DNA of 52,762 nt, taken from Gammaproteobacteria bacterium (GTDB lineage Bacteria > Pseudomonadota > Gammaproteobacteria > HyVt-429). A model generated the notes under the pieces. It was given only the letters and a program-made list of their open reading frames with translations, was not told the DNA's origin and did not search any database. Location of the stretch: NCBI GenBank assembly GCA_022340345.1, contig JAJDOE010000086.1, positions 1-52,762 on the forward strand, in the 5' to 3' direction. The position numbers were made by a program, and so were the translations under genes. This document shows positions 1 through 52,762 of the stretch, in pieces (the first letter of the stretch is position 1; each line of letters opens with the position of its first letter).

Positions 1-35
1 CTTTCTACGTCGGGAAGCTTCGCACAAGGCACGTC

Positions 36-944
36 ATGAACAATTATATTCTGCTGGCAGCCTGTTTCCTGCTTGGGATGATCCTGAGACGCTCGGGGCG
101 GCTTCCGGACAATGCGGCGGCGGCTTTGAACGGGTTTGTAGTGAACATATCCCTCCCGTCCCTGACCCTCATCTACATCCACGATCTCAAGCTCGACGCG
201 AACCTGATCCTGCCGGCGCTGATGGCCTGGATGATGTTCGGCATCGGGTGCTGGTTCTTCTGGATGGCGGCGAAGATTCTCAGCCTGCCCCGTGCCACCA
301 CCGGCGGGTTGATGCTGACCGGCGGCCTCGCGAACACGTCGTTCATCGGGCTGCCCATGATCGATACATTCTATGGTCCGGAGTTTCTCGGGCTGGGCAT
401 CCTCATCGACCAGGTCGGATCCTATTTCGTGCTGTCCACGCTCGGCATCGCAGTGGCGTCATACTACTCGTCCGGGGCTACCCCGCATTTCCGGGCGATA
501 GCAAAGAAGATTCTGCTATTCGCGCCCTTCCAGGCGTTCCTGCTGGCGTTTTTGCTGATGCCGCTGAGCTACCCGGACTGGCTGGACAGCCTGTTGCGAA
601 GTCTTGGCGCCACCCTGATCCCGCTGGCGCTGGTGTCGGTTGGCTACCAACTGCATGTGAGCCACATCCGCGGCAAGGCCGTCGCGCTGACCACCGGCCT
701 GGTATTCAAGCTGCTGCTCGCGCCGGCCGTTATCCTGCTGATTTTCGCCGGCATTTTCGGCGCCGAGGGGACGGTGTTACAGGTAACCGTGTTCGAGGCA
801 GCGATGGCGCCAATGATCGGTGCGAGCATTCTTGCGATGGATCACGAGCTGGACCCGCCACTGCTCACCCTGATGGTGGGTATCGGAATTCCATTGTCGT
901 TTCTTACGCTGCCGGCGTGGTGGTACGTCCTGGGTTTCTTTTAG
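36..944 (+). CDS. AEC-family (auxin efflux carrier-like) membrane transporter
   Basis: A 302-residue integral membrane protein that is hydrophobic over nearly its whole length, with about ten predicted transmembrane segments. Features typical of the AEC/YfdV family are an N-terminal half ending in the stretch TGGLANTSFIGLPM (about residues 94-107), a polar break near residues 145-155 between two five-helix halves, and a second half with GASILAMDHELDPPL. Family members carry organic acids or related anions across the inner membrane; the substrate here cannot be read from sequence. The ATG at 36 is the first in frame after the window edge, and only 35 bases of upstream DNA are visible, so operon membership is unknown. 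It converges on the cyclase-like gene ending at 1042. The family call is firm; the function is only general. Confidence 0.88.
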   Translation: MNNYILLAACFLLGMILRRSGRLPDNAAAALNGFVVNISLPSLTLIYIHDLKLDANLILPALMAWMMFGIGCWFFWMAAKILSLPRATTGGLMLTGGLANTSFIGLPMIDTFYGPEFLGLGILIDQVGSYFVLSTLGIAVASYYSSGATPHFRAIAKKILLFAPFQAFLLAFLLMPLSYPDWLDSLLRSLGATLIPLALVSVGYQLHVSHIRGKAVALTTGLVFKLLLAPAVILLIFAGIFGAEGTVLQVTVFEAAMAPMIGASILAMDHELDPPLLTLMVGIGIPLSFLTLPAWWYVLGFF

Positions 945-961
945 CCGGCCGCGCGTGCTTC

Positions 962-975
962 CCGGTGCGGACCGG
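962..975. terminator. hairpin in convergent gap, no T-tract
   Basis: A perfect 5-bp inverted repeat, CCGGT-gcgg-ACCGG, lies 17 bases after the AEC carrier stop in the gap between two convergent genes. No run of T follows on either strand, so this is at best a weak or Rho-assisted terminator. Confidence 0.25.
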
Positions 976-1041
976 CCCATGGAGTCTCCTTGCACCAATC
1001 TGCTCCGTTGGCAACTTCAAACCCGAGGCAGCAGACGAACC

Positions 1042-3039
1042 TTATTCGGGCAGGCCAGCGGTACGCAGGTCGCGGACCAGAGCCGCGAGCAGTTCCGGCT
1101 TGCCGATGGGTAATCCGCTTCGCACCGAAGCCAGTGTGTATTCGGGATCCAATGCCAGCGCCTCGTTGATCTCCCATTCCGCATCCGAAATTCGGTCCAG
1201 CCGAACAAGTGCAGATGCACGCACCAGGTGTGTGAAAAGGGCGGAATTGTTGCGGTCGAGGGCCTCCTGCAACGGCCCGATGGCCTCCTCGTAGCGCCCC
1301 AGGTTGAACAGTGCGAAGCCCTCGTTCCAGGGGTAGTCAAAGGAATAGTGCGGGTTCAGGTCCATGGCCTTGTGGATCAGGCGGAGCGCATCGGCGCCGT
1401 TTCCCATCCAGTTATTGATGAAGGCCAGCAGTCCGTAACCGTCCGCGTAACTCGGGGAGATTTCCACAGCGCGCCGCGCCGACTCGAGCGCCTGCGGGTA
1501 CTCCCGTCGGTACATGTGCACGTAGGCGAGCGACCAGTTCACGTGGGGCGAAGCATCGTCCAGTTCCACCGCCCGTTGGGCCAGCTCCAGGGCCCGGTCC
1601 AGGCTCTCGGCCGCGTTCGGGCCCCAGCCCCGCGATGCCATCTGGACATAAGAAAGGGCCAGCACCCCGTAAGCGCGGCCAAAGTCCGGATCCAGGGCGA
1701 TGGCCTGGCGGAACAGGTCCCTTGCCTGTTCATTGTCCACCTGGTTGCGCGCCAAGTAGTGCTGCTGGCCGCGCAGGAACAGGTCATAGGCCTTGAAGTT
1801 GCTGCTCGCGGCGCGGCCGATGCGCTTATCCTCGTCCCCCCGTAACTCCACCGACAATGCCTGAACCACGGCGCGGACCACCGTGTCCTGCAGGGAAAAA
1901 ACGTCTTCGGGACGGCCGTCGTAGCGTTCCGCCCACACCGGCTGCTGGCTGGTCGTATCCACCAGCTGCGTGTTGACCCGCAGGTGATCTGTGTCGCGGC
2001 GCACGCTGCCCTCAAGCACGTAGCGCACGTGGAGCTCGCTGGCGATCTTCGCGAGGTCCAGTGCGGCGCCCTTGTAGGCGAAGCTGGAACTACGTGCGAT
2101 CACGCGCAGGTGGGATAGTTTGGACAGGTCGGTGATCAGGTCATCTGCGATGGCGTCAGCGAAGTATTCCTGGTCCGGGTCCCGGTTCAGGTTGGCAAAG
2201 GGCATTACCGCAATGGACCGCTGCGCCTCCCGGTCGGGCGCCATTTCGTAGGTCGGCCACCAGAAGAACGCGGCGGACGCCAGCAGCGCCAGCACTGCAG
2301 TCGGCACAATGAGACGCTTCCAGACAGGTCGGGTCCGGGCGGGGCCTCGGTTTGTTGCTGCGGTTCCTGGCGGGACGCCGGCGGTTCCGCCCGGAATGGC
2401 CTGTTCCGATGCCGGCTGGCCTCCCACGCGCCGGGCCTTGTCGTTGTCCGGTGGTGCCTTTAGCGGAGCGATGCCTTCGGCACCGATCTCGAATACCTCC
2501 AGCGGGCCGTCGCTGCCCTTCAGGTGATACAGGCCGTGGGCCAGCCACACCAGCGGTGGGGTATCCCCGTCCACCGGTGGGTGTGCGCGCACGTACTGGC
2601 GTGCATCATCGAATACCGTCCTGGTCACCAGGATCTGACCGCCGGTTGCGAGCCCCATGACGCGGGCGGCGAGATCAATGGGCATGCCGACCCGCTTTCT
2701 TTCCTGACCGGAACCCGTAACTTCGGTGATCTGGCCCATGTGCAGCCCGATTCGCACCGCCGGGGCCGGACCGGGCCAGTCCTCGGCCTGCAGGCCATGT
2801 TGAAATCGAAGGGCGGCTTCCACCGCGCTGGCGGAAGTAGGGAACAGGGCGTAAAAACCGTCGCCGGTGTCCTGGACGAGTTCCGCGCCGGGAATGTCCT
2901 TGAGGATTTCCAGGAACAGCTGGTCGTGTCGGGCAATAAATTCGCCGTAGGCGGCGACGCCGAGACGCTGCTTGGTCTCCACCGAGCCGACCAGGTCGGT
3001 AAACATCACCACCACCAGGCGTGTGCTGGGTTCACTCAT
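1042..3039 (-). CDS. class III nucleotidyl cyclase-like protein with FlgO-like and TPR domains, altered substrate pocket
   Basis: A 665-residue protein. Domains in order: class III cyclase homology domain (about 8-190), linker, one transmembrane helix (about 250-268, LIVPTAVLALLASAAFF), an FlgO/TolB-N-like domain (about 280-395, starting SIAVMPFANL), then several TPR repeats to the C terminus. The metal-binding aspartates are present (D15 in FTDLVG, D60 in TGDGF). Three substrate-pocket positions differ from the canonical paralogue at 36011-38350: its Lys57 is Gln56 here, Asp114 is Lys115, and the transition-state Asn121 is Asp122; Arg126 is kept. Cyclase activity or base preference is therefore doubtful. 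The cyclase homology lies on the cytoplasmic side and the TPR part probably in the periplasm. The start is the ATG at 3039, with AGGGAGGAACCTG just upstream. It stands alone. Confidence 0.85.
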   Translation of the reverse strand: MSEPSTRLVVVMFTDLVGSVETKQRLGVAAYGEFIARHDQLFLEILKDIPGAELVQDTGDGFYALFPTSASAVEAALRFQHGLQAEDWPGPAPAVRIGLHMGQITEVTGSGQERKRVGMPIDLAARVMGLATGGQILVTRTVFDDARQYVRAHPPVDGDTPPLVWLAHGLYHLKGSDGPLEVFEIGAEGIAPLKAPPDNDKARRVGGQPASEQAIPGGTAGVPPGTAATNRGPARTRPVWKRLIVPTAVLALLASAAFFWWPTYEMAPDREAQRSIAVMPFANLNRDPDQEYFADAIADDLITDLSKLSHLRVIARSSSFAYKGAALDLAKIASELHVRYVLEGSVRRDTDHLRVNTQLVDTTSQQPVWAERYDGRPEDVFSLQDTVVRAVVQALSVELRGDEDKRIGRAASSNFKAYDLFLRGQQHYLARNQVDNEQARDLFRQAIALDPDFGRAYGVLALSYVQMASRGWGPNAAESLDRALELAQRAVELDDASPHVNWSLAYVHMYRREYPQALESARRAVEISPSYADGYGLLAFINNWMGNGADALRLIHKAMDLNPHYSFDYPWNEGFALFNLGRYEEAIGPLQEALDRNNSALFTHLVRASALVRLDRISDAEWEINEALALDPEYTLASVRSGLPIGKPELLAALVRDLRTAGLPE

Positions 3040-3147
3040 CAGGTTCCTCCCTGTTTCCGTCGGGTTTTGACGCGGTCGGTTAGCCCCGGCAATTATCCGT
3101 ATTTTTCTCGAGCCCCAGTATAGGTGGATTGGATCGCCTTCCCCTTC

Positions 3148-3167
3148 CGGGAGTAAGGAAACTCCCG
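3148..3167. promoter_or_regulatory. inverted repeat in divergent intergenic region
   Basis: A perfect 7-bp inverted repeat, CGGGAGT-aaggaa-ACTCCCG, lies between the divergent cyclase-like gene (start 3039) and the small exported peptide gene (start 3299). It could be an operator or an RNA hairpin. No clear -35/-10 pair accompanies it. Confidence 0.3.
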
Positions 3168-3298
3168 TTGGTGCCGCGTCGGCCGTGCCAGGAGTAGTTT
3201 CTCATAAACCACGGAGGTCATATTTCCTCTTGGGCATTGGGATGTACGGCGTACGGAGTACCCGTGAACTGAACCATACCGCCCATCGGAAAAAAGCC

Positions 3299-3514
3299 AT
3301 GAAGACGAAGCAATCCAAATTCCACCTGACCCGCACCATCGGAACCCTGGCTCCCGTGTTCGGCGCGATGTTCGCGGTCCAGGCCCGGGCGGCCCCCGAC
3401 GACCAGAACCCGGTGGTCGTCAGCTCGGGCTTCATCGCTGGCGGAGAGGGCGGCAGCACCATCGGCAACGAATCCGGGATCAGCTGCTTCGTGCCGCAGG
3501 TCGACGAGTGCTGA
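3299..3514 (+). CDS. small exported peptide with two cysteines, unknown function
   Basis: I do not recognise this 71-residue product. It begins MKTKQSKFHLTR, with a basic n-region, followed by a hydrophobic stretch (GTLAPVFGAMFAV) and an AxA-type signal peptidase site, ARA|APD, near residue 31. The predicted mature peptide is about 40 residues, glycine- and serine-rich in the middle, with its only cysteines near the end (CFVPQVDEC), which could form one disulphide. The ATG at 3299 is preferred over the longer in-frame start at 3185 because it places the signal peptide at the N terminus. A hairpin with a T-run follows 65 bases downstream, so it appears to be a single-gene unit. It could be a small envelope protein or a secreted peptide. 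Confidence 0.5.
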   Translation: MKTKQSKFHLTRTIGTLAPVFGAMFAVQARAAPDDQNPVVVSSGFIAGGEGGSTIGNESGISCFVPQVDEC

Positions 3515-3578
3515 GTTCGGATAAAGGGTCCCGCGACCGGCGCAGCGCTGGCCACTCGGGCCCGGAACCGGGAGGGAA

Positions 3579-3605
3579 GACCGCGGGTGCGGGTCATCTT
3601 TTTTT
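3579..3605 (+). terminator. Rho-independent terminator candidate
   Basis: GACCGC pairs with GCGGGTC (one bulged G, short GGT loop) and is followed by ATCTTTTTTTG. It lies about 65 bases after the small exported peptide gene and is one of the few hairpins here with a T-tract. Confidence 0.5.
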
Positions 3606-3782
3606 GTTGTGATGGGAGCGGTCTGGCGGGAAAATGAACGATAAGAGATCGCTCATATTCTTGCGGCTCCCGGGTAATATTTCACGATTCCGGCGGTCCT
3701 ATTTCCTCGCGACCGTGGCCCCCGCCCCGTACAGTGTGCCCACGATACGAAACCAATTCGAAGCCCAACCAGGAAAATCACC

Positions 3783-4274
3783 ATGAACCTGTCCGAACTC
3801 CTGCAAACCCGACCGGAATTTTCCACCTTCAGCCAGCGGGAACTCGCCGCCCTGGAAAAGGCCCTGTGCGTAACCCGCCACGAATCGGGACACCAGTTCC
3901 TGAGCGAGGGCCAGCGTGGCGGGATGATGTTCCTCATTGTCGAGGGCGAGGTGCGCGTGACCCGGAAATCCCACGAGCAATCCGGCTACGAACTGAGCCG
4001 TAAGCTCGGTCCCGGCGACGTTTTCGGTCTCGTTTCCCTGATTGACCCCGGCAAGTGCACCGCGACCGTTTCAGCGGAAACCCCGGTCACCGTGGCCTCG
4101 CTTCCGCGCCAGGCCTTCGTTTTGCTGATGCACAACCATGCGCCGATCGCCACCCATTTCCAGCAACTGGTGACCGATCAGCTGGCCCGGGATCTGCACC
4201 GCCCCGCAAGCGAAATGCAGCGCCTGCTGGCCGACGGCCATACCGGGGCGATCCGCGCGGCGGCGGAGGATTAA
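3783..4274 (+). CDS. stand-alone cyclic-nucleotide-binding-fold protein with degenerate pocket
   Basis: A 163-residue protein made of one CNB (cupin-like) domain (about residues 10-130) and a short helical tail, with no DNA-binding domain. The phosphate-binding cassette can be aligned (FGLVSLIDPGKCTATV, from residue 81), but the usual Glu of FGE is Leu83 and the Arg that holds the cyclic phosphate is Cys92. Canonical cAMP or cGMP binding is therefore unlikely; it may bind another ligand or act by protein contact. The start is well supported by AGGAAA just upstream of the ATG at 3783. It converges on a Crp/Fnr regulator whose pocket is intact. That the pair is functionally linked is inference. 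Confidence 0.8.
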   Translation: MNLSELLQTRPEFSTFSQRELAALEKALCVTRHESGHQFLSEGQRGGMMFLIVEGEVRVTRKSHEQSGYELSRKLGPGDVFGLVSLIDPGKCTATVSAETPVTVASLPRQAFVLLMHNHAPIATHFQQLVTDQLARDLHRPASEMQRLLADGHTGAIRAAAED

Positions 4275-4292
4275 GCGGCGGTGCCAGGGAGA

Positions 4293-4328
4293 TCCGCGAC
4301 GAGGAGAACCTAACCGGTATATCGCGGA
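4293..4328. terminator. stem-loop in convergent gap, no T-tract
   Basis: TCCGCGA (4293-4299) and TCGCGGA (4322-4328) are perfect complements separated by 22 bases. They lie in the gap between the CNB protein gene and the convergent Crp/Fnr gene. No T-run follows. Confidence 0.25.
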
Positions 4329-4411
4329 CCTGGAGAAGGCAGGGCTCGCCCGCTTTTAAAGCAAGGTCCGGAATAACGATAGGCAGTGAGGCCGCCGGTG
4401 GACGCGTGGAT

Positions 4412-5065
4412 TTACCAGGACGAGGGTAGCTGGCGCAGAATAAGAATGCGCTTGTCCTCGGTCTCTATATAGTCACCCGTCGACAGGTCCCGCAGGATTC
4501 GCGTCACCATTTCCCGCGAGGCGCCAACCCGGTTCGCGATGTCTTGGTGGGTCGGGCGGGGCTCGATCACCAGCCTGCCGTCCTGTTCCTCTCCCAGCTC
4601 AAGCAAGGTCCTCCGCACACGACCGTAGACGTCCAGTAGCGCCAGGGTCCTGACACTCTCGCTCAGGTCCCGGATACGACGGGCCATGGCCCGCATCAGG
4701 CGCATACTGGCCAAGGGTTGGGAGGCAATGAAGGTGTTGAAGTCTGCGCGGGAAACTTCATGCAGCACCGCGGGTCCGGTCGTTACTATAGATGCGGACC
4801 GCGGCGCGTCATCGAGCAACGAAAGCTCCCCGAAACAGTCGCCGGGGCCCAGCGTGTTCAGGATGACTTCCTTGCCCTCGGGGGAGGTCAGGAACACCCG
4901 AACCTGGCCGCTGGCGATTATGAAAAAGGACGTGGTCTGGTCCCCTTCGCTGATGATGACCGTGTTCTTCCGGAACGAGCGGGAGACGCCGCGTTGCGAG
5001 AGCGCCTCCATCTCGTCCGCGGTCAGGTCGGAAAACAGCGGGACATTCTGGAAATCGACAGACAT
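4412..5065 (-). CDS. Crp/Fnr-family transcriptional regulator
   Basis: A 217-residue regulator with an N-terminal CNB domain (about 10-120) and a C-terminal winged helix-turn-helix (about 172-210; THQDIANRVGASREMVTRIL). The phosphate-binding cassette is complete: F78-G79-E80 and R89-S90 in FGELSLLDDAPRSASI, so cAMP-type binding is plausible. There is no N-terminal cysteine cluster, which argues against an FNR-type iron-sulphur sensor. The frame is open upstream to 5296, but I chose the ATG at 5065 (MSVDFQNVPLF) because Crp homology begins there and the upstream translation looks non-coding. It is divergent from the transporter-CNB gene at 5329, which it may regulate together with itself. Confidence 0.9.
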   Translation of the reverse strand: MSVDFQNVPLFSDLTADEMEALSQRGVSRSFRKNTVIISEGDQTTSFFIIASGQVRVFLTSPEGKEVILNTLGPGDCFGELSLLDDAPRSASIVTTGPAVLHEVSRADFNTFIASQPLASMRLMRAMARRIRDLSESVRTLALLDVYGRVRRTLLELGEEQDGRLVIEPRPTHQDIANRVGASREMVTRILRDLSTGDYIETEDKRILILRQLPSSW

Positions 5066-5196
5066 CGGGAAATAAGGCCGTGCGCGTAGCCGGGCATTAT
5101 AGGTTGTGTCGTGGGCGCGGCCCACCGGCACCGGGCCGGGTAATTCCTCACAGGCCCGACTGTCATTATTCACCACCCACGGGCACCCGAATCCTT

Positions 5197-5211
5197 TACA
5201 CTTTTTGTGTA
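5197..5211. promoter_or_regulatory. inverted repeat between divergent Crp/Fnr and transporter genes
   Basis: TACAC-ttttt-GTGTA is a perfect 5-bp inverted repeat in the 263-base divergent region. The overlapping TTTACA (5195-5200) resembles a -35 box reading toward the transporter gene, although no good -10 lies at standard spacing. A Crp/Fnr-type operator is a reasonable guess; the half-site does not match TGTGA exactly. Confidence 0.3.
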
Positions 5212-5328
5212 CCGTAAATATCGTCGCCCAGAAGGATTGCCGTGATACCGCACCGGTTTCCTGTGACAAGCGGTCGCTGCGCGTCCCCTCGGGCAAAGCC
5301 CGCCACTCCCAGTAACGGATAGCCGAGT

Positions 5329-7572
5329 ATGTCCCTGGTCGATCGCCTGAGCAGTTTTTTCCTCGTTCACGGGGCGGAGCGGCGCCAGTTTCTCTATCTG
5401 GTGGCGCTGTTCTGGGTGATCGGGGCGGGGCTTGCCGTGGGGCAGGGCGCGGCCCATGCCTTGTTTCTCAAGCGCTATGGGATCGAACACCTGCCGCTGG
5501 TTTACGTTGCCCTCAGCGCGGTATTGGCAGCCACCGGATTCGGGTACGCGGCGGTCATCGATCGTTTCCCGTCCGAGCGCCTGCTCCGGTACGGATTCCT
5601 GGTGATTGTCGTATTGGCACTCGCGAGTAACGGCCTGATGCGCTGGTCCAGTGGTCCGCTGGTGTTCGCCGGATTCTTCCTGCTCTACGAAGTCAGTTCC
5701 GAGTGGCTGCTGGCCCATAGTGGCTGGTATCTCAGCCAGAACCTGGACGTGATGCAACTCAAGCGCCTCACGCCCCTGGTATTGGCGGGCTGGCAACTCG
5801 GCATCCTTTCCGGCGGTCTGCTGCTGGCCGGTGCCGCGCCGCTGGCCGGCGTGGTCAACGTGACCCTGGTCTGGTGCTTGTTGCTGGCCGGCGCCCTCGC
5901 GCTGGTGTGGCAACGTCACCACCGGTACGGTGTCTCCCGCTATTACCGTCCACAGCGGGGCCGGGTGGACACCGGGGCGGGAAACCGTGGCGAGGGCGGG
6001 CTTCGCGCCGTCCTGAAATCTCCGTTTCTTCGCTCATCCCTGCTGGCGATGTTTTTCCTGGTGATTACCATGTACACGCTGACGTATTCCGTGAGCCGCG
6101 TGTACACCACCGCGTTCCAGGATGAAGCCGCGCTTGGCGCCTTTTTCGGCAAGTTGCTGATGCTTACCGGAGGCCTGGCGCTTTTCCTGCAGATCTTCTT
6201 TGTTAGTCGCCTGCTGCGGTGGATCGGTGCGCCCCGGGCGAACCTCGTGTTTCCGGTCGCCGGCCTGGCCAGTTTTGGCCTGCTGTTCTCCAGTTTTGCC
6301 GTGCCCGCCGCGGTGATCGGCAGCGTAGTAAAGGACGCCGTCGTTCCCGCGATCCACCGGCCCGCGCGCCAACTGATGCTGAGCGCGGTTCCTGCGAGCC
6401 TGCAGGGTCGCGCACGGGCAGCCATGCTCGTATGTGTTCCTGCCGCGCTGTGCACCACCGGCCTGTTGCTCCATTTCGGCCAGGAAGCCGGCGGACCGAG
6501 CCTGGTCCTGGGCTTTGGGGCGCTGGCCGCGACGGCCTTGCTGTTTTTTAGCTGGCAGGCGAACGCCGCCTACCCCCGCACGCTGATATCGACTCTTGAA
6601 GACCAGGTGTTTGTTCCGCAAGGCGTTATGGACGTGCCCCATGGCGATACCCTGGCCCCGGGAACGGATGCGGAAAGAGCTTCACCCGAGGAGGAAGGAG
6701 GTACCGTGGAGTCGAACCTGGAACGAGCGATCGAACTGCGCTACGCAGCTGATGTCCTTCATGCGGAACCCGATTCAACACCCCAGGTGCGGTTGCTGGC
6801 GCTGGTCCTGAATGAAAATTGGGCCGCCACGGTGGATCGCTGTCTTAGCAAACTCGCCGAGACGGAAGACAAAAACACTATCGAGACGGTCCGGGCGGCA
6901 CTGCGCAGCCGGGAGGCCCGGCACGTGGCGATGGCGACCGAAGCATTGCACAGCCTGCGGGAAACCCGCTATGCAAGGGAACTCAGCGCCCTGCTGGATC
7001 GGGTCAGTACCACCACGACCTCGTGTCCCGCAAGCGGGCTGCACTTGGCGAGCGTCGCGGATGTCGCCGCCTGGTGCCAGAAATCCGGAGACGCATGGCT
7101 GAGCGAATGCGCCCGGTGCGTGGGGCAGGAAACGATGCCGGAGTTGCTCCGGCGTATTCTGCTGCTCAAGGGAACGTCCGTGTTCCACGAGGTTGGCACC
7201 CACGAACTTCGCATGGTCGCACAGGAGCTTAAGCGGGAGCGGCTTCACGCCGGAGAACGCGTATTCGACATCAACGAGCCCAGCGACCGCTTTTACGTGA
7301 TCGACGTTGGCCGCATCGGTATCTCGACACACCCGACCCCCACCGAAAAAGTCTTCGTGGTGATATTCGGCCCGGGCGGATGTTTCGGGGAAATCGGCTG
7401 TTTCGACCACCTGCCACGCTCTGCCACGGCCCATGTTCTCGAGGATGTGACCCTGCTCGGGCTGGAGAAATCCAAGCTGCACGGGCTGGTCCTGCGCTAC
7501 CCGGAACTGAGCCTGGGATTGCTGCGTGGTATCGGTACGCGCCTGCGCGAAGTGACGCAGGCGGGGAGATGA
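5329..7572 (+). CDS. nucleotide-translocase/MFS-like transporter fused to a CNB domain
   Basis: A 747-residue fusion. Residues about 20-425 form a polytopic membrane region with roughly twelve hydrophobic segments, resembling the ATP/ADP translocase (Npt/Tlc) or MFS group. A charged soluble linker (about 425-620) has helical-repeat character. The C-terminal CNB domain (about 625-745) has an intact cassette, with F686-G687-E688 and R697-S698 in FGEIGCFDHLPRSATA. This suggests a transporter whose activity responds to a cyclic nucleotide; the substrate is unknown. The ATG at 5329 (MSLVDRL) matches the start of the first hydrophobic region. Its stop overlaps the next start (ATGA), so it is probably translationally coupled to the exported protein that follows. 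The fusion is visible directly; gating is inference. Confidence 0.8.
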   Translation: MSLVDRLSSFFLVHGAERRQFLYLVALFWVIGAGLAVGQGAAHALFLKRYGIEHLPLVYVALSAVLAATGFGYAAVIDRFPSERLLRYGFLVIVVLALASNGLMRWSSGPLVFAGFFLLYEVSSEWLLAHSGWYLSQNLDVMQLKRLTPLVLAGWQLGILSGGLLLAGAAPLAGVVNVTLVWCLLLAGALALVWQRHHRYGVSRYYRPQRGRVDTGAGNRGEGGLRAVLKSPFLRSSLLAMFFLVITMYTLTYSVSRVYTTAFQDEAALGAFFGKLLMLTGGLALFLQIFFVSRLLRWIGAPRANLVFPVAGLASFGLLFSSFAVPAAVIGSVVKDAVVPAIHRPARQLMLSAVPASLQGRARAAMLVCVPAALCTTGLLLHFGQEAGGPSLVLGFGALAATALLFFSWQANAAYPRTLISTLEDQVFVPQGVMDVPHGDTLAPGTDAERASPEEEGGTVESNLERAIELRYAADVLHAEPDSTPQVRLLALVLNENWAATVDRCLSKLAETEDKNTIETVRAALRSREARHVAMATEALHSLRETRYARELSALLDRVSTTTTSCPASGLHLASVADVAAWCQKSGDAWLSECARCVGQETMPELLRRILLLKGTSVFHEVGTHELRMVAQELKRERLHAGERVFDINEPSDRFYVIDVGRIGISTHPTPTEKVFVVIFGPGGCFGEIGCFDHLPRSATAHVLEDVTLLGLEKSKLHGLVLRYPELSLGLLRGIGTRLREVTQAGR

Positions 7573-8384
7573 AAATGACCGGAAAGAATGGTACAGCAGC
7601 CAACCAGCCCCGCGGCCCCGGGCAATGGTCCGGATTGGCGGGGAGCTGGGTCCTCGTCTGCCTGGGCCTGCTGGTCGGGTCTGTTCCCCTACCGGTGCTT
7701 TCCGGCGACCCGGAAGCACTGGTGCTGAAGGCAGACCCGCACCGAAACGAAGTCGGGTTTTTTGACATCCACGTCTGCAACTGGCCGGACCGTCCACCCT
7801 TTTTCTATTCCCTGTTTTCGACCACGAAATTTGCCGACGTCAGCGATATTGCTGTCCACTACCCGGACGGGCGGCTGCTCACGCATCTGCGCCTGGATCG
7901 CTACCGCTTGGTGCAACGAAAGGGAAAGCCGGAGAAGCGTGTCTTCATGTTGCAGACGCAGTTGCCTGCCGAGGCCCCGGACGGCTGGTACACGGCTCGC
8001 GTTACGACCCGCGATGGCAAAATCCATATCGCCCGGGACTACGTGATCATCGCCCTGATGGCCCAGGCACAGCTGACGAACCCGCCACCGGGCGCCGAAG
8101 GGGTGGCATTGCCGTCAAAGCTCGAGTGGACCGCGATACCCGGGGCACGGCACTACCAGGTCTGGCTGCGGGATAAGTGGGACGATGGGCGCGTGATCCT
8201 GACGTCCCGCCTGCTCGACGAGCCGCGCCTGGTCCTGCCACCCGGTCTTGTTAAACCGGGTGGCTGGTACGAATGGCGGGTGCACGCGCGGGACGTAAAC
8301 GAGCACGTTCTGCTCGGCGATTTCAACAATGGATCCCTGAGCATGGACAGCGAGTTCTCGGTGGCCGGAAGCGAGGCGCGCTAG
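7569..8384 (+). CDS. exported protein of unknown function, operon partner of the transporter-CNB gene
   Basis: A 271-residue protein. A hydrophobic segment near residues 25-44 (WVLVCLGLLVGSVPLPVL) is a signal peptide or membrane anchor. Residues about 50-160 are not recognised. About 170-260 reads as a beta-sandwich of fibronectin type III character (LEWTAIPGARHYQVWLRD, then WYEWRVHARDV). Its ATG overlaps the transporter stop codon by four bases, so the two are almost certainly one transcript and may form one envelope complex. Periplasmic location is inferred. The longer open frame upstream lies inside the transporter gene and is ignored. Confidence 0.75.
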   Translation: MKMTGKNGTAANQPRGPGQWSGLAGSWVLVCLGLLVGSVPLPVLSGDPEALVLKADPHRNEVGFFDIHVCNWPDRPPFFYSLFSTTKFADVSDIAVHYPDGRLLTHLRLDRYRLVQRKGKPEKRVFMLQTQLPAEAPDGWYTARVTTRDGKIHIARDYVIIALMAQAQLTNPPPGAEGVALPSKLEWTAIPGARHYQVWLRDKWDDGRVILTSRLLDEPRLVLPPGLVKPGGWYEWRVHARDVNEHVLLGDFNNGSLSMDSEFSVAGSEAR

Positions 8385-8405
8385 GCACGGCCGCGGGTGT
8401 TTTGC

Positions 8406-8418
8406 GGGACCCGGTCCC
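8406..8418. terminator. short hairpin in convergent gap
   Basis: GGGAC-ccg-GTCCC lies between the exported protein gene and the convergent oxidoreductase gene. There is no T-run. It fits the pattern of hairpins seen at other convergent ends in this window. Confidence 0.25.
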
Positions 8419-8466
8419 AGCCGCCGGGCCTTGTGCGGCTGCTCGCTTCGCCCGGATCGATCAGCG

Positions 8467-9477
8467 TTAGCGGAAACCGTCCAGAACGGTCTTGCCGATT
8501 GCCGTTCCGCTTGCCTGAAACTCGTGCGCGCTCTGCAGGTTGGCGACGCTCAAGGTGCCAGCATGCCGGTTGACGGTCGGAATCAGCGTGCCCTTGTCCA
8601 GCAGGTCCGCGACCCGGTTCAACAGCAGGTGCTGCGCATCCATGTCCTCGGTGTGGAACATGGAGCGAGCGAACATGAACTCCCAGCTGATGGAAAGCGC
8701 CTTGCGTTTCAGGGGCAGTATGTCCAGGGACGCGGGATCGTCGATCAGCGCGATATGGCCTCGCGGCTTGATCAGTTCGTTGATGGACGCCAGATGGCGG
8801 TCGGTGTTGGTGAGAGAGGCGACGTACAGCGGCGAAATACCCAGTGCCTGCATTTCCTGGTCGAGTGCCTTGCGGTGGTTGACCACGTGATCCGCGCCCA
8901 TCTTCTCAACCCAGGCAGTTGTATCCGGGCGAGATGCCGTTGCGATCACGCTCAGGCCGGTGAGCTTCTTGGCCAGCTGGATCAGTATTGAGCCCACGCC
9001 GCCGGCACCGCCGATCACCAGCAGTGCTTCCCCCGCCCCTTCACCTTCTGTAAGCCGAAAGCTGTCGAACAGGATCTCCCAGGCGGTGATGGTGGTCAGG
9101 GGCATTGCCGCCGCTTCGGCGAATCCGAGAGAGGACGGCTTCCGACCGACCAGGCGTTCATCCACGGCGTGGAATTCGGCATTGGTGCCGGGGCGTGTGA
9201 TGTCGCCGGCGTAAAACACCTCGTCGCCGGGCCGGAACCGGGTGCTGGCAGAGCCCGCCTCCTTCACGATCCCGGCGGCGTCGAAGCCAAGTACCCCGGG
9301 CGCCCCCTTTGGCTGCGCCCGACCACGGACTTTGACGTCAACCGGGTTAACCGAGATGCCACGGACTTCCACCAGCAGGTCGTAGGGACCCGGTTTCGGC
9401 ATGTCCATCTCGAATTCTTGAAGCGCGTCCTTTTCCGATACCGGACCCGCGTTCGTATAGCCGATGGCTCTCATCAT
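8467..9477 (-). CDS. zinc-independent medium-chain dehydrogenase/reductase (quinone oxidoreductase-like)
   Basis: A 336-residue MDR-superfamily protein. The N-terminal GroES-like domain carries [14 protein letters not shown] (about residues 37-50) and [11 protein letters not shown]; the Rossmann domain has the dinucleotide motif [17 protein letters not shown] (about 155-172). The cysteine and histidine ligands of zinc alcohol dehydrogenases are absent. It belongs to the ZADH/quinone oxidoreductase group that reduces quinones, enones or similar compounds with NADPH; the substrate is unknown. CGGAGAAG precedes the tandem ATG-ATG start at 9477. It is monocistronic and divergent from the diguanylate cyclase gene. 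Confidence 0.9.
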
Positions 9478-9514
9478 CTTCTCCGTTTGAATTCGCTGAT
9501 TGTTCCACGCCCAC

Positions 9515-9520
9515 TATAAT
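9515..9520 (+). promoter_or_regulatory. consensus -10 hexamer upstream of diguanylate cyclase gene
   Basis: A perfect TATAAT lies in the divergent region, 110 bases before the diguanylate cyclase ATG. No clear TTGACA-like box sits 16-18 bases upstream, so the promoter assignment is tentative. Confidence 0.3.
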
Positions 9521-9630
9521 GTGAACGATGTTGAGGCGATGCGCAAAATGATCGGGTCCGGGTTGGATGCTGATCTTACGCTGGGGCGAAACTCCCAAGG
9601 GAGAATCGGGCGCCCGGTGGGCGGTGCGGC

Positions 9631-10734
9631 ATGATCCCGGGAGACAACATCGATTTCAGGAACCGGGAGCTGGAACTGGATTTCGAGCGAATCGTATTTT
9701 TCTATTCCAGTTTTGTTTTCTCTTCTCTCGGGGTTCTTGCCGCGGTCATTTTTCTTGGAATCGGTGTTTCCCATTTTTATTCCCAGCCCGTGGCGGTTGT
9801 CTGGGCCACCATAGTTGTGGTCACCTATGTGCCGAGAGTTACCCTGGCGATCATTTTTACCAGGAAGCTCCAAAGGCAGGAAATCACTCCGAACAATGTC
9901 CGGCCATGGGAATGGTACGGCGTTCTCGCAAGTATCGTTCCGTTCCTGTGTTTCGCCTCCGTCGTTTTTCTTCCCTACCAGGAAAACACACAGGCCGCCT
10001 TGTTGTTCTGCACCATCTTCGTGGTGATGCTGGTAGCCGGCGCATTTGTTGCACAGGGCACGTCGATCGGCGTGCTGATGCTGTTTCTCAACATCAATTT
10101 CCTCGCCCTGATTGCCAGGAGCCTGTGGGAAAGCGATTTCATGCTGAATGTGCTCGGCGTCGCCCTGATCATCGGCTACGTCCTTCTCACGCGACAGATC
10201 CTCAAGCTGCATCGGGCGATGACGGAAAACATCTCCATGAAGTTCGACAGCCGGCACATGTCCTATATCGACCCGTTGACCAACCTCTGGAACCGGCGTC
10301 GCCTGTATCTCTTTCTGGATAAGCTGATCCCGGCCGCCCGACGTAGCAATAAGCCGTTCAGCCTGATCCTGATCGACGTAGACCACTTCAAACAGTACAA
10401 CGACACCCATGGACACAATGCGGGGGACGAATTGCTGACGGATATTTCCCGGGTACTCCTCGAATGCTCACGGGAACAGGACCTGGTGGTGCGCTATGGA
10501 GGCGAGGAATTCATGGTAGTGATGCCGACGACAACGACAGAGCAGGCTCGTCCGCTGGCCGAACGTATTCGCGCACAGGTAAAGGAGACTACCGCGGTCA
10601 CCGTCAGCGCCGGTCTCGGTGAGTTCGCCGGTGAGGCAACGGTTGACCAGTTGGTGAAACGCGCGGACCGGGCACTATATGCGGCCAAAGAAGCCGGCAG
10701 GGATACCCTGAAAATCGCGGACGCGACGGAGTAG
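9631..10734 (+). CDS. membrane-bound diguanylate cyclase (GGDEF)
   Basis: A 367-residue protein with about six transmembrane helices (residues 20-195) and a C-terminal GGDEF domain (about 210-362). The active-site motif is G290-G291-E292-E293-F294, and the product-inhibition I-site RxxD is present at R281-E-Q-D284, five residues before it. DPLTNLWNRR marks the domain start. It should make cyclic di-GMP from two GTP at the inner membrane, with feedback inhibition. The membrane part is presumably a sensor, but I cannot assign a named MASE domain. There is no EAL domain. The ATG at 9631 is used; the ribosome site (GGTGGGCGGTG) is only moderate. It has no co-transcribed neighbour. Confidence 0.92.
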   Translation: MIPGDNIDFRNRELELDFERIVFFYSSFVFSSLGVLAAVIFLGIGVSHFYSQPVAVVWATIVVVTYVPRVTLAIIFTRKLQRQEITPNNVRPWEWYGVLASIVPFLCFASVVFLPYQENTQAALLFCTIFVVMLVAGAFVAQGTSIGVLMLFLNINFLALIARSLWESDFMLNVLGVALIIGYVLLTRQILKLHRAMTENISMKFDSRHMSYIDPLTNLWNRRRLYLFLDKLIPAARRSNKPFSLILIDVDHFKQYNDTHGHNAGDELLTDISRVLLECSREQDLVVRYGGEEFMVVMPTTTTEQARPLAERIRAQVKETTAVTVSAGLGEFAGEATVDQLVKRADRALYAAKEAGRDTLKIADATE

Positions 10735-11176
10735 TCCGGAATTAGATAGCAGAGACGGCCACGGTGTGCCCGGCGATGCCAGGTCGGTTCCGTATCGGTG
10801 CTGGCCATGGAGCTGGTGCACGGGCAGATGCTTTCGGAGGCAATACCGGCGCTGCGCTTCCCGCTGAGCAAGTTCTTCGAGTACCCGGTCCCCCTGGCGT
10901 TGCGACTAAATCCTCAGAAAGTGGGTTCCTCCGGACGACAACCCAAACTGACCAGTGACGCGGTTATTGGCGCCAACGGGTTGAGGGATACGACGGTTTC
11001 AAGGAAGCGCCTGGGCCATATTGCTGGATTCACCAAACCCCGCCACGTGCGCGTCCGCACAGACGCCGAACTGCAATTGCGCCATGTTGGCCCCCGACCG
11101 CCTGGCGCGCTCGGACGCTGGCGCGGTTACCTTGGGTTCCGAGATACGCAGATTTCTTAACTCGAGGAAAAGCGCA
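10735..11176. other. 442-base gene-free stretch containing a kinase gene fragment
   Basis: Apart from the kinase-derived fragment at 10805-10899 I see no gene here. The rest is GC-rich with short open frames lacking ribosome sites. The last bases must hold the promoter of the beta/gamma-crystallin gene, but I could not identify convincing -35/-10 boxes. GAGGAAA before 11177 is that gene's ribosome site. Confidence 0.5.
10805..10899 (+). pseudogene. fragment of a Ser/Thr kinase gene, near-copy of 15014-15108
   Basis: These 95 bases align without gaps to 15014-15108 of the propeller kinase gene, with about eight mismatches counted by eye (roughly 91% identical). They encode MELVHGQMLSEAIPA and FPLSKFFEY, matching kinase residues about 89-120 between the N-lobe and the catalytic loop. 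No similarity to the kinase is visible on either side, and there is no start, ATP-binding lysine or catalytic loop. It is best read as the remnant of a duplicated or deleted kinase gene. Confidence 0.75.
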
Positions 11177-11986
11177 ATGAGTACAGTTTTCAAAATTTTG
11201 TTGGCGACCGTCGGTCTGGCCATTGCCTCGCAGGCGACTGCGCAGGTCACCTTCTACAACCATGCAGGTTTCCAGGGCCGGTCGTTCTCTACGGAGCGAG
11301 GAATTCTCAATTTCGAGCGCCATGGATTCAACGATCGCGCATCGTCAGTGGAGGTTTCCGGAGAGCGATGGGAGGTTTGCGAGGATGCGAAATTCAAAGG
11401 TCGGTGTGCTGTTCTTCGTCCGGGTCGGTATGCATCGCTTGCGGCCATGGGCCTGAATAACCGTGTCTCATCGGCGCGGATCATTGGCAGGGATGTGAAC
11501 ATTATTCAGTCTCGCTACGCACCCGCACCGGTTTTAGGCCACAACTACAACAGGCGCCACGACGAGCAATTGTTCGAGGCGAAAGTCACTTCCGTTCGTG
11601 CCGTAATCGGGGTCGCCGAGCAACGGTGTTGGGTTGAGCGCGAACAGGTCGTCACGCAAGAGCGCGACCGCGCTAACGTGCCAGGGGCTATCGTCGGTGC
11701 CGTCGTCGGCGGAGTTCTCGGCCACCAGATTGGTAGTGGACGCGGTCAGGATATCGCCACGGTCGGTGGGGCTGTCGCGGGAGCAGCGGTAGGCGCCAGG
11801 GCCGGGCGCGATGGACAACAGGCGTATACCCAGGACGTTCGCCGTTGTGAAACCGTGCCCACCAGTGGCCGACCCGATTATTGGGACGTCACTTACGAAT
11901 TCCGGGGTGACGAGCATCGCGTTCAGATGACTGCTCCCCCGGGACGCACCGTTACGGTCAACGGGCAAGGCGAACCCCGCGTGTAG
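11177..11986 (+). CDS. exported beta/gamma-crystallin protein with glycine-zipper 2TM domain
   Basis: A 269-residue protein with a signal peptide (cleavage near ATAQ|VTF, residue 23). A beta/gamma-crystallin domain (about 24-105) has two Greek-key motifs, each with the N/D-N/D-x-x-S-S calcium signature (NDRASS and NNRVSS). A glycine-zipper segment follows (about 170-215; VGAVVGGVLGHQIGSG, VGGAVAGAAVGARAG), as in the 17-kDa surface antigen/2TM family. Outer-membrane association and calcium binding are expected from the families but not shown. The ATG at 11177, preceded by GAGGAAA, is preferred to the longer frame from 11021. Both domains lie in one uninterrupted frame. Confidence 0.85.
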   Translation: MSTVFKILLATVGLAIASQATAQVTFYNHAGFQGRSFSTERGILNFERHGFNDRASSVEVSGERWEVCEDAKFKGRCAVLRPGRYASLAAMGLNNRVSSARIIGRDVNIIQSRYAPAPVLGHNYNRRHDEQLFEAKVTSVRAVIGVAEQRCWVEREQVVTQERDRANVPGAIVGAVVGGVLGHQIGSGRGQDIATVGGAVAGAAVGARAGRDGQQAYTQDVRRCETVPTSGRPDYWDVTYEFRGDEHRVQMTAPPGRTVTVNGQGEPRV

Positions 11987-11997
11987 AACACCGCAGG

Positions 11998-12038
11998 TGC
12001 GCTGACGCCTGGACCTTGGGTTAGCGCATCTGTTTTTT
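11998..12038 (+). terminator. terminator candidate after crystallin gene
   Basis: TGCGCT (11998-12003) pairs with AGCGCA (12023-12028) across a 19-base loop, followed by TCTG and six T. It lies 12 bases after the crystallin stop and before the csbD-like gene. The loop is long, so strength is uncertain. Confidence 0.4.
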
Positions 12039-12068
12039 ATCCACGTCAATCATTACCAGGAGAGCACT

Positions 12069-12251
12069 GTGAACAAAGATCAAATACAAGGACGAATCAC
12101 CCAAGCTAAAGGTAAAGTGAAGGAAGTCGCTGGTACGGCCTTCAGCGAGGATTTGAAGACCAAGGGCACGATCCAGAAAGCACGAGGCAAGGTGCAAACC
12201 GCCTATGGCGATTTGAAGGAAGACCTCAGCGACGCGGCAAAAGAGAAATAG
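12069..12251 (+). CDS. CsbD-family stress protein
   Basis: A 60-residue, highly charged, lysine-rich protein with the CsbD pattern: MNKDQIQGRITQAKGKVKEV, a second KG-K unit, and an acidic end. The family is small, cytosolic and often induced by general stress or osmotic upshift; no biochemical activity is established. The start is GTG at 12069, preceded by AGGAGAG at good spacing. A 5-bp hairpin overlaps the end of this gene and the convergent mechanosensitive channel gene. Placement beside a channel and upstream of an osmolyte operon is compatible with an osmotic stress role, but that is inference. Confidence 0.9.
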   Translation: MNKDQIQGRITQAKGKVKEVAGTAFSEDLKTKGTIQKARGKVQTAYGDLKEDLSDAAKEK

Positions 12252-12269
12252 ACCCTCGTCAAGGGTTTT
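12252..12269. terminator. bidirectional terminator candidate
   Basis: ACCCT-cgtca-AGGGT followed by TTT begins immediately after the csbD-like stop; the convergent channel gene ends inside its loop. The stem is short and the T-run modest. Confidence 0.4.
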
Positions 12270-13938
12270 CGCCATCAGGTTGATGGACAGTGAGTTGCCG
12301 GAAGGGAATGTTCCACTCGCGCTTGCTGCAGACTTCGACGCAGGCGCGTTGTATCAGGCGCCTGGTGGCCAAATAGTGTGGGGCGGCGCCTCCGCCAAAT
12401 GTGACGATGATGGCGTAGTCCAGCGAATCGAGGCCGGCCTGGTCGAATTCCACGCTAACGTTCTGGATGTGGTCCGAAAGTGGTGATTCCCGGAGCGCCT
12501 GCTTTACGCCGTCTTGCAGGGCATCCGGCACCTCCGTGGTGCTGATGGCTTGATGGCGATAGTCGATGCCGAAGGTCACAACAACGCGAAACCCTTCCCG
12601 CGACAGATTGCGCGGCTTTGCGGCGAGGAAGTCCGCCGTCCCAAACCACGTGGAGCTGCCGACAACCCGCAACTGGACAATCTCGGGAGTCTGGCGCTCG
12701 ACTGCCCCGAAGGTACCGTCCGCGAGGAGTACGCAGTCGCCAGGTCGGGTCGGGAACCAGGGTTCCGCTTTCAGGCAAGGGCGTGAAACCAATTTTCGAA
12801 TTTCACGGAGTGACAACCGCAACGTCCCGTTCTCCAGTTCCGGGTTGTGCAGCAGCGAGAACACATTCAGCGAGGACACTTGCCAGGGCAGACCTTGGTA
12901 AACCAGGCGCTCTCCCTCACGCACCGACCCGATATTCAGGACAAGCTGGGTTTCTGCAAAAAAACGCGGCAGATAAGTGCGAAATCCGAGGCCCAACGCT
13001 ACAAGCAAAATGAACGACAGTCCCAGAAGGACCAGATCGCTCGCGATGTAGAAAACCAGAAGCGCGCCCAGCGCGGCGAGGACGACGGCCAACACCCGGA
13101 ACAAAAATAACGTCAGTTTCGTCGCGGTACCGGGCGTATCGCCGCGCCGCTCGATCCAGAGGCGGTAAAATCGCTGCAGAACGTGCATCGTCAGGAACAC
13201 GCCCAGGAAAACCACGATTCCCAGAAACAGGGTCAATCCGCGACCACGAGCGAACTTTCCGACGGCATCGCCGGTTCGCTCGATGATGGATTGGTTTTCA
13301 CCCAGGAGCTTCTCGAGCTGGAACCGAACGATATCGTTTTGTTCCCGAATGTCGTCCAGCCGCTTTCGCCACTCCTTTTCGATCCCGGCGATCCGGGTTT
13401 CGGCGGGCTCGCCCAGATCCATCGCCTGTAGCTTTGTCAAATGGGTCAGGGCCTGCGCTGCCGCCACCTCCTGCCGCTGCAGCAGGGCATGCTGACTGCG
13501 AAGCTTCTCAATCGCTCTGGGTTTTTCGGTAAGTTCCTTAAGTTCCTCAAGCAGCGGCCGGAAGATCTGCAGAACTTCCTCACGCCAGTCGAATTCGTCG
13601 GTCTTCTGTTCCTGGAATACCGACTGGTCCGCGCCTCCAAGTGCAATTTCTTCGAACGAGGATTGCAGTGACTCGATGTTGGTTTCCAGCGACTCGATTT
13701 CCTTGCGCAATTCCTCGCGCACCGCCGGGTCTTTTGTTGTCTGCAGGCGCTGCTTCAACAGGCCCAGCTGTCCGCCTTTTTCCACCAGCGACTGCTGGAT
13801 TTCCCGCAGTTGCTGCTCGGCCTGTACAAGTTCGGTTTTCGGCGCCGTTTCTCCGGACCCCTCCCGTGCGACGCTGGCCGCGCTTTGCGGCATGGCGAGT
13901 ATGCCCAGCAGGCTTACGACAGCTAGCCGTACCGCCAT
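12259..13938 (-). CDS. MscS-family mechanosensitive channel with long periplasmic coiled-coil region
   Basis: A 559-residue protein. A signal peptide (MAVRLAVVSLLGILAMPQSA) leads into a coiled-coil region (about 35-230, rich in Glu, Gln, Leu and Arg). Membrane helices follow (about 240-345), then the MscS beta domain and C-terminal alpha/beta domain (ending IPFRQLTVHQP). This is the layout of the larger MscK/YbdG-like or YnaI-like members, which release solutes on hypo-osmotic shock. The pore-helix glycine pattern of E. coli MscS is not clearly preserved, so gating may differ. I chose the ATG at 13938 because it starts the signal sequence and has GGGGAT upstream; the open frame extends to 14049. 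Confidence 0.82.
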   Translation of the reverse strand: MAVRLAVVSLLGILAMPQSAASVAREGSGETAPKTELVQAEQQLREIQQSLVEKGGQLGLLKQRLQTTKDPAVREELRKEIESLETNIESLQSSFEEIALGGADQSVFQEQKTDEFDWREEVLQIFRPLLEELKELTEKPRAIEKLRSQHALLQRQEVAAAQALTHLTKLQAMDLGEPAETRIAGIEKEWRKRLDDIREQNDIVRFQLEKLLGENQSIIERTGDAVGKFARGRGLTLFLGIVVFLGVFLTMHVLQRFYRLWIERRGDTPGTATKLTLFLFRVLAVVLAALGALLVFYIASDLVLLGLSFILLVALGLGFRTYLPRFFAETQLVLNIGSVREGERLVYQGLPWQVSSLNVFSLLHNPELENGTLRLSLREIRKLVSRPCLKAEPWFPTRPGDCVLLADGTFGAVERQTPEIVQLRVVGSSTWFGTADFLAAKPRNLSREGFRVVVTFGIDYRHQAISTTEVPDALQDGVKQALRESPLSDHIQNVSVEFDQAGLDSLDYAIIVTFGGGAAPHYLATRRLIQRACVEVCSKREWNIPFRQLTVHQPDGENP

Positions 13939-14200
13939 ACCGGATCCCCATGGTTCAGATTTTCGAATACGATGTTTCACTATGTGACCAGCGTTTTTCG
14001 CCGTGACTTTGGGACTGGGAAGGTGCCGCTGGAGAAGCGGATGATCCACGCGATCCTGGCGGCCTGAAGAGGGAATGTGCCAGCCAGATAGCTGGCGGCT
14101 CCTTACTGTATTGGGCAGGAACGCCGGATCCTAGTTCAGGATCGGCGCAATGGCAGATCTCCATCCGGACAACGCTTGGCGGAGATTGAGCGGCCGTCAG

Positions 14201-14350
14201 TTACAGGACGCGTCTGCCTTGAATGACGCGAACCAGAATAACCACCACTGCAATAACCAGGAGTACATGAATAAGTCCCCCCATGGTGGTGGCGGTAGAC
14301 AGCCCGAGAACCCAAAGAATCAGCAAGATGACGGCAATGGTTTCCAGCAT
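14201..14350 (-). CDS. lmo0937-family small membrane protein
   Basis: A 49-residue protein, MLETIAVILLILWVLGL onward, with two hydrophobic helices separated by a short glycine-containing turn (TTMGG) and a basic end (RVIQGRRVL). This matches the short lmo0937-type membrane proteins found widely in bacteria; their role is unknown, though they often accompany stress genes. The ATG at 14350 is preceded by AGAGG; the open frame further upstream is not coding-like. It lies upstream of and on the same strand as the MscS-type gene, but the 262-base gap makes co-transcription uncertain. Confidence 0.75.
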   Translation of the reverse strand: MLETIAVILLILWVLGLSTATTMGGLIHVLLVIAVVVILVRVIQGRRVL

Positions 14351-14748
14351 TTTCGAGCCTCTGCTTTTTGGCGTGACAATATGAATCCTCAGATTAGGCT
14401 TGCCGGCCGGTTCGACTCTGTACGTCGGCGCACATAAGGAAATTACAGGGCAACCGCCTGGTGTCCGGTCGCGCGTCGCCGCGACTGGTTCTTCCAGGTA
14501 TTTCCAGTTGCCCCGATATCCGATCACGGCGTTGCCGCTCGTCGCCATTGATTCGGTGCTCTTGTTGTTTCGCCATCGCTGGCGGCCCTTGCGTCGAGCG
14601 CCTTAGCGACCTCCCTTGCCTTGTGGACCTGCGCTCGTGCCCCGGGTTGGGCGCGGCGACGTGACCGCCAACGCGGAACGGATTCGCGCGTGCCTGGATT
14701 GCCTGGCAAAGTGAATCCACTTTACGCGGATCGCGGGCTTGGGGTTCA
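14351..14748. other. 398-base divergent intergenic region
   Basis: This lies between the small membrane protein gene and the propeller kinase gene, transcribed in opposite directions. Open frames on the minus strand (for example 14524-14709) resemble no protein family I know and lack ribosome sites. The only clear structure is the inverted repeat at 14708-14723. Confidence 0.5.
14708..14723. promoter_or_regulatory. inverted repeat upstream of propeller kinase gene
   Basis: AAAGTG-aatc-CACTTT is a perfect 6-bp inverted repeat ending 25 bases before the kinase ATG. Its position suits an operator or a 5' leader hairpin. Confidence 0.35.
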
Positions 14749-17433
14749 ATGCCCCCTGTGAAGATTGGCGAGACCCTCAATCACTACCAAATCACCGGCA
14801 AGCTCGGAGCCGGAGGTATGGGCGAGGTGTTCGCCGCGCGGGACAGCCAACTGGATCGCGAGGTGGCGATCAAGATCCTGCCACCGGAGCTGGCCGCGGA
14901 CGAGACCCGCCGCGCGCGCTTCGAACGCGAGGCAAAGGCGATCGCGGCCCTCAGCCACCCCAACATCGTCACCATCTATTCCATCGAGCGCGACGGTGAT
15001 ACCAGCTTCCTAACCATGGAGCTGGTGCACGGCCAGATGCTTTCGGAGGCGATACCCGCGCGGGGTTTCCCGCTGAGCAAGTTCTTCGAGTACTCGGTGC
15101 CCCTGGCGGATGCGATCAGCACCGCGCATCGCCAGGGCATCCTGCACCGGGACCTGAAACCCGACAACGTCATGATTACCCCGGAGGGACGCCTCAAGGT
15201 CCTCGATTTTGGCCTGGCAAAACTGGTGGGTCCGGCAGAGGAGGTCAGCGAAAGCGAGGCGCCCACCTTGACGCACCTTACGGAGGAGGGCGTAGTGATG
15301 GGCACGGTGGCCTACATGTCACCGGAGGCCATCGAGGGAAAGGCGGTGGACCACCGCTCGGACATCTTTTCCCTGGGCATCGTGCTGTACGAAATGGCCA
15401 CCGCAAACCGGCCGTTCAAGGGCGACACCCGCGCCTCGCTGATGACTTCCATTTTGCGCGACGAGCCGGTACCGGCGCCGAAGGTCAATCCGGACCTGCC
15501 CCGGGACCTGGGGCGGATAATCAAATTGTGCCTGACCAAGGACCCGGAGTACCGGTTCCAGAGCGCCCAGGACATCCGCACCGAACTGGGCGAGATGCGC
15601 CGCGAGTGGGAAAGTGGCGAGATCCGGCCAACAGGTGTGCTGGCCAGTGCAGGCGCGGCGACCGGAAAAGAAAAACTCTTCCGCTACGGGACGCTGGGTA
15701 CCGCGCTGGCGGCCGTGGTGTTTTCCGGGCTGGTCTGGCTATCCGGCCAGGACGAGGAAGAAACGCCGTCGCTGGCTACTGCGGGTGTGTTCACCCAGCT
15801 CACCGACAAGCCAGGAGCGGAATCGCTGCCGACGCTTTCCGCGGATGGCAGTACCATGGCGTTTGTGGCGCGGACCGGGCCAAAAAACCTCGATATCTTT
15901 TACCAGCACACCAGCGGCAGCAATGCCGTCAATATCACGAAAGATTCCCCGGTGGATGACACCCAGCCGGCGTTTTCGCCGGACGGAAAACGAATCGCAT
16001 TTCGTTCCGAGCGGGACGGGGGCGGCATTTTTCTCATGGGCATCCTGGGCGAATCCGTGGTGCGGCTGACAGACTTCGGTTCCCGTCCCGCGTGGTCGCC
16101 GGACGGCCAAAAGATCGCATTCGAAACCGAGAACTGGGTGTCGGTCGAGGACCGCAACAACACCAGCGAGCTCTGGGTGGTGGACGTGAAATCGCGACAG
16201 ACCACGAGGATTTCCGAAGGCGACGTCGTCGAACCCGCCTGGTCGCCGAACGGTCATCGGATCGCCTACTGGGGCCTTCCCGCCGGGGGCGGAGGACAAC
16301 GCGACATCTGGACCATCCCCGCCGGCGGCGGCCCACCGGTGGCGGTAACCCGGGGCGGCAACTTCGACTGGAATCCACGCTGGTCGCCGGACGGGCGCTA
16401 CCTGTATTTCGCCAGTGACCGGGGCGGCAGTGGCAATATCTGGCGGGTACGAATCGATGAGACCAGCGGCAAGGTGCAGGGCTCACCTCAGCCGGTAACC
16501 CGCGGTGTCGGCGCCCAGAGCCACTCCCCGACCCTTTCGAAAGATGAAAAGCGGCTGGTATACGTCTCCGAAAGCCGCAGGAATAAACTGTTCTCGGTGG
16601 CCTTCGATCCGGCTGCCTGGCGCGTAGTCGGAAATCCGGAATGGATTCTGCGTAGTGCCAGTTTCGGCCAGGGGCGGGCGTTCTCCCCGGACGGGGAGTG
16701 GCTTGTGTATTCCGCCTTCCGCGGACAGGAGGATTTGTTTATCAGCCGCCCGGATGGCAGTGGCCGACGTCGGCTCACCAACGATGCCGCCAAGGACCGG
16801 GGGCCGGTGTGGTCCCGGGACGGCAAGCAAATCTGGTTCTACTCGGATCGCAACGGCAGTTACGAAATCTGGAGCGTGCGGCCGGACGGGACCGGCCTGA
16901 CGCAGATCACCGACACACCCGGGGAATTTGCTACCGGCCCACGTTTCTCGCCGGACGGAAAGAAAGCGATTTACGCCTTGTCGAAGGGCACGGAAGTGCG
17001 CTACGAGAGTTTAGAACTCGAACGGCCGCTCCGCGGACAGCAAGCCGGAAAGCTGAAAATTGAAACGGAGGGGAAACTGCAGTTTAACGGTATGGATTTC
17101 TCTCCCGACGGCCGGCGCCTGATCGGGACCCTCGGGGATAACAGCAAACCCCGCGGCCTGGCGATCTTCGACCTGGAAGCCCAAAAGCTGGGGCCTCTGA
17201 TGGACTTCGGTGGCGGAGCGGTAGGTGGAGCCGTATTTGTGAACGACCGGTTTGCCCTGGTCGCTCACGAAGAGCGGCTCTACCGGTTGGACACACAAAC
17301 CGGGACGCACGAAGTCATCTTCACGGCGGAGGCGCCGATTGACAGCCTGGCGTTGTCCCCGGACAAGCGGATTCTCAGCTTTACCCAGCTCTCCACGGAG
17401 GCTGATATCTGGATGCTGAGCCGGGACGATTAG
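14749..17433 (+). CDS. membrane Ser/Thr protein kinase with PD40 beta-propeller
   Basis: An 894-residue receptor-like kinase. The catalytic domain (about 10-285) has GAGGMGEVF, the ATP-binding Lys42 (VAIK), the catalytic loop HRDLKPDN (Asp135) and DFG (Asp153), all intact. One transmembrane helix follows (about 315-333). The remainder (about 345-890) is a WD40-like PD40/TolB propeller with repeated FSPDG or WSPDG motifs. The kinase is cytoplasmic and the propeller should be periplasmic, probably the sensing part. The ATG at 14749 gives the usual short lead into the glycine loop. A 95-base near-copy of its middle lies at 10805-10899. It appears monocistronic; ligand and substrates are unknown. 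Confidence 0.92.
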   Translation: MPPVKIGETLNHYQITGKLGAGGMGEVFAARDSQLDREVAIKILPPELAADETRRARFEREAKAIAALSHPNIVTIYSIERDGDTSFLTMELVHGQMLSEAIPARGFPLSKFFEYSVPLADAISTAHRQGILHRDLKPDNVMITPEGRLKVLDFGLAKLVGPAEEVSESEAPTLTHLTEEGVVMGTVAYMSPEAIEGKAVDHRSDIFSLGIVLYEMATANRPFKGDTRASLMTSILRDEPVPAPKVNPDLPRDLGRIIKLCLTKDPEYRFQSAQDIRTELGEMRREWESGEIRPTGVLASAGAATGKEKLFRYGTLGTALAAVVFSGLVWLSGQDEEETPSLATAGVFTQLTDKPGAESLPTLSADGSTMAFVARTGPKNLDIFYQHTSGSNAVNITKDSPVDDTQPAFSPDGKRIAFRSERDGGGIFLMGILGESVVRLTDFGSRPAWSPDGQKIAFETENWVSVEDRNNTSELWVVDVKSRQTTRISEGDVVEPAWSPNGHRIAYWGLPAGGGGQRDIWTIPAGGGPPVAVTRGGNFDWNPRWSPDGRYLYFASDRGGSGNIWRVRIDETSGKVQGSPQPVTRGVGAQSHSPTLSKDEKRLVYVSESRRNKLFSVAFDPAAWRVVGNPEWILRSASFGQGRAFSPDGEWLVYSAFRGQEDLFISRPDGSGRRRLTNDAAKDRGPVWSRDGKQIWFYSDRNGSYEIWSVRPDGTGLTQITDTPGEFATGPRFSPDGKKAIYALSKGTEVRYESLELERPLRGQQAGKLKIETEGKLQFNGMDFSPDGRRLIGTLGDNSKPRGLAIFDLEAQKLGPLMDFGGGAVGGAVFVNDRFALVAHEERLYRLDTQTGTHEVIFTAEAPIDSLALSPDKRILSFTQLSTEADIWMLSRDD

Positions 17434-17452
17434 TCCGGCCCGGGTGTTTCGG

Positions 17453-17536
17453 TCAGCCGGAAGTTCTTCCGCGGAAGAGACGCTGCGGAAAATCCGGGTG
17501 ATCCACGACCCGCTCGCTAATCAATCGTTCCTTCAT
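17453..17536 (-). CDS. possible 27-residue ORF with strong ribosome site
   Basis: On the minus strand an ATG at 17536 is preceded by GGGAGAAACC, a good ribosome site, and opens a 27-codon frame ending in TGA at 17453. The product begins MKERLISERV and ends FRGRTSG. It lies 71 bases downstream of the glycosyltransferase gene on the same strand. I recognise no family; the 14-bp palindrome at 17465-17478 lies within it. It may be a small peptide, a leader or chance. Confidence 0.25.
   Translation of the reverse strand: MKERLISERVVDHPDFPQRLFRGRTSG
17465..17478. repeat. 14-bp perfect palindrome in convergent gap
   Basis: TCTTCCGCGGAAGA is fully self-complementary and lies between the convergent propeller kinase and glycosyltransferase genes. 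It could be a weak hairpin in either transcript or a protein-binding site. Confidence 0.35.
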
Positions 17537-17554
17537 GGTTTCTCCCGTCTTTTC

Positions 17555-17574
17555 CGGCCGCCGCCGATTTTTTT
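17555..17574 (+). terminator. terminator candidate, short stem with seven T
   Basis: CGGC-cgcc-GCCG followed by A and seven T reads on the plus strand, about 120 bases after the kinase stop. The stem is only four base pairs, so it is a weak candidate. Confidence 0.3.
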
Positions 17575-17607
17575 GGCTCTAACGTGGGGATTTGCTGGCG
17601 GGGAATT

Positions 17608-18549
17608 TCAGCCCTGAGCGCGGTTGAGGGGATACCAGTGACGCTCGAGTTGGAAGGCATTCTTCTCCAGGCATCGGCGCAACACCGGTCCGGAGAGATC
17701 TACACCGAACAGACGCGGCAGGCGGGCCTTGCGATCTACCAGTCTCCCAAGCCAGTGCAATTGGTCCATGCGGCGCCGCAGGCGCTGGTCGTCTGCATCC
17801 ATCGCGCTTTGGACGCGCCGCATTTCCTGTTGATAGGTCTCCCGCCCAACGATGCTGCGATTGGTTCCATAGAACGAGAAGCCGCCAAGTATTGCCTGCA
17901 CGGTGACCAATTCCGCCTCGCGCGCAAAGCGTGTCCAAAGCTCGTAATCACCCGCGAAATCGATACGGGTATCGAGACCGCCGGCGGTCTCCCACAGGCC
18001 GCGCCGCCAGAAGGTACTCTCCTGCTGGACCATGGGCAGATGTCTCTGATCGCACAGGCCCGCCCGGATCAGCCGGCGGGGCCAGGGCCGGCAACGCCCG
18101 ACGGCGACGATCGCACCGCCCTGCATGACCGTGGGGATACCCGTTATCCATTGGATATCGGGATGCCTGGAAAAGATGTGTGCCACCAGCGCCAGGGTCC
18201 AGGGCAGGTAAATGTCGTCGCTGTTGAGCCAGGCCAGGATGTCGCCCCGGCATCGCGACATTCCTTCGTTGATTGACACATATTGGCCTCTGCGTTCCGG
18301 GCTGCGGATGACGTCAATTTCTCCTTCGAATGCGTCCAGGATTTGCGGGCTGTCGTCGGTGCTTGCATCGTCTACCACTACGTATTGCAGCCCGGGATAA
18401 CGTTGGCCGAGTACCGAGCGCAGGGTGCGCTCCAGTGTCTTCCCGTGGTTGAAATTGGGCGTAACCACCGAAATTGACGGCAAATCCGGAGGCAGCGCGA
18501 TTTCCATTGCGCCTGGCCAGGCGCTCAGGTTGATCGGGATCTCATTCAT
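17608..18549 (-). CDS. family 2 glycosyltransferase
   Basis: A 313-residue GT-A fold protein. ISVVTPNFNHGKTLERTLRS (from about residue 26) opens the nucleotide-sugar domain, VVVDDAS follows, and the metal-binding DxD-like motif is LNSDD (about 107-111). Later WTRFAREAE resembles the acceptor region of GT2 enzymes. It should transfer one sugar from an activated nucleotide sugar to a growing surface glycan on the cytoplasmic side; donor and acceptor are unknown. Its ATG overlaps the stop of the pyruvyl transferase-like gene (ATGA), so the two are translationally coupled. No membrane helix is seen. Confidence 0.88.
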   Translation of the reverse strand: MNEIPINLSAWPGAMEIALPPDLPSISVVTPNFNHGKTLERTLRSVLGQRYPGLQYVVVDDASTDDSPQILDAFEGEIDVIRSPERRGQYVSINEGMSRCRGDILAWLNSDDIYLPWTLALVAHIFSRHPDIQWITGIPTVMQGGAIVAVGRCRPWPRRLIRAGLCDQRHLPMVQQESTFWRRGLWETAGGLDTRIDFAGDYELWTRFAREAELVTVQAILGGFSFYGTNRSIVGRETYQQEMRRVQSAMDADDQRLRRRMDQLHWLGRLVDRKARLPRLFGVDLSGPVLRRCLEKNAFQLERHWYPLNRAQG

Positions 18550-19433
18550 TTTTCATGGTTGTCCATGGCGGCAAGCACGCTTTGACCGAACTCGGTGTTG
18601 CGTCTGCGGCAGTCCTCCAGGAAACCCACCGGCGCCGCCACACCCGGGAGCAGTCTCCGCCAGTTGTCCGCGTTCGCCGCTGGCAACTCCACCGGCATCA
18701 GGGCGAACTTGGTGCACCAGGGTTCGTAGAGAACGACGCGACGTCCGAGCAGTAGTCCCCAGTACGCACCGTGATAACTATTGGTGAGAATCGATTCACC
18801 GCTGCCGAGAAAAGAAAGCAGCGATTCCAGTGGCGTGTCCCCAAGGTTCCCGCGCCGCGGTCCGTTGATCGGGATGCTATCCAGCACGGACTGTTCGTAC
18901 ACCACGTGTTCGTGGCGTATCGGGTAGCGGCCGTCGAAGGCGGGATGCAAACAGCTGGGGCAGGGAACGTACTGCACGTGTTCCGCGCCGGCCAGATCCG
19001 GCGACTGGTCACGCAGGCCACACAGGCTGAAGGTCTTGGGCGGATAGTCCTGGAGATAGGACGCCAGGGAATCCCGCCAGTGACCGGCAGTTCCGGACCG
19101 GTAGCGGAATTCCGGAACGTCGTCGTGATGGTGGCCGATACCCCAGGCGACCAGGCGGTTGCCACGTTCATGCAAAGGAACGATAACCTCGTTCCAGCAC
19201 CACGGGTTCAAAAGTCCGCCGCCACCGAGAATGACCCAGCTGTCGCGCAAGCCGCGAACGCGACGGTCGGTGAGGGACATGTGGAGGGCTCGAGGACGTA
19301 CGCCGCGATGCGCAAGGAAGGCCAGCGGCGTGCAATACCGATCACCGAGGTTGTGGTTGTGCTGATGGTGCAGGCTGTAGACGTCTGGAGCCGTTGACCC
19401 GAGCAGCGCAGCGAGACGGTCAAGCAGGCGCAT
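18546..19433 (-). CDS. polysaccharide pyruvyl transferase-like protein
   Basis: A 295-residue protein matching the CsaB/ExoV-type polysaccharide pyruvyl transferase fold: HNHNLGDRYCTPLAF near the N terminus, WVILGGGGLLNPW (about 68-80) and the conserved LTNSYHGAYWGLLLGRRVV segment (about 218-236). Family members add ketal-linked pyruvate from phosphoenolpyruvate to sugars of envelope polysaccharides, though many homologues are uncharacterised. The ATG at 19433 (MRLLDRLAALLG) is used because upstream translation is not conserved-looking; the ribosome site is weak. It heads a two-gene operon with the GT2 gene, suggesting modification of one glycan. Confidence 0.82.
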   Translation of the reverse strand: MRLLDRLAALLGSTAPDVYSLHHQHNHNLGDRYCTPLAFLAHRGVRPRALHMSLTDRRVRGLRDSWVILGGGGLLNPWCWNEVIVPLHERGNRLVAWGIGHHHDDVPEFRYRSGTAGHWRDSLASYLQDYPPKTFSLCGLRDQSPDLAGAEHVQYVPCPSCLHPAFDGRYPIRHEHVVYEQSVLDSIPINGPRRGNLGDTPLESLLSFLGSGESILTNSYHGAYWGLLLGRRVVLYEPWCTKFALMPVELPAANADNWRRLLPGVAAPVGFLEDCRRRNTEFGQSVLAAMDNHEK

Positions 19434-19580
19434 GGATGGCGGTGCGTGGTGATCGCATTCGTTTCGCAGTGTAGCGCCAAAGCAGGACTTACCGCACTGC
19501 CCCGGGTCGGGACGATTCCGGCAGGCGGCTCCGTATCCGCGGGGCGAACCCACATTGGCCCGCGGGAAATGGGTTGCGAG

Positions 19581-19594
19581 CCCGCTATTGCGGG
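19581..19594. promoter_or_regulatory. inverted repeat in divergent region
   Basis: CCCGC-tatt-GCGGG lies in the 250-base region between the pyruvyl transferase-like gene and the divergent DUF1254 gene. It is a possible operator or leader hairpin. A TTGACG at 19612-19617 resembles a -35 box, but no matching -10 was found. Confidence 0.25.
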
Positions 19595-19683
19595 AGGTTG
19601 CCTCGTGCAAATTGACGTAGTATGGCGCTCCGAGCTTTTCGAAAACCCTTTCTTCACCCTCTTTCTCGTCGCGGAAATGACAA

Positions 19684-20904
19684 GTGACTTCTCCTGTTGA
19701 TATTGCAGCGGATGTTTACGTGTGGGGGCTCCCGCTCGTGGTCATGCACCGAACCCGGGCCCTGCAATGTGGAATGAAGGGAGAGGGGGTGTTACGACAC
19801 CGCGATCAGCTGGCGGACGCCAGTTCGCGCGCCGTCGTTGCGCCAAACAATGACACCCTGTACTCCTCCGGCTGGTTCGATCTTTGCTTCGGTGACCTGC
19901 AACTGGAAGTGCCGGCCATGGATGAACCTGGCCGGTACTGGTCCGTGATGCTGCTCGATGCCTTTACGCATGTGAACTATGTCAGCCGACGGGAATACGG
20001 CGTAGGTGGAGCGTCGGTGCGGCTGACCTACGATCCGGACACGGAGCACGATCCCGAAAACCGGCCCGACCGGATTGCCATCGGCACACCCACGGTCTGG
20101 GTGCTGGTTCGAACCCTGGTGGACGGACCGGAAGATCTCGCGCGCGCCCAGGCGATACAGCAATCCTTTAACGTGGTTACGCCACCGGATCACCCCACCG
20201 GCCGACTGGAATGGCCGCCGGGACGTCCGGACCGGGTGGCTGCCGCGGGAGCGGCGTTTTTTGACGAACTTCGGCAAGCCCTGCAGATCGAGCCACCGGC
20301 GGCCTGGCATCCGCAACTCACGGCAGAGCAGCAGGATCTTCTGGACAACGGCGCCGATCCGGAGGACCTGGCCGCTGGTGTGATGCTGGGAAATATTCGA
20401 GTACGGTCGCTTGGGTTCGGCGCCTACCAAACCCGCAACGGCTGGAGAACCCGTTCCAAGGGAACCCAGTTTGGCGACGACGTCACGTCCCGGGCGGCGA
20501 GCGCCCAGATGGGGCTCGGCGGCCACCATCGCATCGAGAACAGCAGCTACTCGGCACAGTTGGATAACCGGGACGAGCCGCTGGATGGAAGTCACCCGCT
20601 TACGCTGCATTTCCCGCCGGGAGAGGAGCCTCCGGCCGGCGCGTTCTGGTCACTCACGGTATATGGGCCGGACCGGTTCTTCTATGACAACCCGCTCAAT
20701 CGCTACAGCCTGGGGGATCGCACGCCGGGGCTGAAGCGGGATGCCGACGGATTGAAGATCACCATCGGCGGTGACCAGCCGGACGACACCAGCAACTGGT
20801 TGCCGGCGCCTTCCGGTTCCTACCAGCTTGGTCTTCGGATCTATGAAGGCCGGCAGGACGTGGTCGATGCCAGCTGGTTCCCGCCACCCCTGGAGCGGGC
20901 CTGA
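19684..20904 (+). CDS. DUF1254/DUF1214 domain protein
   Basis: A 406-residue protein with the two domains usually paired in this family. An N-terminal DUF1254 region (about 5-130) has VYVWGLPLVVMHR, APNNDTLYSSGWFDL and GRYWSVMLLDAFTHV. A C-terminal DUF1214 region (about 290-402) has FPPGEEPPAGAFWSLTVYG and the ending QLGLRIYEG. The biochemical role of the family is not established. The start is GTG at 19684; a nearby ATG at 19677 is out of frame. No signal peptide is seen, so this copy appears cytosolic. The DUF1499 gene follows 39 bases later on the same strand and may be co-transcribed. Confidence 0.85.
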   Translation: MTSPVDIAADVYVWGLPLVVMHRTRALQCGMKGEGVLRHRDQLADASSRAVVAPNNDTLYSSGWFDLCFGDLQLEVPAMDEPGRYWSVMLLDAFTHVNYVSRREYGVGGASVRLTYDPDTEHDPENRPDRIAIGTPTVWVLVRTLVDGPEDLARAQAIQQSFNVVTPPDHPTGRLEWPPGRPDRVAAAGAAFFDELRQALQIEPPAAWHPQLTAEQQDLLDNGADPEDLAAGVMLGNIRVRSLGFGAYQTRNGWRTRSKGTQFGDDVTSRAASAQMGLGGHHRIENSSYSAQLDNRDEPLDGSHPLTLHFPPGEEPPAGAFWSLTVYGPDRFFYDNPLNRYSLGDRTPGLKRDADGLKITIGGDQPDDTSNWLPAPSGSYQLGLRIYEGRQDVVDASWFPPPLERA

Positions 20905-20943
20905 CCGAACGCGGATCCGGCTCAGGCTATTGCGGAGAAGAAC

Positions 20944-21657
20944 ATGAAGATTTTTCAATGGCTGGTGGTTTCGCTGAGCATGGTTGGCGTGCTGCTGGTT
21001 GTCGTCGCCGGACCGGCGACACGGGCAGATGTGTGGAGCCTGGCCACGGCGTTCCAGTTGCTGCGCTGGGGTGCCTGGCTGGGCGCGGCCGGCGCCGCGG
21101 GTTGCCTGCTGGCATTGGTGGTTTCGCCAAAACAGCGGCGGGCGACGGCACTGCTTGTGCCGGCGTTTCTCGCCGGCCTGCTGGCCTTCGCGGTTCCCGC
21201 CGCCTGGCGTGCCGAGGCGAGACGGGTCCCGCCGATCCACGACATCAGTACCGATACCGCGAATCCACCCGGGTTCCGCGCCATCCTGCCCCTGCGGGCC
21301 GGGGCCCCGAATCCGGCGGAGTACGGCGGCGAGAAGATCGCCGCCCAGCAGCGCACGGCCTATCCACAGATCCAGCCACTGGTGCTGACCATGGAGCGGG
21401 CGGCATGTTATTCGCGTGCGCTTTCGGCGGCCCGTGCCATGGGCTGGGAGCTGGTGGCCGAGGAACCGGATTCCGGTCGCATCGAGGCGACCGCGACCAC
21501 CCTGTGGTTTGGCTTCAAGGACGACGTGGTGATCCGCCTTGCGCAGAGCGACCAGAGTTGCCGGGTCGATGTGCGATCGGTATCCCGGGTCGGGCGCAGC
21601 GACGTGGGTGCGAACGCGCGGCGAATTCGTGCCTACCTGGAGCGGCTCGCGGACTGA
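20944..21657 (+). CDS. DUF1499 membrane protein
   Basis: A 237-residue protein with three hydrophobic segments in the first 85 residues, then a soluble DUF1499 domain (about 90-235). The family pattern is visible in YPQIQPLVL, AARAMGWELVAEEP, RIEATATTLWFGFKDDVVIR and VDVRSVSRVGRSDVGANARR. Function is unknown. AAGAAC precedes the ATG at 20944. It follows the DUF1254 gene closely, and a strong hairpin begins three bases after its stop codon. Confidence 0.85.
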   Translation: MKIFQWLVVSLSMVGVLLVVVAGPATRADVWSLATAFQLLRWGAWLGAAGAAGCLLALVVSPKQRRATALLVPAFLAGLLAFAVPAAWRAEARRVPPIHDISTDTANPPGFRAILPLRAGAPNPAEYGGEKIAAQQRTAYPQIQPLVLTMERAACYSRALSAARAMGWELVAEEPDSGRIEATATTLWFGFKDDVVIRLAQSDQSCRVDVRSVSRVGRSDVGANARRIRAYLERLAD

Positions 21658-21659
21658 AA

Positions 21660-21675
21660 CCCCGGCTACCCGGGG
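21660..21675. terminator. hairpin in convergent gap, no T-tract
   Basis: CCCCGG-ctac-CCGGGG is a perfect 6-bp GC stem starting three bases after the DUF1499 stop. No T-run follows, but the position suits a terminator or mRNA 3'-end structure. Confidence 0.35.
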
Positions 21676-21723
21676 CTGCCGCGGAGCCACACCGCCGGTG
21701 GCGCGGGCATTGTCCGGCCCGTC

Positions 21724-22179
21724 TCAGCGGTCATCGGCGTACTCCTGTTCGGCCTTCTTCCAGGCCTCCTGAAGAGCGCCATAGGCGTCCGAGAATCCCT
21801 TGTTCATGTGCGCCCAGGCGCCCGCGGAGCTTTGCTTCAGGCTGCCGTACCACACCGCCAGTTTGAGCCGCTGTTCGCGCAAGGCACGCAGGCTTTGCCG
21901 CGCCTGCTCGCGTGCCGCCCGATCCATCTGGTCCCATTGGCTGTCGACGCGGGTTTCCAGCTTGTCCATGCGCTTATCCAGGGCGGACAGGGCGTCACGG
22001 CTGGTTTTGAGGGCCTGGTCGCGCTGATTGGCACCGTAGTGTTTGAGGGTTTCCGCCAGCTCCTGTGATTCCTGTCTGACGTCCTCCAGCGTGGTTTTGT
22101 CGCCTTCATCGGCGGCGGCAACGGCGAGGCCGGAGGCCGCAATGATTGCCAGGGCTGCGATATAGGTCCGTAAATACAT
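21724..22179 (-). CDS. exported coiled-coil protein of unknown function
   Basis: A 151-residue protein with a signal peptide (MYLRTYIAALAIIAASGLAVAA, cleavage near residue 22) followed by an almost entirely helical, charged region (25-145), probably coiled coil, with heptad-like runs such as LDKRMDKLETRVDSQWDQM. It should be periplasmic. I cannot assign a function. The ATG at 22179 is strongly supported by CAGGAGAG immediately upstream; the open frame beyond it reads back into the divergent MarR gene. It shares its 118-base upstream region with that MarR-type regulator, which might control it. Confidence 0.75.
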   Translation of the reverse strand: MYLRTYIAALAIIAASGLAVAAADEGDKTTLEDVRQESQELAETLKHYGANQRDQALKTSRDALSALDKRMDKLETRVDSQWDQMDRAAREQARQSLRALREQRLKLAVWYGSLKQSSAGAWAHMNKGFSDAYGALQEAWKKAEQEYADDR

Positions 22180-22279
22180 CTCTCTCCTGTTTTTGCTGCG
22201 TGGCGGCGCTGGCCGGTGCGCAGCGCCGTAGTCACGGAGGTAAAAGGGACGCGCACCTGGATGTCCGGCGGGCGGCGAG

Positions 22280-22308
22280 TTGCCGCGGTGCACGATAATG
22301 GTTAGTAT
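22280..22308 (+). promoter_or_regulatory. possible promoter of the MarR gene
   Basis: TTGCCG (22280-22285) and TAGTAT (22303-22308) are spaced by 17 bases, each matching four of six consensus positions. The palindrome at 22307-22323 would overlap the -10 and start point. If this is the promoter, translation must begin at or after 22322. Confidence 0.25.
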
Positions 22309-22867
22309 GCGAAACATTCGTATGCAAAGCAAATCGACAGAAAGTCGCGGCTCGCAGGCCCGCCCCTTGCCCGGATACCAGGATGACATCCTGCGGTCCC
22401 TGCGACGCATCATGCGCGCCGTGGATTTGTACAGCCGCCGGTTGATCACCGAGTACGGCCTCAGCGGTCCGCAGTTGCTGTGCCTGCGCCAACTCGACAA
22501 CCCGGCCGGCATGCTCACTGGTGAGCTGGCCCGGGCCATGAGCCTGAGCCCGGCTACCGTCAGCGGCATCCTGGACCGGCTGGAAGCGCAGGAATTTCTG
22601 ATCCGTGAGCGACAGCAGGACGACAAGCGCCGGGTGCGCGTACGGCTCACGCCGCGGGGCCGGCGCATGGTGCGTAAGGCGCCGCCGCCGCTGGAGCACG
22701 GCTTCCTGGAGAAGCTGAACGCCCTGCCGGTGCGCCGCCAGGCACAGATTCAGGACTCCCTCTCGTCGCTGGTCGAAATGATGTCCGCCGGCGATCTGGA
22801 TGCGGCGCCGTTACTGATCACTGCGGGAGTCGACTCCGGGCGCGGGCCCGGGCGAGGTCGGGTCTAA
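22298..22867 (+). CDS. MarR-family transcriptional regulator
   Basis: A 189-residue regulator from the first ATG, with the MarR winged helix region at about 30-145: ILRSLRRIMRAVDLYSRRL, LTGELARAMSLSPATVSGIL (recognition helix) and the wing DDKRRVRVRLTPRGRRM. These proteins bind palindromic DNA as dimers and usually repress a neighbouring operon until a ligand binds. The start is uncertain: ATGs at 22298, 22307 and 22322 are all in frame without a clear ribosome site, and 22322 would fit the possible promoter and operator. It lies 57 bases before the NAGGN genes on the same strand, so it may regulate that operon or the divergent exported protein. Confidence 0.85.
   Translation: MVSMRNIRMQSKSTESRGSQARPLPGYQDDILRSLRRIMRAVDLYSRRLITEYGLSGPQLLCLRQLDNPAGMLTGELARAMSLSPATVSGILDRLEAQEFLIRERQQDDKRRVRVRLTPRGRRMVRKAPPPLEHGFLEKLNALPVRRQAQIQDSLSSLVEMMSAGDLDAAPLLITAGVDSGRGPGRGRV
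22307..22323. promoter_or_regulatory. imperfect palindrome at the MarR gene start, possible operator
   Basis: ATGCGAA-aca-TTCGTAT pairs at six of seven positions. The size is typical of MarR-dimer operators, and it sits at the 5' end of the MarR gene, suggesting autoregulation. Confidence 0.35.
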
Positions 22868-22924
22868 AACCGCGGTTCGTTTGTCTTTCATTTTCAGAAA
22901 ATTTCGGGAGGTCCAGGTACCGAC

Positions 22925-24688
22925 ATGTGTGGCATAGCCGGAGAGATCCGCTTCGATGGACAACCGGCCAGCGAGGAGGCCGTGCGGGAAATGAACCGAC
23001 GGCAGGCCGCGCGTGGCCCGGACGCGGAGGGCATTCACCGGCACGGCAACGTGGTATTGGGACACCGCCGGCTGAAGATCATTGATCTTTCCGACCGGGG
23101 AGCCCAACCCATGGTGGATACGGAGCTGGGGCTGGCCATTGTCTTCAACGGCTGCATCTATAACTACCGGGAGCTTCGCGAGGAACTCCGGGGCCTGGGT
23201 CACAGCTTCCGTTCCACCAGCGATACCGAGGTGCTGCTCAAGGCATACGCGGCCTGGGGAAAAAACTGCGTCAAGCACCTGAACGGCATGTTCGCGTTTG
23301 TCATCCTGGAGCAGGAGACCGGACGCCTGTTCATGGCCCGTGACCGTCTTGGTATCAAGCCCCTGTATTTCACAGATTCCGGCGACGTGATGCGCTTTGC
23401 TTCCTCCCTTCCGGCGTTGCTGGCCGTAGCGGAGCAGCCGGCGGAAATCAACCCGGTCGGCCTTCACCACTACATGAGTTTCCACTCCGTGGTCCCCGCG
23501 CCGCATACCATCGTAGCCGGTTACCGGAAGTTGCCACCGGCCACGATCATGGTGGTGCGCCCGGATGGCGGTCGGCATGTGGAGCGCTACTGGGAGCCCC
23601 ACTACAACGGCATCGAGCATCCGCCCTTCGAGGAGATGCGCGATCAGGTGCTGGCTGCGCTGGATCGCGCGGTGCAGCGGCGCATGGTGGCGGACGTCCC
23701 GGTGGGCGTACTCCTGTCGGGAGGTGTCGATTCCAGCCTGGTGGTGGCGCTCCTGGCCCGTAACGGAGCCAGCGGCCTGAATACATTCACGGTCGGATTC
23801 GAGGCAGCCGGCAACGAGGAGGGCAATGAGTTCCGCTATTCCGACCTGATCGCAAATACCTTTGGAACCGTGCACCACCGTATCGAGGTCGGTTCCGAGC
23901 GACTGGTAGAGACCCTGCCCGCCTGCTTTCGCGCCATGAACGAACCCATGGTCAGTCACGATGCCATTGGCTTCTTCCTGCTGAGCCAGATGGTCTCTCA
24001 GCATGTGACTGTGGTGCAGAGCGGACAGGGCGCGGACGAGATCTTCGGCGGCTATTTCTGGTACCCGCCGCTGATGGAGTCCAAACAACCCGCTGCGGAC
24101 TACGCCAGGGGCTTCTTCGACCGCGACCACGACGAGATGGGCCAGGCGCTGGATTCACGCTGGTACGGTTCGGATTACAGCCGCGATTTTGTTGAGCGCC
24201 ATTTCGCTGTCGCCGACGCGCAGCGGAGCGTGGACAAGGCACTCCACCTGGATTCCACCGTGATGCTCGTGGACGACCCGGTGAAGCGGGTGGACAACAT
24301 GACCATGGCATGGGGCCTGGAGGCGCGTGTACCCTTCCTCGACCACGAGGTGGTCGAACTGGCCGCCAGCATCCCCCCGGAAATGAAGGTCGTTCCGGAA
24401 GGGAAATACATTCTTAAGGAGGCCGCGCGGCAGGTGTTGCCGGCCGAGGTCATCGACCGGCCCAAGGGCTATTTCCCGGTCCCGGCGCTGAAATACCTGA
24501 ACGGGCACAGCCTGGACTTCGTCAAGGACGCGATCAACAGCCAGGCTGCGCGTGAGCGCGGTCTTTTCCGCCGGCCCTACATCGACACCCTGCTCGACGC
24601 ACCAACAGAACACCTGACCCCGCTGCGGGGTTCCAAGCTGTGGCAGGTGGCGGCGCTGGAAGTTTGGCTCCAGACCCACGCGGCCTAG
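22925..24688 (+). CDS. asnO: N-acetylglutaminylglutamine amidotransferase
   Basis: A 587-residue asparagine synthetase-family enzyme. The N-terminal glutaminase domain starts with the nucleophile Cys2 (MCGIAGEIRFDG), and the synthetase domain has the PP-loop LLSGGVDSS (about 261-269) and DDPVKRVDNMTMAWGLEARV. Directly followed by ngg and the M42 peptidase, it fits the NAGGN trio. It should amidate the C-terminal carboxyl of N-acetylglutaminylglutamine using glutamine and ATP, giving the dipeptide osmolyte NAGGN. GGGAGG lies about 13 bases before the ATG. Sequence alone shows the family; the specific role rests on the operon partners. Confidence 0.92.
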   Translation: MCGIAGEIRFDGQPASEEAVREMNRRQAARGPDAEGIHRHGNVVLGHRRLKIIDLSDRGAQPMVDTELGLAIVFNGCIYNYRELREELRGLGHSFRSTSDTEVLLKAYAAWGKNCVKHLNGMFAFVILEQETGRLFMARDRLGIKPLYFTDSGDVMRFASSLPALLAVAEQPAEINPVGLHHYMSFHSVVPAPHTIVAGYRKLPPATIMVVRPDGGRHVERYWEPHYNGIEHPPFEEMRDQVLAALDRAVQRRMVADVPVGVLLSGGVDSSLVVALLARNGASGLNTFTVGFEAAGNEEGNEFRYSDLIANTFGTVHHRIEVGSERLVETLPACFRAMNEPMVSHDAIGFFLLSQMVSQHVTVVQSGQGADEIFGGYFWYPPLMESKQPAADYARGFFDRDHDEMGQALDSRWYGSDYSRDFVERHFAVADAQRSVDKALHLDSTVMLVDDPVKRVDNMTMAWGLEARVPFLDHEVVELAASIPPEMKVVPEGKYILKEAARQVLPAEVIDRPKGYFPVPALKYLNGHSLDFVKDAINSQAARERGLFRRPYIDTLLDAPTEHLTPLRGSKLWQVAALEVWLQTHAA

Positions 24689-24697
24689 GAGGAGAGT

Positions 24698-26440
24698 ATG
24701 AGTGCCCGCACTCGACATCGTATCGAACGAATCGGCAGCGTCTCCCTGGGTCGCTGGCGGTCGAAGGAACCCCGGTTCCAGGGAGAACGCCTGACCGAAA
24801 ACGCCTTCGTCAACTGTGGTTGGGGCAAGTTGATCTTCGCGCACACCTTCAGCAGCAATCGACAACTGGCGGACGCGATCTGCAACGAGGAGAGCGGTTT
24901 GCGCAATCTGGCACTGTACCTGCGTGATCCGCACGTGGTGCTGGCCATGGCGCCCCAGGAACTGTTCCTGGACCCTTCCCATACCTATCGCCTGTGGATG
25001 GCTAACTACCGGGCGAGTCGCATTCAACCGGCGGGTTTCAAGGTACGGCGCCTGCAGCGCCGCAGCGACGCGGACCACGTACAACGCCTGCTGTCCAGCC
25101 AGGGCATGGTCTCGGCGGACCCGGAATTCATCTGGGAACAGCGCGCCAGCCGCGTGATCGAATTCTTCCTCGCCGAGGACCCCGCTTCCGGTGAACTGAT
25201 CGGGACCGTGATGGGGATCGATCACCGGGAAGCCTTCGATGACCCGGAGAACGGGTCCAGCATGTGGTGCCTCGCCGTGGATCCCCAGGCGCAGCAACCC
25301 GGCGTGGGACGCTCATTAGTAGCCAACATCGCGGATCACTACGCGGCGCGGGGGCGGGCCTTCATGGATCTGTCCGTGATGCACGACAACACCGCGGTGA
25401 TCCGTTTGTACGAAGACCTGGGTTTCGAGCGGGTGCCGGTGTTCTGCGTTAAGCGCCGCAACGCCATCAACGCCAGCCTCTACACAGGGGAGCAGCCGGA
25501 ATCGGACCTGAACCCGTATGCCCGGATCATCGTCGACGAGGCGGTGCGACGCGGAATCGCGGTCGAGGTGCTCGACGCGGATCATGGCTACTTTGCCCTG
25601 GAATTCGGTGGCCGGCGCATCGTAAGCCGTGAGTCCCTCAGCGAACTGACCACGGCTGTGGCTATGAGCCGTTGCGACGACAAGGTCGTGACCCATCGCG
25701 TGCTCGCGGGTGCCGGTGTTCGGGTTCCGGAGCAGCGCCTGGCGGCCGACCCGTCCGCCAATGAGAAATTCCTGGCACGCGCCGCTGCCCTGGTGGTCAA
25801 GCCCGCCCAGGGTGAGCAGGGGCACGGCGTGTCCGTCAACATCAGCGATCCGGTGGAACTGGAGGAGGCCATCGCCGCGGCCCGCCGGTTGTGCGACCGC
25901 GTGGTGCTGGAGGAATACGTAAAGGGCGAAGACCTGCGCGTAGTCGTGATCGACAACGACCCGGTAGCCGCCGCGATCCGCAAGCCCGCGCAGGTCGTGG
26001 GAACCGGACGGCACACGATTTCCACCCTCATCCAGAAACAAAGCCGGCGGCGGGCCGCCGCCACCGGCGGAGAGAGCCGCATCCCGCTGGACGACGAGAC
26101 ACGCCGTTGCCTGAAAAAGGCCGGGTTTGGCCTGGATGAGGTCTTGGCCGAGGGCGAAGTGGTGCGGGTTCGCGAAACCGCCAACCTGCACACCGGTGGC
26201 ACCCTGCACGATGTCACCGACGAACTCAGCGACGAACTTCGCACGGTATCCTCGCGTATCGCCCGCGTCCTGGCCATTCCGGTGGTTGGCCTGGACTTCA
26301 TCGTTGATTCGGCGGCGTCAAAGGACTACGTGCTGATCGAGGCAAACGAGCGCCCGGGCTTGGCCAACCACGAGCCCCAGCCGACCGCCGAGCGTTTCGT
26401 GGATCTCCTGTTTCCACAGACGGCCACCCGGTCTGGTTGA
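24698..26440 (+). CDS. ngg: N-acetylglutaminylglutamine synthetase (GNAT plus ATP-grasp)
   Basis: A 580-residue bifunctional enzyme. A GNAT acetyltransferase domain (about 110-270) has the acetyl-CoA loop region QQPGVGRSLVANIADHYAARG and LYEDLGF. A C-terminal ATP-grasp domain (about 300-575) has VVKPAQGEQGHGVSV, VVLEEYVKGEDLRVVVID and IEANERPGL. It acetylates glutamine and ligates a second glutamine to make N-acetylglutaminylglutamine, the substrate of the preceding amidotransferase. GGAGGAGAGT gives an excellent ribosome site nine bases after the asnO stop. Expression of NAGGN loci is usually linked to osmotic upshift; the MarR gene upstream is the only candidate regulator visible. Confidence 0.93.
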   Translation: MSARTRHRIERIGSVSLGRWRSKEPRFQGERLTENAFVNCGWGKLIFAHTFSSNRQLADAICNEESGLRNLALYLRDPHVVLAMAPQELFLDPSHTYRLWMANYRASRIQPAGFKVRRLQRRSDADHVQRLLSSQGMVSADPEFIWEQRASRVIEFFLAEDPASGELIGTVMGIDHREAFDDPENGSSMWCLAVDPQAQQPGVGRSLVANIADHYAARGRAFMDLSVMHDNTAVIRLYEDLGFERVPVFCVKRRNAINASLYTGEQPESDLNPYARIIVDEAVRRGIAVEVLDADHGYFALEFGGRRIVSRESLSELTTAVAMSRCDDKVVTHRVLAGAGVRVPEQRLAADPSANEKFLARAAALVVKPAQGEQGHGVSVNISDPVELEEAIAAARRLCDRVVLEEYVKGEDLRVVVIDNDPVAAAIRKPAQVVGTGRHTISTLIQKQSRRRAAATGGESRIPLDDETRRCLKKAGFGLDEVLAEGEVVRVRETANLHTGGTLHDVTDELSDELRTVSSRIARVLAIPVVGLDFIVDSAASKDYVLIEANERPGLANHEPQPTAERFVDLLFPQTATRSG

Positions 26441-26447
26441 CCGCCGA

Positions 26448-27608
26448 ATGCCACTGAAAGAGAACCCCACCTCCATGTCCGAATTCCTTCCTATCGACGG
26501 CGAATACCTGAAGCGCGTACTGCTCGATTTGCTGGAAATCCCCAGCCCGACGGGTTACACGGATGAAATTGTCCGTTTTTGCTGTCATACGCTCGACGAT
26601 CTGGGAATCCACTACGAACTGACCCGGCGCGGCGCCATTCGGGCCCGCCTGCAGGGCAGCAAGCGTCAGCCGGCCCGGGCCTTTATCGCGCACGTCGACA
26701 CCCTTGGGGCGCAGGTCCGCGAGCTCAAGAGCAACGGACGTCTTGGTCTGGTGCCGATCGGTCACTGGTCCAGCCGCTTCGCGGAAGGCACGCGCTGTAC
26801 GCTACTCACCGCCAGCGGCGCCTATCGGGGAACCATCCTCCCGCTCAAGGCGTCCGGTCACACCTACGGAGACGAGATTGACCAGCAGCCGGTCAACTGG
26901 GACCAGGTGGAGCTGCGCGTGGACGTGGATTCCACTTGCGAGGCGGACCTGCGCGGCCAGGGTATCGCCATCGGAGATCACGTAGCGATCGACCCCCGGC
27001 CGGAGTTTCTGGATAACGGTTACCTGAACTCCCGTCACCTGGACGACAAGGCCGGCGTGGCGGTGATGTTCGCCGCGCTCAAGGCGCTGGTTGACAGCGG
27101 CGCGCAGTTGCCGGTGGACACCTACTTCCTGCTCTCCATTTCCGAGGAGGTCGGAGTCGGGGCCTCCGCAGTGCTGCACGGCGACATCGCGTCCATGGTT
27201 ACTATCGACAATGGAACAACCGCGCCTGGGCAGAACAGTTCGGAGTACGGTGTGACTATCGCCATGGCAGACTCCAGCGGCCCCTTCGACTATCACCTGA
27301 CCAAGAAGCTCATCGATTTGTGTGAGCAATACCGTATCGATTTTCAGCGCGACATTTTCCGCCACTACCGCTGCGACAGCGCCTCGGCGGTGGAAGCGGG
27401 CAATGACATCCGCACCGCGCTGATCACATTCGGCGTGGACGCCAGCCATGGTTGTGAGCGGATTCATGAACAGGCGCTCACTTCCCTGGGGCGGCTGATT
27501 ACCTGCTACGTGCAGAGTGATGTGGAAATTGGCCGCGACGCGCACGACATGAGTTCTCTCAAGGGTTTTACGACGCAACCCTTCGAGCCGGCGGAAGACG
27601 GCAGCTGA
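26448..27608 (+). CDS. NAGGN-operon M42-family metallopeptidase
   Basis: A 386-residue dizinc aminopeptidase-like protein, the third member of the NAGGN trio. Metal and catalytic motifs of family M42 are present: AFIAHVDTLG (His-x-Asp), SRHLDDKAGVAVM (bridging Asp), SISEEVGVGA (Glu-Glu), TIDNGT and DASHGCERIHEQAL (C-terminal His). It probably hydrolyses the osmolyte or an intermediate when no longer needed, though its substrate is not established. ATGs at 26448 and 26475 are both possible, and neither has a strong ribosome site. Its TGA overlaps the next ATG by one base (TGATG), indicating coupled translation with the peptide-binding protein. Confidence 0.88.
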   Translation: MPLKENPTSMSEFLPIDGEYLKRVLLDLLEIPSPTGYTDEIVRFCCHTLDDLGIHYELTRRGAIRARLQGSKRQPARAFIAHVDTLGAQVRELKSNGRLGLVPIGHWSSRFAEGTRCTLLTASGAYRGTILPLKASGHTYGDEIDQQPVNWDQVELRVDVDSTCEADLRGQGIAIGDHVAIDPRPEFLDNGYLNSRHLDDKAGVAVMFAALKALVDSGAQLPVDTYFLLSISEEVGVGASAVLHGDIASMVTIDNGTTAPGQNSSEYGVTIAMADSSGPFDYHLTKKLIDLCEQYRIDFQRDIFRHYRCDSASAVEAGNDIRTALITFGVDASHGCERIHEQALTSLGRLITCYVQSDVEIGRDAHDMSSLKGFTTQPFEPAEDGS

Positions 27609-29197
27609 TGCCGCGGGCGTGGACGGTCCCGCTGCTGGCGGTTCTGGCGCTGGTGGTATTGCCGTCGGCCGCGGCGGGGCCACTCCGCGTACTGCACGTA
27701 GCGAATCCGGGCAAACCCGCTTCCCTGGACCCCCACGTGATCACCGGGGTGTGGGAGAACCGTATCGTGGGCGACATGTTCATGGGCCTCACTACCGAGG
27801 GGCCGGACGGTTCGGTCCAGCCCGGCGCTGCCGAGAGCTGGACCGTTTCACCGGACGGCCTGGCGTACGAGTTCGCGCTCCGTGAGCACAACTGGTCGGA
27901 CGGCACCCCGGTGACCGCGGCCGACTTCGTCTATTCGTTTCGGCGCATGCTGGCGCCGGAGACCGCCTGTCCCTATGCGGACTTTTTTTTCGCTATCCGT
28001 GGTGCACGGGCTTACACCACAGGCAAGGGCCCGGCCGAGGCCGTGGCGGTGGAGGCCATCGGCGAGCGGAAGCTGCGTATTCGCCTCGCCCGTCCAGTCG
28101 CCTATTTCCCGGGGCTGTTGATGCACTTTGCCGCCATGCCCGTGCCGCGCCAGGCGGTAGAGGCCTACGGGCGTGCCTGGACGGCGCCGGAAAACGTCGT
28201 TGTCAACGGGGCCTTCATCCTGGACGAGCGGGTCGCTAATGCCTTTGTGGCGTTGCGCCGCAACCCGCATTTTTACGATGCCGCTGCGGTGGGGCTGGAC
28301 CGCGTTATTTATCACGTCCAGGAGGACAGGGACGCGGCGGTACAACGGTACCGGGCCGGCGAGATGGACGTGGTGCGGGACTTCCCCAGTGGCAAGGCCC
28401 GCTGGCTGCGGGAGCGTCTTGGTCCAGAGGTGGTGCGCACCGAACCCTATCTCGGGCTGACTTTTATTGCCGTGAACCACCGGCGCCCGGAACTCCAGGA
28501 CCGGCGCGTGCGCGCCGCTCTCGCCCTGGCCCTGGACCGCGAGGTCATCGCCACCCGCGTGCTCGGCAGTGGCGAACAGCCCGCCCGCAGCCTGGTCCCG
28601 GCAGGCACCGCCAACTACACCACGCCGGCCCGGTATCCGTGGGCGGGCTGGTCCCTCGATCGCCGCCAGGCGCGGGCGCGCGAATTGCTGGCCGCAGCCG
28701 GTTATCCACCCGCCCGACCGTTACGGCTTGAGCTACGTTACCGGGCGTCGCAGAACGACGAGCGCGTGGCGGTGGCGGCGCAGTCCATGTGGAAGGCGGT
28801 GGGAGTGGAACTGAAGCTCCTGTCCACCGAAACCGCCGTGCACTACGCGCGGCTGCAGTCGGGAGCATTCGACCTGGGCCTGGCGAGCTGGCTGGCGATC
28901 TACAGCGACCCGCAGACATTCACCTTGTTGCTTCAGTCCGCAACCGGGGCCAACAACTTCGGGGCCTACCGGGACGACGAGTACGACCGGCTGACCCGTG
29001 CGGCGGCGGCCGCCACCGACCTGGACCAGCGTGCGGCGCTGTTGCGGCGGGCGGAGGCGCGGGCACTGAAGGAGCACGGATTGATTCCCGTGTACCACCA
29101 CGCCTCCCGGAACCTGGTCGCGGCGCGCGTCACCGGCTGGCGTGACAACCTGCTGGATGTGCACCGCAGCCGCTACCTGGGCCTGGAAAGCCGGTAA
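27608..29197 (+). CDS. ABC-type oligopeptide-binding protein (OppA-like), NAGGN operon
   Basis: A 529-residue periplasmic solute-binding protein of family 5. A signal peptide (cleavage near SAAA|GPL, about residue 22) precedes the typical opening LDPHVITGVWENRIVGDMFM and GLTTEGPDGSVQPGAAESW. Further family blocks are VYSFRRMLAP, the D-rich region near residue 250 and LIPVYHHASRNLVAA at the end. It should capture a peptide for an ABC importer, but no permease or ATPase gene is nearby. Translation is coupled to the M42 peptidase gene by a TGATG overlap, so it probably serves the NAGGN pathway, for example scavenging dipeptides or the osmolyte. That link is inference. Confidence 0.88.
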   Translation: MPRAWTVPLLAVLALVVLPSAAAGPLRVLHVANPGKPASLDPHVITGVWENRIVGDMFMGLTTEGPDGSVQPGAAESWTVSPDGLAYEFALREHNWSDGTPVTAADFVYSFRRMLAPETACPYADFFFAIRGARAYTTGKGPAEAVAVEAIGERKLRIRLARPVAYFPGLLMHFAAMPVPRQAVEAYGRAWTAPENVVVNGAFILDERVANAFVALRRNPHFYDAAAVGLDRVIYHVQEDRDAAVQRYRAGEMDVVRDFPSGKARWLRERLGPEVVRTEPYLGLTFIAVNHRRPELQDRRVRAALALALDREVIATRVLGSGEQPARSLVPAGTANYTTPARYPWAGWSLDRRQARARELLAAAGYPPARPLRLELRYRASQNDERVAVAAQSMWKAVGVELKLLSTETAVHYARLQSGAFDLGLASWLAIYSDPQTFTLLLQSATGANNFGAYRDDEYDRLTRAAAAATDLDQRAALLRRAEARALKEHGLIPVYHHASRNLVAARVTGWRDNLLDVHRSRYLGLESR

Positions 29198-29218
29198 AAA
29201 CCCGGCGATTTCAGGGGT

Positions 29219-29248
29219 CTGACCGTGAGCGCCGGAGTGGGCTAGAAT
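29219..29248 (+). promoter_or_regulatory. possible promoter of the Anbu gene
   Basis: CTGACC (29219-29224) and TAGAAT (29243-29248) lie 18 bases apart, with four and five of six consensus matches. They end 36 bases before the Anbu ATG. A GCCGGC-ttcc-GCCGGC hairpin (29257-29272) follows in the leader. Confidence 0.35.
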
Positions 29249-29284
29249 TCCGCAGGGCCGGCTTCCGCCGGCGAAGCGCAATCT

Positions 29285-30055
29285 ATGACCTACTGTGTCT
29301 CCATTGCCGTCAACGACGGCCTGGTTTTTTGTTCCGACTCGCGCACCAACGCGGGCCCGGACCAGATCGCCACCTACAGCAAGATGCATCGTTTCGACGG
29401 GGCGGCGGGCCGTTTCTTCATGCTGCTCACGGCGGGCAATCTGTCCACGACCCAGTCGGTGGTGCGGGCGCTCAAGCGTGGCATCGAGGAGAATGCGGAA
29501 CCGAACCTGTATAGCTTTGAGAAATTCAATGATGCCGCCGCCTACGTAGGCGACATCAGCCGCGAGATCCAGCAGCGGTCCGCCAGTGCGGTAAACGACA
29601 AGAAGGTCGATACCTCGGCTACGCTAATCCTCGGCGGCCAGATCGGGGATGGCAAACCCCGCTGCTGCCTGATTTACCCGGAGGGCAACTTCATCTCCAC
29701 CACCCGGGAGACGCCCTACCTGCAGATCGGTGAAAGCAAGTACGGCAAACCCATACTTGACCGAATTATTACCCGGGAGACATCGCTGGCCGATTCCGCC
29801 CGTTGTGCGATCGTGTCCATGGACTCCACTCTCAAGTCAAACGCCACCGTCGGACCGCCGATCGAGGTATTGGTCTATGAACGGGGCGGCACGGCGCACT
29901 ACATCCGGCTGGACGAGGACGACGAGTACTTGCGCCGCGTGCGACAGGCCTGGAACGAAAAGATCAAACAGGCATTTTCCGAGCTGCCGTCATTTTCCTG
30001 GGAGCGGCGCGACCGCCACGGCGAGCTGCACGCCATCGACGGCGGCCAGACCTGA
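29285..30055 (+). CDS. anbu: Anbu, ancestral beta-subunit-like proteasome-type protease
   Basis: A 256-residue N-terminal-nucleophile hydrolase. After methionine removal Thr1 is exposed (MTYCVSIAVNDGLVFCSDSR), with Asp17 in SDSR and Lys32 near the proteasome Lys33 position. Compared with HslV it has the C-terminal extension typical of Anbu. Anbu forms open helical rings rather than closed barrels, and its substrate is unsettled. The convergent operon downstream encodes a zinc metallopeptidase, an alpha-E protein and a circularly permuted ATP-grasp enzyme, the usual Anbu companions apart from the missing transglutaminase. The frame ends inside the hairpin at 30052-30070. Confidence 0.9.
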   Translation: MTYCVSIAVNDGLVFCSDSRTNAGPDQIATYSKMHRFDGAAGRFFMLLTAGNLSTTQSVVRALKRGIEENAEPNLYSFEKFNDAAAYVGDISREIQQRSASAVNDKKVDTSATLILGGQIGDGKPRCCLIYPEGNFISTTRETPYLQIGESKYGKPILDRIITRETSLADSARCAIVSMDSTLKSNATVGPPIEVLVYERGGTAHYIRLDEDDEYLRRVRQAWNEKIKQAFSELPSFSWERRDRHGELHAIDGGQT

Positions 30056-30070
30056 TCAGTTCCTGATCAG
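30052..30070. terminator. hairpin of tandem palindromes spanning both stop codons
   Basis: CTGATCAG-ttc-CTGATCAG forms a perfect 8-bp stem. The first copy contains the TGA of anbu and the second, on the minus strand, contains the TGA of the metallopeptidase gene. No T-run follows, but the symmetry suits a bidirectional 3'-end structure. Confidence 0.45.
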
Positions 30071-31071
30071 AAGCAACTGCGTACGAAAGCGAGCTTGTCG
30101 CGGATCGCATCCGTGATCACGAAGGGGTAGGCGTCGGCCAGCCCCATGCTGCGGTTCATTTCGTTCAGCACCAGCGACAATTGCACCCAGCCCGACAGGC
30201 AATCCTCGAAGTTATTGATGTCGCTGACTCCCGGCAGGTGCCAGCCGTTGGCGATGGCGGTCTCCAGCGCGTCGGTAATGTGCAGAAAGTGGGCGAAGCT
30301 CTCCGCCCAGTCTTCGTGTGGATGGGATGCCGCGTACATGCTGATGTAACGGGATTGCCAGTCCCCGGGCGGGCCGTCGTTGTAGTGATCGGCGACGGCC
30401 TTTGCGTAATCCCGGCTCTCGTCCCCGAACAGGTTTCGGAATTCCCCCAGCCGGTCGGCGTCGCGCACCAGCACATCGAAATAATAGTGGCCGGCCTCGT
30501 GCCGGAAATGTCCTAACAGGGTCCGGTAATTCTCGTTCATCAACTCCATTTGCTGGGCGCGCTGTGCGTCGTCGGCCTCCAGCACGTTGACGGTAATGAC
30601 GCCCTGGGTATGCCCGGTGGTTACGAAGTGCTCCTTCACCCACGGGTTGCTGCGCTGGTCCTCCAGAAAATCGAAGAGTAGCCCCTCGTGCCAGGCGCCG
30701 GAGTACTTGTGAATCGGCAGTTCCAGTCCCAGCAGGGTGTATATCAGACGGCGCTTGGCGATCTCGATGCGCGCCCAGCGGCCGATATTGTCCGGATTTT
30801 CGAGGTTGGGAATGGTGCGGTTACGGCTGCAGGACAGGCAAAGTTTTTCACTGGCATCCGCCGGTAACAGCCAGTTGCAGTTGGCATATTCCAGGGTGTT
30901 CGCACACAGGCGGTAACGGACCAACGCGGAGTGCAGCACGTCTTTGCCTTCGAGTTCGCCGCTTTGCATCTCGAGAGCGTACGGGTCGAACCCGACCACC
31001 CGGCCGCAGCTGCCGCAACTGGTGTTCTCAAAATACAATCGCTGGCCGCAGACACAAAGAAAGCGTTTCAT
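30067..31071 (-). CDS. Anbu-cluster zinc-ribbon metallopeptidase
   Basis: A 334-residue protein. The N terminus is a zinc-ribbon region with cysteines at 6, 8, 19 and 22 (CVC, CGSC), and further cysteines at 56, 65, 78 and 81. The catalytic HExxH is H191-E192-A-G-H195, with a downstream HEDWAESFAHF segment likely to supply the third zinc ligand. This matches the putative zinc-binding metallopeptidases found beside Anbu genes. The ATG at 31071 (MKRFLCVCGQ) overlaps the alpha-E stop (ATGA), so it is the last gene of a three-gene coupled operon. Substrates are unknown; a role in peptide processing with Anbu is inference. Confidence 0.85.
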   Translation of the reverse strand: MKRFLCVCGQRLYFENTSCGSCGRVVGFDPYALEMQSGELEGKDVLHSALVRYRLCANTLEYANCNWLLPADASEKLCLSCSRNRTIPNLENPDNIGRWARIEIAKRRLIYTLLGLELPIHKYSGAWHEGLLFDFLEDQRSNPWVKEHFVTTGHTQGVITVNVLEADDAQRAQQMELMNENYRTLLGHFRHEAGHYYFDVLVRDADRLGEFRNLFGDESRDYAKAVADHYNDGPPGDWQSRYISMYAASHPHEDWAESFAHFLHITDALETAIANGWHLPGVSDINNFEDCLSGWVQLSLVLNEMNRSMGLADAYPFVITDAIRDKLAFVRSCF

Positions 31072-31994
31072 GCGTTGGGATGGAACCAGATCCGGTCGCA
31101 CTGGGTGTGAATCCGGGCCAGGTCCTGCTGCAGTTCATCAATGAACTGGCGCAGGCGCTCGCCACGCAACTCGTCGGTGTCAGCCTGTTCCAGCCGGGAC
31201 TCCACGTCGGCCATCGCCTTGAGGGCGGGGGCCGGGTTCGGCAGGCGCATGAGGCTGGCGCGCACTTCCTCAAGGGTATGAGCGATGGAGCGCGGAAACT
31301 CCACCGCCTTCAGCAGAAAGGCGAGCACCTGGGTGGCACGCACCCGGCGACGTACGTGCTGGCGGTACATCTGGTAGGCAGACAGAGACTTCAACACGCT
31401 CATCCACAGTATGTATTCGTAGGGGGCCTGCTCCACCTTACCGCCCAGCACGTGGGCGGAGCCTACGTCCAGTATGCGACTGGTCATATCGGCACGTTCG
31501 AGATTGCGGCCGATACGCAGGAACTGGTACCCATCGCCGTGATTCATGGTGCCGCTCAACAGTCCGGTGATCTGCTGGCAGCGCTGCACCACTTCGCTGA
31601 GCATCCGGTATCGACCGCCGGATGTGCCGGAGCTGGCCCGACGCCGGACGTACAGGTGCAGCGCGTTGACCCGTTCCCAGGCCTCGCTGGGGACGATTTC
31701 CCGGGTCGTGCGAAGGTTCTCCCTCGCCATGCCGATGGTGCTGGCAATCGAGACCGGGTGTTCCGTGCTCAGGGTAACGAAGGGCAAAACGTTCTTCTCG
31801 TTCAGCGCCCGGCGCCGCTTGGAAAATCCCTCTTCGGCGCCAAGCACCTCGGTCACCAAACCCCATCCGGGTTGCGCCTTCGCGGGCAGGTCAAGGGAAA
31901 GTTGCAGGTAGGTGCGCACCAGGCGAGCGGTATTCTCCGCCCGCTCCAGATAGCGGGCGCACCAGTACAAGCGTTCCGCAACCCGCGACAGCAT
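31068..31994 (-). CDS. alpha-E domain protein
   Basis: A 308-residue, all-helical alpha-E (DUF403) protein. It starts MLSRVAERLYWCARYLERAENTARLVR, the diagnostic N-terminal helix, and contains the conserved FLRIGRNLERADMTSRILD (about 162-180). The family nearly always neighbours circularly permuted ATP-grasp enzymes and is predicted to act with them in making or attaching a peptide; no activity has been shown. It overlaps the ATP-grasp gene by one base (TGATG) and the metallopeptidase gene by four (ATGA), so the three proteins are probably made in fixed proportion. Confidence 0.92.
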   Translation of the reverse strand: MLSRVAERLYWCARYLERAENTARLVRTYLQLSLDLPAKAQPGWGLVTEVLGAEEGFSKRRRALNEKNVLPFVTLSTEHPVSIASTIGMARENLRTTREIVPSEAWERVNALHLYVRRRASSGTSGGRYRMLSEVVQRCQQITGLLSGTMNHGDGYQFLRIGRNLERADMTSRILDVGSAHVLGGKVEQAPYEYILWMSVLKSLSAYQMYRQHVRRRVRATQVLAFLLKAVEFPRSIAHTLEEVRASLMRLPNPAPALKAMADVESRLEQADTDELRGERLRQFIDELQQDLARIHTQCDRIWFHPNA

Positions 31995-33457
31995 CAGCGT
32001 TCCGTATCCACGATCCAGGTGTCCTTGCTGCCGCCGCCCTGGGACGAGTTAACCACCAGGGAGCCGCGGCGCATGGCGACCCGGGTCAGCCCGCCGGCGG
32101 AAACCTTGCTGCTCCCCGCCTGCAGGGAAAAGGGACGCAGATCCAGGTGGCGCGGTTCGATCCGTCCGTCGCAAAGGGTCGGCGCGGTGGAAAGGTTCAG
32201 CGCCGGCTGTGCCATGTAGTTGCGGGGTCTTTTCTTGATCAGGGCTGCGAAGCGCTTGCGTTCCGCTGCGGTGGAGGCTGGCCCCACCAGCATGCCATAG
32301 CCACCGGATTCGTTGGCGGGTTTGACCACCAGTTTCGCCAGGTTGGCGAGCACATACTCCCGTTGCTTGGGGTCAGTGCACAGGTAGGAAGGCACGTTGG
32401 GAATGATCGGATCCTGGTCCAGGTAGTAACGAATGACCTCCGGGACAAAGGTGTAGACGATTTTGTCGTCCGCCACGCCTGCCCCCGGGGCGTTGGCCAG
32501 CCCTACGTTGCCCTTGCGCCAGGCCCGGAACAGGCCGGGGGTGCCCAGCAATGAATCCTCGCGAAAAACTTCCGGGTCGAGAAAATCATCGTTCACCCGC
32601 CGGTAAATCACGTCCACGCGCTCCAGACCGTGGATCGTGCGCATGTAGACGCAGTCATCGTCGCCTACGACCAGGTCCGGGCCTTCCACCAATTCTGCTC
32701 CCATCTGCTGGGCCAGGTAGGCGTGCTCGAAGTAAGCCGAGTTGTGAATGCCCGGCGTGAGCACCACGATCTCCGGGTAGTCCAGCGGGCGTGGCGACAA
32801 CTCCGCCAGGGTGTCGAACAACTGGCCCGGGTAGTCATCCACCGGAAGAATCGAATGTTTGCGAAAAAGCTGCGGAAATACCCGCTTTGTCACCGCGCGG
32901 TTTTCCAGCATGTAGGAAACGCCGGACGGTACCCGCAGATTGTCCTCCAGTACGTATACCGTGCCGTCGCCGTCGCGCACCAGGTCCGATCCGCAGATGT
33001 GCGCCCAGACACCATGTCGCGGTGTGATTCCGGCGCAGGCCTCGAGGTAATTGCCGGAGCTGTGCAGCAGTTCGGCCGGTACCACCTTGTCCTTCAGAAT
33101 CCGTTGTTCGTTGTACAGGTCGTTGATGAACAGATTGAGGGCGGTGAGCCGCTGCACCAGGCCCTCTTCGAGACGGCGCCACTCCCGCAGGCTGATGACC
33201 CGCGGGATGATGTCCATGGGCCAGGCCCGGTCGATGTTTTCCCCCTCGCTGTATACGGTGAAGGTTATGCCCATGGCCTGGATGGCAAGGTCGGCGGCCT
33301 GCTGGCGCGCGATCAGGCGTTTGTGCGTAAGGCGGCGGAGGTGGGAGACGATACCGCCAGCACCGGCCCGGGCCGTTCCCTGGGGCGTGATGAGCTCATC
33401 GTACTTGTCGGCGGCTGCGTACTCCGAAAAGTCCACCTGCCGTTCGCGGACGGGCAT
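31994..33457 (-). CDS. circularly permuted type 2 ATP-grasp protein
   Basis: A 487-residue protein. Key regions are GITFTVYSEGENIDRAWPMDIIPRV (about 63-87), YVLEDNLRVPSGVSYMLENR, VDVIYRRVNDDFLDPEVF and the ATP-grasp lysine and glycine-rich loop VVKPANESGGYGMLVGP. The family is predicted to form amide bonds, possibly a peptide tag or metabolite, with the alpha-E protein. It heads the operon ATP-grasp, alpha-E, metallopeptidase that converges on Anbu. The ATG at 33457 has no strong ribosome site; the upstream region contains the long inverted repeat at 33512-33545. Confidence 0.92.
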   Translation of the reverse strand: MPVRERQVDFSEYAAADKYDELITPQGTARAGAGGIVSHLRRLTHKRLIARQQAADLAIQAMGITFTVYSEGENIDRAWPMDIIPRVISLREWRRLEEGLVQRLTALNLFINDLYNEQRILKDKVVPAELLHSSGNYLEACAGITPRHGVWAHICGSDLVRDGDGTVYVLEDNLRVPSGVSYMLENRAVTKRVFPQLFRKHSILPVDDYPGQLFDTLAELSPRPLDYPEIVVLTPGIHNSAYFEHAYLAQQMGAELVEGPDLVVGDDDCVYMRTIHGLERVDVIYRRVNDDFLDPEVFREDSLLGTPGLFRAWRKGNVGLANAPGAGVADDKIVYTFVPEVIRYYLDQDPIIPNVPSYLCTDPKQREYVLANLAKLVVKPANESGGYGMLVGPASTAAERKRFAALIKKRPRNYMAQPALNLSTAPTLCDGRIEPRHLDLRPFSLQAGSSKVSAGGLTRVAMRRGSLVVNSSQGGGSKDTWIVDTER

Positions 33458-33511
33458 GCCTGCAATGATCCTTTATGACGCATTTTCATGCAACGTGACG
33501 ATAAAATCGAC

Positions 33512-33545
33512 GGCCGCAACTGATCGTTCACGATCGGTTGCGGTC
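33512..33545. promoter_or_regulatory. long inverted repeat between ATP-grasp operon and J-like gene
   Basis: GGCCGCAACTGATCG-ttca-CGATCGGTTGCGGTC folds into a 15-bp stem with two G-T wobbles and a four-base loop; the core CCGCAAC/GTTGCGG and GATCG/CGATC arms are perfect. It lies 55 bases upstream of the ATP-grasp start and 74 bases upstream of the divergent J-like gene. It is a candidate operator or structured leader. Confidence 0.5.
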
Positions 33546-33555
33546 AACCATTACA

Positions 33556-33569
33556 ATTGCTTGTGCAAT
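33556..33569. promoter_or_regulatory. second small inverted repeat in the same divergent region
   Basis: ATTGC-ttgt-GCAAT is a perfect 5-bp inverted repeat 10 bases after the long one. It may be part of the same control region. Confidence 0.25.
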
Positions 33570-33618
33570 ACTTGCGTGGCCGGACAGATTCGTCGGCGGC
33601 GACGCAGTGGCATCCAGC

Positions 33619-34368
33619 ATGGCTTCGAACAATGACTACTACGGCGTGCTCGGCCTGGCACCGTCCGCGGATGAACGGCTGATCCGTGCCGCCTGCCGCG
33701 CCCTTCCGGCAGTTATCGACACCACAGAGCAACCGGCGACCGCCAACGCAGTCAACGAGGCCTGTGCGGTGTTGCGCGACGCGGGCCTCCGCTGCGAATA
33801 CGATGCGGGCCGGGGCGGTGGGGTGCAGCAGGCCGAGCCTGTTTTCTCCCGGCCCGAGCCCGCGGGTGGAGTTAGCTACGAGGACGAAGCGTGGGCAATC
33901 GCTGCTGAATACCACCCGGGGATGCTGGAATGGGAACAGCGTCTTCGCCGGATCTTTTATCCGTTGGCGGTTAGCTACCGCGCGTACCTTCTGGATAGCC
34001 AGCAATTTTCGCGGTACGTGGAAATCGGAGACCGCATGGAGCGGGAATTTTTGCAGGCGTATTTTGGCGCCGACCCGCTGATCGTGGAGTACGCGAGAGA
34101 CCTGCTGGTTGCGGGCGAGCGGGAATCCGCAATCGACCTGAACAAGGTTGTGCGGGTACTGGGTTCCTCGGTTCCCGGTTCCCGGGTGGTCGAGACCCTG
34201 GAACGCAAACTCCGGGAAGCGCGCCAGCCGGCGCGCCCGCGCCCGGAAACGGAGGGCGCTTCCGGCGGCCAGTGGTGGTGGTCTGACCTGTCCGATACCG
34301 CGCACATTCTTGGCGTGATTTTCTTCGCCTTCCTTTTGATCGCGGTACTTTCGTATTTCCTCGGGTAA
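33619..34368 (+). CDS. J-domain-like membrane protein lacking HPD
   Basis: A 249-residue protein. Residues about 6-66 resemble a DnaJ domain (DYYGVLGLAPSADERLIRAA, then AVNEACAVLRDAGLRCEYDAG), but the HPD tripeptide needed to stimulate DnaK is absent; the corresponding stretch reads ALPAVIDTTEQP. A middle region of unknown type follows, and the C terminus is a single transmembrane helix (about 225-248, ILGVIFFAFLLIAVLSYFL), so it is probably tail-anchored. I chose the ATG at 33619 over the upstream TTG and GTG because the J-like homology begins six residues later. A glycosyltransferase-like gene follows 22 bases downstream. Confidence 0.7.
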   Translation: MASNNDYYGVLGLAPSADERLIRAACRALPAVIDTTEQPATANAVNEACAVLRDAGLRCEYDAGRGGGVQQAEPVFSRPEPAGGVSYEDEAWAIAAEYHPGMLEWEQRLRRIFYPLAVSYRAYLLDSQQFSRYVEIGDRMEREFLQAYFGADPLIVEYARDLLVAGERESAIDLNKVVRVLGSSVPGSRVVETLERKLREARQPARPRPETEGASGGQWWWSDLSDTAHILGVIFFAFLLIAVLSYFLG

Positions 34369-34390
34369 CTTGCAGCCTGCGGGAACGAAC

Positions 34391-35158
34391 ATGCTGATCC
34401 TGGTTTCTTTTGCCGCCTCGCTGGACCCCAAGCAGGGATCCTGGGAACAGCGGCAACACCATCTCAACCAGAGCGCGCTGCAACATGGCTTCGACCGGGT
34501 CATTCCCTGGACCTGGCGGAAGCTGCGGCGAACCGTTTTCTACTGGCGGTCCCGCTCGGTGTTCCGGCACCAGCGGGGCGCCGGCTACTGGGCATGGAAG
34601 CCGTACATCATCTATCGGGCACTCAAAAATGCCCCGCCCGGGGCGATCGTCGCGTACTGGGACGTGGGGCGGGCCAGCGAAACGGATCCGGACAAGGGCA
34701 ACCTGTTTCGTCGGGACATTGATCCCCTGGTGCAGTGGAGCCGCGAACAGGGTGCGGGAATCCTGCCGGGCGTTTATATCCCACAACACGGCGCCAACCG
34801 GTGCTGGACGCGGCGGGACTGCTTCGTGCTGATGGCTTGCGACCATCCTGCCTACTGGGAACACCCGCAGGTCCAGGCGAGTTTCAGCCTGTGGCAGCGC
34901 GGGGGACGCTCCTTTTCCATTCTGCGGGAATGGATGCGGTACTGCCGCGATCCGCGCGTGGTCAGCGATCAGCCCAACCGTTGTGGCCTGCCCAACCTGC
35001 CGGGCTTTATCGCCCACCGCCACGATCAGTCCATTCTGACCAACCTGGTGGTGAAGCACGGCTTGCGTTGCCCGGGTCATCCCGCGGAGGAAACGCCATG
35101 GTCCCGGGACGTCAACCAGTTGGCAGAACGCGTGCGGGGTGAGCTCGTCAGTCGGTAG
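34391..35158 (+). CDS. putative glycosyltransferase-like protein
   Basis: A 255-residue soluble protein. Conserved-looking segments are GAGYWAWKPYIIYRALKN, IVAYWDVGRA (possible DxG/DxD equivalent) and FIAHRHDQSILTNLVVKHG. This order resembles a group of uncharacterised GT-A-like capsule or lipopolysaccharide enzymes in which WxWKPY is followed by YxDxG and HDQS, but I cannot name a family with certainty. The start is the ATG at 34391 (MLILVSFAASL), preceded by GGGAAC; an earlier TTG at 34370 is less likely. It follows the J-like gene closely on the same strand and converges with a GT2 gene, suggesting a glycan-related locus. Confidence 0.55.
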   Translation: MLILVSFAASLDPKQGSWEQRQHHLNQSALQHGFDRVIPWTWRKLRRTVFYWRSRSVFRHQRGAGYWAWKPYIIYRALKNAPPGAIVAYWDVGRASETDPDKGNLFRRDIDPLVQWSREQGAGILPGVYIPQHGANRCWTRRDCFVLMACDHPAYWEHPQVQASFSLWQRGGRSFSILREWMRYCRDPRVVSDQPNRCGLPNLPGFIAHRHDQSILTNLVVKHGLRCPGHPAEETPWSRDVNQLAERVRGELVSR

Positions 35159-35175
35159 CCCGGCAGATCGCTTCT

Positions 35176-36003
35176 TCAGGCGACCATGAATGGCCGCGAA
35201 TACAGTGTACGAAAGGCCGAGCGCACCCGCGCCCGCATCCGCTCGGAACCGCCCAGACCCGTGACGCCGAGCAGCACCAGGTGCACCACGAAATTGGGGT
35301 CGGTTATGCCATTTGCGCGTCGACCGATGCGCGCGATCTCGCGCATCCGCTTGCTGCCGCCGGTGGCGGTCTTGGTCGCTGCGTGCATACGCAGGCTGGC
35401 GATTTTGTACGGAATGGCTTCAATACGCAGTTTGCGTCGCCTCGCACGCAGCGCCAGGTCCCAGTCCATGGCGTAGTGCAGGGATTCGTCCAGCCACCCC
35501 AGGTCCAGCAGCCGGCGACGGCTCCAGAAGGATGCGGGTTGCAGGAAGAAGTACGAAGTGCTGAGCCGGTCCGCTTCGAAACATCGGTAGGGCACGTCTT
35601 TCAGATGCCGTCCCTGTTCATCGATCTTCACGCCGGAGCCGAAGATCATGGCCGCGTCCGGATTTCGCGTGAACTCCAGCGCGATGCGGGAAAGGGCGCC
35701 CGGGAGTAGCAGGTCGTCGCCATTGAGCCAGGCCACGATGTCGCCAGTGGCCTTCATGAAACCGCGATTGATGGCATGCGACTGGCCGCGATCGGGCCGA
35801 CTTTCCCAATATGCGAGCTGCCCGTCGTATTGGTGGACGATATCCAGGGTTGCGTCGGTACTTCCGCCATCGATGACCAGGTGCTCGATGTGGGGATAGT
35901 CCTGGGTCAATACGGAAAGGATGGTCTCTTCCAGGAAACGACCGCAGTTCAGCGATGGCGTGACTACGCTGATTTTCGGCAGCTTGCGAACGGCGAGGTC
36001 CAT
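35176..36003 (-). CDS. family 2 glycosyltransferase
   Basis: A 275-residue GT-A enzyme. ISVVTPSLNCGRFLEETILS (from about residue 11) and LVIDGGSTDATLDIV are the nucleotide-sugar motifs, with the metal-binding LNGDD near residue 95 and WDLALRARR in the acceptor half. It transfers an unknown sugar to an unknown acceptor. The ATG at 36003 lies seven bases after the stop of the adenylyl cyclase gene, with GGCGGGAA between as ribosome site, so it is very probably co-transcribed with it. Such pairing of a signalling enzyme with one glycosyltransferase is unusual. Confidence 0.88.
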   Translation of the reverse strand: MDLAVRKLPKISVVTPSLNCGRFLEETILSVLTQDYPHIEHLVIDGGSTDATLDIVHQYDGQLAYWESRPDRGQSHAINRGFMKATGDIVAWLNGDDLLLPGALSRIALEFTRNPDAAMIFGSGVKIDEQGRHLKDVPYRCFEADRLSTSYFFLQPASFWSRRRLLDLGWLDESLHYAMDWDLALRARRRKLRIEAIPYKIASLRMHAATKTATGGSKRMREIARIGRRANGITDPNFVVHLVLLGVTGLGGSERMRARVRSAFRTLYSRPFMVA

Positions 36004-36010
36004 TTCCCGC

Positions 36011-38350
36011 CTAACAGCCACTGGCTGCGGCCCGGTGGATGTCCGCATGCATTTGTTGCAACAACGCAGCAACCGGAGGGTCTGATTTCGCGCTGGCCCA
36101 GCGCGGATCCTGTTCCAGCCACCCGGGGCTGCGCCAGCCCTGGGCCACTGCCCGGCCCAGCCATTCAAGGGCCAGGCGGTGATCGCCGGTCTGGAGGTAG
36201 AGCGCCGCCCGTTGCAGGGTCAGCAACGGGTCATCCGCGCCGTGGTCACTGACCCAGTCCCAGGCCGCCAGTGCGCGGTCCAAAGTAATCGTGCCCATGG
36301 CGTCATCGCCACTGCTGGCATACACGTGGGCAAGCAGGCTGAGCAGACCGACTTCGAGGTAAGCGAGGTCGCTATACTGGTGCGCCGGCTCAAAGGCCCG
36401 CTCCAGGTGCCCGATGGCCTGGTCGTGGATTCCATTGAGCATCGATGCCAGCCCCGTCCACAGGACCGCCTCGCGCTGGCGCTGGCTCAGCGGTCCTTGT
36501 TCGGGAATCGCCGACTCCGCCAGCCATTCGCGCGTGGTTTCGAGCATCCGTTCGTGGGCGCCTGCCAGGAAATGGGTCTCCGCGGCGATCTCAGCGATCA
36601 TTGTGCTGCGTGGCACCAGTGCTCTCGCGCTGGCGATTGCCTGGTCCGCGGCGTCGAAAAGACAGACGCCTGTGCAGGCGATGGCTCGCGCGCCGTAACA
36701 CCGCACCCGGCTGGACGCTTCCGCATCCGCGTCCAGGGCCTGTTGGCCCCAGCGGCAGGCCTCTTCGAGGCGGCCGTACAGGACATGTCCCTCGGCGAGA
36801 ATCCAGTAGGCGCGGCTGTCATGGGGATCGTGTTCCAGTACCTGCGAAACAACCTCGGTGGCTTCATCCAGGTTGTTGGTGCGCAGCAGAACAAGGGCGA
36901 TATTGCGCAGGTTGGCGGTATTCAGGGGATCCAGCTCGCGCACCACGCGGAATTCTTCGAGGCCCTCTGTTAGCAGGCCGCGGCTGACCAGGACGTTGCC
37001 CAGCCACATGTGGGCCAGGGAAAAATTGGGATTGAGCGCGACGGCCCGATGCAGGCTCTTCGCCGCGTCCGGCAGTTTGCCCTGGAACCAGCGCAATACT
37101 CCATCGGCGGCGTGGGTCTCCGGCAGCTCCGGGGCCAGTTGCATTGCCTTCCGCCTCGACTCGACGGTCTGGTGCAGCGCTTCGGAGATCGGCATCTCGC
37201 TGTACTCGGTGGCCAGGGCAAAGGCCGTGGTGATACCGGTCCAGGCCAGCCCATAGTCCGGGTCCAGTTGAACCGCCTGCCGGAAGCGGTCGATGGCGAT
37301 CGCCAGGTCTTCAGGTGTGCGCCGGTACATGTGGTCGCGACCAAGCAGGTACAGATCGAAGGCCCGCAGGTTGCGTGTGTCCGATTGGCCCCGAACCGCG
37401 GGCAGGGTCATACGCAACGCATGGGTAATGGCGCCGGCGATTTCCTCCTGGATTGCGAAAACGTCATCCAGCTCCCGATCGTAGCGGCCGGACCACACCG
37501 GGTAGCCATCGGCGGCATCAATGAGTTGGGCTGTGATGCGCAGTCGCCGCCCGGCTTTGCGAACGCTGCCCTCAAGCAGTCGCTGTACCTTCAGGCGCGC
37601 GCTGATCGTGGCGATGTCTTCTCCCGAGTTTTTGAAGGAAAACGCCGAAGTACGCGCCGCAACCCGCAGGCCCGGGACCCGGGACAGGGAGTTGATCAAT
37701 TCCTCGGACATGCCGTCGCTGAAGTACTCGTCCGCCGGGTCGGCGCTGATATTGGTGAATGGCAGGACTGCGATGGACAGGGCTTCTTCCCTGGTGTCGG
37801 GAGCGTCGCTTGCGACGCCCCCGTTGGCGCCAATGCGAAACACCGTCACCGCTTCATCGATGTTCTTAAGTTGTTGCGGACCCAGATTGGTCAGGGAAAA
37901 CTCCAGGTGATGACGTACCTGGCGCGCCACGTCCTCGGAGAGGCAGATCTCACCGGCTCCCGCCAGGGGTTCGATCCGCGCTGCGATATTAACGCCGTCG
38001 CCGAGCAAGTCGCCGTCGCGGTACTCCACGTCACCCAGGTGGATTCCGATGCGAAGGCGGATGACTTCGGTGGCGGATTGTTCTGCGTTGCGCTGGCGGA
38101 TGGTTTCCTGGATCGCCAGGCCGGCACGTACCGCGCCCAGGGCATTGGGGAACTCCAGCATAAAGCCATCCCCCAGGGTCTTCACTTCGCGACCCCCGTG
38201 GGCGGTGAATACCGAACGCAGCAGGCGTCGGTGTTCCTCCAGCAGACGCAAGGCCAGGGCCTCGTCGCGCCGCGTCAGGGCACTGAAACCCACCAGGTCG
38301 GTGAACATGACCGCCGCAAGACGGCGCTGGCTGGATGGAGGATCGCTCAT
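36011..38350 (-). CDS. class III adenylyl cyclase with FlgO-like and TPR domains
   Basis: A 779-residue protein. The cyclase domain (about 10-180) has a full catalytic set: metal Asp18 (FTDLVGFS) and Asp61 (LGDGFM), adenine-selecting Lys57 and Asp114 (DLLG), and transition-state Asn121 and Arg125 (VNIAAR). It should make cyclic AMP. An FlgO-like domain follows (about 190-310, SIAVLPFTNISADPADEYF), then TPR-type repeats to the end. Unlike its paralogue at 1042-3039, no clear transmembrane helix separates the parts, so it appears cytosolic. The ATG at 38350 is used. The glycosyltransferase gene begins seven bases downstream. It is divergent from the RND pump pair. Confidence 0.9.
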   Translation of the reverse strand: MSDPPSSQRRLAAVMFTDLVGFSALTRRDEALALRLLEEHRRLLRSVFTAHGGREVKTLGDGFMLEFPNALGAVRAGLAIQETIRQRNAEQSATEVIRLRIGIHLGDVEYRDGDLLGDGVNIAARIEPLAGAGEICLSEDVARQVRHHLEFSLTNLGPQQLKNIDEAVTVFRIGANGGVASDAPDTREEALSIAVLPFTNISADPADEYFSDGMSEELINSLSRVPGLRVAARTSAFSFKNSGEDIATISARLKVQRLLEGSVRKAGRRLRITAQLIDAADGYPVWSGRYDRELDDVFAIQEEIAGAITHALRMTLPAVRGQSDTRNLRAFDLYLLGRDHMYRRTPEDLAIAIDRFRQAVQLDPDYGLAWTGITTAFALATEYSEMPISEALHQTVESRRKAMQLAPELPETHAADGVLRWFQGKLPDAAKSLHRAVALNPNFSLAHMWLGNVLVSRGLLTEGLEEFRVVRELDPLNTANLRNIALVLLRTNNLDEATEVVSQVLEHDPHDSRAYWILAEGHVLYGRLEEACRWGQQALDADAEASSRVRCYGARAIACTGVCLFDAADQAIASARALVPRSTMIAEIAAETHFLAGAHERMLETTREWLAESAIPEQGPLSQRQREAVLWTGLASMLNGIHDQAIGHLERAFEPAHQYSDLAYLEVGLLSLLAHVYASSGDDAMGTITLDRALAAWDWVSDHGADDPLLTLQRAALYLQTGDHRLALEWLGRAVAQGWRSPGWLEQDPRWASAKSDPPVAALLQQMHADIHRAAASGC

Positions 38351-38473
38351 GTTTTCCTGCAGGACTGGAGCACCGCCATTCTAACGTGCCCCGGCCCGGC
38401 GGGTGTCAGCCGCCCTTGATATCCGGCCTTTCAGCCCTCATAAAGGCGTAGCCCCCCGCACGAGTCCGGCAGC

Positions 38474-39508
38474 ATGATTTTCATCCGCAAACCCCTGGCC
38501 GTCCTGCCCTTTGTACTGTTCGCCACGCCGCTCGCCGCGGAGCCGCTGGCCACCGCGCCGGTGGAGTACCGCAGCCTGGCCAGCGAGGAGCTTTTCGACG
38601 GCACCGTCGAGGCGGTCAACCAGTCCACCGTTGCTGCTCAGACCAGCGGTCGTGTGCTGGAGGTGCTATTCGACGTGGACGATTACGTGGCCCGCGGGAC
38701 GGTCGTCGTCCGGTTGCGGGACACGGAACAGCAGGCGCGTCTGGCGCGGGCGGAAGGCCTGGCAACAGAGGCAGGGGCCCGCCTGGAGGAGGCCGCCGAC
38801 GCCCAGCGCCGCCACCAGGAGCTGTATGCGCAAAAAGTCGCCAGCAAGGCGGCCCTGGATCGCGCGGTCGCCAATTTCAAGGCCGCGCGCGCGGCGCTGG
38901 AAGCCGCCCGTGCCCAGGTGGACGAGGCCCGGGAGCAACTCGAACATACCATGGTGCGCGCTCCCTACAGCGGCATCGTGGTGGAACGCGGCGTGCAACC
39001 CGGCGAAACAGTACAGCCGGGTTCTGCGCTGATGACCGGGTTGTCGCTGGAATCACTGCGCGTGAACGCCTACGTACCGCAACGGCTGGTGGCGCCCCTG
39101 CGCGCGGGCGGGACCGCGCGGGTGTTGCTGGAAGATGGTGCGCAGCCCATCGAGGTCCGGGACCTGACGGTTTCTCCGCGTGCGGACCTGGCGACCCGCA
39201 GTTTCCGCGTCCGGGTTGCGCTGCCGGAGGGCACGCACGGGCTTTTCCCGGGCATGGCTGTGAAGCTGGCCGTCGCCACCGGCGAGGCGCAGCGTCTCCT
39301 GGTTCCGGAACGTTCCGTGGTGCACCGCAGCGAAGTTACCGGGGTGTACGTGCTGGTCGGCGATCGAGTGGTGTTTCGCCAGGTGCGGGTCGGCCGGCGG
39401 CATGGCGATTCGCGGGAAGTGCTCGCCGGTCTGCACGAGGGTGAGCAGGTAGCCCTGGACCCGGTACAGGCCACCATTTTCCTGAAGGCCGGCAACCCGG
39501 GAAACTGA
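38474..39508 (+). CDS. RND efflux periplasmic adaptor (membrane fusion protein)
   Basis: A 344-residue HlyD/AcrA-type adaptor. A signal peptide (MIFIRKPLAVLPFVLFATPLA) precedes the barrel-sandwich half QTSGRVLEVLFDVDDYVARGTVVVRL split as usual, a coiled-coil hairpin (about 90-155), the second lipoyl half (VRAPYSGIVVERGVQPGETV) and the beta-barrel domain (VNAYVPQRLVAPLRAG). There is no lipobox cysteine. It links the inner-membrane permease encoded next to an outer-membrane channel; no such channel gene is in the window. The ATG of the permease follows one base after this stop region, so they are translated together. Confidence 0.93.
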   Translation: MIFIRKPLAVLPFVLFATPLAAEPLATAPVEYRSLASEELFDGTVEAVNQSTVAAQTSGRVLEVLFDVDDYVARGTVVVRLRDTEQQARLARAEGLATEAGARLEEAADAQRRHQELYAQKVASKAALDRAVANFKAARAALEAARAQVDEAREQLEHTMVRAPYSGIVVERGVQPGETVQPGSALMTGLSLESLRVNAYVPQRLVAPLRAGGTARVLLEDGAQPIEVRDLTVSPRADLATRSFRVRVALPEGTHGLFPGMAVKLAVATGEAQRLLVPERSVVHRSEVTGVYVLVGDRVVFRQVRVGRRHGDSREVLAGLHEGEQVALDPVQATIFLKAGNPGN

Positions 39509-39509
39509 C

Positions 39510-42500
39510 ATGAGCGAACGTCTGGGAATTTCCGGCTCCCTGGCACGCCGGTTTCTCCGCTCGGAGATTACCCCTCTGCTGGCGCTGGTGGGCGTATTAC
39601 TCGGGGCCTTTGCCGTCGCCGTGACGCCACGGGAAGAAGAGCCGCAAATTCAGGTTACCTTCGCCAATGTCTTCATTCCCTTTCCCGGTGCAAGTCCGCG
39701 GGAAGTTGAGGAACTGGTAACCGCCTCTGCGGAGCAGGTGCTCTCCGAGCTCGAAGGCGTAAAGCACATTTATTCCATTTCCCGTCGCGACATGGCGACC
39801 CTGTCCGTCGAGTTTGAAGTAGGCGAGAACCGCACCGAGGCCATCGTGCGCCTCTACAATGCGATCTACTCCAATAGCGACTGGCTGCCCGCCAACGCGG
39901 GAATCGGCCAGCCCGTAATCAAACCCCGCGGCATCGATGACGTTCCCATCGTAACCCTAACGCTGTGGACGGAAGATGAAAGTCGCGGTGGTCACGATCT
40001 GAAAAAGGTCGCGCACGCGCTGGAAGCGGAACTTAAGCGGGTACCGGGCACGCGGGATATCGAGACCATTGGTGGCCCGGACACGGTCGTGCGGGTGTTG
40101 CTGGACCCGCAGCGGCTGGCGGCCCACGGGCTGGAGGTGGCCGATCTGCGTCGCACCCTGGAAGGCGCCAACGTGGCGGCACAGGCCGGCTCGCTGGTTT
40201 CCGAAAACGGCGAGATCGCGGTGCAGGCGGGCGACTTCCTGAGCGAGCCGCAGGAAATCGGCGACCTGGTGGTCGCCGCCCACCAGGGTCGGCCGGTAAG
40301 CCTGCGTGACGTAGCAGAGATTCGCTTTGGCGCGGCGCCACCGCGCCAGTACGTGTGGATGGGCACCGGGCCGGCGGCGGACGACAAGCAGATCGGTGTC
40401 CGTGGCGAGTTTCCGGCCGTCACCCTGGCGGTGGCAAAAAAACCGGGTACCAACGCGGTGGAGATCGCCGAGCAGGTAATCGCACGTTTCGAGGCGCTCA
40501 AGGGTACGTTTGTTCCGCAGGGGATTCAGGCGACGGTAACCCGCAATTACGGTGAGACCGCGGACCAGAAGGCCCGCAAGCTGATCACCAAGCTGGTTTT
40601 CGCCACCTTGTCGGTGGTGCTGCTGGTTCTGTTTACGCTCGGCTGGCGGGAAGCCCTGGTGGTGGGCATCGCCGTTACCGTGACCCTGGCGATTACACTT
40701 TTCGCTTCCTGGGCATGGGGCTTCACTCTCAACCGGGTATCGCTGTTCGCCCTGATCTTTTCCATTGGCATCCTGGTGGACGACGCCATCGTGATCGTAG
40801 AGAACATCCACCGCCATATGCAGATGGGGAAACAGAGCTTCCTGGAAGCGATTCCGGTGGCGGTGGACGAGGTTGGCGGGCCTACGATTCTCGCCACCTT
40901 TACCGTCATCGCCGCGTTGTTGCCGATGGCGTTCGTAACCGGGCTGATGGGTCCCTACATGAGCCCTATTCCCATCAATGCCAGCATGGGCATGCTGATT
41001 TCCCTGCTGGTGGCGCTCATCGTTACACCGTGGCTTGCGTATCGCCTGCTGCACCGCGGTAGTCATTCCAGTTCGCCCGGCCGCGTCGACGACCGCCTGC
41101 GTGGGGTCTTCGAAAAACTGATGCGACCGTTCCTGCGCGGCAGCGACGGACGTCGCGCCCGCTGGTTGCTGGCCGGTGGCCTCGCCGTGCTGATCGTAAT
41201 TTCCGTGGGACTGGTGGCGGGCAAACTGGTGGTCCTGAAGATGCTGCCATTCGACAACAAATCCGAGTTCCAGGTCGTGGTGGACTTGCCGGAGGGTACC
41301 AGCCTGGAGGAGACCGCGCGGGTGCTGGCGGATCTGGGCCGCCAACTGGCGGAGGTGCCGGAAGTCACCGACTATGAGGTGTACGCGGGCACCGCCTCGC
41401 CAATCAACTTCAATGGCCTGGTGCGCCAGTACCATCTGCGCAGCGGATCGCACCTGGGCGACATTCAGGTCAACCTGGCCGACAAGCATCGGCGGCAGCG
41501 CAGCAGTCACGAGATTGCACGCTCGGTGCGGGCGCCCTTGCAGCAGATCGCCCGGCGTTTCGGCGCCAACGTCAAGATTGTGGAGGTGCCACCAGGTCCG
41601 CCGGTGTTCGCTCCGCTGGTGGCGGAAATCTACGGGCTGGACTATGCAGGACAGATCGGAGTTGCCCAAAAAGTTCGCGAAGTATTTTCCAGCACCGCGG
41701 ATATCGTCGACGTGGATGACAGTATCGAAGCCGCCGCGCCCCGCTGGATCGTGCGGGTAGACCGGCGCAAGGCGGCGCTGCACGGCATCAGCCAGCAGGC
41801 GGTGGTTTCCACCCTGACCGCCGCGCTTGCCGGAGACGACGTGGGCTATCTGCATCGTGACAATGCCAAATACGCGGTGCCGATCCGGCTGCAGCTACCG
41901 CTCGCGGCGCAGGCGGACCTGCGCCAGGCACTGGCCCTGAAAGTGCGGGCCGCGGACGGCTCGCTGGTGGCGATCTCCGAATTTGCCGATCTGGAAAAGA
42001 CGACGATTGAACACTCTATCTATCACAAGGACTTGTTGCCGGTGGTGTTCGTCACCGGAGACATGGCGGGCGAACTGGACAGCCCCCTGTACGGCATGGG
42101 GTCCATTTCCGCGCGCCTGGATGAGGCGGGCGTCGCCGGGGCGGCGGGTATCGAGCAGTACTGGATCGAGCCACCGGGGAACCCCTACCAATACGGCCTG
42201 AAATGGGATGGCGAGTGGCAGATCACGTACGAAACCTTCCGCGACATGGGCATCGCCTACTCGGTGGGGCTGATCCTCATCTACCTGCTGGTGGTGGGCC
42301 AGTTCCGGTCCTACCTGGTGCCGCTGATCATCATGATTCCCATCCCGCTGACCGTCATCGGTGTGATGCCGGGCCACGCCTTGCTGGGGGCCACGTTCAC
42401 GGCCACTTCCATGATTGGCATGATCGCGCTGGCGGGGATCATCGTGCGCAACTCGATCCTGCTGGTGGATTTCATCAACGATGAACTGCGCCAGGGAACA

Positions 42501-42740
42501 CCCTTTGACGAGGCGGTACTGCGCTCTGGTGTCGCTCGCACCAAGCCGATACTGCTGACCGCGCTGGCGGCGATCCTTGGCGCACTGTTCATCCTGGATG
42601 ACCCAATCTTCAGCGGTCTCGCCGTCGCGCTGATCTTCGGTCTGTTGGTCTCCACCCTGCTGACCCTGGTGGTCATTCCAGTGATGTACTACGCGTTCAT
42701 GGCAAAACGCGTTGCCGTGGGCGCTGACGAGAGCGCCTGA
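39510..42740 (+). CDS. RND efflux permease (AcrB-type)
   Basis: A 1076-residue proton-driven permease with the standard layout: TM1, a large periplasmic loop, TM2-6, a cytoplasmic linker, TM7, a second periplasmic loop and TM8-12. The TM4 proton-relay pair is present (SIGILVDDAIVIVENIHRH), as is GPYMSPIPINASMGMLISLL. Its periplasmic sequence is not close to AcrB itself, so the substrate (drug, lipid or other hydrophobic compound) cannot be predicted. It directly follows the adaptor gene and is the second gene of a two-gene operon. No regulator of TetR or MarR type is adjacent. Confidence 0.95.
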   Translation: MSERLGISGSLARRFLRSEITPLLALVGVLLGAFAVAVTPREEEPQIQVTFANVFIPFPGASPREVEELVTASAEQVLSELEGVKHIYSISRRDMATLSVEFEVGENRTEAIVRLYNAIYSNSDWLPANAGIGQPVIKPRGIDDVPIVTLTLWTEDESRGGHDLKKVAHALEAELKRVPGTRDIETIGGPDTVVRVLLDPQRLAAHGLEVADLRRTLEGANVAAQAGSLVSENGEIAVQAGDFLSEPQEIGDLVVAAHQGRPVSLRDVAEIRFGAAPPRQYVWMGTGPAADDKQIGVRGEFPAVTLAVAKKPGTNAVEIAEQVIARFEALKGTFVPQGIQATVTRNYGETADQKARKLITKLVFATLSVVLLVLFTLGWREALVVGIAVTVTLAITLFASWAWGFTLNRVSLFALIFSIGILVDDAIVIVENIHRHMQMGKQSFLEAIPVAVDEVGGPTILATFTVIAALLPMAFVTGLMGPYMSPIPINASMGMLISLLVALIVTPWLAYRLLHRGSHSSSPGRVDDRLRGVFEKLMRPFLRGSDGRRARWLLAGGLAVLIVISVGLVAGKLVVLKMLPFDNKSEFQVVVDLPEGTSLEETARVLADLGRQLAEVPEVTDYEVYAGTASPINFNGLVRQYHLRSGSHLGDIQVNLADKHRRQRSSHEIARSVRAPLQQIARRFGANVKIVEVPPGPPVFAPLVAEIYGLDYAGQIGVAQKVREVFSSTADIVDVDDSIEAAAPRWIVRVDRRKAALHGISQQAVVSTLTAALAGDDVGYLHRDNAKYAVPIRLQLPLAAQADLRQALALKVRAADGSLVAISEFADLEKTTIEHSIYHKDLLPVVFVTGDMAGELDSPLYGMGSISARLDEAGVAGAAGIEQYWIEPPGNPYQYGLKWDGEWQITYETFRDMGIAYSVGLILIYLLVVGQFRSYLVPLIIMIPIPLTVIGVMPGHALLGATFTATSMIGMIALAGIIVRNSILLVDFINDELRQGTPFDEAVLRSGVARTKPILLTALAAILGALFILDDPIFSGLAVALIFGLLVSTLLTLVVIPVMYYAFMAKRVAVGADESA

Positions 42741-42826
42741 AAAAGGCGATTGAGCCCACCGCGGTTCGCGAATCCGGCACGAATTGCCGGTTGAACCCAT
42801 GCCCGGCCAGGCCGCATGATTCCGGG

Positions 42827-44116
42827 GTGGACCTGAGCGGCAAAAAATCTACCGGGCGCTACACCCTGAAGGAAGTGCTGGGACAGGGCAGCACCGCCAC
42901 CGTGCACCGGGCCTGGGATTCCTTCCAGGATCGCGATGTCGCCATCAAGACCCACGACGCAGCTTCCCTGGACGCGCCGGAAGGCATCGAACTGCAGCGA
43001 AAGATGTTCTTTCGCGAGGCCCAGGCCGCGGGTCGCCTGAAGCATCCGGGAATCACCGAGGTCTACGATGCGCTGCTCGACGATGAAACCTATGCGCTGG
43101 TCATGGAATACGTCGAAGGCGGCCGCACCCTGGCGGAGCATTGCCAGGTGGATAAGCTGCTGCCGGTGGAGCGGGTGGTGGAGATCATCCATTCCTGCGC
43201 CAGCGCCATGGAATTTGCGCATCGCCACGGCGTGGTGCACCGGGACATCAAGCCGTCCAATATCCTGCTTACCGGGGATGGCCAGGTAAAACTCACGGAT
43301 TTCGGCATCGCTTTCCTGCCGGAATCCGAGTCCACGGATTTCCACACCATCCTGGGTACACCCATGTACATCGCACCGGAACAGGTGCGGGACGAGGAGG
43401 TGACCGGCCAGGCGGACATCTACTCGCTGGGGGTAGTGACCTTCGAACTGCTGACCGGCCGCCGCTTGTTTAACGCCGACAACATTCCGGCGCTGATGCA
43501 CAAGGTGCTGAACGCGCCGTTGCCGAAGGCGGGGGATTTTCGCGAAGGTATCCCGGAGGTCCTGGAGCGCATTCTCGCACGCATGCTGGCGCGCGATACC
43601 AGCAAACGCTACCGGCACGCCCGAGACGTAGCCGCCGACCTGTCCCTGGTTTTCGACCTGATGAAGGCGCCGCCGACCGAGGTTCCCGACCTGGACAAGT
43701 TCCGGCTCGCGCGCAAGCTGGATTTTTTTCGCCGGTTTCCCGATGCCCAGGTCTGGGAATTTATCCACGCCAGTGTCTGGCGGCGCTTTAACGCCGGCCA
43801 ATCGATCCTGCGGGCCGGCGACATCGACCGTTCGTTGTACATCATGGCAAGCGGAGAAGCGGTAGCCAGGAAAGACGGCCGGCCGCTGAACGCCCTGGCC
43901 GCGGGAGACTGCTTTGGCGAGATCGGTTACCTCACCCGCGGCAAGCGAACCGCCGACGTGGTTGCCCAGACCGAAGTATTGTTGATCAAGGTAAAAGCCA
44001 GCATGCTGGACCGGGCCTCTCGCGACTGCCAACTGCTCTTCTATCGACGCTTCCTGCACACCACGATCGAACGCCTGGTGCGCATCAGCGACGACTACAC
44101 GATTGGAGGTGACTGA
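42827..44116 (+). CDS. Ser/Thr protein kinase fused to a C-terminal cyclic-nucleotide-binding domain
   Basis: A 429-residue soluble protein. The kinase domain (about 10-280) has GQGSTATVHRAWD, Lys41 (VAIK), HRDIKPSN (Asp140) and DFG (Asp158), all intact. The CNB domain (about 315-425) has a full cassette: F363-G364-E365 and R374-T375 in FGEIGYLTRGKRTADV. Arg-Thr at this place is the pattern of cGMP-preferring sites in eukaryotic protein kinase G, but a preference here is only a suggestion. No membrane helix is seen. Starts are uncertain: GTG at 42827 gives a normal short lead; an in-frame TTG at 42791 is possible. It converges on a two-component system. Confidence 0.88.
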   Translation: MDLSGKKSTGRYTLKEVLGQGSTATVHRAWDSFQDRDVAIKTHDAASLDAPEGIELQRKMFFREAQAAGRLKHPGITEVYDALLDDETYALVMEYVEGGRTLAEHCQVDKLLPVERVVEIIHSCASAMEFAHRHGVVHRDIKPSNILLTGDGQVKLTDFGIAFLPESESTDFHTILGTPMYIAPEQVRDEEVTGQADIYSLGVVTFELLTGRRLFNADNIPALMHKVLNAPLPKAGDFREGIPEVLERILARMLARDTSKRYRHARDVAADLSLVFDLMKAPPTEVPDLDKFRLARKLDFFRRFPDAQVWEFIHASVWRRFNAGQSILRAGDIDRSLYIMASGEAVARKDGRPLNALAAGDCFGEIGYLTRGKRTADVVAQTEVLLIKVKASMLDRASRDCQLLFYRRFLHTTIERLVRISDDYTIGGD

Positions 44117-44128
44117 ACTTCACTGGTC

Positions 44129-44165
44129 GCCGTTGGACTGCTGACGAACGCGTGGTGGCAACGGC
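44129..44165. terminator. stem-loop in convergent gap
   Basis: GCCGTTG (44129-44135) and CAACGGC (44159-44165) are perfect 7-bp complements across a 23-base loop, filling most of the gap between the kinase-CNB gene and the response regulator gene. No T-run follows. Confidence 0.35.
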
Positions 44166-44179
44166 CGCCGAAGATTCGC

Positions 44180-44857
44180 CTACTCCTGCCTGGTTTCGAT
44201 CAGGTAGCCGAATCCGCGACGGGTCTGAATTAGCCCGTCCTTGCAATACACCCGCAGCTTCCTGCGGATCGAGCTCACCAGGACTTCAATGACATTGCTC
44301 GTGGTTTCGGAATTGGCGTCGTTCAAGAGTTCCCACAAGCGTTCCTTGGAGATCACCCGCCCGCGCTGCAAGGCCAGTTGCTCGACAATGCGGTACTCGG
44401 AGGGTGTCAACGGGATGACGTCGCCCTTGCCCAGCACCCGGCGACGGGCCATATCCACGGTAATCGTACCCACTACTATGCGCGGGTCCTTGCTGTTATG
44501 GCGCCGGCGAGCCAGGGCTTTCAGGCGTGCAACCAGCTCTTCGAATGCGAACGGCTTTACCAGGTAATCATCCGCGCCGATGTCGAGGCCACGCACCCGG
44601 TCATCCACCTGGTCTTTTGCGGAAAGAATCAGAACCTGCACCTTGTTGCCGTCCCGGCGCAAGGCGCGCAACATTTCCAAGCCATCCATGCTCGGCATCA
44701 TGATGTCGAGAATCAGGATGTCGTAGTCATTGCTACGCGCATAGGCGAGACCCTCCCGACCGTCCGCTGCCTGGTCGATCGTGAACCCCGACCGCCGCAG
44801 TCCTTCTCCCAGTGCGCGGCGCAGGCGCGACGAATCTTCCACGATCAGGATTTTCAT
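44180..44857 (-). CDS. OmpR/PhoB-family response regulator
   Basis: A 225-residue regulator. The receiver domain (1-118) has the acidic pair near residues 7-8, the phospho-acceptor Asp51 (ILDIMMP) and the conserved lysine in LVKPF (about 102). The winged-helix domain (about 128-222) has LTPSEYRIVEQLAL and VSSIRRKLRV. It is the partner of the histidine kinase encoded just upstream on the same strand, with a 66-base gap. Target genes are unknown; the divergent asparagine synthetase gene is a candidate by position only. Confidence 0.94.
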   Translation of the reverse strand: MKILIVEDSSRLRRALGEGLRRSGFTIDQAADGREGLAYARSNDYDILILDIMMPSMDGLEMLRALRRDGNKVQVLILSAKDQVDDRVRGLDIGADDYLVKPFAFEELVARLKALARRRHNSKDPRIVVGTITVDMARRRVLGKGDVIPLTPSEYRIVEQLALQRGRVISKERLWELLNDANSETTSNVIEVLVSSIRRKLRVYCKDGLIQTRRGFGYLIETRQE

Positions 44858-44923
44858 CGGGCGTTATCCCGCCAGGTAAGGATGAAAATTTCTGAACAAC
44901 GGTGGGTCACCAGCACGGGTGCA

Positions 44924-46405
44924 CTAGGCCACGCGCAGCCCACCCAGGGTAATACGGAAGCGATGGTTGGGGTCGAGCCGTGCCCCTACCCGCAGACCCA
45001 GGCGGTCAGCGAGTGCCTTTACCAGGGCCAGTCCAAGGCCCGCGTGTCCGCTACCGCTACGGTCTGGATCCTTTCGCCAGAAGCGATCGAAAAGGTGATT
45101 GAGGTCCTGCTCGTCAACCTTATCCGTGGCATTGCTCACTGACAGGCTGGTTCCCTCGCTGTCCGCGCGAACCTCCAGTTGGATGATACTGCCGTCGTTT
45201 GCGTAGGCGACCGCGTTGGACAATATATTGGAAAGAATCAGCTCAAGGCCGCGTGCGTCGCTGCGTACCCGGGCCAGGCCGTTCAGATCGGCCTCCAGGG
45301 AAAGTTTCCGGGCATCGGCAGTGGGCCGCAGGCGCTCCCATACGAGGTTGATACAGCGATTGAGGTCAATGTCCGATTCCGCGACTTCAAGGTGCCCGGC
45401 GTCGCAGCGGGCCAGCGTGAGCAGATTGGTTACGATCTGGCTCATGTCCTCGGTGATGTCGACCAAATCATCAAAAAAGCGCGAGACCATTTCCTGGTCG
45501 TCGGGCCAGCGGCGCCCTACCTCCGCCAGGGTGCGCAGTTCCGCCAGGGGCGTACGCAGTTCGTGGGCGACGTCACCGGAGAATCGCTTCTCGCGCGCGA
45601 ACGCCGATTCCAGTCTCTCCAGCAACGCATTGACCTGTCGGGTAATGGGAGCGAGTTCCGATGGCACGTCTCCGGATAGGCGATGGGTAAGGGTGTCTGC
45701 GTCCAGCCGCCGGACCTCGTGACCAATCGCCCGCAGGGGCGCTAGCCCGCGGCGGACGGAAAACAGGGCGATGGCACCCGCACCCAGCAACGTAAGCAGC
45801 AGGTACCCGCCAACGGCGAGGCGCACAAACAGAATCTCTGTATCCAGCTGTTCGCGGCTGCGGGCGACCGTCGCCTGAAGCCACTCGGGTGCGCGAATCG
45901 GTTGCGGTTTTACATTGTCTTCCGGATCCGGGATCTCCTGGCGTGCGGGGAACGGCAGGTCGACCGCGCGGCCGTTTCGGCCATCGGGGAGCGAAAGGTT
46001 CCGGAATCGGATTTCGGATGCATTCCCAGGGCTTGCGAGAATCGCGGCGGTCTTGCCCAGGCTGGGTGATTGCGCCAGCAAGCCACCGTTGTGGTGATGT
46101 AGTTCAAAGTACTCGGGTTCCTCCAGCGCGGCGAACTCCGGCATCATTGAAGGTACGAATTCAAATTCGATGGCTCCCTCCACGCTCTGTTCGGTGAGCG
46201 AAACCAGGGACTGGGCTCGGGCCAGAAGGATCGCGTCAAAATCGTCCTGTAACCGGGTTCGCAGCAGGTATTCCGCCAGCAGGCCGACGGCCAGAATCAG
46301 CAGGCCCAGACCGAAGCAGAGGGACCGCAACAGGTGGCGGTTGATGGATGGTGTTGCCAAAGGGCGGAGCTCCAGCACGTCAGCAGGGGCCCGGCATGGT
46401 GCCAT
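44924..46405 (-). CDS. sensor histidine kinase
   Basis: A 493-residue membrane kinase with two transmembrane helices (about 27-47 and 195-217), a periplasmic sensor domain between them, a HAMP-like linker, the H-box FSGDVAHELRTPLAEL, and the ATP-binding N and G boxes (ILSNILSNAVAYA, GHAGLGLALVKALADRLGL). It should phosphorylate the response regulator encoded downstream. The only ATG near the N terminus is at 46405; GTG codons at 46462 and 46378 are alternatives and none has a good ribosome site. The 46405 start leaves 92 bases for promoters facing the asparagine synthetase gene. Confidence 0.92.
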   Translation of the reverse strand: MAPCRAPADVLELRPLATPSINRHLLRSLCFGLGLLILAVGLLAEYLLRTRLQDDFDAILLARAQSLVSLTEQSVEGAIEFEFVPSMMPEFAALEEPEYFELHHHNGGLLAQSPSLGKTAAILASPGNASEIRFRNLSLPDGRNGRAVDLPFPARQEIPDPEDNVKPQPIRAPEWLQATVARSREQLDTEILFVRLAVGGYLLLTLLGAGAIALFSVRRGLAPLRAIGHEVRRLDADTLTHRLSGDVPSELAPITRQVNALLERLESAFAREKRFSGDVAHELRTPLAELRTLAEVGRRWPDDQEMVSRFFDDLVDITEDMSQIVTNLLTLARCDAGHLEVAESDIDLNRCINLVWERLRPTADARKLSLEADLNGLARVRSDARGLELILSNILSNAVAYANDGSIIQLEVRADSEGTSLSVSNATDKVDEQDLNHLFDRFWRKDPDRSGSGHAGLGLALVKALADRLGLRVGARLDPNHRFRITLGGLRVA

Positions 46406-46497
46406 ACAAAGCTGGGGACTGTCTGAGCAGCCCTTCAGCGTACCTTCAGGTTCAAGGCTCACAGTCGGGGTACGGTCTTCAGGATATTCCCCGAACC

Positions 46498-48315
46498 ATG
46501 TGCGGCATTGCTGGCCTTCTCCTGAGTCCCCCGCTCCGGGTCGACCCAGCGGTCCTTGACGCGATGCTTGGTCGGCTTGCTCATCGTGGTCCGGATTCCA
46601 CCGGCCTGCACATGGATGGCCGCGTCGGTCTTGCCCATGCGCGCCTTTCCATCATCGACCTGGAGGGCGGGAGGCAGCCCATCTACAGCGAGGACCGGCG
46701 GCTGGTGCTCGTAGCCAATGGCGAGATTTACAATGCCCCGGAACTGCGTGCCCTGCTGACCGCCCGCGGCTGCAAGTTTTCCACCGGCTCGGATTCCGAG
46801 ACCATTTTGCATGCCTACCGCGAGTTCGGAGACGATTTCGTGGAGCGGCTGCACGGTATGTTCGCCTTTGCACTGTGGGATGCCGGCGCCGGGCGACTGC
46901 TGTTGGCGCGTGACCGTCTCGGCATTAAGCCACTTTTCTGGACCCGAACGCCCGCCGGCCTCGCATTCGCCTCCGAGATCAAAGCGCTGCTTGCCTGGCC
47001 GGAACTGTCCGCGGAGGTTAACCCGTCCGCCCTGGCCCAGTATTTTGAGATGCAATGCGCGGTGGGCGAACATACCTTGCTGGCGGGTGTAGAAGGCGTG
47101 CCCCCCGGGGAGCTGCTCTCCATCAACGCTTCCGGCGAAGTCCACAGCCGGCCCTACTGGGACCCGCTCGCTATCCGGCCGCTGGAGGTGAACGCCGCCC
47201 AGGCAATCGAGTTGCTGGACGAAACCCTGCATACCGTTACCCGGGAACACCTGCGTTCTGACGTCCCCATCGGCCTGTTTCTTTCCGGGGGGGTGGACTC
47301 CGCCGCCGTCCTGGCGCTGATGCGCCGACAGTACACTGGGCCGCTGACCGCCTTCAGTTATTCCGGCGATCCGGGCGGCGACCCCGATTTAGCATTTGCC
47401 TGTTCGTTGGCGCGAAAATTCGGCCTGCACCATCACGTGCTCGGTTCTCCAGCAGGCGGTCTTCTCGATCGTCTGCCGGCGATGTTGTGGTTTTCGGATA
47501 GCCTGATCGATGATCGGGCCTGTCTTCCGTCGCTGGAACTCGCACGGGCTGCTCGAGCCGAAAACCTGAAGGTGGTCTTCACCGGCGAGGGGGGTGACGA
47601 GGTATTTGCCGGCTACTCCCGGTACCGAAAGCCAAGATTCGCGCGCTTGCCCGCGGCATTGCGCGCCCGCGGCAGCGGAGGGTTCCGGACTCGCGGTAAG
47701 GCGGACCGGTGGCGGGCCGACCTGTTCGCCCCGGAGCTGTTGGCCGCGGATCGCCATTGGCGTGATCGCAACCAGCAGGCATGGCGAGCTGGCCGCCGTA
47801 CCTTCAGTGACCTGGCGCGCATGCAGTACACGGACATGGTCACGTCGCTCCGCGAGCAGCTGCTGGTAAAGGCGGATCGCATGCTGATGGCGCATGGTAT
47901 CGAGGGACGAGTTCCCCTTCTGGACCATCGCGTGGTGGAGTTGGGATTGGCCCTGCCAGACCACTTGAAGGTCCGCGGACGCACCGGCAAAGTACTCCTG
48001 CGTGCCTGGGCACAGGATGCCACTGGTGTGCCCTATAGCCGGATGCGCAAGCGCGGTTTCGGCGCACCCATCGGCCAGGAACTGTGCGGCCGGCGTCTCG
48101 ACCAGTTGGAGCAGGTGGTGCCGGCGAATGTCGGCGTCCGTCGTTGGATTCGTGGGGACGGCCTGCGCGGAATGTTTTCGCGTCAGCGGCATCGTGGTGA
48201 CGCTGGCCGGGTGCTGGTAGCGGTTTTGCAATTCGCCCTCTGGCACCGTCTTCACGTGGAATTTCCCGGGCAATGCCCGGCGGATCGGCAGGACCCGGTG
48301 GAGGTTCTCGCGTAG
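46498..48315 (+). CDS. asnB: asparagine synthetase (glutamine-hydrolysing)
   Basis: A 605-residue class II glutamine amidotransferase/asparagine synthetase. The ATG at 46498 exposes Cys2 (MCGIAGLLLSP). Glutaminase residues RLSIIDL and NGEIYN follow, and the synthetase domain has the PP-loop FLSGGVDSAAV and FTGEGGDEVFAGYSRYRK. It converts aspartate to asparagine with glutamine and ATP, or amidates another carboxylate as many paralogues do. It differs from the NAGGN amidotransferase at 22925 in length and motifs and lacks its partner genes. The phosphoesterase gene follows 45 bases later on the same strand. The open frame upstream to 46348 is ignored, as cysteine must be at position 2. Confidence 0.9.
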   Translation: MCGIAGLLLSPPLRVDPAVLDAMLGRLAHRGPDSTGLHMDGRVGLAHARLSIIDLEGGRQPIYSEDRRLVLVANGEIYNAPELRALLTARGCKFSTGSDSETILHAYREFGDDFVERLHGMFAFALWDAGAGRLLLARDRLGIKPLFWTRTPAGLAFASEIKALLAWPELSAEVNPSALAQYFEMQCAVGEHTLLAGVEGVPPGELLSINASGEVHSRPYWDPLAIRPLEVNAAQAIELLDETLHTVTREHLRSDVPIGLFLSGGVDSAAVLALMRRQYTGPLTAFSYSGDPGGDPDLAFACSLARKFGLHHHVLGSPAGGLLDRLPAMLWFSDSLIDDRACLPSLELARAARAENLKVVFTGEGGDEVFAGYSRYRKPRFARLPAALRARGSGGFRTRGKADRWRADLFAPELLAADRHWRDRNQQAWRAGRRTFSDLARMQYTDMVTSLREQLLVKADRMLMAHGIEGRVPLLDHRVVELGLALPDHLKVRGRTGKVLLRAWAQDATGVPYSRMRKRGFGAPIGQELCGRRLDQLEQVVPANVGVRRWIRGDGLRGMFSRQRHRGDAGRVLVAVLQFALWHRLHVEFPGQCPADRQDPVEVLA

Positions 48316-48360
48316 CGGTTGGTAGCGGTCGGCACCCGCGTCATACTGGTGCCCCTGTCC

Positions 48361-49317
48361 ATGCAACTATTCCGCCTCTTTCGGATTTTTTCCGTTTTGC
48401 TGGTCGCCGGCGTTCTGCTTGTGATCGTCCTCAAGATTTCGCGGATGCCGTGGACCCCCATGGGGAACCTGGTGCAGCAACGCGCTGCGGCTGCCGGACT
48501 GACCCTGTTCGCTTTCGGCGATTCCGGCACCGGTGGGCCCGAGCAGCGTGCGGTGGCCGCCGCCATGGAGGCCCGTTGCAGGCTACTGGGCGGCGTGGAT
48601 GGACTCGTCCTGCTGGGGGATATCGTCTACCCGGCGGGGGTGCAGTCGGCGAGCGATCCATTGTGGCAGGAGCGGGTGTGGGATATGTACAGCGGCCCGT
48701 GCCTGGGCGCGGTACCGATATACCCGGTGCTGGGCAACCACGACTATCTAGGCAACGCACGAGCGGTGGTCGCGCACTCCCGGATCAATCCGCGCTGGCA
48801 CTTTCCCCATCGCTTCTATGAAGTGCGTTTTGGTGCCTTGCTGCGGCTGTTCGCGGTGGACAACTGGTTCTACGATTTCTGTCTGGATCCGGATCGGTGC
48901 GCCATGGCTTTTCTCGGCCGGGCGCTGGAGCAGGGTGACGACGCAACGCGACCGTGGCGGATTGCGATATCCCACTATCCACTGACAAGCGCGAGCGCCA
49001 AGGGCGGCGCACACCGGGGTGGTCTGCGCGGATGGCTAACGCGTCCGATCGTGTGCGGCCGCATAGACGCCTGGCTTGCGGGACATGCCCACCATCTGGA
49101 ACACCGTACCTTGGCAGACTGCGGAATCGAACACCTGGTTTCCGGCGGCGGCGGCAAGCAAACCTACAAGGTGCGCAAAGATGAGCCGGGCGTCGCCTTC
49201 GCCCGGCAGACACACGGTTTCCTCGAGATCGAAGCGGACCCGAACCAGTTGCGGTTCCGGTTTTTCGACTCTGCCGGTCGGGGGCTGTATGCGTTTCGTC
49301 GCTCCCGCGGGAGCTGA
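48361..49317 (+). CDS. membrane-anchored metallophosphoesterase (purple acid phosphatase-like)
   Basis: A 318-residue protein with an N-terminal membrane anchor (about 4-26, LFRLFRIFSVLLVAGVLLVI) and a calcineurin-like phosphoesterase domain. The five metal motifs are visible: FGDSG, LLGDIVYPAG, GNHDYLG, SHYPL and AGHAHHLEH. The order and spacing resemble tartrate-resistant acid phosphatases. It probably hydrolyses a phosphomonoester in the periplasm; the substrate is unknown. I use the ATG at 48361; a TTG at 48319 in the same frame is possible, and neither has a clear ribosome site. It may be co-transcribed with the asparagine synthetase gene. Confidence 0.85.
   Translation: MQLFRLFRIFSVLLVAGVLLVIVLKISRMPWTPMGNLVQQRAAAAGLTLFAFGDSGTGGPEQRAVAAAMEARCRLLGGVDGLVLLGDIVYPAGVQSASDPLWQERVWDMYSGPCLGAVPIYPVLGNHDYLGNARAVVAHSRINPRWHFPHRFYEVRFGALLRLFAVDNWFYDFCLDPDRCAMAFLGRALEQGDDATRPWRIAISHYPLTSASAKGGAHRGGLRGWLTRPIVCGRIDAWLAGHAHHLEHRTLADCGIEHLVSGGGGKQTYKVRKDEPGVAFARQTHGFLEIEADPNQLRFRFFDSAGRGLYAFRRSRGS
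49301..49314. terminator. palindrome at the 3' end of the phosphoesterase gene
   Basis: GCTCCCGCGGGAGC is a perfect 14-bp palindrome ending one base before the phosphoesterase stop, able to fold as GCTCC-cgcg-GGAGC. It faces the convergent OsmC-like gene 22 bases away. No T-run follows. Confidence 0.3.
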
Positions 49318-49339
49318 GCGCCCCGCGGTTCATCACTCC

Positions 49340-49759
49340 CTAGCTGATTGTCACCTCGGTGCGTGCGTCGTCGATGGGCAGCAGGTTCCGCGAGGCCGGG
49401 CAGTTGCCCATTCGGGCGCGAATATATTCAAGGTCGTCTTCGCTTGCCTGCCCGGAGCGCGTTATAGCGGCGAAGCGCAGGTGCGAACGTCGAATCCGCC
49501 ACGAGTCATCCGCCTCCAGTTCGATCTCGCCTTCCGCCTTGTCCAGCACCAGGCCCCGCTCCATGGCGTTGATCCGCAGGTACAGGTGCTGGCAGGAGAA
49601 GATCGCGTACACCAGCACCGAAAACCCGGGGCTGGTCACGCTGAGATTGAAAGGCTCCCAGGCGCCGTGTTGCAACTGCTCGACCACCAGTTTGCGCACC
49701 TGGTTCTCCGAACCGGTGTAGTGGGCCACCAGCCGCAGCTGAAAGTGGTGCGCGCTCAT
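49340..49759 (-). CDS. OsmC-like protein
   Basis: A 139-residue protein of the OsmC/Ohr fold. Family features are EPFNLSVTSPGFSVLVYAIFSCQHLYLRINAMERGL, split around Cys56, and the second cysteine Cys120 in RMGNCPASRNLLP. The two cysteines are placed like the peroxidatic and resolving pair of OsmC, which reduces organic hydroperoxides. The usual Arg and Glu partners cannot be confirmed by eye, and the sequence is divergent, so a redox role is probable rather than certain. The ATG at 49759 is preferred to an upstream TTG at 49807. It is divergent from the Ser/Thr kinase gene at 49942. Confidence 0.75.
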   Translation of the reverse strand: MSAHHFQLRLVAHYTGSENQVRKLVVEQLQHGAWEPFNLSVTSPGFSVLVYAIFSCQHLYLRINAMERGLVLDKAEGEIELEADDSWRIRRSHLRFAAITRSGQASEDDLEYIRARMGNCPASRNLLPIDDARTEVTIS

Positions 49760-49941
49760 GGGGTCAGGCTCGGCGAGGCCGTGATCCGGCGCCTTGATGC
49801 AGGTCAATCCAGGATCGGGAAAGCCGAAACCGATCCGTTTCCCTGCGCTCGACCCGGTCTGTAGGGGATCTTGAGGCCGTCACTGCGGGGTCCGCCAGGA
49901 ACGTTGTCTGGATCGGGCTCGCAGGAGAGAATCCCACTCCC

Positions 49942-51300
49942 ATGTCGCTGATCGGAACCCGGATTTCCCACTACGAGGTCGAGGAGTTGCTCGGCGAGGG
50001 TGGTATGGGCGTGGTCTATCGCGCCCGGGACACCCGCCTCAACCGGCCGGTGGCGCTCAAGGTGCTCAAGGGCGACCTGGTGGCGGACCCGGACCGCAAC
50101 AAGCGCTTTCTGCGGGAGGCCCGCGCCGCGGCGGCAGTGACCCATCCGGCGATCGCCCAGATCTATGACGTGGGCGAGGAGGACGGCCGCCTGTACATGG
50201 CCATGGAATTTATCGAAGGCAAGACCCTGCGCCGGCTGATCCGCCAGGACGAACTGGAACTCAACGCGGGGCTGGATATCGCCCTGCAGGCGGCGGATGG
50301 TCTGGCCCGCGCCCACCGTTCCGGCATCGTGCACCGCGACGTGAAGAGCGACAACATCATGGTGACCCCGGACGGACACGCCAAGGTGCTCGACTTCGGG
50401 CTCGCCAAGCTACTGGACCCGGAGGACGGTGGGGACGGCGCCAGCCAGATGGAGACCGTGACCCGCACCGAGACCGGTGTGCTGATGGGCACCATTCCCT
50501 ATATGAGCCCGGAACAGACCCGCGGTGAACATGCCAGCGCCCGCAGCGACGTGTTTGCATTCGGCATCGTGTTGTACGAGATCGTTACCGGGAAACTGCC
50601 GTTCAAGCGCAAGACCTCGGTGGACACCATGCACGCCATCGCATTCGAGCCACCGCCGCCCTACGACAGTGCGCCCCCTATCGTGGGACTCGACGCGGTA
50701 ATCCAGCGCTGCCTGCAGAAAGACCCGTCCAGGCGCTATACGGACGCCGGCGAGCTGGCTGCGGACCTGCGCCGGGCGCGGGAGGGGCAGCGACCGCTGG
50801 CGGACCATCCGGCGGATACCTTCACCGAACTGCGCACCCAGGCGACCCAGGTGGAGGCGCACCTGGTGGGCGCCTTTGGCAGTCGCACCAAGGCGCTGTT
50901 CGCGGTGGGTTTCGCGCTGGCGGTATTGTTGCTGGTGCTCGGGCAAGTGGACCTGGGGAACCTCCTGTTCCTGGGCCTGGCGGGCATGCTCGCCTATCGC
51001 TGGTTCCGCAACGAGGGGGACCGCATGATCCGGCGCTTCGCGAAGAAGGTGGGGAAGTATCGTGAGGTCAAGGCGATCACCCGCAAAGGCCGCCAGCTCA
51101 CGGTGGTGCTGGATGGCGCCAACCCCAAGTTCTACCTGCAGCTGAACCAGCTGACAGACAGCATCAACAAAAAACGCTGGCGGGCCGAGCCCATCGAGGT
51201 GGCGGTGCGGGACGACGTATCCGAGGACGAGTTGCGCGACAGCCTGCGCGGCGCGGGGGTGGTGTACCTGCGCAAGGACGTGAAGCTCACGCCCTCATAA
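49942..51300 (+). CDS. Ser/Thr protein kinase with transmembrane segments and uncharacterised C-terminal region
   Basis: A 452-residue kinase. The catalytic domain (about 8-285) has GEGGMGVVYRARD, Lys40 (VALK), HRDVKSDN (Asp133) and DFG (Asp151). Two closely spaced hydrophobic helices follow (about 313-348, LFAVGFALAVLLLVLG and LLFLGLAGMLAYRWF). The last hundred residues (about 350-452) are basic then beta-like, and I recognise no domain there. With a short hairpin of helices both ends would be cytoplasmic. GGAGAG precedes the ATG at 49942. It converges on yggX. Substrates are unknown. Confidence 0.9.
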   Translation: MSLIGTRISHYEVEELLGEGGMGVVYRARDTRLNRPVALKVLKGDLVADPDRNKRFLREARAAAAVTHPAIAQIYDVGEEDGRLYMAMEFIEGKTLRRLIRQDELELNAGLDIALQAADGLARAHRSGIVHRDVKSDNIMVTPDGHAKVLDFGLAKLLDPEDGGDGASQMETVTRTETGVLMGTIPYMSPEQTRGEHASARSDVFAFGIVLYEIVTGKLPFKRKTSVDTMHAIAFEPPPPYDSAPPIVGLDAVIQRCLQKDPSRRYTDAGELAADLRRAREGQRPLADHPADTFTELRTQATQVEAHLVGAFGSRTKALFAVGFALAVLLLVLGQVDLGNLLFLGLAGMLAYRWFRNEGDRMIRRFAKKVGKYREVKAITRKGRQLTVVLDGANPKFYLQLNQLTDSINKKRWRAEPIEVAVRDDVSEDELRDSLRGAGVVYLRKDVKLTPS

Positions 51301-51321
51301 CACGAAGCATTTAACAGGACG

Positions 51322-51339
51322 GCCAGACCAAAGACTGGC
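51322..51339. terminator. weak hairpin in convergent gap
   Basis: GCCAG-accaaaga-CTGGC is a 5-bp inverted repeat in the 45-base gap between the Ser/Thr kinase gene and yggX. No T-run follows. Confidence 0.25.
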
Positions 51340-51345
51340 AAACGT

Positions 51346-51624
51346 TTATGGCTTGGTGTCTTCCGGGCGAAACGCGTCCGGCAGTTCCGATCCCTCCCCG
51401 AATAGAAATTTTTCCATTTCCGCCGCGATGAACTTGCGGTGTTCCGGGTTCATCGGGTTAATCCGGTTCTCGTTGACCAGGATGGTCTGGTGGGCCATCC
51501 ATTGCTGCCAGGCCTCTTTCGAGATCTGTTCGAAGATGCGCTGACCCAGTTCTCCGGGCCAAGGGGCCATGTCCAGGCCCTCCGCGGATTTTCCGAGCTT
51601 CACGCAGTGAATCATTCGAGCCAT
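51346..51624 (-). CDS. yggX: Fe(2+)-trafficking protein YggX
   Basis: A 92-residue protein of the YggX family, matching the usual length. It has the conserved cysteine at position 7 (MARMIHCVKLGK), then WPGELGQRIFEQISKEAWQQW, split here by convention, and the ending NPEHRKFIAAEMEKFLFG. YggX protects iron-sulphur clusters from oxidative damage and helps intracellular iron handling. Its start overlaps the end of mutY by 13 bases, the same order and coupling as in other gammaproteobacteria, where MutY itself carries an iron-sulphur cluster. Confidence 0.95.
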   Translation of the reverse strand: MARMIHCVKLGKSAEGLDMAPWPGELGQRIFEQISKEAWQQWMAHQTILVNENRINPMNPEHRKFIAAEMEKFLFGEGSELPDAFRPEDTKP

Positions 51625-52682
51625 GGAACTCCCTCTATCAGTCGGGAAACCGGTGCCGGCACGCCGACCGGCGTCGCCGCGCCCTTATACCAGAGCTGGC
51701 CACCGCCCTCCATGACGGCGGCGCCGCTGTGCAGACGGTGCAGGCTCGGTTGCATGCGCAGCCGGAAGTGGCTGAAGGTGTGATCCACCGCCGGCAGACG
51801 GCGGGCCGGACCGATGCGCAGGCCCAGCCGGCGCCGGGCCCAGGCCACGGGATCGGCGCGCACGGGATATTCGGGCAGCGACCAGAGTCCACCCCAGATG
51901 CCGTGTGGCGGACGCCGCTCGAGCAGCACCGCACCATCACCATCCACCAGCAGCAACACCCCGGTGTGCCGCTCGGGCAGCGCCTTGCGCGGGGGGGCTT
52001 CGGGCAGTCGGCTGGTCTCGCCGTAGCGGTGGGCGGCGCAGGCGTCTTGCTGCGGGCACTGGTTGCAGCGGGCCACGCGGGCACAGACACCGGCACCCAG
52101 GTCCATGATCGCCTGGGTGTAATCCGCCGTCCGGGTGTCGGGGGTCAGCCAGTCCGCCAGCTCCCACAGCAGGCGCTCGTTGGCGGTGGACCGCGGCCAG
52201 CCGCGAATCCGGAAGTAGCGCACCAGTACCCGGCGCGCGTTGCCATCCAGGATCGGGACCGGCTGCCCGAAGGCCTGCGCGAGGATGGCGCCGGCGGTGG
52301 AGCGGCCGATACCCGGCAGTGCCTGCAAGGCCTGCATATCCGCCGGCAACCGGCCGTCGTGGTCCCGCACTAGCTGGCGGGCCGCCTGGTGAAGGTTGCG
52401 CGCGCGCGCGTAGTAGCCCAGGCCGCTCCAGAGGGACAGCACCGTGTCCAGGTCGGCGCTCGCCAGGCTCGCCGCATCCGGAAACCGGTCCAGGAAGCGC
52501 TGGAAGAAGGGGATCACCGTGGCGACGCGGGTCTGCTGCAGCATGGCCTCGGAAATCCATACCGCGTAGGCGCCGCGTCCCTGCCAGGGGAGATCATGCC
52601 GGCCGTGTTCGTCGTACCAGGCCAGCAAGCGGCGGCTGAACCCCGGTACATGTCCCGAAATCCGTGGCGTTTCTACCGACAC
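51612..52682 (-). CDS. mutY: adenine DNA glycosylase MutY
   Basis: A 356-residue base-excision repair enzyme that removes adenine paired with 8-oxoguanine. Catalytic Glu lies in ISEAMLQQTRV, the helix-hairpin-helix is LPGIGRSTAGAIL, and the catalytic Asp is in VPILDGNARRVL. The iron-sulphur loop has four cysteines (CARVARCNQCPQQDAC), with five residues between the first two rather than the six of the E. coli enzyme. A C-terminal NUDIX-like domain (about 225-350) recognises 8-oxoguanine. The start is uncertain: GTG at 52682 has AAGAG upstream; the frame stays open to the window edge with a TTG at 52742. It is co-transcribed with yggX. Confidence 0.93.
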   Translation of the reverse strand: MSVETPRISGHVPGFSRRLLAWYDEHGRHDLPWQGRGAYAVWISEAMLQQTRVATVIPFFQRFLDRFPDAASLASADLDTVLSLWSGLGYYARARNLHQAARQLVRDHDGRLPADMQALQALPGIGRSTAGAILAQAFGQPVPILDGNARRVLVRYFRIRGWPRSTANERLLWELADWLTPDTRTADYTQAIMDLGAGVCARVARCNQCPQQDACAAHRYGETSRLPEAPPRKALPERHTGVLLLVDGDGAVLLERRPPHGIWGGLWSLPEYPVRADPVAWARRRLGLRIGPARRLPAVDHTFSHFRLRMQPSLHRLHSGAAVMEGGGQLWYKGAATPVGVPAPVSRLIEGVPWLE

Positions 52683-52762
52683 CCGGTGCTCTTGCTGGTG
52701 TTCATATGGCCGTATACTGGCTTGTTGTGGAAGCTGTACCAAGTACGCTGACGGAATGAGCG

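Follow-up and report, generated by a model that had tools for sequence, protein, structure and literature searches.

A PknB-type Ser/Thr kinase joined to a C-terminal cyclic nucleotide-binding domain in Gammaproteobacteria, with putative control by a cyclic mononucleotide

Background

The locus described here raises the question of whether a bacterial Ser/Thr kinase can be switched directly by a cyclic nucleotide held in its own polypeptide chain, and if so, by which one. In the textbook view of bacteria, cAMP acts mainly through transcription factors. The gene lies in a stretch of DNA of 52,762 nucleotides (the window), which is contig 50 of a 2.79 Mb draft gammaproteobacterial genome assembled in 183 contigs. 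Its product joins a kinase domain to a cyclic nucleotide-binding (CNB) domain. This architecture is already known, since Kannan et al. (PMC2246266) listed CNB domains attached to bacterial kinases in 2007, within their 'Other_bacterial' group. Such proteins resemble the present one in joining a bacterial CNB domain with a canonical cassette to a kinase; the table of that survey names the class without its kinases, a mechanism or a domain order, whereas a defined family with an alignment, a tree and a structural model is given here. A characterized bacterial kinase-CNB protein, or an experimental study of one, was not found in the open-licence literature searched, partly with narrow terms. As far as we found, the window protein is therefore a further case of a known architecture, of a kind that is uncharacterized in the literature searched.

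Domain architecture and predicted structure

The gene occupies positions 42827..44116 of the forward strand as an open reading frame of 429 amino acids with a GTG start; the other in-frame start, a TTG at 42791, would give 441 amino acids. A long frame on the opposite strand (42689-44059, -) is in our judgement a G+C-rich shadow of this gene. Pfam places a Hanks-type Ser/Thr kinase domain at residues 12-263 (42860..43615; Pkinase, E-value 5e-52, 177 bits against a cut-off of 31.7), an assignment shared by PDB sequence matching, Foldseek and residue conservation. The domain is complete, with the VAIK lysine (K41), the C-helix glutamate (E64), the HRD motif at 138-140, N145 and the DFG motif at 158-160, and its nearest solved relative is PknB both by Foldseek and by PDB sequence match (32-35% identity).

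The kinase is followed by a linker and the N-terminal helices of the CNB domain (residues 286-318, 43682..43780; helices 288-297 and 306-314 in the AlphaFold2 model and the alignment) and then by the CNB beta-roll itself, PF00027, at residues 319-396 (43781..44014; cNMP_binding, E-value 5.7e-15, 55.5 bits against a cut-off of 27.5). Within the roll, sequence and conservation identify the phosphate-binding cassette FGEIGYLTRGKRTADV at residues 363-378 (43913..43960), which carries E365, R374 and T375. A long C-terminal helix is predicted at residues 399-426 (44021..44104) from the model and from conservation, which includes Q402 and R416. The initial annotation had placed a complete kinase domain in one frame with a CNB domain, with Lys41, Asp140 and Asp158 as its catalytic residues and Arg374-Thr375 in the cassette of the C-terminal domain, and had described the domain order as the reverse of that in eukaryotic protein kinase G (PKG). 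The translation and the two Pfam matches, both well above cut-off, bear this out in full, and the cassette is canonical.

AlphaFold2, supplied with an alignment of 49 family members, models the full protein with a mean pLDDT of 90.9 and a pTM of 0.79, and the CNB domain alone with a pLDDT of 94.5. Among the 50 best Foldseek matches to the CNB domain, query TM-scores are highest for cAMP-bound GlxR (0.79-0.81), followed by HCN4 (0.77) and PfPKA-R with cAMP (0.75), with PKG entries at 0.57-0.74. When the CNB profile of the family is compared with PDB sequences, the PKG and PKA regulatory domains match best; as single domains, PfPKG CNB-D scores 74.6 bits, PfPKA-R 68.0, the human PKG domains about 67 and HCN2 about 61. 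With PKG and PKA ahead by sequence and GlxR and HCN4 ahead by fold, these comparisons leave the choice of cAMP or cGMP as the ligand undecided.

Distribution and conservation of the family

Full-length homologues share 29-47% identity, and the first of them, from related genomes, 31-47%. Matches at E <= 1e-55 occur in 99 of 369 sampled gammaproteobacterial genomes, and matches that include both domains in at least 69 of the 369, or about a fifth by our own count, which is a lower bound as the four best candidates were scored per genome. A phylum-wide sample of 299 genomes, for which the class make-up is not given, yielded just three strong matches, all from the same class and one of them from the genome under study. 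Named members come from Woeseiaceae, Azoarcus, Rhodocyclaceae, Gallionellaceae, Burkholderiales and Solimonas. None of the matches to plasmids covered 80% of the query. The circuit had been called unusual for bacteria, which is apt in that it appears unstudied but does not hold in the sense of rare, as the architecture is common in this class.

An alignment of 83 distinct fusions shows K41, E64, H138, R139, D140, K142, N145 and D158 (window protein numbering) to be invariant. The cassette glutamate (E365) is kept in 82 of the 83 and the cassette arginine (R374) in 75, the glycine of the beta2-beta3 loop (G331) is present in 80, and the residue after the arginine is threonine in 47 and serine in 13. 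Overall length is nearly constant, and the linker short, in nearly all members. The identity of the full-length homologues, the invariant catalytic residues, the near-invariant cassette Glu and Arg and the confident model together place the fusion beyond chance. The DFG motif of the kinase domain varies at its last position (column 160), where 37 of the 83 fusions have serine in place of glycine.

In a tree of the kinase domains of 46 fusions and 33 other bacterial kinases, a single branch (SH-aLRT 99) separates the fusions from the rest, from which we conclude that the kinase-CNB pairing is old and has been kept. This tree leaves out the long-branched L062 and two fusion kinases, L028 and L035, that are truncated or have no CNB domain; a first tree that contained them required three label changes, compared with one in their absence. 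The proteins thus make up a proteobacterial family defined by a kinase followed by a CNB domain, full-length homology and kinase domains on one branch.

A minority of the fusions lack the cassette arginine or the entire cassette (L023, L210, L211, L212, L213 and L050), and these are possibly ligand-independent members. The roughly 83 natural variants, with and without the arginine, offer a test set for coupling between CNB domain and kinase.

Candidate ligands of the CNB domain

We favour, with moderate confidence, the reading that the protein is a soluble one-chain Ser/Thr kinase of the PknB type in which a cyclic mononucleotide, most likely cAMP, occupies the C-terminal CNB domain and thereby controls kinase activity; the sensor is best described as CRP/HCN/PKA-like. 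The first alternative is that the domain binds a nucleoside, another small molecule, a cyclic di- or other nucleotide, or nothing at all, and serves mainly as a dimerization or scaffold module. Such departures from the canonical ligand have precedents: trypanosome PKA CNB domains answer to nucleosides and not to cAMP (PMC10959531), and CNB domains may carry other ligands such as haem (PMC2246266). Within the family, the loss of the cassette arginine in 8 of the 83 fusions is in keeping with this alternative; however, the Arg-less members are the minority, and the window protein retains Gly364, Glu365, Arg374 and Gly331, the pattern of a cyclic mononucleotide site. We consider another ligand, or none, unlikely for this protein.

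The second alternative retains the same cis-regulated kinase with cGMP as the physiological ligand, and it touches on the claim of the initial annotation that Arg374-Thr375 follows the pattern of a cGMP-preferring site. The threonine after the cassette arginine does contact the 2-NH2 of guanine in PKG (PMC3080414), and the frequency of threonine at this position in the family, the PKG chains at the top of the PDB scores for the family CNB profile and, in our alignment, the correspondence of Leu354 to PKG Leu172 on beta5 are all consistent with cGMP. The Arg-Thr pair is nevertheless a poor guide to the ligand. According to Table 1 of Kannan et al., it belongs to the consensus of PKG (PRTATV), of HCN channels (GEICLLTRGRRTASVRA) and of bacterial channel CNB domains (GPRTATV) alike (PMC2246266). 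HCN2 and HCN4 bind cAMP (1.9 and 1.5 uM) 4-7 times more tightly than cGMP (13.4 and 5.5 uM) (PMC5614581), and the HCN4 cassette, GEICLLTRGRRTASV, is near-identical to that of the window protein (aligned as GDCFGEIGYLTRGKRTADV in the window protein and GSYFGEICLLTRGRRTASV in HCN4). The isolated CNB-A domain of PKG I, which carries Arg192-Thr193, is nearly unselective, with a preference for cGMP of only about two-fold (PMC3080414). In XC_0249 of Xanthomonas, a selective bacterial cGMP receptor, the guanine contacts come from Asn145 and Glu146 of the C-helix, and the listed contacts (F73, E90, H98, N145 and E146) contain no Arg-Thr pair (PMC3770947). We accordingly rejected Arg-Thr as a cGMP signature, and the cGMP-preferring site that was read from this pair is not supported.

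Cyclases of the genome

The cyclases encoded by the genome bear on the same choice. The identity of the substrate base is read from a pair of residues in class III cyclases, for which pairing rules exist, and Glu/Cys is the pair of guanylyl cyclases. The window itself encodes a class III cyclase-TPR protein on the opposite strand (36011..38350, -), about 4.4 kb from the kinase gene, with its cyclase domain at 37844-38317 by Pfam and residue alignment; its Lys/Asp pair was confirmed in position by alignment with Ma1120 (PDB). This protein is a possible source of the ligand of the kinase-CNB protein, to which it may be functionally linked. The genome is rich in adenylyl-type cyclases: of its seven class III cyclase domains, three, including that of the window, have Lys/Asp and two Lys/Thr, so that five of the seven carry adenylyl-type pairs, while one is degenerate (L114) and one has an unusual Glu/Asp pair (L113, G000:C101:430-930). 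The glutamate of this last domain can be counted in favour of cGMP, but the canonical guanylyl Glu/Cys pair occurs in none of the seven. A match to class I adenylyl cyclase was not obtained in the genome.

Across the sampled genomes, class III cyclases are present in 52 of 58 that carry the fusion and in 25 of 40 that do not (Fisher p 0.002). We count this association in favour of cAMP, with phylogeny and genome size as confounders. Four of the 58 fusion-bearing genomes have a match neither to class III nor to class I adenylyl cyclase, which we count against cAMP. Since XC_0250 of Xanthomonas is an atypical cyclase whose product is cGMP (PMC3770947), residue rules for cyclases can mislead, and for this reason the preference for cAMP remains a leaning. 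We regard cGMP as the physiological ligand as quite improbable.

Proposed mechanism and relation to known systems

If the ligand is cAMP, it would be supplied by the class III cyclases of the cell and would enter the beta-roll, where Glu365 may hold the ribose and Arg374 the phosphate. Binding would be expected to shift the long C-helix (399-426), and this movement could be passed through the short linker, or through CRP-like dimerization, to the kinase, which would leave a restrained state and become active. Activation is the direction of cis control that we favour, and we infer it, together with cyclic-nucleotide binding, the choice of cAMP over cGMP, cis regulation and dimerization, from the features described above. 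That kinase and CNB domain are instead joined without direct allostery, the CNB domain for example merely placing the kinase with a partner, is very unlikely, for although the coupling of the domains is our inference and not a computed result, the near-constant length and short linker of nearly all members and the retention of the fusion across a large class argue against it.

The proposed cyclic-nucleotide control of the kinase in cis can be set beside several known systems. The kinase domain links the protein to the PASTA-type Hanks kinases, as both sequence and fold place it nearest to PknB among solved structures, but the PASTA part is absent and a CNB domain stands in its place. Eukaryotic PKG likewise combines kinase and CNB domains in one chain and has Arg-Thr in its cassette; it differs in carrying two to four CNB domains in N-terminal tandem ahead of an AGC kinase, whereas the window protein has a single CNB domain after a PknB-like kinase, and the likeness does not imply a shared ligand preference. 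GlxR and the HCN channels provide, among the 50 best Foldseek matches, the CNB domains most similar to the predicted structure, with a long C-helix as in the model, and HCN also the near-identical cassette, but in HCN and in CRP/GlxR the domain is attached to channels or HTH domains and not to a kinase. XC_0249 is, like the window protein in our reading, a bacterial enzyme under the control of its own CNB domain, though the enzyme is a GGDEF diguanylate cyclase.

There is, on balance, a reasonable case for a large and apparently unstudied family of bacterial one-chain kinases that evolved apart from eukaryotic PKA and PKG on a PknB-type kinase and whose Ser/Thr phosphorylation is under the direct control of cAMP (or cGMP). 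Should the family be switched by cAMP, many Gammaproteobacteria would possess a direct route from cAMP to protein phosphorylation, and an independent single-polypeptide counterpart of PKA/PKG.

Gene neighbourhood

In the window, the kinase-CNB gene is preceded on the same strand by genes for an RND adaptor and permease (38474-42740), and the genes after it, a response regulator/sensor kinase pair, are convergent with it. We rejected an RND-efflux operon as functional context, as neither of the two same-family genomes inspected shows the adaptor-permease-kinase order beside the fusion. Both of these sampled same-family genomes with the fusion (G002 and G003) carry a class III cyclase-AAA-TPR gene 3' of it on the same strand (L158:7522-12153 and L159:6035-10512), at a distance of 29 bp in G003. 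We count this adjacency in favour of the cAMP-regulated kinase and the substrate residues of these cyclases, an atypical Asp/Ala, against it. A cyclase beside the fusion is no general rule, having been detected at 2 of 67 neighbourhood loci only, by means of a custom profile whose sensitivity is limited. A neighbourhood conserved across the family was likewise rejected: the neighbours elsewhere are mostly housekeeping genes, with no general partner.

A recurrent arrangement is seen at five loci (L166, L167, L169, L173 and L174) from several genomes of different families, where a phosphoglucose isomerase gene, often accompanied by a CBS-domain gene, lies between two kinase-CNB genes that are a few kb from each other. 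The window also encodes three further CNB proteins close together, namely a stand-alone CNB protein (3783-4274, +), a CRP-type regulator with HTH and CNB domains (4412-5296, -) and a protein of 747 amino acids with a C-terminal CNB domain and a hydrophobic, membrane-like N-terminal part (5329-7572, +). Two more Hanks-type kinases are present at 14749-17433 (+) and 49942-51300 (+), of which one has PD40 beta-propeller repeats and in one the kinase domain is followed by a hydrophobic stretch.
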